Below, piece after piece: positions 1-33,300 of a stretch of DNA of 33,300 nucleotides. The stretch's first letter is position 1. The number at the start of each line of letters is the position of its first letter. A model generated the notes under the pieces. That model did no database searches. It worked only from the letters and a program-made list of their open reading frames with translations, and had not been told where the DNA came from. Position numbers and translations under genes: made by a program. Source of the stretch: an uncultured bacterium (GTDB lineage Bacteria; Verrucomicrobiota; Kiritimatiellia; RFP12; UBA1067); the NCBI GenBank assembly GCA_902779865.1, contig CACZDG010000051.1:1-33300 (forward strand), given 5' to 3'.

Positions 1-1
1 C

Positions 2-826
2 AACGCGCAGATCGAGTTGTGCGGGGATGGGAACTTTATCACGCGCTCGAACGACGTGGAGCGGGTGTATCGACGCGTAAATCCCGATGATTGGGACGGT
101 GACGGGCTGGCAAATGAGATCGATCCGAATCCATGTTCCGTCGATGGCGATTTTTTCGGCGTCGCCAATGCGATGCCGGAAGGAGCGAACCAAGATGCAT
201 ACTACTTGCTCGACATTTGCGTGACCGGGGCTCTCGACTGCGCAACTGTGCGCGTGACATGTGACGGCCCGAGCGCGCTTGGCGATCATGTCGCCCTCGC
301 AGGTGGATCCAGTTCAGATACTATACAGATACAGCGGCAAGCCGACATTCTCTATTATTCTGGCCATGGTTCGCACGACACTGGAGTTTTGAATGGGGTA
401 GCCAGTCCTTCAGACGTCTCAAACCATTGGCATGATGTCGATACGGTCGTGTTCGCTGGTTGCTCAGTCTTGGACATAGGAGATAAGGTGGGCCATTATC
501 CAGACACGACAACGAGTCATTCTGCCAGCCCTGGCCTCAGATGGATTTCCACATCTGAGGCGGGGACTCTGCTTGGATATGCATACAAGGCGCCTCGAGA
601 TGAACAAGGCGCAGTTGGCATCCTTGGCGATTGGTGTGCAATGCGTTCTTCAACTGGTGATGTCGAGGCGTGGATGAAAGCCAATGACAAACCCGCAGGG
701 AGAAATGCATGTGCAATTCGTGTCTTGGGCGGGGGGAGAATTGAATATCGGTATTTCAGGCGAGTCGGACGAGGGTGGACCCTTCGTAGTAAGTATGCTG
801 AAATAGTGGAGGAGATGTCCTTATGA
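2..826 (+). CDS. 5'-truncated secreted-type protein with caspase/gingipain-like (clan CD) His/Cys dyad
   Basis: The frame is open from the window edge, so the true start lies upstream and only the C-terminal ~274 residues are visible. Counting from the TTG at 17, residues 22-39 hold an Asp-rich segment (DDWDGDGLANEIDPNP) of the calcium-binding, thrombospondin-3-like kind common in large secreted proteins. Further on, a hydrophobic strand ends in YYSGHG (His117), and about 30 residues later another strand ends in VVFAGCS (Cys149). That strand-His-Gly then strand-Gly-Cys arrangement is the catalytic dyad layout of clan CD cysteine peptidases (caspase, gingipain C25, CHAT). Assignment to the fold is my inference; the exact family is not recognised. 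The stop overlaps the next start (ATGA at 823-826), so the two are translationally coupled. GC content is clearly lower than in rpoB, suggesting accessory or acquired DNA. Confidence 0.6.
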   Translation, partial: NAQIELCGDGNFITRSNDVERVYRRVNPDDWDGDGLANEIDPNPCSVDGDFFGVANAMPEGANQDAYYLLDICVTGALDCATVRVTCDGPSALGDHVALAGGSSSDTIQIQRQADILYYSGHGSHDTGVLNGVASPSDVSNHWHDVDTVVFAGCSVLDIGDKVGHYPDTTTSHSASPGLRWISTSEAGTLLGYAYKAPRDEQGAVGILGDWCAMRSSTGDVEAWMKANDKPAGRNACAIRVLGGGRIEYRYFRRVGRGWTLRSKYAEIVEEMSL

Positions 827-1452
827 AAAGAGTATTGCTTTTGTCTTGTTTGTTGTTTTCGGAGGGGGCGTCGTTGCCATGCGTGGCAGGATTCAATGAA
901 CAAATCACCGGGATACTGGACGGATTTTCATCAGTGAAGTATTCCGAACGGATGCAGACGACGAACCAGATTGATTTGCTCTTGATGACATTGACAAACT
1001 GCAATGAAACCGCATCATGTAAACTTTTGAAGTCTGCCGTGCTGCTTGAACTTGCAGAAGTTGAACACGATGATTCGGCTTATGACGAAGCAACTAATCT
1101 TTGCTCATCTGTGGAACTTGCCTATTGCGGAAGTGGTTCCGATTGGCGTTTTTTTGCCTCTAGGATGCTGCAATTACAGGCATTGTCGCTTAAAGGAAAG
1201 TATAGTGACGCTTTTTCTATTGCGACAAATTCAATGGTCGTTGCGCCCGTGTCTGATTTTGAAATGACGACCAATATCTGGGTCGCTCTGTTTGGTCATG
1301 AAATTCCCGTTCAAGTGTCGCTCCGAGATGCGTTTGCAGTTAACGCTGTCGATGCATTGTTGTCTCAAAACAAGACGGCTGATATATCTTCCTTTACAAA
1401 TGGTCTTTCTGCAGCGGCCATGCATAAAATTGAGGAGATGACTTTAAAATGA
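823..1452 (+). CDS. secreted hypothetical protein, helical, Cys-containing
   Basis: A 209-residue product begins with a Sec-type signal peptide (MKRVLLLSCLLFSEG, basic start then a Leu-rich core), with cleavage plausible near residue 20-23. The mature part looks mostly helical, with several Cys residues (for example CNETASCK and LCSSVELAYC), compatible with an extracytoplasmic, possibly disulfide-bonded protein. A weak TPR-like helical pattern (KLLKSAVLLELAEVEHDDSAYDEATNLC ... LQLQALSLKGKYSDAFSIA, shown in part) is possible but unproven. The ATG at 823 sits 8-10 nt behind a GGAGGAG ribosome site (about 808-814), inside the end of the upstream gene. It overlaps both neighbours by 4 nt, so the three frames form one operon. 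Low GC. I do not recognise the family, and function is unknown. Confidence 0.55.
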   Translation: MKRVLLLSCLLFSEGASLPCVAGFNEQITGILDGFSSVKYSERMQTTNQIDLLLMTLTNCNETASCKLLKSAVLLELAEVEHDDSAYDEATNLCSSVELAYCGSGSDWRFFASRMLQLQALSLKGKYSDAFSIATNSMVVAPVSDFEMTTNIWVALFGHEIPVQVSLRDAFAVNAVDALLSQNKTADISSFTNGLSAAAMHKIEEMTLK

Positions 1453-1968
1453 CGATAATGAAGACAACAATAGTATCACTAGTTTTAACCATGGCGGCAA
1501 CAGTCAGTGCCGTTCCGACAACAAACACTTACGTCGCCGTCACGAACGACTGGTACAACGGCAATTGGTCCAACGTGTATGAACTTGCGCAGGCAAGGTT
1601 TGTGGCGAATAGTAACGATCTTGTTGCGGCAAACATCATGGTTGACTATAGAGGCAATGTCAGTCGGTTACGACTGCGGAGAGTGGAAGGTCGTGAATCT
1701 CGTGACTGGCGACAAGTTCACGTGTGATGGCACTACAGGACGCGCTGCGCTTGACTGGAAACTGCGCCTCAACGCAAACCGCTCGCCGCGTTCGCTTGCC
1801 GCGACGGTGAATGGCCAGCCAACGTTTACACAACTGGCCACGCCGCCGCCGTTTCTTTTCGATCCGACATGGAACGCCGCGAAGATAATCCGCCGGGGGC
1901 AATCCGATCCGAATCTGCTCGTGGAGTGTTCAGTAGATAACATTCCGCTCTTCATCCGCATCAGGTAA
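1449..1968 (+). pseudogene. secreted hypothetical protein, broken frame (frameshift or deletion fusion near 1650-1670)
   Basis: The gene starts at ATG 1449, overlapping the previous stop by 4 nt, with AGGAG upstream. It encodes a clear signal peptide (MKTTIVSLVLTMAATVSA) followed by TNDWYNGNWSNVYELAQARFV and related sequence. After about residue 70 this frame becomes Arg-rich and stops at 1727. A different frame then takes over from about 1665 and runs to 1968 with normal-looking protein (GYDCGEWKVVNLVTGDKF ... LVECSVDNIPLFIRIR). The change equals +1 nt (or -2 nt, or a larger out-of-frame deletion). The halves may be one gene with an indel, or two genes fused by a deletion. The second half's composition (WKVV, FDPTWNAAKII) suggests a separate beta-rich domain. 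No family is recognised. Confidence 0.5.
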
Positions 1969-2027
1969 AACGGCCAGAAAACGCACGAGAGGCAAAACTG
2001 GTCAAGGCGATTTCGCCGAGCCAAGAT

Positions 2028-2057
2028 AACGGCGGGGGAATGCCGTTGATTTTGGCG
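2028..2057 (+). terminator. possible weak terminator hairpin after the accessory cluster
   Basis: AACGGC (2028-2033) and GCCGTT (2042-2047) can pair over an 8-nt loop and are followed by GATTTTGG, a poor U-tract. It sits 60 nt after the last stop of the cluster and before the rpoB promoter. The rest of the 307-bp gap (1969-2275) also holds a short palindrome, ACTGGCCAGT, near 2063-2072, the rpoB promoter and its leader; nothing else is evident. Confidence 0.3.
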
Positions 2058-2124
2058 ATACTGGCCAGTTGCCGGCATTTTACAAAGCATTGGGGTGGTG
2101 ATTACGATTTTTGCATTTACCCCC

Positions 2125-2153
2125 TTGTCACAGGCGGGTTAATTTGATATACT
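2125..2153 (+). promoter_or_regulatory. sigma70-type promoter of rpoBC
   Basis: TTGTCA (2125-2130), a spacer of exactly 17 nt, then TATACT (2148-2153), preceded by TG one base upstream (TGATATACT, extended -10). Predicted transcription start is near 2160, giving a 5' leader of about 116 nt. The string around it (CCCCCTTG ... GATATACT) recurs upstream of the candidate RNA at 11205-11234. Confidence 0.7.
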
Positions 2154-2159
2154 AATCAA

Positions 2160-2275
2160 TCCACCGCCGAAACAGTTAACAAAGTGGTCGCTTACCACAC
2201 TTCATTCGCGGTGGAAAACAGGTAATTTTTAACGTCTTAATTGACAATAATCAGTAAACACTGAAAGGTAAGCTA
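2160..2275 (+). promoter_or_regulatory. structured 5' leader of rpoB
   Basis: Immediately after the predicted transcription start, CCACCGC (2161-2167) pairs perfectly with GCGGTGG (2208-2214). Inside it, GTGGT (2184-2188) pairs with ACCAC (2194-2198) over a 5-nt loop. The 7-bp outer and 5-bp inner helices form a two-helix stem-loop at the very 5' end of the mRNA. An AT-rich single-stranded stretch and the ribosome site AAAGG (about 2264-2268) follow. Such a fold could stabilise the transcript or bind a regulator; the role is inferred only. Confidence 0.45.
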
Positions 2276-6208
<3,933 letters not shown>

Positions 6209-6238
6209 CACTAACTTCGTTAACAGGAGAAACTCCAA

Positions 6239-10638
<4,400 letters not shown>

Positions 10639-10642
<4 letters not shown>

Positions 10643-11220
10643 GGATCGCCGGAGGCGAATGGCGTGGGCGCATCCTGAAGACGCCGGAAGGCGACGCGGT
10701 GCGTCCCACGCAGGACCGCGTCCGCGAGGCGTTCTTCTCGATGCTACTCAACGAGATCCCTGGCGCACGCTTCCTCGACCTCTTCGCGGGTTCAGGCGGC
10801 GTGGGCCTTGAGGCTCTCTCGCGTGGCGCGGCGGAATGCATGTTCGTGGAACTTGCGCCGCGCCATCTTGCAATCCTGCGCGGCAACGTATCCGCGCTTG
10901 CCGCCGAATCGCGCTGCACGCTCGTGCGCGCCGACGCCTTTGCATGGCTTGACGTCTTCGCCGGCGCGCCTTTCGACATAGCCTTCGCGGACCCTCCGTA
11001 CGAACTTGGGGCAGAGAAGGGTTATGCCGGAATGCTGGAGGCGATGGCGGCACGCGACGTGGTGCGTCAAGGTGGACTGTTCATCGCCGAGATGAAAAGC
11101 CGTCATGAGCCCGAAGAGTCGCCTGCATGGGAACTTTGCCGAGACCGCACTTACGGGCAGACCCGCATAGCAGTTTACCGGCGAAAGATTTTTCATTTTC
11201 CCCCTTGCGCAGAGGCTTGA
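10639..11220 (+). CDS. rsmD: 16S rRNA (guanine(966)-N(2))-methyltransferase
   Basis: A 193-residue class I SAM-dependent methyltransferase that modifies G966 of 16S rRNA in the assembling small subunit. It opens with the family-typical [13 protein letters not shown] ... [18 protein letters not shown]-binding motif I is [20 protein letters not shown] (about 45-64), and catalytic motif IV is the N-methyltransferase DPPY (118-121, in FADPPY). Length matches the RsmD family (about 185-200). The start at 10639 overlaps the rpoC stop as ATGA, with no separate promoter seen, so expression is probably coupled to RNA polymerase synthesis. The last codons run into the -35 region of the next promoter (11205-11210). 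Confidence 0.9.
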
Positions 11221-11234
11221 AAAAATGATATACT
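11205..11234 (+). promoter_or_regulatory. promoter of the candidate structured RNA
   Basis: TTGCGC (11205-11210), an 18-nt spacer, then TATACT (11229-11234) with TGA directly before it (extended -10, TGATATACT). The region resembles the rpoB promoter closely (T-rich block, CCCCCTTG, GATATACT). It lies inside the 3' end of rsmD. Predicted transcription start is near 11241. The nearest gene start, secA at 11560, has its own -10 after a terminator, so this promoter appears to serve the intervening RNA. Confidence 0.6.
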
Positions 11235-11240
11235 TGCGCT

Positions 11241-11510
11241 TGGAAATTCAAGGAGAGCTGTCGGGAAAACCGGCGGTTCTTTGGAAGCCGAACAGGAAGC
11301 GAAGCCTTTTCGAGGCGTTAGCGGCTGGCCAGCGTAATCAACGAATTACGGCTCATCTGCTGACGGACGAGGGTCCGGCCGAGGCGCGGAAGGAAGGTGG
11401 AACGACCGATCGGTGTGTTTTCGGTATGCGGCAACGCATGCCATCCGCCGCAAGGCGGCCGGACCGGATTCGGGCGTTGAAAGACGCGCGGATCCGGTTT
11501 TGGTTTTCTT
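11241..11510 (+). ncRNA. candidate structured non-coding RNA, family unassigned
   Basis: About 265 nt lie between a sigma70-type promoter and an intrinsic terminator, and the stretch folds densely. Helices seen by eye: 11258-11264 with 11270-11276 (7 bp including G.U pairs); GCCT/AGGC (11304-11307/11313-11316); CGTAAT/ATTACG (11333-11338/11345-11350) over CAACGA; a perfect 9-bp long-range helix GGTCCGGCC/GGCCGGACC (11372-11380/11457-11465) that encloses an 8-bp stem (11423-11430/11435-11442) capped by GCAA and a CCGCC/GGCGG stem (11445-11449/11454-11458) also capped by GCAA. Two helices share bases, so alternatives may compete. A third GNRA loop (GAAA, 11479-11482) caps the terminator stem. 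No convincing ORF spans it. I do not see the hallmark motifs of RNase P RNA, tmRNA, 6S or SRP RNA. An unusual cis leader for secA is the alternative. Confidence 0.6.
11464..11510 (+). terminator. intrinsic terminator of the candidate RNA
   Basis: CCGGAT (11464-11469) pairs with ATCCGG (11492-11497). Inside, GCGTT (11474-11478) pairs with GACGC (11483-11487) over a GAAA tetraloop. The stem is followed directly by TTTTGGTTTTCTT (11498-11510). It lies 50 nt before the secA start and would separate the RNA transcript from secA. Confidence 0.6.
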
Positions 11511-11541
11511 GCAATAATTTTTCCCCATTTCCGCAAGGATT

Positions 11542-11550
11542 TGATATACT
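11542..11550 (+). promoter_or_regulatory. extended -10 element of secA, near-leaderless
   Basis: TGATATACT (11542-11550) is identical to the extended -10 strings at rpoB and the candidate RNA. No good -35 hexamer lies 16-18 nt upstream (the position reads TCCCCA-like). Transcription would begin around 11556-11558, only 2-4 nt before the secA ATG at 11560, implying a leaderless or almost leaderless mRNA. An AAGGA at 11535-11539 lies upstream of that start and would not be in the transcript. Confidence 0.5.
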
Positions 11551-11559
11551 TTATTCCCC

Positions 11560-14500
11560 ATGAACATTTTAAAGATGATTTTCGGCACCAAGAACGAGCG
11601 CGACCTCAAGAAGATCGCGCCAGTCGTGGCGCAGATAAAAAAGATTGAAGAGGAATACGAGGCGCAGCACTTCACGGCGGAGGACTACCCGAAGAAGACT
11701 GCGGAGTTCAAGGAACGTTTTGCCAAGGGCGAGACGCTCGACCAGCTGCTGCCCGAGGCGTTCGCGCTTGTGAAGAACGCCTGCCGCCGGCTCGTCGGCA
11801 CGACCGAGGAGGTGTGCGGCCACACGCTCACGTGGGACATGGTCCCGTTCGACTGCCAGCTCGTGGGCGGCATCGTGCTGCACCAGGGCAAGATCGCCGA
11901 GATGCAGACGGGCGAGGGCCACGGTGAACGACTACCTCGCCCTGCGCGACGCCACGTGGATGGGCCATCTCCTCAAGTTCCTTGGGCTCACCGTTGGCTG
12001 CATCCAGAACTCCATGGACTCCGACGAGCGCCGCGCGCAGTACCAGTGCGACGTCACTTACGGCACGAACAGCGAGTTCGGCTTCGACTATCTGCGCGAC
12101 AACGGCATGGCGCAGGTGCCAGAGCAGGTTGTGCAGAACGGGCACAACTTCGCCATCGTTGACGAAGTTGACTCGATCCTCATCGACGAGGCGCGTACGC
12201 CGCTCATCATCTCCGGCCCCGCGACAATTTCCACGAGCGCGCAATATACCGCGATGAAGCCGCTCGTCGAATCCATCGTGCGCATACAGATGTCGCAGTG
12301 CAACGACCTCATCGCGCAGGCGAAGAAGGCGCTTGCGGACGGCGACGAGTGGGGATGCAAGAAGCGCATCTATCAGGTGTACCACTCGATGCCGAAGCAC
12401 AAGCAGATGCTCCACATGTTCGAGGAGGCGTCCATCCGCAAGCTCCACGAAGACGTGGAGATGCAGATGCTCAGCGAGATGCACAAGGAAGAGGGCATAG
12501 CGCTCCGTGGTGAGCTCTACTTCACTATCGACGAGCGCACGCGCGAGGTGGCGCTCACGGACAATGGCTGCGATAAGATGAACCCGAAGGATCCGCAGAT
12601 GTTCGTGATCCCGGATCTCGCGAGCGAGATGAGCCGGCTCGACGGCGACAAGGAGATGTCCGCCGAGGAGAAGGCCGAGAAGAAGCGTCTCGCGCAGGCG
12701 GACTTCATGGAGCGCTCCGCGCGCGTTCACGTTGTGGACCAGCTCCTGCGCGCCTACTGCCTCTACGAGAAGGACGTCGATTACGTCGTGCAGCCGGACG
12801 CGCAGGGCGTGGGCCACGTTTACATCGTTGACGAGTTCACGGGCCGCATCCTTCCTGGACGCCGCTGGTCGGACGGCCTCCACCAGGCCGTCGAGGCCAA
12901 GGAGGGCGTTGAGATCGAGCGCGAGAGCCAGACGCTTGCAACGATCACGATCCAGAACTACTTCCGTCTCTACAAGAAGCTTGCCGGCATGACCGGTACC
13001 GCCGAGACGGAGGCGCGCGAGTTCAAGGACATCTACAAGCTCGACGTGGTGGCGATTCCCACCAACCGCCCGATTCGCCGAATCGATGGCAACGACCAGA
13101 TATACCGCACACAGCGCGAGAAGTACAAGGCCATCATCGAGGAAGTGCGCAAGCGCCACGAGGCGGGCCAGCCCGTGTTGCTCGGCACGGTGACGGTCGA
13201 TACGTCAGAAGTCCTCTCGCGTCTCCTCAAGGTTGCGAAGATTCCGCACGAGGTGCTGAACGCGAAGAACCACGCGCGCGAAGCGGAGATCGTTATGCTC
13301 GCCGGCCAGCCCGGCGCGGTGACGATCGCCACGAACATGGCGGGCCGTGGTACGGACATCAAGCTCGGCCCGGGCGTCGTGACGATTCCGCAGGAAGTGG
13401 TGAAGAGCCAGCTGAAGCTCGACGACAAGATGCCCGGTTCGCCGAAGACGATCCGCGATCTCCTCGAAGAGCGTCCGCAGGGACTCCACGTAATCGGGTC
13501 CGAACGCCACGAGTCGCGGCGCATCGACCGCCAGCTGCGCGGACGCTGCTCGCGTCAGGGCGACCCCGGCAGCTCGCAGTTCTACATCTCGCTCGAAGAC
13601 CAGCTCATGCGTCTCTTCGGCTCGCAGCGCATCAGCGGCATCATGCAGCGCCTTGGAATGAAGGAAGGCGAGGTGATGGAGCACCGCTGGCTGAACAAGA
13701 GCGTTGAGACCGCGCAGCGGCGCGTGGAGCAGCAGCACTACGCGATCCGCAAGCGCACGCTCGAGTTCGACGACGTGATGAACAAGCAGCGCACGATCGT
13801 GTATGACCTGCGCGGCTCGATCCTCTCCGGGACGCCGGAGGACGTTCACGGTACGATCCTCGACGTGATGAACGACCTCGTGCTTGCGCAGTGCGAGCGC
13901 TTCCTGTGCGAGGCGAAGGACGCGCAGGTGGGCGACTTCCTCCAGTGGCTCGGCGTCACGTTCCCCGTGACGGCCACGGAAGAGGAGCTCACGCCTCTCC
14001 TCGGCACTCCCGAAAAATCCGCCGAACTCGTGTTCGGCCGCGTGAAGGAGGCATACGAGGCGAAGTGCGCGAGCGAGGATCCGCGCGTGCTTCCGTCCAT
14101 GGAGCGCGGCGTGTTCCTTCAGTGCATCGACCGCGAGTGGCAGGACTACCTGCGCGCGATGGACGACTTGCGCCACAGCGTGAACCTCCGTTCCTACGGA
14201 CAGCGCGACCCTCTCGTCGAGTACAAGCGCGAGGCGTTCAACATGTTCGAGAACCTCATGGTCACGATCAAGACGTCCGTGGCGAACACCGAGTTCCGTG
14301 CGACCACGGCGCAGAACGTGCGTAGGATGATGTACGCTGCGCAGCAGGTGCGCACGAACAGAGGGGACTTCGGCGGCGGTGCACCGCAGGAGGTGCCCGG
14401 CGTTGAGCGCTCGCAGGGCGCACCGGCCGAGAAGCCGAAGAGCACGCAGGACGTCTTTGCGTCCATGATGAGCCAGGTTGCCGGGCGTCCGGTGCGCGCG

Positions 14501-14626
14501 ATGCCCGTCCGCCCGCCGCTTCCCGGCGCACCGGCTGCCGGGGCGCCCGTAGTGGGCCGCAACGACCCGTGCCCGTGCGGCAGCGGAAAAAAATACAAAA
14601 AATGCTGCGGGAGGGGTCAGTTCTGA
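11560..14626 (+). CDS. secA: preprotein translocase ATPase SecA, frame broken by an internal ~65-nt deletion
   Basis: SecA is the motor ATPase that drives preproteins through SecYEG. The N-terminal part is read 11560-11919 (120 codons, ending IAEMQTGEG). The rest is read in the next frame, 11921-14626 (901 codons, starting TVNDYLALRDATWMG). In SecA these are joined by about 22 residues beginning with the Walker A KT, so roughly 65 nt appear to be missing. Restoring 65 nt would restore both frame and length (about 1043 residues). Elsewhere the gene is normal: DEAD-type VDEVDSILIDEARTP, GMTGTAETE, GRGTDIKLG, motif VI QLRGRCSRQGDPG, and a C-terminal zinc SEC-C motif (CPCGSGKKYKKCC, near 14568-14610). 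An insert in the preprotein cross-linking domain lengthens it over E. coli SecA (901). Either an assembly error or a true lesion; as read, no ATP-binding site is encoded. Confidence 0.9.
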
Positions 14627-14696
14627 GTCCGTAGCTTGCCTAACCATTTGTCAGGCGTCGCATGCCGCGCCGCCGAAGCAAACAAGGAGAAAAAAC

Positions 14697-15116
14697 ATGA
14701 ACAAGATCATTAAAGTGTTTCTGATAGCGTTGACGGTCGCCACCACCAGCACGGCGTTCGCCCACCATCATCATCATCACCGCGGCACGGGCTTCGCAAT
14801 CGGCGCAGGCATCCTCGGCGCAGGGCTTCTGGCCTCTACGATTTACGATGCAACGCATCCGCGTCCCTACGTGGCTCCGGTCGTCGTTGCGCCGACTCCG
14901 GCCCCGGTCGTCGTGCAGCAGCCCGCTCCGGTTGTCGTGCAGCAGCCGGCCCCGGTCGTCGTGCAGCAGCCCGCAGGCCACTACGAGACGCAGGTGCAGA
15001 ACGTGTGGGTCGAAGGACAGTACATCGACCAGACGACGCCGCAGGGCACCGTAGTGCGCACGTGGCAGCCTGGACACTACGAGCAGAGGCAGACCCAGGT
15101 TTGGGTCACGCCCTGA
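14697..15116 (+). CDS. small secreted His-rich protein with WxxGxW-like repeats
   Basis: The 139-residue product has a signal peptide (MNKIIKVFLIALTVATTSTAFA) that would leave a natural run of six His at or near the mature N-terminus (AHHHHHHRG). A Gly-rich hydrophobic stretch follows (GFAIGAGILGAGLLASTIYDA, about 32-52), then a Pro/Val/Gln linker with three copies of PAPVVVQQ. The C-terminus carries two WxxGxY units (VWVEGQY and TWQPGHY), the pattern of the YXWGXW/WXXGXW repeat family found in small periplasmic or envelope proteins of unknown function. The His run could bind metal (inference). The ribosome site AAGGAG lies 8 nt before ATG 14697. fabG follows 14 nt after the stop, perhaps on the same transcript. 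Confidence 0.65.
   Translation: MNKIIKVFLIALTVATTSTAFAHHHHHHRGTGFAIGAGILGAGLLASTIYDATHPRPYVAPVVVAPTPAPVVVQQPAPVVVQQPAPVVVQQPAGHYETQVQNVWVEGQYIDQTTPQGTVVRTWQPGHYEQRQTQVWVTP
14898..14969 (+). repeat. 24-nt tandem repeat x3 coding PAPVVVQQ
   Basis: Three adjacent in-frame 24-nt units (14898-14921, 14922-14945, 14946-14969), each encoding PAPVVVQQ with only synonymous third-base differences. They form the linker of the secreted His-rich protein; copy number probably varies between strains. Confidence 0.85.
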
Positions 15117-15130
15117 ACGAAAGGACATAG

Positions 15131-15898
15131 ATGATGGGAAACCTTGAAGGTAAGATCGCCATCGTGACCGGTGCCGGACGCGGCATCGGTCAGCAGATTT
15201 CCAAGAAGCTCGCGGAACGCGGCGCGAAGGTCGCAGTTGTCGATCTCAAGGCCGAATGGTGCGAGGAGACTTGCGCAATGGTAGCCGCCGTCGGTTCCGA
15301 GGCGCTCGCGCTCGGCTGCAACGTGGCCGTGAGCGACGAGGTGAACGCTTGCGTGAAGGCGGTGCTGGACAAGTTCGGCCGCATTGACATAATGGTCAAC
15401 AACGCCGGCATCACGAAGGACGGTCTCCTCATGCGCATGAGCGACGAGGACTGGGACGCTGTGCTGAACGTCAACTTGAAGGGCACGTTCCTCTTCACGC
15501 GCGCGGTGGCGCGTCCGATGATGAAGAACAAGTCCGCAGACGGCGTGCAGGAAGGCGGTTCGATCGTAAACCTCGCATCCGTCGTAGGCATCATGGGCAA
15601 CGCGGGCCAGGCTAACTACACCGCCTCCAAGGGCGGCGTAATCGCCCTCACGAAGACGACGGCCAAGGAGCTTGGCAGCCGCAACATCCGCTGCAACGCG
15701 GTGGCGCCCGGATTCATCCAGTCGAAGATGACGGACGTACTGCCGGATGACGTGAAGAAGGCTTACATGGACACGATTCCGCTCCGCAGGTTCGGCACGG
15801 CGGACGACATCGCCAAGTGTGTCGCATTCCTAGTTTCGCCGGAGGCGGAGTACATCACGGGACAGATCATTTCCGTCAACGGCGGTATGATCGGGTAA
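15131..15898 (+). CDS. fabG: 3-oxoacyl-[acyl-carrier-protein] reductase (SDR family)
   Basis: The NADPH-dependent reductase of the fatty acid elongation cycle converts 3-oxoacyl-ACP to 3-hydroxyacyl-ACP in the cytoplasm. Classical SDR features are all present: the dinucleotide loop TGAGRGIG (13-20), NNAG (90-93), Asn114, and the catalytic triad Ser150, Tyr163, Lys167 (YTASK). The PG motif follows in VAPGFIQSKM, with a C-terminal SVNGGMIG. At 255 residues, length is normal. AAAGGA (15120-15125) precedes two adjacent ATG codons (15131 and 15134), and either could be used. No acpP or other fab genes are adjacent, so the specific FabG role, rather than another SDR, rests on sequence similarity. 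Confidence 0.85.
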   Translation: MMGNLEGKIAIVTGAGRGIGQQISKKLAERGAKVAVVDLKAEWCEETCAMVAAVGSEALALGCNVAVSDEVNACVKAVLDKFGRIDIMVNNAGITKDGLLMRMSDEDWDAVLNVNLKGTFLFTRAVARPMMKNKSADGVQEGGSIVNLASVVGIMGNAGQANYTASKGGVIALTKTTAKELGSRNIRCNAVAPGFIQSKMTDVLPDDVKKAYMDTIPLRRFGTADDIAKCVAFLVSPEAEYITGQIISVNGGMIG

Positions 15899-15930
15899 TC
15901 CCTGATATTCAAGCGTCGAAATGACGTTGA

Positions 15931-17240
15931 CAGTTTGCTGGTTGTGCGGCCACCAAGGCGTTCGTAGCATTCGCCGATGTGGCCGTGATTTTTGCGAAAT
16001 TCATCCGCGATTTCCGCAACATGCCGGACAAAGGCGGCGACGGCAATTTCCGCTCCGTCGAGGGCATTGCGCAGAAGGTCGACGCCATCCTCGCGAACAT
16101 CGCGGAGCTGCGCACCGCCGCCAAGGGCAACAGGGCGGTCATCGAGGCCGGCAATGGCCTTTCCGAAGTTCACAGGGACCAGGTCGTCTATCAGAGTGAC
16201 GTGGCCATGCAGATGATGAACCATCTCAAGGCCGTGGTGGACATAAAGTGCGGCGTGCCGGAGAACGAACTGACTCAGTTGCGCATATTCAATGGCAACT
16301 TCGACTTTGAAGACGTGGACGCCTTCGACGTTCGCGAAGACCTCCAGACCCGGGCCAGCAATACCATGGAGCGGACTCGCCGTGAGTTTCTTGAAAACTG
16401 CGTGAAGGGCAACGGCGCGGGCGCGGACGTCATGCGCGGCATCTACGGGAACAAGATCGGCCAGAAGGTCGGCAATCCCGCTCTCGACCTCAAGCGCGAG
16501 ATGTCCAAGAACTCCATGACGATGATTGGCTGGGCTGTAATGGCCGATTGCAAGAAGTTCGCGGAGGGCAATGTGGAGGGCACTTACTTCTTCAGGGACA
16601 TCAACCGCAAACTGGACATAAGGCTCCCCGGCGACGTGAAGCTGTCGGAAGACTTCGAGACCGCGCGGAACCAGATCGCCGCATTCGTCACGAATGGCGC
16701 GAAGACCACCTACGCTTCGCTGAGCGACAAGGAGAAGGTCAAGTCCCACGTGGTGATGTCGCTCCTGACGCAGGGATCAGCAAGGCGGCGTTCACCGGCT
16801 CGGCCATCGCCTTGCATCCGACAGGGAGCGCCGAGACGTTCATGGCCCCCCAGGCGATCCCACTACCCGGCGAGGCGCCGAGGAACAGTTACGCTTACAC
16901 GCTCTCGCTTACGGAATACGGCGGCTTGAAACTGAATTTCCGCGGCAAGCTGGCCATAGACGTGTTCATGCCCGGAGACCCGAGCGTCGATTTTCCTATC
17001 CCGGACGTTGGCCCTGGCAGCGTCCGGGAGGCGAACATCTCGCTCCTGATCAATGCGGGGGAATTCGACCGACTGTGCGAACTGGACTACTCGAAGTTCG
17101 ACGCCACGGACGCCCTGAATCTGTACAAATCCCAAGAGGCCGACAAAATGGACAAGATCTACGACGGTTTTCCGAAGGAGTACAGGCTGGACGACAAGAA
17201 AGTCAGCTGTAGCACCACCTTCATCGCAACCTTCAACTGA
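15931..17240 (+). pseudogene. hypothetical protein with one-base frameshift and no clear start
   Basis: An open frame runs from about 15931 (first usable start GTG 15979, next ATG 16021) to about 16772. The protein then continues in another frame to the stop at 17238-17240. The switch falls in a GGG run (16773-16775): adding one G gives SLLTQGISKAAFTGSAIALHP and a continuous product of about 420 residues. The N-terminal part is helical and charged (EGIAQKVDAILANIAELRT); the C-terminal part is mixed (GGLKLNFRGKLAIDVFMPG). No signal peptide, ribosome site or recognised domain is seen, and the N-terminus looks cut. Only 32 nt separate the frame from fabG. It is either a real pseudogene with a lost 5' end or a gene with a homopolymer sequencing error. 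Confidence 0.5.
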
Positions 17241-17343
17241 AGGGAGCCTAAGGGGCTATGGCAATCCCCAACCTCTCACTTGCCTACGGCACCCCCACGC
17301 AGACGTCCCTCTCGTCGGATGCTGGGGTTGGCTAAAATGAACA

Positions 17344-17371
17344 GTGCGAGCGTTTTGCAAAACGCTCGCAC
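17344..17371. repeat. 28-bp perfect palindrome between convergent genes
   Basis: A perfectly self-complementary sequence with 13-nt arms (GTGCGAGCGTTTT and its complement) around a central GC. It lies between the end of the plus-strand gene (17240) and the end of the minus-strand permease (17408). As RNA, either strand can form a strong hairpin, fitting a shared end for convergent transcription. However, no U-tract follows on either side, so a protein-binding palindrome is an alternative. Confidence 0.6.
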
Positions 17372-17407
17372 CGTCACACCCCTAAGGGTACCTATTACTT
17401 CAAAGCA

Positions 17408-18736
17408 TCAAGCGCCGGTTTCCGCCTCGATGCCAGCCTTCGGCTTGGAGAGGAACGCGGAATAGACGAACAGGTAGGCAAGCGCCGCCACAGGAACGGC
17501 GTAGGCGATCATGAAGCCGACCTTGTCCGCGATGAAGTTCTGCACGAGCGGCAGCACACCGCCGCCGACGACCATCACCATGAAGAGGCCGGAGGCCGCG
17601 GCCGTGTACTTGCCGAGCTTCTCGGTGGCGAGGTTGAAGGTCGAGGGCCACATGATGGAGGTCATCAGGCCGCAGAGCGCGAACAGGAGAGCCGTGAGCG
17701 GCACCGTGACCGTCTCGAAGCCCTTGCCGGTGAACACGATCATCTTGGACTGCACCCCGGTCGTCTGCGTGCCGACGAGGATCAGGAGGATCGCCGTGGC
17801 GGTCGTGAAGGTCATCAGCGCGCGCGAGGAGATCTTGCCGCCGATGAACGCGCCGATCGTGCGCCCGACGAGCATCAGGAACCAGTACGTTCCCGCGGCC
17901 ATGCCGGCGATTCCGGCGGCGTTGGCGACGCCGGCCTTGACGAGCGGGCCGTTGGCGGACGAGAGCCAGAGGTCCATCGTGGCGGGGATGCCGATCTCGA
18001 TGCCCACGTACATGAAGATGCCGATCACGCCCAGCAGGCAGTGGCGGTACTTGAGCGGCGCGAACACCGGGATGTCCTCCGTCGTGTTGCCCTGCTCCGG
18101 GTCCCTGATCGGGATGAAGGAGAGGATCACGAACGCTGCGGCGAACACGGCCATCGCGATGTACAGGACGAGGTTCACGTCGGCCACCTTCGTGCTCTTC
18201 GTGATCTGCCCGATCAACGCGCCCACGAGGATGGGCGTGGTCGTGCCGGCGAGGGAGTTGAGCGTGGTGCCGATCATGTTCAGCTGGTTGCCCTTGTTGC
18301 CGCCGCCGCCGAGGAGGTTCAGCATCGGGTTCACGACCATGTTCAGCATGCAGACGGAGAAGCCGCACACGAACGCGCCGAGTAGGTACACGCAGAACGG
18401 GATGATGGCGTTGCCGTCAGCCGCGAACGGGACCTTGCCCGAGATGAACTGGATCGCGACGCCAACGAAGCCCGTGGCGATGCCGATCATTGCCGTCTTC
18501 TTGTAGCCGCACTTCGTGAGCATCTTGCCAGCCGGGATTCCCATGAAGAGGTAGGCGAGGAAGTTCATCATGTTGCCCATCATGCCGAGCATGTTTGAGC
18601 CGTCGATGCCCTTCTGGAGGAGCCACACCTTGCCCATAGGCGCCGCGAGGTTCGTCACGAACGAGATCATGCCGTAGATGAACATCATGGTGATGATCGC
18701 CACGATGTTCCCGTTTTTCTGTTGATTGTCAGCCAT
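17408..18736 (-). CDS. MFS sugar permease (FucP/GluP-like)
   Basis: A 442-residue polytopic membrane protein with about twelve hydrophobic segments, the layout of major facilitator superfamily symporters. The N-terminus (NIVAIITMMFIYGMISFVTNLAAP) and the loops resemble the fucose:H+ / glucose-galactose permease family. It is last in a minus-strand operon after hexokinase and galactokinase, so glucose and/or galactose are likely substrates, imported across the inner membrane and then phosphorylated. AAAGG lies upstream of the ATG at 18734-18736. The 49-bp gap to galK holds four tandem heptamers. Family confidence is good; substrate is inferred from neighbours. Confidence 0.75.
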   Translation of the reverse strand: MADNQQKNGNIVAIITMMFIYGMISFVTNLAAPMGKVWLLQKGIDGSNMLGMMGNMMNFLAYLFMGIPAGKMLTKCGYKKTAMIGIATGFVGVAIQFISGKVPFAADGNAIIPFCVYLLGAFVCGFSVCMLNMVVNPMLNLLGGGGNKGNQLNMIGTTLNSLAGTTTPILVGALIGQITKSTKVADVNLVLYIAMAVFAAAFVILSFIPIRDPEQGNTTEDIPVFAPLKYRHCLLGVIGIFMYVGIEIGIPATMDLWLSSANGPLVKAGVANAAGIAGMAAGTYWFLMLVGRTIGAFIGGKISSRALMTFTTATAILLILVGTQTTGVQSKMIVFTGKGFETVTVPLTALLFALCGLMTSIMWPSTFNLATEKLGKYTAAASGLFMVMVVGGGVLPLVQNFIADKVGFMIAYAVPVAALAYLFVYSAFLSKPKAGIEAETGA

Positions 18737-18751
18737 TGTTTTTCCTTTAAC

Positions 18752-18779
18752 TTTACATTTTACATTTTACACTTTACAC
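18752..18779 (-). repeat. four tandem 7-bp repeats between galK and the permease
   Basis: On the plus strand, TTTACAT occurs twice and then TTTACAC twice without gaps (18752-18779). On the coding strand this reads GTGTAAA x2 then ATGTAAA x2, within the 49-nt intergenic gap and just ahead of the permease ribosome site. It could be an AU-rich, unstructured translation enhancer or a slippage-prone tract. Confidence 0.65.
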
Positions 18780-18785
18780 TCGCAC

Positions 18786-19967
18786 TCACACCAAGTGCGC
18801 ACCCGCGCTTGGCTTGATCACCGCGCACGTCGGCTCGTCGCCGTAGGCGGTCTTGTACGCCTGCGTGATCGCGGCCGCAATCTTGTCAGCGGCCTCGGGC
18901 TTCACGAGCAGACAGCAGCTGCCGCCGAACCCGCCGCCGGAAAGACGCGCGCCGAGCACTTCGGGGATTGCCTTGGCGGCATCCACGATCGTGTCCAGCT
19001 CCTCGCAGGAGTTTTCGAACCAGTTGCGGCTGGACTCGTGCGAGTCGAACATGAGCGAGCCGAAGCCGGCGAGGTCTCCCTTTTCAAGGAGCGCCGCGCC
19101 GCCGAGGACACGCTCGTCTTCGCCGATCGGGTGGATGGCGCGCTTGGCCGTGGTCTCCGGCAGACCGCCGCGGTAGAGGATCCACTCGGCGCAAGTGACG
19201 TCGCGCAGGTGGGTGACGGGGTGCTTCAGGACGCCGGCAAAGTACTTCGCCGCGTCTTCGCACGCCTGGCGGCGGCTCGCGTACGCGCCGTCAACGAGCG
19301 CGTGCTTGGCGTTGGACTTCACCATCATGAAGGCGACGGACGGGCCGAGATCGACGTTCTCGAACTGGCAGTAGCGGAAGTCGCTCTTCACGAGGGCGCC
19401 TTCCTTGCCGTAGAGCGAGGAAGCCTGGTCGAGGAGTCCGCACGGGCACCCGGCGAACGTGTGCTCTGCCTTCTGCCCGATCTTGGCGAGGGTGGTCTTG
19501 TCCTTCTCGATGCCGTAGAGCGCGGCGAGAGCGAGCACGGTGGCCATTTCGAGGGCGGCCGAGGAGCTGAGTCCCGCGCCGAGCGGGATGTTGCCGCCGA
19601 ACACGGCCTTGAAGCCCTTGCCTGCCTTCGCGGGTTCGCCGTCGAAGAGCCAGTTGAACGTGCCGAGCGGGTAGTTGGCCCACGTGGAGCCGCTTTCGAC
19701 CTTCTTGACGTCGGCGAGCTTGCACGTGTAGGTTTCGCCGCCGTTGATGTCGAGGGCGACGAGCGTCACGGTGTCGTCATCCGCAGCCGAGGCCGCGAAG
19801 AACGTGCCCTTGTCGATGGCCGCCGAGAATACGTAGCCTTCGTTGTAGTCGGTGTGGTTGCCGAGCACCTCGATGCGCCCGGGGGCGTATGCCGTCTTTT
19901 CCGGCGCTCCGCCGAACCTGGCCTTGAACTCGGCCAGCACCTTGTCATAGACTTCTTGGTTCTGCAT
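18786..19967 (-). CDS. galK: galactokinase
   Basis: A GHMP-family kinase that phosphorylates alpha-D-galactose to galactose-1-phosphate with ATP, the first step of the Leloir pathway. The galactokinase signature is GRIEVLGNHTDYNEG (30-44, with GNH instead of the more common GEH). The GHMP phosphate loop is PLGAGLSSSAA (128-138), the catalytic Asp lies in CGLLDQ (D180), and the third motif GGGFGG is near the C-terminus. At 393 residues, length is typical. It is the middle gene of the hexokinase-galK-permease operon, with AAGGAG upstream. No galT, galE or aldose epimerase gene lies in the window, so the rest of the pathway must be elsewhere. Confidence 0.93.
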   Translation of the reverse strand: MQNQEVYDKVLAEFKARFGGAPEKTAYAPGRIEVLGNHTDYNEGYVFSAAIDKGTFFAASAADDDTVTLVALDINGGETYTCKLADVKKVESGSTWANYPLGTFNWLFDGEPAKAGKGFKAVFGGNIPLGAGLSSSAALEMATVLALAALYGIEKDKTTLAKIGQKAEHTFAGCPCGLLDQASSLYGKEGALVKSDFRYCQFENVDLGPSVAFMMVKSNAKHALVDGAYASRRQACEDAAKYFAGVLKHPVTHLRDVTCAEWILYRGGLPETTAKRAIHPIGEDERVLGGAALLEKGDLAGFGSLMFDSHESSRNWFENSCEELDTIVDAAKAIPEVLGARLSGGGFGGSCCLLVKPEAADKIAAAITQAYKTAYGDEPTCAVIKPSAGAHLV

Positions 19968-20003
19968 TTTTTCTCCTTGTCGTTTTTTTGAGACGTTCCT
20001 TCG

Positions 20004-21302
20004 CTACTTCAGCAGCGCCGCCACGCCCGCGCCTACCATAGGCGCGTTGTCGGGGCATACGGTGAGGGAGTAGAAGATGTTGCGCGGGCCGAGCATCTCG
20101 TCGAGCTCCTTCGTGACGATCTCGGGGAAGCTGACGACGCGTGTCTTGTAGTACGTGGAGCCGTCGATGCACACGCTCACGGGCGCGTAGCGGTCGGTGC
20201 CGCCGCCGGTCTTGATGATGAACGCGGCGAGGTGGATGGCGGTGAGGATCGCCGCGCGCTCGAAGACGGGCGTCGCGAGGCGTCGCGCCATGGCGGCGTC
20301 CACCGGCGTCGTGAACACCTTGAGGAGCGGATTGGGCTTGCCGTTGTCGTACATCGCGCAGAAGTTGTCGAGGTCGTAGCTCTCGAGCGCGCCGAGCTGG
20401 AGCACGGCGAGCTTGGCGTCCTCGCTGAAGAAGCCCTCGCGCGCGGCCGCCTTGAACACCTCGAGGCCGATGCGGCCGAGGTATGCGCCGGAGATCATCT
20501 TCTCGAAGCGCTGGTTGCCGCAGTCGGACGTCTTCTTGTCCATGGCCTCGTCGAACTTCGACTGCTCGATCTTGTTGAAGCCGCCGGACTCGGTGTTGAT
20601 GGCCATCGCGCCCGCAGGCGCGTCCTTGAGCTTCGTGATGTTCTCGTTCTTCTCGATGTAGGCCACGTTCGTGCCCGTGCCGAGGATGAAGCCGAGGTAC
20701 GCGGAGTAGCGCACGTCCTTCTCGATCGCCTTGCCGGCGAGGAGCGTCGCCACCGTGTCGTTCACCACGGTGATCTTCGACGGCGCGGGATCGAGGCGCT
20801 TCGCCATCTCGGCGCCCACCCACTGCCCGACAATCTCCGGCGCCTGGATCTGCTTCGTCCAGTGGAGGAGCTTCGCGTCGCCGGACGCGCTCGCCTCGGC
20901 GGGGTAGGAGAAGCAGAAGCCGACCGCGCTGCCCTTGGTGAACGGCGCGCAGCGCTTCACGTGGCCGGTGAGGACCGTGTAGAAATCCTCCTGCGACACC
21001 GGGCTCTTCGCCCCGGGCATTTCCCCTTTTTCCACATGTTCGATCTTGATTTCGCCGCCGTCGGACGGAATCGTCACCGTGCCGGCGCGGAAATTCGTGC
21101 CGCCGGCGTCCAGCACCGTCACGGGCGTATCCTTCGCCACTTCGCCATAGGGGGAGGTGAACGTGGGGATCATCTTGAGAGACGACGGCTCGCCGGCGAG
21201 ACCGGCCTCCATCTCCTTCTGGAAGGCCGAAATGAGGCCAGCGCGGTCGAGCGAACGCGTCGCCAGACCGTTAGATTCGAGAAATTCTTCAGGTGTCTGC
21301 AT
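20004..21302 (-). CDS. hexokinase, eukaryotic-type family
   Basis: ATP-dependent phosphorylation of glucose and other hexoses. Motifs are those of the hexokinase_1/hexokinase_2 family rather than bacterial ROK glucokinases: phosphate-1 VTVLDAGGTNFRAG (61-74), a sugar-contact region with catalytic Asp in VVNDTVATLLAG (D182), phosphate-2 LGFILGTGTNVAYIE (203-217), and NTESGGF (236-242). I place the start at 21302, giving 432 residues, because AGAAAGGA lies 7 nt upstream; a longer open frame to 21371 has no ribosome site and would cross the promoter. It is first in the operon with galK and the sugar permease. Size fits a single-domain (about 50 kDa) hexokinase. Confidence 0.88.
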   Translation of the reverse strand: MQTPEEFLESNGLATRSLDRAGLISAFQKEMEAGLAGEPSSLKMIPTFTSPYGEVAKDTPVTVLDAGGTNFRAGTVTIPSDGGEIKIEHVEKGEMPGAKSPVSQEDFYTVLTGHVKRCAPFTKGSAVGFCFSYPAEASASGDAKLLHWTKQIQAPEIVGQWVGAEMAKRLDPAPSKITVVNDTVATLLAGKAIEKDVRYSAYLGFILGTGTNVAYIEKNENITKLKDAPAGAMAINTESGGFNKIEQSKFDEAMDKKTSDCGNQRFEKMISGAYLGRIGLEVFKAAAREGFFSEDAKLAVLQLGALESYDLDNFCAMYDNGKPNPLLKVFTTPVDAAMARRLATPVFERAAILTAIHLAAFIIKTGGGTDRYAPVSVCIDGSTYYKTRVVSFPEIVTKELDEMLGPRNIFYSLTVCPDNAPMVGAGVAALLK

Positions 21303-21327
21303 GTTTCTATCCTTTCTGGTGCAGAAA

Positions 21328-21356
21328 AGAATAGCAAACTCCGCCCGTACATACAA
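21328..21356 (-). promoter_or_regulatory. promoter of the hexokinase-galK-permease operon
   Basis: On the minus strand, TTGTAT (21356-21351), a 17-nt spacer, then TATTCT (21333-21328), preceded by TGC (extended -10). The predicted start near 21321 gives a leader of about 20 nt before ATG 21302 that contains the ribosome site. No obvious catabolite operator was seen nearby. Confidence 0.55.
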
Positions 21357-21442
21357 GCCGAAATTATCCAAACGCGAATTTCATTGGTCTTGACTTTGGG
21401 GGCTAAATCGCGTACAACTCACCGCCATGACGTGCCCGCCGA

Positions 21443-22324
21443 CTATCCGAGCACCACGTCGAGGCCGTCGCGGGCGCATTTGAGCGGAGCCGGAAGCCGC
21501 GCGTCGTCTGCGTCAATGTTTCCGCTGTAGCCGATGTGGCTGCGGTGCGTGATGTAAACCGGCTGGTCTGGCGGCGAGAGCAGGCGCTGTGTCTTCGTCA
21601 GAACGCGAACAGTCCGCGCCACGGTATCGATTGTGGAATGCACGAAAAGCCGGAAATCGTCCTCACAGCCGAATCCCGTCGTCGCCTCCATCACGAGCGC
21701 CGTGATCGGCCGCCCGTTGCGTATGTGCGCGTCAATGCCGATGTACTGCGCGGCGTCGCCGGGGATTCCGCCGGTGTCGGTTGCGTAAAGCATACGCGCC
21801 GACCCCTTCTCGACAAGGTAAATGGAAGTGCGCTCGTACTCGCCGTTGGTGATGCGACCTGTGCTGTGGTTGGCCGGCAGGCCGGTGATGGTGAGCCCGT
21901 TCACGCGCACGGGCTTCCTGAACGGCAGCGGCGTGACCTCCGGCGTCGGCACGCCAAGTTTCGCCGCAGCCGCCGCGAACTCTCTCCGCGCGCCCTCCGC
22001 CCACGTCTCCTGCGTGAACACGTGGCGAATCGTACCAAGCCTGAGCGTCTGCACCGGGTTGTAGTGGTCGCCGTGCGAGTGGGTGTAGAAAATCGTATCC
22101 GGCGCAGCTCCGGGCGGCAGCATGTCGCGGGCGGATTCCCTGAAGTCGATGAGCGTCTTTCCCTCCAGCAGCACACTTGAGTGTCGCGGACCTCCTGCCG
22201 CGCCCGTGCCGAGGAAGCGCAGGCGTATGCCTTCGTGCTGTGGGGCCTTCGCGTCCCCGCCGACCGCCGCCATGCATCCAGCCGCCGCAGCCCCCGCGAT
22301 GAAACTGCGTCTCGTCAATTCCAT
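21443..22324 (-). CDS. Tat-exported metallo-beta-lactamase-fold hydrolase, possible lipoprotein
   Basis: A 293-residue protein starting with a twin-arginine signal (MELTRRSFIAGAAAAGCMA). The Cys at 17 follows Ala-Ala-Gly, so it may also be lipidated. The fold signature is HSHGDH at 82-87 (THSHGDHYNPVQ), with further likely ligands H153 (ANHSTG), D183 (ATDTGG) and H260 (ITHRSH), enough for a two-metal active site. The substrate is unknown. I start it at 22324, where the Tat signal begins 5 nt after the hisA stop; a longer open frame overlapping hisA by about 300 nt is implausible. Last gene of the long minus-strand operon. Export of a folded, metal-loaded enzyme agrees with Tat use. Confidence 0.75.
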   Translation of the reverse strand: MELTRRSFIAGAAAAGCMAAVGGDAKAPQHEGIRLRFLGTGAAGGPRHSSVLLEGKTLIDFRESARDMLPPGAAPDTIFYTHSHGDHYNPVQTLRLGTIRHVFTQETWAEGARREFAAAAAKLGVPTPEVTPLPFRKPVRVNGLTITGLPANHSTGRITNGEYERTSIYLVEKGSARMLYATDTGGIPGDAAQYIGIDAHIRNGRPITALVMEATTGFGCEDDFRLFVHSTIDTVARTVRVLTKTQRLLSPPDQPVYITHRSHIGYSGNIDADDARLPAPLKCARDGLDVVLG

Positions 22325-22329
22325 TTCCC

Positions 22330-23058
22330 TCAACCTCCGGCGGCCTCGTTCATTTCCTTCAATGTGGTGCGTCCGTCGTAGAGCGCCTTGCCCACGATGG
22401 CAGCGCGAAGGTTGGGCTTCGCGAGCGCGATCAGGTTCGCGACGTCGCGCGGGGACGACACCCCACCAGACGCCGTGATCTGGCACGACGGCGCGGCGTC
22501 GCATATCGCGGCCATCTGGGCGAGGTTGGGTCCGCCTAGCATTCCGTCCGTAGCCGTATCCGTGTAGATGATCGTCTTCACGCCGATGGCGGCAACGGCC
22601 TTTGCGAAATCGACAGCCTTCACCTGCGTGGTCGTGACCCACCCGCGCGTCTGCACGAAACCGTCGCGCGCGTCGATGCCCACCGCCACGCGCTCGCCAT
22701 ACTGTTCCACGGCGCGTGTGAGGAACTCCGGATCCTCAAGCGCGGCGGAACCGATGATCGCGCGCGCGGCACCGGCTTCAAGCACTGATGCGAGCGCCTC
22801 GGGCGTACGGAGACCTCCGCCAACTTCGACCGGCCCTCCGAACGCCGTGATTATCTCGCGGATCACCTCCGCGTGACGCGGCGTTCCGGCGAAGGCGCCG
22901 TCTAGATCGACGACGTGCAGTTCGCGTCCGCCCTGATCCCGCCAGTCGCGCGCCTGCGCGGCGGGGTCATCGTTGTACGTTGTCGCGTCGTCTGCGCGGC
23001 CCTGGCGAAGGCGCACGCACACGCCGCCCTTCAAATCGATTGCTGGAAGTATTGTCAT
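22330..23058 (-). CDS. hisA: phosphoribosylformimino-5-aminoimidazole carboxamide ribotide isomerase
   Basis: HisA catalyses the Amadori rearrangement of ProFAR to PRFAR, the fourth step of histidine synthesis. It is a (beta/alpha)8 barrel of 242 residues, normal length. Seen: PAIDLKGG (5-12) with catalytic Asp8, VGGGLRT (about 78-84), VGIDARDG with the second catalytic Asp, TDTATDGM, and the phosphate-binding ASGGVSS and GKALYDGR. No other his genes are adjacent. It sits between tsaD and a Tat-exported hydrolase in a mixed operon. The TrpF-like PriA function cannot be excluded by eye but is not suggested by the context. Confidence 0.92.
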   Translation of the reverse strand: MTILPAIDLKGGVCVRLRQGRADDATTYNDDPAAQARDWRDQGGRELHVVDLDGAFAGTPRHAEVIREIITAFGGPVEVGGGLRTPEALASVLEAGAARAIIGSAALEDPEFLTRAVEQYGERVAVGIDARDGFVQTRGWVTTTQVKAVDFAKAVAAIGVKTIIYTDTATDGMLGGPNLAQMAAICDAAPSCQITASGGVSSPRDVANLIALAKPNLRAAIVGKALYDGRTTLKEMNEAAGG

Positions 23059-23112
23059 AGGTGGGAATTATTGTATCAAACCAATCAGCGCGTGTCAAAA
23101 CCGCACGAACGT

Positions 23113-24162
23113 TCAATCGCCAGGCTGGAGGGATGGATTGACGTCCACGGCGAGCGCGGCGTCGCCCACGACGTTGCGCCGCCAGAACGCAAGGCCCGCG
23201 ATCATCGCAGCGTTGTCGCCGCAGTACTTCGGCTGCGCGAGGAGCAACGGTACGCCCGCTGACTGCGCCACCTCCGCGAGCCGTACGCGGAGGCGTCCGT
23301 TCAGCGATACCCCTCCGCCGACGATGAGCACCTTGTACGACCTTCTCTTCAACGCGCGCGCGGTGCGATCCGCAAGCGCTCCCACAATCGCCTCCTGGTA
23401 CGCGGCCACGAGCCGCGCCTTTTCCGCGTCATCCTTCGGTGGGTTCTTGCGCACCGAGTAGAGCAGCGCCGTTTTCAGCCCCGAGAACGAAACGCAAAGT
23501 TCCGCGTCCAGCCCCGCAAGCGCGGCGGTACCGGGACGCGGTGCGCCCTTGGGGAAACGCGGCAGGTCGTCCGTGAGCGATACGCCGCGCGCCCAGCGGT
23601 CGATCACCGGTCCGCCAGGATAACCGAGACCAAGCAGCTTCGCGGCCTTGTCAAACGCCTCGCCTGCCGCGTCGTCAAGTGTCTGCCCTATGATTTTGTA
23701 TTCGCCGTAGGAGGGCATATCGACCCACGTAGTGTGTCCTCCTGAGACGGCGAGCCCAAGCGCAGGCATGTAGGATTCAGGCGCGGAGACAGTCGTCGCC
23801 TGCGCTCCCGTGTCGTAGAGGAATGGCGTATGCAGGTGCGCCTCGATGTGGTTCACTCCGTAGAGAGGTACGCCGAGCGAAAGGGCAAGGCCCTTCGCGG
23901 CGTTCAGGCCGACGAGCAACGAGCTCGCGAGGCCCGGCCCGTACGTAACGGCCACCGCGTCCACAGGCGCTCGCATCGCCTCCTTCACCACGCCGTGTAT
24001 CTTCTCTATGTGCGCACGGCTTGCGACCTCCGGCACCACGCCGCCGTACGGCTGGTGCAAAGGTATCTGCGTATATACGACGTTCGACAGCACCTCGCGC
24101 CCGTCCTTCACGATCGCGCACGCCGTCTCGTCGCAACTCGACTCTATTCCAAGAATATTCAT
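23113..24162 (-). CDS. tsaD: tRNA N6-adenosine threonylcarbamoyltransferase
   Basis: TsaD transfers the threonylcarbamoyl group from TC-AMP to A37 of ANN-decoding tRNAs, working with TsaB and TsaE in the cytoplasm. The 349-residue length is typical. Seen: GIESSCDETA (5-14), YGPGLASSLLVGLNAAKG (74-91), the metal-binding HxxxH in NHIEAHLH (His105, His109), SGGHT, and the C-terminal GGGVSLNGRLR and KYCGDNAAMIA with the metal-binding Asp. GGAAGTAGG precedes the ATG. It lies 19 nt downstream of a secreted unknown and 54 nt upstream of hisA; tsaB and tsaE are not in the window. Confidence 0.95.
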   Translation of the reverse strand: MNILGIESSCDETACAIVKDGREVLSNVVYTQIPLHQPYGGVVPEVASRAHIEKIHGVVKEAMRAPVDAVAVTYGPGLASSLLVGLNAAKGLALSLGVPLYGVNHIEAHLHTPFLYDTGAQATTVSAPESYMPALGLAVSGGHTTWVDMPSYGEYKIIGQTLDDAAGEAFDKAAKLLGLGYPGGPVIDRWARGVSLTDDLPRFPKGAPRPGTAALAGLDAELCVSFSGLKTALLYSVRKNPPKDDAEKARLVAAYQEAIVGALADRTARALKRRSYKVLIVGGGVSLNGRLRVRLAEVAQSAGVPLLLAQPKYCGDNAAMIAGLAFWRRNVVGDAALAVDVNPSLQPGD

Positions 24163-24181
24163 CCTACTTCCAACTCACAAC

Positions 24182-25033
24182 TTACCAGAACTTCCACCAC
24201 GCCTTCTTCACGGGTTCGAGTCCGCCAGCCTCCTTGTAGAGTTCGCGCATCCGCTCAGAACCCACCACTTCCGGATCCGACAGTACCTCCCTTGACTGGA
24301 ACTCGAGCTCGTCCGGCAAACTCCAGAACTCGCTGTAAAGGAACTGGTCCATCGTGGCGCGGTGCAGAACCATTACCTCGCCCGTCGCCCTGATGGATAT
24401 CTTCGGCTCGGTGACACGTATTACTGGCCCAAGGTCCGTCGTGCGCCAGCGACGCGTGGAAGTGCCGCTGTCGCGCGCCTTGAGGAAGATGTGCTCCACC
24501 CGGTTGCGGCCGATGTGTACCAGCTCGAAGTGCCGCTGGAGTCCCTCGTGTCCCGCGAACATCTGCATGGCCGGCTTGCCGCAATTCAGGCCGGGGTTCA
24601 CGTCGAAGCTCTTGAGCGAGCTTTCAAAGCGGACTCCGACATGCACCAACACGGCTCGGGCCATGTAGCGGGTGCATTCGTCGAAGAGGAAGTGGTCGCC
24701 TATGAAGGTCTCGAGCCTCTGCCCTTCGCCCGATAGCAGCCCGAATCCCGCAACGAACGGCTTGTTCCCGATCTTGTCGTAGCGGTGCTGGTCGTGCGCG
24801 CGGAACAGCTCTATCAGCATCTTGTCCGGCGAATTCGGTCCACGGCAGTCGATCACGTCCGCCGATGCGTTCGCCACGTCAACCACTGCGCGTATGCGCT
24901 CGCCCTCCACGAACATTTCGTTCGAGAGGTCCAGCCGCACCGTGATCTCGCTCTGGAGCGCTACGGCGAACGCTCCGAATGACAGCCCGAAGGCCGTTGC
25001 GATTGTGAATGCCGTTGTCGTCTTTCTTTTCAT
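24182..25033 (-). CDS. secreted hypothetical protein
   Basis: The 283-residue product has an N-terminal Sec signal (MKRKTTTAFTIATAFGLSFGAFA), with cleavage likely near residue 23-25. The following stretch (SEITVRLDLSNEMFVEGERIRAVVDVAN) resembles the start of an Ig-like/CARDB-like beta domain of extracytoplasmic proteins. The rest is a mixed region with scattered His and Arg and no catalytic motif that I recognise. GGAG lies 7 nt before ATG 25033. The gene is 10 nt downstream of a PhnP-like hydrolase, inside an operon that also encodes the periplasmic HtrA pair, so an envelope role is plausible. Family not recognised. Confidence 0.65.
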   Translation of the reverse strand: MKRKTTTAFTIATAFGLSFGAFAVALQSEITVRLDLSNEMFVEGERIRAVVDVANASADVIDCRGPNSPDKMLIELFRAHDQHRYDKIGNKPFVAGFGLLSGEGQRLETFIGDHFLFDECTRYMARAVLVHVGVRFESSLKSFDVNPGLNCGKPAMQMFAGHEGLQRHFELVHIGRNRVEHIFLKARDSGTSTRRWRTTDLGPVIRVTEPKISIRATGEVMVLHRATMDQFLYSEFWSLPDELEFQSREVLSDPEVVGSERMRELYKEAGGLEPVKKAWWKFW

Positions 25034-25043
25034 GTCCGAACTC

Positions 25044-25829
25044 CTAGACTTTGATTTTGAGCCCGTCGTAGGCGAGCTTGATTGTACGTGGCAGACGCGC
25101 CTCGAACGGCGCGTGCATCACGTCGTGGCATACGTGGATGAAGTATCCGCGGCGAGGCGCAATCTTCTTCATGTACGCGAGCGACCCGTCGAGCGTGAGG
25201 TGGGTGGTGTGCGGACGCGTGTCTCGCAGACAGTCCAGCACCATTACGTCCACCCCGCGTATCTTCACGAGCGTCTTCGGCGGAATCTCGAAGCAGTCGC
25301 AGATGTACGCAACGCGCTTTCCGCCGTGCTCGAAGAGGTAACCGTATGTGGGCGTGTTCCCATGCACGACCGGCAGCGGCGTGACCCTGACGTCGCGCAG
25401 CTGGAACGCGCGCTTTACGCAGCGGAAGTCGATCATCGGGCGGAACAACCCTTCCTCATTGGGCTTTTTCCCGATGTAGGGGAAAATATGGTGCATGGCC
25501 TCCACGGCTGACGGCGAGGCGTAACACGGCAGGACAGTTTTTCCGTTCAGCGTGTTGAAGCGGCGCAGGTCGTCGAAGCCGGCCACGTGGTCCATGTGGA
25601 CGTGCGTGAGAAGGCACGCATCGACCTTGGTCACCTTTAGTTCAAGGCACGCGATGCGAAACTCTGGCGGCGTATCCACCACGAACGCAACCTCGGGCGA
25701 CTGTACGTAGAGACCGGTCCTGCGACGCTTGTCGCGAGGATCGGTGGAAGTACAAGTGGGGCACGTACACCCGATCTGGGGTACGCCCACGGAAGTTCCG
25801 GTTCCAAGGAATGTCAGCTGCAGCGACAT
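25044..25829 (-). CDS. PhnP-like metallo-beta-lactamase-fold phosphodiesterase/hydrolase
   Basis: A 261-residue cytoplasmic protein with the opening LTFLGTGTSVGVPQIGCTCPTC. Cys21, Cys23 and Cys26 match the structural zinc site of E. coli PhnP. The metal site is HVHMDH at 76-81, with later ligand candidates in VVHGNTP and ICDCF and a final HVCHD. PhnP itself hydrolyses cyclic ribose phosphates in phosphonate use, but no phn genes are present, so I assign only the family (MBL-fold, possible cyclic-nucleotide or RNA-related phosphodiesterase). It is separated by 9-10 nt from both neighbours in the minus-strand operon. No signal peptide. Confidence 0.75.
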   Translation of the reverse strand: MSLQLTFLGTGTSVGVPQIGCTCPTCTSTDPRDKRRRTGLYVQSPEVAFVVDTPPEFRIACLELKVTKVDACLLTHVHMDHVAGFDDLRRFNTLNGKTVLPCYASPSAVEAMHHIFPYIGKKPNEEGLFRPMIDFRCVKRAFQLRDVRVTPLPVVHGNTPTYGYLFEHGGKRVAYICDCFEIPPKTLVKIRGVDVMVLDCLRDTRPHTTHLTLDGSLAYMKKIAPRRGYFIHVCHDVMHAPFEARLPRTIKLAYDGLKIKV

Positions 25830-25838
25830 TGCTCCGCT

Positions 25839-28025
25839 TCACTCTCCCTTGCCGCCGTCCTGCATCTTCACGCGCACGATGCGCGTTGCCGCAAGGCGGC
25901 GCACCGAAAGCGAAAACTCCTTTTTGCCACGCACCGCATCGCTCAGCGCCTTGACGTCCTTGATGGGCTTGTCGTCAACGTGCGTGACTATTTCGAGCGG
26001 ACGCAGACCCGCCACGGCGGCGGGGTTGCCCGGCTGGACTTTGCTCACCACCACGCCCGGAGCGTCGTCCGCGAGCTTGTAGTAGCCGCGCACTTCGAAC
26101 GTGAGGTCGGCGAACGCCGCACCCAGCGCCTTCGACTTGAACCGCTTGGCGCTGCGGAAGTGCGTTGGCGCCTGCGCGAGCGAGAGGCGAACCTCCTTCT
26201 TCTCGCCATTGGATGCGTATCCCACCTCCACCTCGGTGCCGATGCCGAACTTGGTGAACGTTTCGTTAACGCCCCTCTCCACGTCCGGCCACGGCGAGAA
26301 CCTGTCGGCGTCGAGCATTTCAAGACGATCCCCGTTGAGGCGATCCAGAAGCTCGCCCAGATCGAAGTTGCCGCCCAGGCCTCCCTCCGCCGCCAGCTCC
26401 TGCCGCTCGCCAGAACCGTCGCGGCGCACGTAGAGCAACACGTCGCCTTCGCGGATCCCAGCCTTCTCCGCCGGGGTGCCGGAGTGTACGCGCGAGACGA
26501 GCGCACCGGACGTCCTGAACGCCGCGAGGAAGCCCGACACTTTCTTCTCGCGGGCAAGGTCCGCCGTGAGCGGCTGCGTCTCCACACCTATCCACGCCAC
26601 GCGGATGCGGTCCTTACCCTTCCTGATCGCGAACTCGGGATTGAACTTCCTTTCCTTGACGAGCTTCGCGATGGACGCGGCGGAGACCTCGCTGCTGAAC
26701 GAGTATCTTTCCATGCGGCGCTTGATTGCGCACACCGCCACCTCGCCATTCTCCGTCACGGCGAACGCGAAACGTCCGCTTCCGCCCGTCAGCCGCACGT
26801 CGGGGCTTACTTCTCCACCGCGCCCTTCATCAAAGCCAATCAACCTCTCCGGCGACATCTGCGCGGAAAGTTTCCCGTCCATGCTCCGAGCGGAGAACGA
26901 GTACATCGTCGAAAGAAACAGTTCTGCGGGCTTCCCTGCGAAGAAGCGTATCGGCGTAACTCCCGCCGGGGTCTTTCCGTCGGGGAAACGCGCCACGGCA
27001 AGGTAGTACTCGTCGAACGCGCCGACGTATTCGAGCGGCAGACGCGAACCGTCGGGGAGAACGGCCTCCATCTTGTCGATTTCCGCCGTCTTGGATGCGT
27101 CAAACTGAAGCGGCAGAAGCAGTTCGCCGCCCTCGATCGCGAAACCAAGGATGTCGAGGTCCGCCTTCTTGTCGTCGTCGTCGCTGCCGAAACTGGTGGT
27201 GATGCGGAAGGACGAACGTCCGCTCTCGCGCTTCTCCTCGTCGCGGTGTATGTAAACGGGAACGAGCGAGGCGCGTACCTTCTTCTCCAGCGCCGCGTAA
27301 CGGGCGTCGAGTGCCTCCGGCGGCTCAGAGCGCCACTCGGAAGGCGGGACGAATCCGACTTCGTTGAGGGCCTTCGGCGACTCAAACGAAAGCGAAACAG
27401 GCAACCCTTTCGAATCGATGACAATGACGTTCGCCGGCATGTCGGCCACGTCGCATCCGATATCCGCGAAACGGCGGTACCTGAACGACGATCCGGGCAT
27501 GAGCCCGCCGACGCGCTGTCCCTTCTCCGTGACCTGGAAGAAGAACCGCGCCTTGTCCGCCGCGAGCGGTGCGGCCCCGTCGAACTTGATCGGCTTCGCA
27601 CCGACGATGGGCCGTTCCGTCTTAAGCGCGAGCGCGCCGTTCCCCGGATAGCGCGCGGACGGCTTCGCGGCATAGCGCGTGCCAGCAAACTCCACCTCGA
27701 CCGACGCGACGATTCCTGCGCGGAACATGAAGTCCTGCACCATCACCACGTCATGCGCGGTTATGTAGCCGGGAATCACGAGAGGTTTGTCCTTCTTCAC
27801 GTAGTCTGAAACGTCGCGCCGGTGCGTGCTGCTGCAGTTCGGGCACTTGTACGGGATGTTGAACCCTGGCGACGAATCATCCTCCGGCGGGTTGAAGCGC
27901 ACATAGACCGTTGCGGCGGACGTTTCGGAAAACTCCTTGACGAGCGTCCGCGCGTCGTCGAGCGGCGAACCAGCGAACGCCGCGCACGCAAGCGCGGCAA
28001 CTACTGCAATTCCACAAACTTTCAT
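25839..28025 (-). CDS. secreted PDZ protein, protease-dead HtrA-like paralogue
   Basis: A 728-residue protein with a signal peptide (MKVCGIAVVAALACAAFA). The N-terminal ~210 residues align by pattern with the trypsin-like domain of the adjacent HtrA protein, but the triad is lost. TNHHV becomes TAHDV (89-93), DVALLK becomes GALALK (130-135), and the GNSGGPLVD segment becomes DMPANVIVID (195-204), without the Ser. A CPNC pair sits at 61-64. A middle region of about 250 residues is unrecognised. Two PDZ domains follow, about 476-620 (PAEKAGIREGDVLLYV) and 648-715 (PAAVAGLRPLEIVTHV). It lies 20 nt downstream of the active HtrA gene, suggesting a partner or substrate-presenting role (inference). 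Plain serine-protease annotation would be misleading. Confidence 0.75.
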   Translation of the reverse strand: MKVCGIAVVAALACAAFAGSPLDDARTLVKEFSETSAATVYVRFNPPEDDSSPGFNIPYKCPNCSSTHRRDVSDYVKKDKPLVIPGYITAHDVVMVQDFMFRAGIVASVEVEFAGTRYAAKPSARYPGNGALALKTERPIVGAKPIKFDGAAPLAADKARFFFQVTEKGQRVGGLMPGSSFRYRRFADIGCDVADMPANVIVIDSKGLPVSLSFESPKALNEVGFVPPSEWRSEPPEALDARYAALEKKVRASLVPVYIHRDEEKRESGRSSFRITTSFGSDDDDKKADLDILGFAIEGGELLLPLQFDASKTAEIDKMEAVLPDGSRLPLEYVGAFDEYYLAVARFPDGKTPAGVTPIRFFAGKPAELFLSTMYSFSARSMDGKLSAQMSPERLIGFDEGRGGEVSPDVRLTGGSGRFAFAVTENGEVAVCAIKRRMERYSFSSEVSAASIAKLVKERKFNPEFAIRKGKDRIRVAWIGVETQPLTADLAREKKVSGFLAAFRTSGALVSRVHSGTPAEKAGIREGDVLLYVRRDGSGERQELAAEGGLGGNFDLGELLDRLNGDRLEMLDADRFSPWPDVERGVNETFTKFGIGTEVEVGYASNGEKKEVRLSLAQAPTHFRSAKRFKSKALGAAFADLTFEVRGYYKLADDAPGVVVSKVQPGNPAAVAGLRPLEIVTHVDDKPIKDVKALSDAVRGKKEFSLSVRRLAATRIVRVKMQDGGKGE

Positions 28026-28045
28026 CTTCTTCTCCTTGCCTGTTA

Positions 28046-29401
28046 CTATTGCAAATCGTCCTTTTCAGTATCCTCAAGGTACTTGAGCACAAAGCGGAAC
28101 TCGCGGCCGCGGCGGTCAACCACCACGTTCATGCGCGACTTCGACGGCAGCTCCTTGAGCGCCTTCTTGTAGAGCTCGTCAAGGTCTTCGATCGTCTCCA
28201 CCGACACGTCGTCCATCGACTTTATGATGTCGCGGCGGCGAAGGCCTGAGTTGGCGGCGTTGCCCTCCCACGACGTCGCGGCCACGTAAACGCCGCCGGA
28301 CGGGGCGAAGAACGCGAGGTCAGGTTCGTTGAAGCGGTTGATCTCCTTCGCAGTGAAGCCCCAGCGCGAGAACACCTTTTCCTCGCCCTCGACCTTGCCC
28401 TTCTCCCGCGGCGCCACGGAAGCGGAAAGTGTCTTGCCGCCGCGCATGTAGTCGATCTTCACAGTCTTGCCAACATCAAGCCTGCCCAGTTTGCGTTCAA
28501 GCGCGGGAAGGTCCTCCACGTTGAGTGCTGTCACCGGCGAGCCGTTCACCGCAACGACGCGGTCGTTCGCCTTGAAACCCGCCTTGCGTGCGGGCGATCC
28601 CAAATCCGTGCCCGCCACGATTACGCCGTTCGTGTAGGGGAAGTAGGCGTTGCGGTTGAAGTCGTGTAGTGGCTGGAACTGGAATCCAAGCCAGCTCCAG
28701 TTTGCGTTTCCGCTCTTCCGCAGGTGCGGCAGCACTTCCAGAACGGTGGGCGACGGAATCGTGAACGCCTGCCCGCCGTACATGTTGCCACGGGCGTTGA
28801 TGCCTATGACGCGACCCTCGGTATCGACAAGAGGACCGCCGGAGTTGCCGGGAGAGATCGCCGCGTCGGTCTGGTACCAGAGCGTGTATTGTCCGCACTT
28901 GTCGAGGTAGCGGTCGGTGCATGATACGATGCCCATCGTGACGGAACGCGCGAGCCCCCACGGCGCACCCATCGCAAGCACAACGTCGCCGACGCGCACT
29001 GAGTCGGGCGAGAGTTCCGCGACTGGGAAATCGGCCTTATCCTTCGGACACTCCAACTTGAGCAGGGCCACGTCCATGTCCTTGTCGGAACCAATCACCT
29101 TCGCGTCGTACGACGTGCCGTCGGAAAGTAGGCACCGCACCTCCACCGCCTTGTCGATCACGTGGTGGTTCGTGAGCAGTTCACCGTCCTTCGAGATAAT
29201 GAATCCCGATCCGGACGCGGTGAGCTTGCCCTCCTTGCCCTCGCCGAGGTCCTTGCACACCACGCGCACGTACACGAGCGCGGGGAACACTTTCGCCTTC
29301 GCCTGAAGCACGACGTCTCTGAAGTCGCTCTGCCGCGGCCCCAGACACCCGGCAACCAGCACCGCGCACGCGGCGCACGAGATCAACAACCGCTTTTTCA
29401 T
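28046..29401 (-). CDS. HtrA/DegP-type serine protease, lipoprotein, two PDZ domains
   Basis: A 451-residue S1C protease for envelope protein quality control. The signal ends in a lipobox (VLVAGC, Cys19), so it is probably membrane-anchored on the periplasmic side. The trypsin-like domain has all catalytic residues: His80 in TNHHV, Asp110 in DKDMDVALLKL, Ser187 in SPGNSGGPLVD. PDZ1 spans about 240-330 (GSPARKAGFKANDRVVAVNG) and PDZ2 about 365-440 (NAANSGLRRRDIIKSMDD). It begins 4 nt after the dapB stop, so it is co-transcribed, and it is followed after 20 nt by a protease-dead relative. Length is similar to E. coli DegP/DegQ. Confidence 0.9.
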   Translation of the reverse strand: MKKRLLISCAACAVLVAGCLGPRQSDFRDVVLQAKAKVFPALVYVRVVCKDLGEGKEGKLTASGSGFIISKDGELLTNHHVIDKAVEVRCLLSDGTSYDAKVIGSDKDMDVALLKLECPKDKADFPVAELSPDSVRVGDVVLAMGAPWGLARSVTMGIVSCTDRYLDKCGQYTLWYQTDAAISPGNSGGPLVDTEGRVIGINARGNMYGGQAFTIPSPTVLEVLPHLRKSGNANWSWLGFQFQPLHDFNRNAYFPYTNGVIVAGTDLGSPARKAGFKANDRVVAVNGSPVTALNVEDLPALERKLGRLDVGKTVKIDYMRGGKTLSASVAPREKGKVEGEEKVFSRWGFTAKEINRFNEPDLAFFAPSGGVYVAATSWEGNAANSGLRRRDIIKSMDDVSVETIEDLDELYKKALKELPSKSRMNVVVDRRGREFRFVLKYLEDTEKDDLQ

Positions 29402-29405
29402 GCGT

Positions 29406-30143
29406 TCAATCCTTGAATCCGAGGACGTCCCTCATTGTGTAAATGCCGGGCGCACGTCCTGCCGCCCACTGCGCGGCGCGCAGCGCACCGGCCGCGAACG
29501 CCTCGCGGCTCTGCGCCTTGTGCGTGATTTCCACGCGCTCCACGTCGCCCGCGAACATCACCGTGTGGTCGCCCACCACGCTGCCGCCCCGCAGGGCGTG
29601 TACCGCGATTTCCCCGCTGGGCCGTTCGCCGATAATTCCCTTGCGCCCGTACACCGCCACGTCGTCGAACGCGACGCCGCGTCCTTCGGCGACGGACTTC
29701 GCGAGCATGAGCGCTGTGCCGCTTGGCGCGTCCTTCTTGTGCTTGTGGTGCATCTCCACAACTTCCACGTCGTACTCTGGCCCAAGCACTTTCGCCGCCG
29801 TCTTGACGAGGTTCAGCAACAGGTTCACGCCAAGCGAGTAGTTGCCGCTCTGGACCACTGGTATGCTCTTCGCGGCCGCATCCACGGTGGCCTGCTCTTC
29901 CGGAGTCAGCCCCGTCGTGCCGATCACGTATGGTATTCCCTGCTCGGCTGCCTTTACGACGCTCGGCGGAACTGCTGTGTGGAACGAGAAGTCTATCACC
30001 GCCTCCGTGCCTTCCGGCCACTCGCGCGCGAAGCCGTTCGCCACGTCGATTTCCGCGACGACCTCAAGGTCCTTATCCTCGCCCGCGAGCTTCACGAGCA
30101 TACGTCCCATGCGCCCTGCGGCGCCGACTATTGCGATTTTCAT
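29406..30143 (-). CDS. dapB: 4-hydroxy-tetrahydrodipicolinate reductase
   Basis: DapB reduces the dapA product with NAD(P)H in the diaminopimelate/lysine pathway, supplying peptidoglycan and lysine. The 245-residue protein has the Rossmann motif VGAAGRMGR (6-14), IDFSFHTAV (50-58), GTTGL (75-79) and the family signature EMHHKHKKDAPSGTAL (130-145). His132 and Lys136 correspond to E. coli H159 and K163. Its start overlaps the stop of the Gfo/Idh/MocA gene by 4 nt, and HtrA follows after 4 nt. No dapA or lysA is adjacent. Confidence 0.95.
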   Translation of the reverse strand: MKIAIVGAAGRMGRMLVKLAGEDKDLEVVAEIDVANGFAREWPEGTEAVIDFSFHTAVPPSVVKAAEQGIPYVIGTTGLTPEEQATVDAAAKSIPVVQSGNYSLGVNLLLNLVKTAAKVLGPEYDVEVVEMHHKHKKDAPSGTALMLAKSVAEGRGVAFDDVAVYGRKGIIGERPSGEIAVHALRGGSVVGDHTVMFAGDVERVEITHKAQSREAFAAGALRAAQWAAGRAPGIYTMRDVLGFKD

Positions 30144-31048
30144 TTTCCGTTCCTTTCTGAAATTCCATACGCGTCGCGGTAGATGCGCTCGACGAGATCG
30201 ACGGACTTCCGCGCCTCGCGTCCGTCAATCGGGTACGGCGCACCGCCGTGAAGCGATTCAACGAACGCGGCGATTGCGCGTCTGTGTTGCTCCACGGGAA
30301 TCGACCCGGCGTTCGAACTGCCGCATGCGGCGTCCTCAACGACGATCGTGCCCTTCGTTCCGGTTAGCTCGATGCGCCGTGGGCGTCCAGGATATGATGC
30401 GGTTGTCGCATAAACGCCGCCAAGTGCCCCGCCCTCGAAACGTATCGCCGCGCTCACCGTGTCCTCCGTTTCGATCGGGTGCGCAAGCGCCGCCGCGAAC
30501 GCCTTCACCTCAACGACTGGCGGAGTGAGCGCCACGAGCCAGTCCACCATGTGGATTGCCTGGTTGATGAGCGCGCCGCCGCCGTCCATTTCCTTCGTGC
30601 CGTGCCAGCAGGACTCGGTGTAGTACTTGTCGTCGCGCCACCACGGCACCTGCACGGCGGCGTAAGTGAGCCGTCCGAGCTCTCCGGAATCCACCGCCGC
30701 TCGCAAACGCGCGAAGTCGTCGCCCCAGCGCGTCTGGAAGATGCAGCCGAGCGGGACATTCGCCGCATCGCAAGCCTCGATCATCGCGTCAACGCGCGCC
30801 GTGGTAATCGCAAGAGGCTTTTCCACCAACACCGGCACGCCGTGACGCGCGGCCGCAAAAACGGCCGCGTCGTGTGCGCCGCTCGCGTTCGCAACGAGAC
30901 AAAGCCCCACGCCCGGACGCGAGAGCGCCGCGTCCCAGTCGTCCATGCGGCTGCACTTCGCCGCAAGCGAAAGACCCGGAATCTGTCGTATCGCCTCCTC
31001 GTGGAACTTCGAGATTAGTCCTGTGCCGATTATCACGACTTCCGTCAT
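30140..31048 (-). CDS. Gfo/Idh/MocA family NAD(P)-dependent oxidoreductase
   Basis: A 302-residue oxidoreductase with an N-terminal Rossmann fold (VVIIGTGLISKFH, 4-16) and the diagnostic EKP motif (VLVEKPLA, E76-K77-P78). A C-terminal substrate domain carries GGGALINQAIHMVDWL (about 156-171), where Asp155 and His166 are the usual catalytic positions. Family members oxidise or epimerise sugars, sugar acids and inositols. Its 4-nt overlaps with the altronate dehydratase-like gene upstream and dapB downstream suggest a role in uronate or sugar-acid use with the former. It is shorter than most members (330-400), but both domains look present. Substrate unknown. Confidence 0.85.
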   Translation of the reverse strand: MTEVVIIGTGLISKFHEEAIRQIPGLSLAAKCSRMDDWDAALSRPGVGLCLVANASGAHDAAVFAAARHGVPVLVEKPLAITTARVDAMIEACDAANVPLGCIFQTRWGDDFARLRAAVDSGELGRLTYAAVQVPWWRDDKYYTESCWHGTKEMDGGGALINQAIHMVDWLVALTPPVVEVKAFAAALAHPIETEDTVSAAIRFEGGALGGVYATTASYPGRPRRIELTGTKGTIVVEDAACGSSNAGSIPVEQHRRAIAAFVESLHGGAPYPIDGREARKSVDLVERIYRDAYGISERNGK

Positions 31049-32445
31049 AGCGTAACTCCATCCTTGAAAATCGCGATGCCTCGCGCGTTCTCCACCTCGT
31101 TGCGCGCTGGCGCACCGGATGCGATCTCCAGCACCTTCGCGGCGAACGCCTCAACGTCCGGGTTCGCCATCGCGTCCCAGTCGATCCAGTGCGGCTTCGC
31201 CGTGGCCAGCGTCGTGTTCGTGGCGATCTTCATCGTCGGCACGACCGTGCCGAACGGCGTGCCGCGACCGGTCGTGAAGAGCACAAGATGGCACCCGCTC
31301 GCCGCGAGCACGGTTGACGCCACGAGGTCGTTGCCCGGCCCCGTGAGAAGCGAAAGACCGTGCGCCTTCACGTGTTCGCCGTAGTCGAGGACGTCCTCCA
31401 CGCACGAGCTGCCGCCCTTTTGCACGCAGCCAAGCGACTTGTCCTCAAGCGTGGTGATGCCGCCCGCCTTGTTGCCGGGCGACGGGTTCTCGTAGCAAGG
31501 TTGCCCATGGCGCGCGTAATAATCCTTGAAGTCGTTAACCATCTTCACGCATTTCTCGAACACGGTGCGGTCGCGACACCGACGCATCAACAGCGTCTCC
31601 GCGCCGAACATCTCTGGCACCTCCGTGAGGATCGTGGAACCGCCGCGTGCAACGAGCCAGTCGCTGAAGCGCCCCACGAGCGGATTTGCCGTGAGACCCG
31701 AGAAACCGTCGCTCCCGCCGCACTTGAGCCCCACGATGAGCTCAGAGACCGGCACATCCACGCGCTCCTTGATTCTAGCTTGATCTAGCTCAGCTAGAAG
31801 TTCTAGCCCGCGCGCATATTCATCACCAGGATCCTGTGCGCGCAAGAAGCGAATGTTGAGCGACGCCACGTCGCCGAGGCGCTCCTTGAACGATTCGAGC
31901 GTGTTGTTTTCGCAGCCGAGAGCCACCACGAGCACGCCGCCGGCGTTCGGGTGGCGACAGAGCGCGGCGAGCAGATTCGCCGTCATCTCGTGGTCCGCGC
32001 CGAGCTGCGAACAGCCGTAGGGGTGCGTAAGCGCAATGCCGCCGCACGCACGCGCAAGACGCTCGCAGAGGTTGTTCACACAGCCCACGGTCGGGATGAT
32101 CCAGATGTCGTTGCGTACGCCCACGCGCCCGTCTGGATGGCGGTATCCCTTGAAAGTTGGCACGTCCCCACTTGCTGTCGTACGCTTGCTGTCTTTATCT
32201 GTCCCCACCACGACAGGATCCGGATCGTACGCGTACTCAAGCGTCTCGCCCAAGTTCGTGGCCACGTTGTGCACATGCACATGCTCACCGGGCGCGATGT
32301 CGCACGTAGCGTGTCCGATAGGCATACCATACTTGACCACGTTCTCACCCGCGCGGATGGCGCGGCGGGCGTACTTATGGCCGTCGCCGTGAATTTCGAC
32401 GTTGTCTAGTGGATGGATGACCATCGGTTGTAATGCGTGCTTCAT
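31045..32445 (-). CDS. uxaA: UxaA-family altronate dehydratase-like hydro-lyase (SAF plus GD_AH domains)
   Basis: A 466-residue protein of the altronate/galactarate dehydratase family, which removes water from aldonic or aldaric acids (altronate to 2-keto-3-deoxygluconate in galacturonate breakdown). The N-terminal SAF-type domain (about 1-75) has GENVVKYGMPIGHATCDI and HVHVHNVATNL. A linker (about 76-95) leads to the large domain with GRVGVRNDIWIIPTVGCVNN, THPYGCSQLGADH, ALGCENN, VGLKCGGSDGFSGLTANP and TGRGTPFG. Conserved Cys residues probably bind the Fe/Mn cofactor. E. coli UxaA is 495 residues. First gene of the ten-gene minus-strand operon. Galactarate or other sugar-acid substrates cannot be excluded. 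Confidence 0.85.
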   Translation of the reverse strand: MKHALQPMVIHPLDNVEIHGDGHKYARRAIRAGENVVKYGMPIGHATCDIAPGEHVHVHNVATNLGETLEYAYDPDPVVVGTDKDSKRTTASGDVPTFKGYRHPDGRVGVRNDIWIIPTVGCVNNLCERLARACGGIALTHPYGCSQLGADHEMTANLLAALCRHPNAGGVLVVALGCENNTLESFKERLGDVASLNIRFLRAQDPGDEYARGLELLAELDQARIKERVDVPVSELIVGLKCGGSDGFSGLTANPLVGRFSDWLVARGGSTILTEVPEMFGAETLLMRRCRDRTVFEKCVKMVNDFKDYYARHGQPCYENPSPGNKAGGITTLEDKSLGCVQKGGSSCVEDVLDYGEHVKAHGLSLLTGPGNDLVASTVLAASGCHLVLFTTGRGTPFGTVVPTMKIATNTTLATAKPHWIDWDAMANPDVEAFAAKVLEIASGAPARNEVENARGIAIFKDGVTL

Positions 32446-32479
32446 ACCGCCTGCAATCTCTTTTCTTGCGAAGGCAGTT

Positions 32480-32488
32480 ATTATACCA
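32480..32488 (-). promoter_or_regulatory. extended -10 promoter of the ten-gene minus-strand operon
   Basis: TGGTATAAT on the minus strand (32488-32480): a consensus -10 with the extended TG. No convincing -35 is seen 17-18 nt upstream, as expected for extended -10 promoters. The start is predicted near 32473, leaving about 28 nt of leader before ATG 32445. The ribosome site is weak (AGGCGG). Confidence 0.55.
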
Positions 32489-32566
32489 CATTTCGGAAAT
32501 GCCGTGTTGGATGGTTAGTGATTAGTGGTGAATAATCGGGTGGGGGCTGGGAAAATCAGACCGCCC

Positions 32567-32662
32567 CTAACTGGGAACGCCACCATCTTGACGGCGCCCC
32601 AGCCGGTAGAGCGCGCGGGCGATCTCGCCCTGGCCCTTTATAGTTATGAACTTGACTGTCAT
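32567..32662 (-). CDS. possible 31-residue small ORF or gene remnant
   Basis: ATG at 32662 (minus strand) follows GAAAGG by about 8 nt and encodes a 31-residue peptide beginning MTVKFITIKGQGEIARALYRLG, ending with TAG at 32569-32567. Composition (beta-like start, then an amphipathic helix) looks protein-like rather than random. It could be the first part of a degraded gene such as a small DNA-binding or antitoxin-type protein, or a real microprotein upstream of the uxaA promoter. Not recognised. Confidence 0.3.
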   Translation of the reverse strand: MTVKFITIKGQGEIARALYRLGRRQDGGVPS

Positions 32663-32702
32663 TTCATTTTCCTTTCGAGGCAGTTGCAAAACTCGTTTAG
32701 TC

Positions 32703-32775
32703 TCACGCAAAGTCCGCTAAGATCGCAAAGTCATCCATGAAACAGAACTTCGCGTACTTTGCGAACTTGGCGTGA
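32703..32775. repeat. imperfect 29-bp-arm inverted repeat with internal CGCAAAG-type periodicity
   Basis: The arms 32703-32731 and 32747-32775 are complementary at 23 of 29 positions, with a 15-nt loop. Each arm is itself built from short direct units (CACGCAAAG, CGCTAAG, CGCAAAG) spaced about 9 bp apart. This resembles a dispersed palindromic (REP-like) element. It could form a hairpin in either transcript. Confidence 0.65.
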
Positions 32776-32850
32776 AACTGTTACATGGAAGGTGGCATTT
32801 GAATGTGCAAAAAAGTGTCCGGCCCTATTGATACAACAAGGAACAACGAA

Positions 32851-32955
32851 ATGCAGACGATAGATGAAGTGAGAGAGCATTGTCGGTTCGTAGGTAGGGT
32901 ATCGAGATGGTGCGTTTACTTTCGCGCGCTACGCTGGAGTATAAGGCCGTGCTAG
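32851..32955 (+). CDS. possible 34-residue small ORF
   Basis: ATG at 32851 lies 8 nt after AAGGA (32838-32842) and opens a 34-codon frame (MQTIDEVREHCRFVGRVSRW and on) ending at TAG inside the first unit of the 23-bp array. The product is basic, with two Cys and several Trp residues. It may be a remnant of a longer gene cut by expansion of the array. No homology is recognised. Confidence 0.2.
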   Translation: MQTIDEVREHCRFVGRVSRWCVYFRALRWSIRPC

Positions 32956-33088
32956 ACTGGGGTGTGGCAACGCGCTAGACTGGGGTGTGGCAACGCGCTA
33001 GACTGGGGTGTAGCAACGCGCTAGACTGGGGTGTAGCAACGCGCTAGACCCGGGTGTAGCAACGCGCTAGACCCGGGTGTGGAAAATC
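32951..33088. repeat. 23-bp tandem repeat, six copies
   Basis: Units begin at 32951, 32974, 32997, 33020, 33043 and 33066, each starting GCTAGAC. Units 1-4 continue TGGGGTGT and units 5-6 CCGGGTGT, with G/A variation in the following base. The last unit diverges at its 3' end. There are no spacers, so it is not CRISPR. The unit length is not a multiple of three, so it is not a coding repeat. It behaves like a minisatellite or iteron-like array. Confidence 0.9.
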
Positions 33089-33113
33089 CTTGGTTCGTTG
33101 GTTTCCTGGTTCG

Positions 33114-33161
33114 ACCAACTAACCAACTAACCAATTAACCAACTAACCAACTAACCAACAA
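33114..33161. repeat. 8-bp tandem repeat, about six copies
   Basis: Units of ACCAACTA (with one ACCAATTA and a last ACCAACAA) run from 33114 to 33161. Just upstream, 33090-33112 contains TTGG/GGTT blocks that could pair with the array. It lies immediately ahead of the A/T-rich segment and promoter of the next gene. Confidence 0.85.
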
Positions 33162-33184
33162 TGAAAGTTTTTTGAAAAAAGTTC

Positions 33185-33214
33185 TTGCAAGGTGTGAACC
33201 GCCTGTGGTACAAT
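33185..33214 (+). promoter_or_regulatory. strong promoter of the gene at 33271
   Basis: TTGCAA (33185-33190), an 18-nt spacer, then TACAAT (33209-33214) preceded by TGG (extended -10). An A/T-tract (TTTTTTGAAAAAA near 33168-33180) just upstream resembles an UP element. The start is expected near 33221, immediately followed by the palindrome GCCCAATTGGGC (33225-33236), which may be a 5' hairpin or an operator. Confidence 0.6.
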
Positions 33215-33270
33215 TACGCGCGTGGCCCAATTGGGCACTAAACCAAAAACGAAACAAGAAAGGAAAAACA

Positions 33271-33300
33271 ATGGCCAACCAAGAAAACGGTTCGGTGAAA
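33271..33300 (+). CDS. 3'-truncated gene, possibly a cold-shock domain protein
   Basis: Only ten codons are in the window (MANQENGSVK). AGAAAGGA lies 6 nt before the ATG. The GSVK ending is where cold-shock proteins usually continue with WFN, and the strong promoter with a ~50-nt leader fits a highly expressed small RNA chaperone. Ten residues are too few for certainty. Confidence 0.4.
   Translation, partial: MANQENGSVK

Follow-up and report, generated by a model that had tools for sequence, protein, structure and literature searches.

A lineage-restricted candidate family of independently transcribed structured RNAs in uncultured Kiritimatiellae

The 33,300-nt stretch of DNA analysed here (hereafter the window) contains a stand-alone gene at positions 11204-11510, composed of a sigma70-like promoter, a structured RNA of about 265 nt and a terminator. 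On balance we regard it as a member of a new, lineage-restricted family of independently transcribed structured ncRNAs, present as one gene per genome, probably acting in trans and most likely binding protein. Comparison among homologues establishes the predicted gene unit, the main helices, the conservation and the independence from neighbouring genes, and the locus thus combines its own promoter and terminator with a covarying structure, no conserved open reading frame and changing surroundings. The RNA family is well supported by these sequence comparisons, while its mechanism is something that we infer. So far it has been found in four genera only, all within one family of uncultured Kiritimatiellae; as a new RNA family with a conserved core at its junction, it lends itself to testing.

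The boundaries of the gene (Table 1) were read from homologues, since a consensus scan of 11000-11700 called neither a promoter on either strand nor a terminator on the plus strand. The CTTGC of the -35 element, which falls within the last part of the rsmD coding sequence (its stop is at 11220), is invariant in the 15 genus loci and is present in all 13 homologues examined (13 of the 20 known). The extended -10 that a preliminary description had read from the window (TGATATACT) is indeed kept, as TG-N-TAnnnT, in 12 of the same 13 homologues, the exception being L126. About 6-7 nt further downstream follows the box GGAAATTC or a similar sequence, or TGAATTC, with a shorter spacing in L126. The proposed intrinsic terminator likewise stands, as a hairpin followed by the U-rich tail TTTTGGTTTTCTT, and its stem covaries, with 7 of 11 pairs changed on both sides in the genus alignment. 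The length of the RNA within the family ranges from about 240 to 277 nt.

Table 1. Features of the predicted RNA gene, in window coordinates. A1 and A4 are alignments described in the text; pair counts are for pairs changed on both sides, and those from A4, which was fitted to a model, lean towards the structure.
Feature	Position	Strand	Sequence or structure	Evidence
Promoter	11204..11234	+	-35 CTTGCGC 11204-11210; extended -10 TGATATACT 11226-11234	Comparison of homologues
Structured ncRNA gene	11242..11510	+	Predicted transcript, predicted ends	Homologues in genus and other genera
Conserved 5' box	11242..11249	+	GGAAATTC	AATTC in 13/13 homologues examined
5' hairpin	11247..11286	+	UUC/GAA-closed, 13 pairs	A1 helix 1: 5 pairs
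Core closing helix Ha	11287..11414	+	GCCG 11287-11290 with CGGT 11411-11414	A4: 2/4 pairs
Helix Hb	11304..11398	+	GCCTTT 11304-11309 with GAAGGT 11393-11398	A4: 6/6 pairs; 92.2% cells paired
Possible pseudoknot	11317..11364	+	GTTAGC 11317-11322 with Hf loop GCTGAC 11359-11364	A4: 1/6 pairs, three related loci
Helix Hd	11323..11380	+	GGCTGGCC 11323-11330 with GGTCCGGCC 11372-11380; one bulged base; three-way-junction stem	A4: 4/8 pairs; 99.3% cells paired
Hairpin He	11333..11350	+	CGTAAT/ATTACG (L055: CGATTA/TAATCG)	A4: 4/6 pairs; invariant within genus
Hairpin Hf	11352..11371	+	CTCATCT/GGACGAG; loop is 3' side of possible pseudoknot	A4: 0 pairs
3' hairpin 1	11423..11442	+	GCAA loop	A1 helix 8: 2/8 pairs
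3' hairpin 2	11446..11457	+	GCAA loop (UUCG in L009)	A1 helix 9: stem invariant in A1, no covariation
Intrinsic terminator	11462..11510	+	Hairpin stem 11462-11499; U-rich tail TTTTGGTTTTCTT 11498-11510	A1 helix 10

Homologues are common among the closest relatives and become sparse with taxonomic distance. Searches with blastn returned a single copy in the source genome (E <= 0.001) and homologues in 14 of the 16 other genomes of the genus (E <= 1.2e-17), and the model R1 recovered one copy each in 15 of the 17 genus genomes, own included; the two others, G001 (91% complete) and G006 (74%), gave no match by blastn or models. Additional models, together with a scan for a degenerate pattern, added five homologues from three more genera of the family (genomes G026, G023, G144, G146 and G147). 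At E <= 0.05 the model R3 matches 22 of the order's 162 genomes, or 20 once two matches judged false are removed, and in most genera of the family it finds nothing among the top-scored candidates of each genome. The two rejected matches, L053 in G116 and L054 in G120, are traversed by long open frames, and upstream of them CTTGC is missing over 150 nt and AATTC over 60 nt. Because these model searches scored only the top 20, or 83, first-look candidates of each genome, out of several hundred to several thousand, absence from other genera is weak evidence and the true spread may be wider.

The degenerate pattern, applied to a named contig collection, matched 70 loci. Model R2 scores 17 of them at E <= 1e-9, and the remaining 53 were taken to be chance matches. 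It does not match L126 and therefore misses homologues. Those of the 17 loci that were compared lie on contigs already matched in the G-numbered genomes, and they were counted as no extra genomes. The 17 are labelled as Kiritimatiellae (6), Lentisphaerae (2), Verrucomicrobia (2) and uncultured bacterium (7), and several come from ruminant gut samples; the relatives of the source organism were also sequenced from animal guts.

The preliminary description had proposed a dense array of helices, and the free-energy fold of 11236-11513 agrees with this, being far more stable than shuffled sequences (-133.5 kcal/mol, z = -5.24, 0/200 shuffles as good). All three of the GNRA-capped stems it listed are present in the letters of the window, with loops GCAA at 11431-11434, GCAA at 11450-11453 and GAAA at 11479-11482, and these loops are not strictly conserved, the second one being UUCG in L009. 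As for its long-range helix of 9 bp, the exact helix was not identified, and the comparative structure contains an 8-bp helix with a bulge (Hd), which reaches 9 bp if C11322-G11381 is counted.

Covariation among relatives, the check that the preliminary description had called for, bears out the fold. A sequence-only MAFFT alignment of 14 loci, 13 of them distinct (A1), was given a structure by RNAalifold from A1 itself; A1, like the flank comparison below, excludes L010, a genus homologue that lacks part of the 3' region, and the alignment A2 excludes L004, L010 and L015. In A1, 22 of the 74 pairs are changed on both sides and 98.6% of cells are paired, as against 41-47% with the partner slid; the covariation score of 0.361 compares with 0.243 +/- 0.009 in shuffles, none of 500 being as high, and for one of five measures (further pair types) the observed value was reached by 3 of 500 shuffles. 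These compensatory changes fall in the 5' hairpin, Hb, Hd, 3' hairpin 1 and the terminator stem, and there is no both-side variation within A1 in He, Hf or 3' hairpin 2. A core alignment of 20 loci, 17 of them distinct (A4), was fitted to the model, so that its counts lean towards the structure, and gives 17 of 35 pairs changed on both sides with a score of 0.430 (0.224 +/- 0.016 in shuffles). The distant homologues rebuild He and part of Hd with different bases, and hairpin Hf was not predicted by a free refold of A4. Taken together, the compensatory changes support the predicted fold.

Within the core, the GUUAGC strand of the junction stem could pair with the GCUGAC loop of Hf to form a pseudoknot. 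In three g14 homologues (L055, L087 and L100) the two strands read GUUGAC and GUUAAC, which amounts to one compensatory change; since this change is single and common to three related loci, the pseudoknot is possible and not proven. In L126 the outer pair of the pseudoknot is disrupted, and the changes in L126 and L052 favour an alternative nested pairing of GUU 11317-11319 with GGC 11383-11385. Both pairings may coexist, with GUU nested and AGC engaged in the pseudoknot.

We suggest the following course for the RNA. Transcription would start near the conserved GGAAAUUC box from the sigma70-like promoter and end at the hairpin-U terminator, and the transcript would fold into the 5' hairpin, a core of long-range stems around a three-way junction, and the 3' hairpins, with the bulge in the junction stem perhaps pairing with the loop of one arm. 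It would probably act in trans, because its neighbours change between genomes and the downstream genes are sometimes convergent, and would most likely bind protein, either as the scaffold of an RNP or as a regulator, with the highly conserved junction (GUUAGC strand, GCUGAC loop and GAGGC strand) as the putative binding or active site. A different kind of trans action is possible, if unlikely: the RNA could be an antisense sRNA, in which the fold would be a stabilising scaffold and an exposed strand, such as the 5' box or the run of U that follows the core, would pair with mRNAs. The autonomous promoter and terminator, the conserved 5' box and the TTTTTT found after the core in several homologues would all suit such a role; the best conserved bases, however, lie inside the structured junction, which is unexpected for a simple antisense RNA, and the six-T run is absent from L126 and is TTTT in the window.

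The protein-binding reading can be carried one step further, to the speculative and rather improbable proposal that this RNA forms the core of an RNP not yet recognised and perhaps serves the lineage as a stand-in for a canonical RNA such as SRP RNA, with the conserved junction and the pseudoknot as its functional centre. Canonical SRP RNA (RF00169) was detected in 0 of the 17 genus genomes and in 0 of 60 sampled genomes of the order, with 56 candidates scored per order genome, and RF01854 exceeded its cut-off in 0 of the 17 genus genomes, where two weak matches (E 0.25 and 0.48) were obtained. A pattern for the SRP core motif gave 7 matches in 5 of the 17 genus genomes; the four loci that were read all fall within long open frames (in L035 a frame of 99 codons at a contig end), and one further match is letter-identical to three of the four. 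The order-wide controls, however, also missed the SRP RNAs of B. subtilis and Bacteroides ihuae, so the apparent gap may be a sensitivity limit of the search. Should the gap prove real, this RNA would also be a sign that an essential RNP has been rewired.

That the RNA is itself a very diverged SRP RNA, or another essential RNP RNA, replacing the canonical form in this lineage, appears improbable. Its size, single copy and own gene are compatible with such a replacement, as is the lack of a canonical SRP RNA among the genomes just listed. Yet inspection by eye, against the consensus, revealed no helix-8 S-domain signature, and the RNA occurs in only 20 of the 162 genomes of the order whereas the SRP gap spans all 60 sampled; the imperfect controls and the 56 candidates per genome further allow that this gap is a limit of the tool. 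The preliminary description had likewise found no match to SRP RNA, in agreement with the absence of RF00169 and RF01854 matches at the gathering score in the window and to E = 5 in 11000-11700.

The surroundings of the gene favour the stand-alone, trans-acting reading over any function tied to rsmD or secA. By nucleotide blastn over up to 640-700 nt, in which diverged orthologous neighbours would count as different, the upstream flanks of 14 genus loci form 12 groups without mutual alignment and the downstream flanks form 5. Neighbouring frames were picked crudely, some of them antisense, and only neighbours backed by Pfam were used; on this basis L121 (epimerase), L126 (RNA methyltransferase) and L100 (cupin) each carry a convergent gene downstream. 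Neither rsmD nor secA was seen adjoining the RNA in the genus relatives, tblastn (E <= 10, up to 1.5 kb on each side) giving weak matches only, with a lowest E of 0.003. In the five loci L002-L006, blastn aligns the sequence that follows the terminator, although upstream they divide into four groups; what lies on the right may be an older neighbour. Given these varied upstream flanks, and a convergent downstream neighbour in no fewer than three of the distant homologues, the locus is best described as an autonomous gene and not as a leader of rsmD or secA. The independent transcription unit envisaged in the preliminary description thus gains support from the conserved promoter, the covarying terminator stem and the changing neighbours, all of them predicted features. 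That the RNA acts in cis, as leader or riboswitch of the gene that follows it (here secA), is accordingly very improbable. It is true that this gene shares the strand of the RNA in the window and in several relatives and comes after a terminator, but the five downstream groups and the convergent genes do not fit control of one adjacent gene.

As a separate observation, secA itself (11560-14626) is broken in the window. The frame 11560-12162 matches positions 2-103 of the SecA_DEAD profile and the frame 11924-14626 resumes at position 126 in another frame, so that about 22 profile positions are missing together with the frame change; presumably the missing stretch lies around the Walker A region. 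The break is a genuine lesion or else an artefact of assembly.

An RNA that titrates a protein in the manner of CsrB or RsmZ is as doubtful as a cis-acting leader. The window RNA does hold 12 GGA against 8.3 expected (sd 2.1), but just two of 17 sequences (L008 and L052) lie more than 2 sd above expectation, L126 has 2 GGA against 4.2 expected, and ANGGA is absent from 5 of the 17.

One claim of the preliminary description did not strictly hold, namely that the stretch is free of open reading frames, given that a 112-aa ATG frame (11225-11563) covers it. Its ATG overlaps the -10 element, the corresponding frame contains stops in 12 of the 13 other A1 sequences, L007 alone keeping it open, and of 91 indels relative to the window 89 are not multiples of three; by these comparisons the frame looks spurious and the RNA locus is not coding. 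Least probable of all is that the locus has no function as RNA and is a mobile or repeat-like DNA element, its location differing between species, or a short coding gene represented by the frame that spans the RNA in the window, against which stand the single copy per genome, the covariation in A1 and A4, the interrupted frame and the absence of matches in phage and plasmid collections and of the degenerate pattern in viral contigs (0 matches).

Comparison with known RNAs sustains the earlier suggestion of a novel or highly diverged ncRNA, in that no Rfam family accounts for it and relatives keep the RNA with compensatory changes. The Rfam search that had been proposed as a check found no known family: the covariance models of Rfam 15 gave 0 matches at the gathering score in the window, and a permissive search of 11000-11700 (to E = 5) gave two weak, chance-like matches only (E 3.2 and 4.9). 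In the loci L052, L055 and L126, the sole match touching the RNA was a weak Thr_leader in L126, on the opposite strand near the 3' end (26 bits against 55). Searches of the open PMC literature brought up no description of this RNA and no paper with a title on ncRNAs of Kiritimatiellae.

The RNA was also said to match none of RNase P, tmRNA and 6S RNA, which is borne out by the location of the matches to these families at other loci in the genus, with no match of RF00010, RF00023 or RF00013 at the RNA locus. 6S RNA is single copy, like this RNA, and independently transcribed, as is predicted here; its shape is a long hairpin with a central bubble, unlike the structure found here, and RF00013 matches lie elsewhere in 16 of the 17 genus genomes (over the cut-off in 7), including the source genome at G000:C25:18172-18325. 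RNase P RNA has long-range helices, and in this it resembles our RNA, which nevertheless has no Rfam match and is distinct from the RF00010 match found at a separate locus in 14 of the 17 genomes. No RNase P RNA match was obtained in G000 (the source genome), G013 or G015, perhaps owing to assembly gaps. tmRNA shares the several stems and the own gene, but a separate full-length gene (RF00023) is found over the cut-off elsewhere in 10 of the 17 genomes (in the source genome at G000:C41:3168-3521), and ARAGORN found no tmRNA in the window.

About 1.1 kb from the RNA homologue in L052, positions 110-164 give a sub-threshold match to Acido-Lenti-1 (26 bits, gathering score 37, E = 0.013), which is tabulated for Acidobacteria and Lentisphaerae and classed there as an RNA that is not cis-regulatory (RF01687; PMC2864571). 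The GOLLD, ROOL and OLE RNAs are highly structured bacterial RNAs, as is the RNA described here, and ROOL is named for the rumen; in PMC12286853 they are described as large, against about 265 nt and no Rfam match in our case. In standing the RNA resembles the orphan structured families that comparative genomics has brought to light, such as the 104 motifs of the 2010 Genome Biol survey (PMC2864571), candidate structured RNAs without an assigned function; the present RNA, which reaches no Rfam cut-off, is a structured candidate of the same kind.
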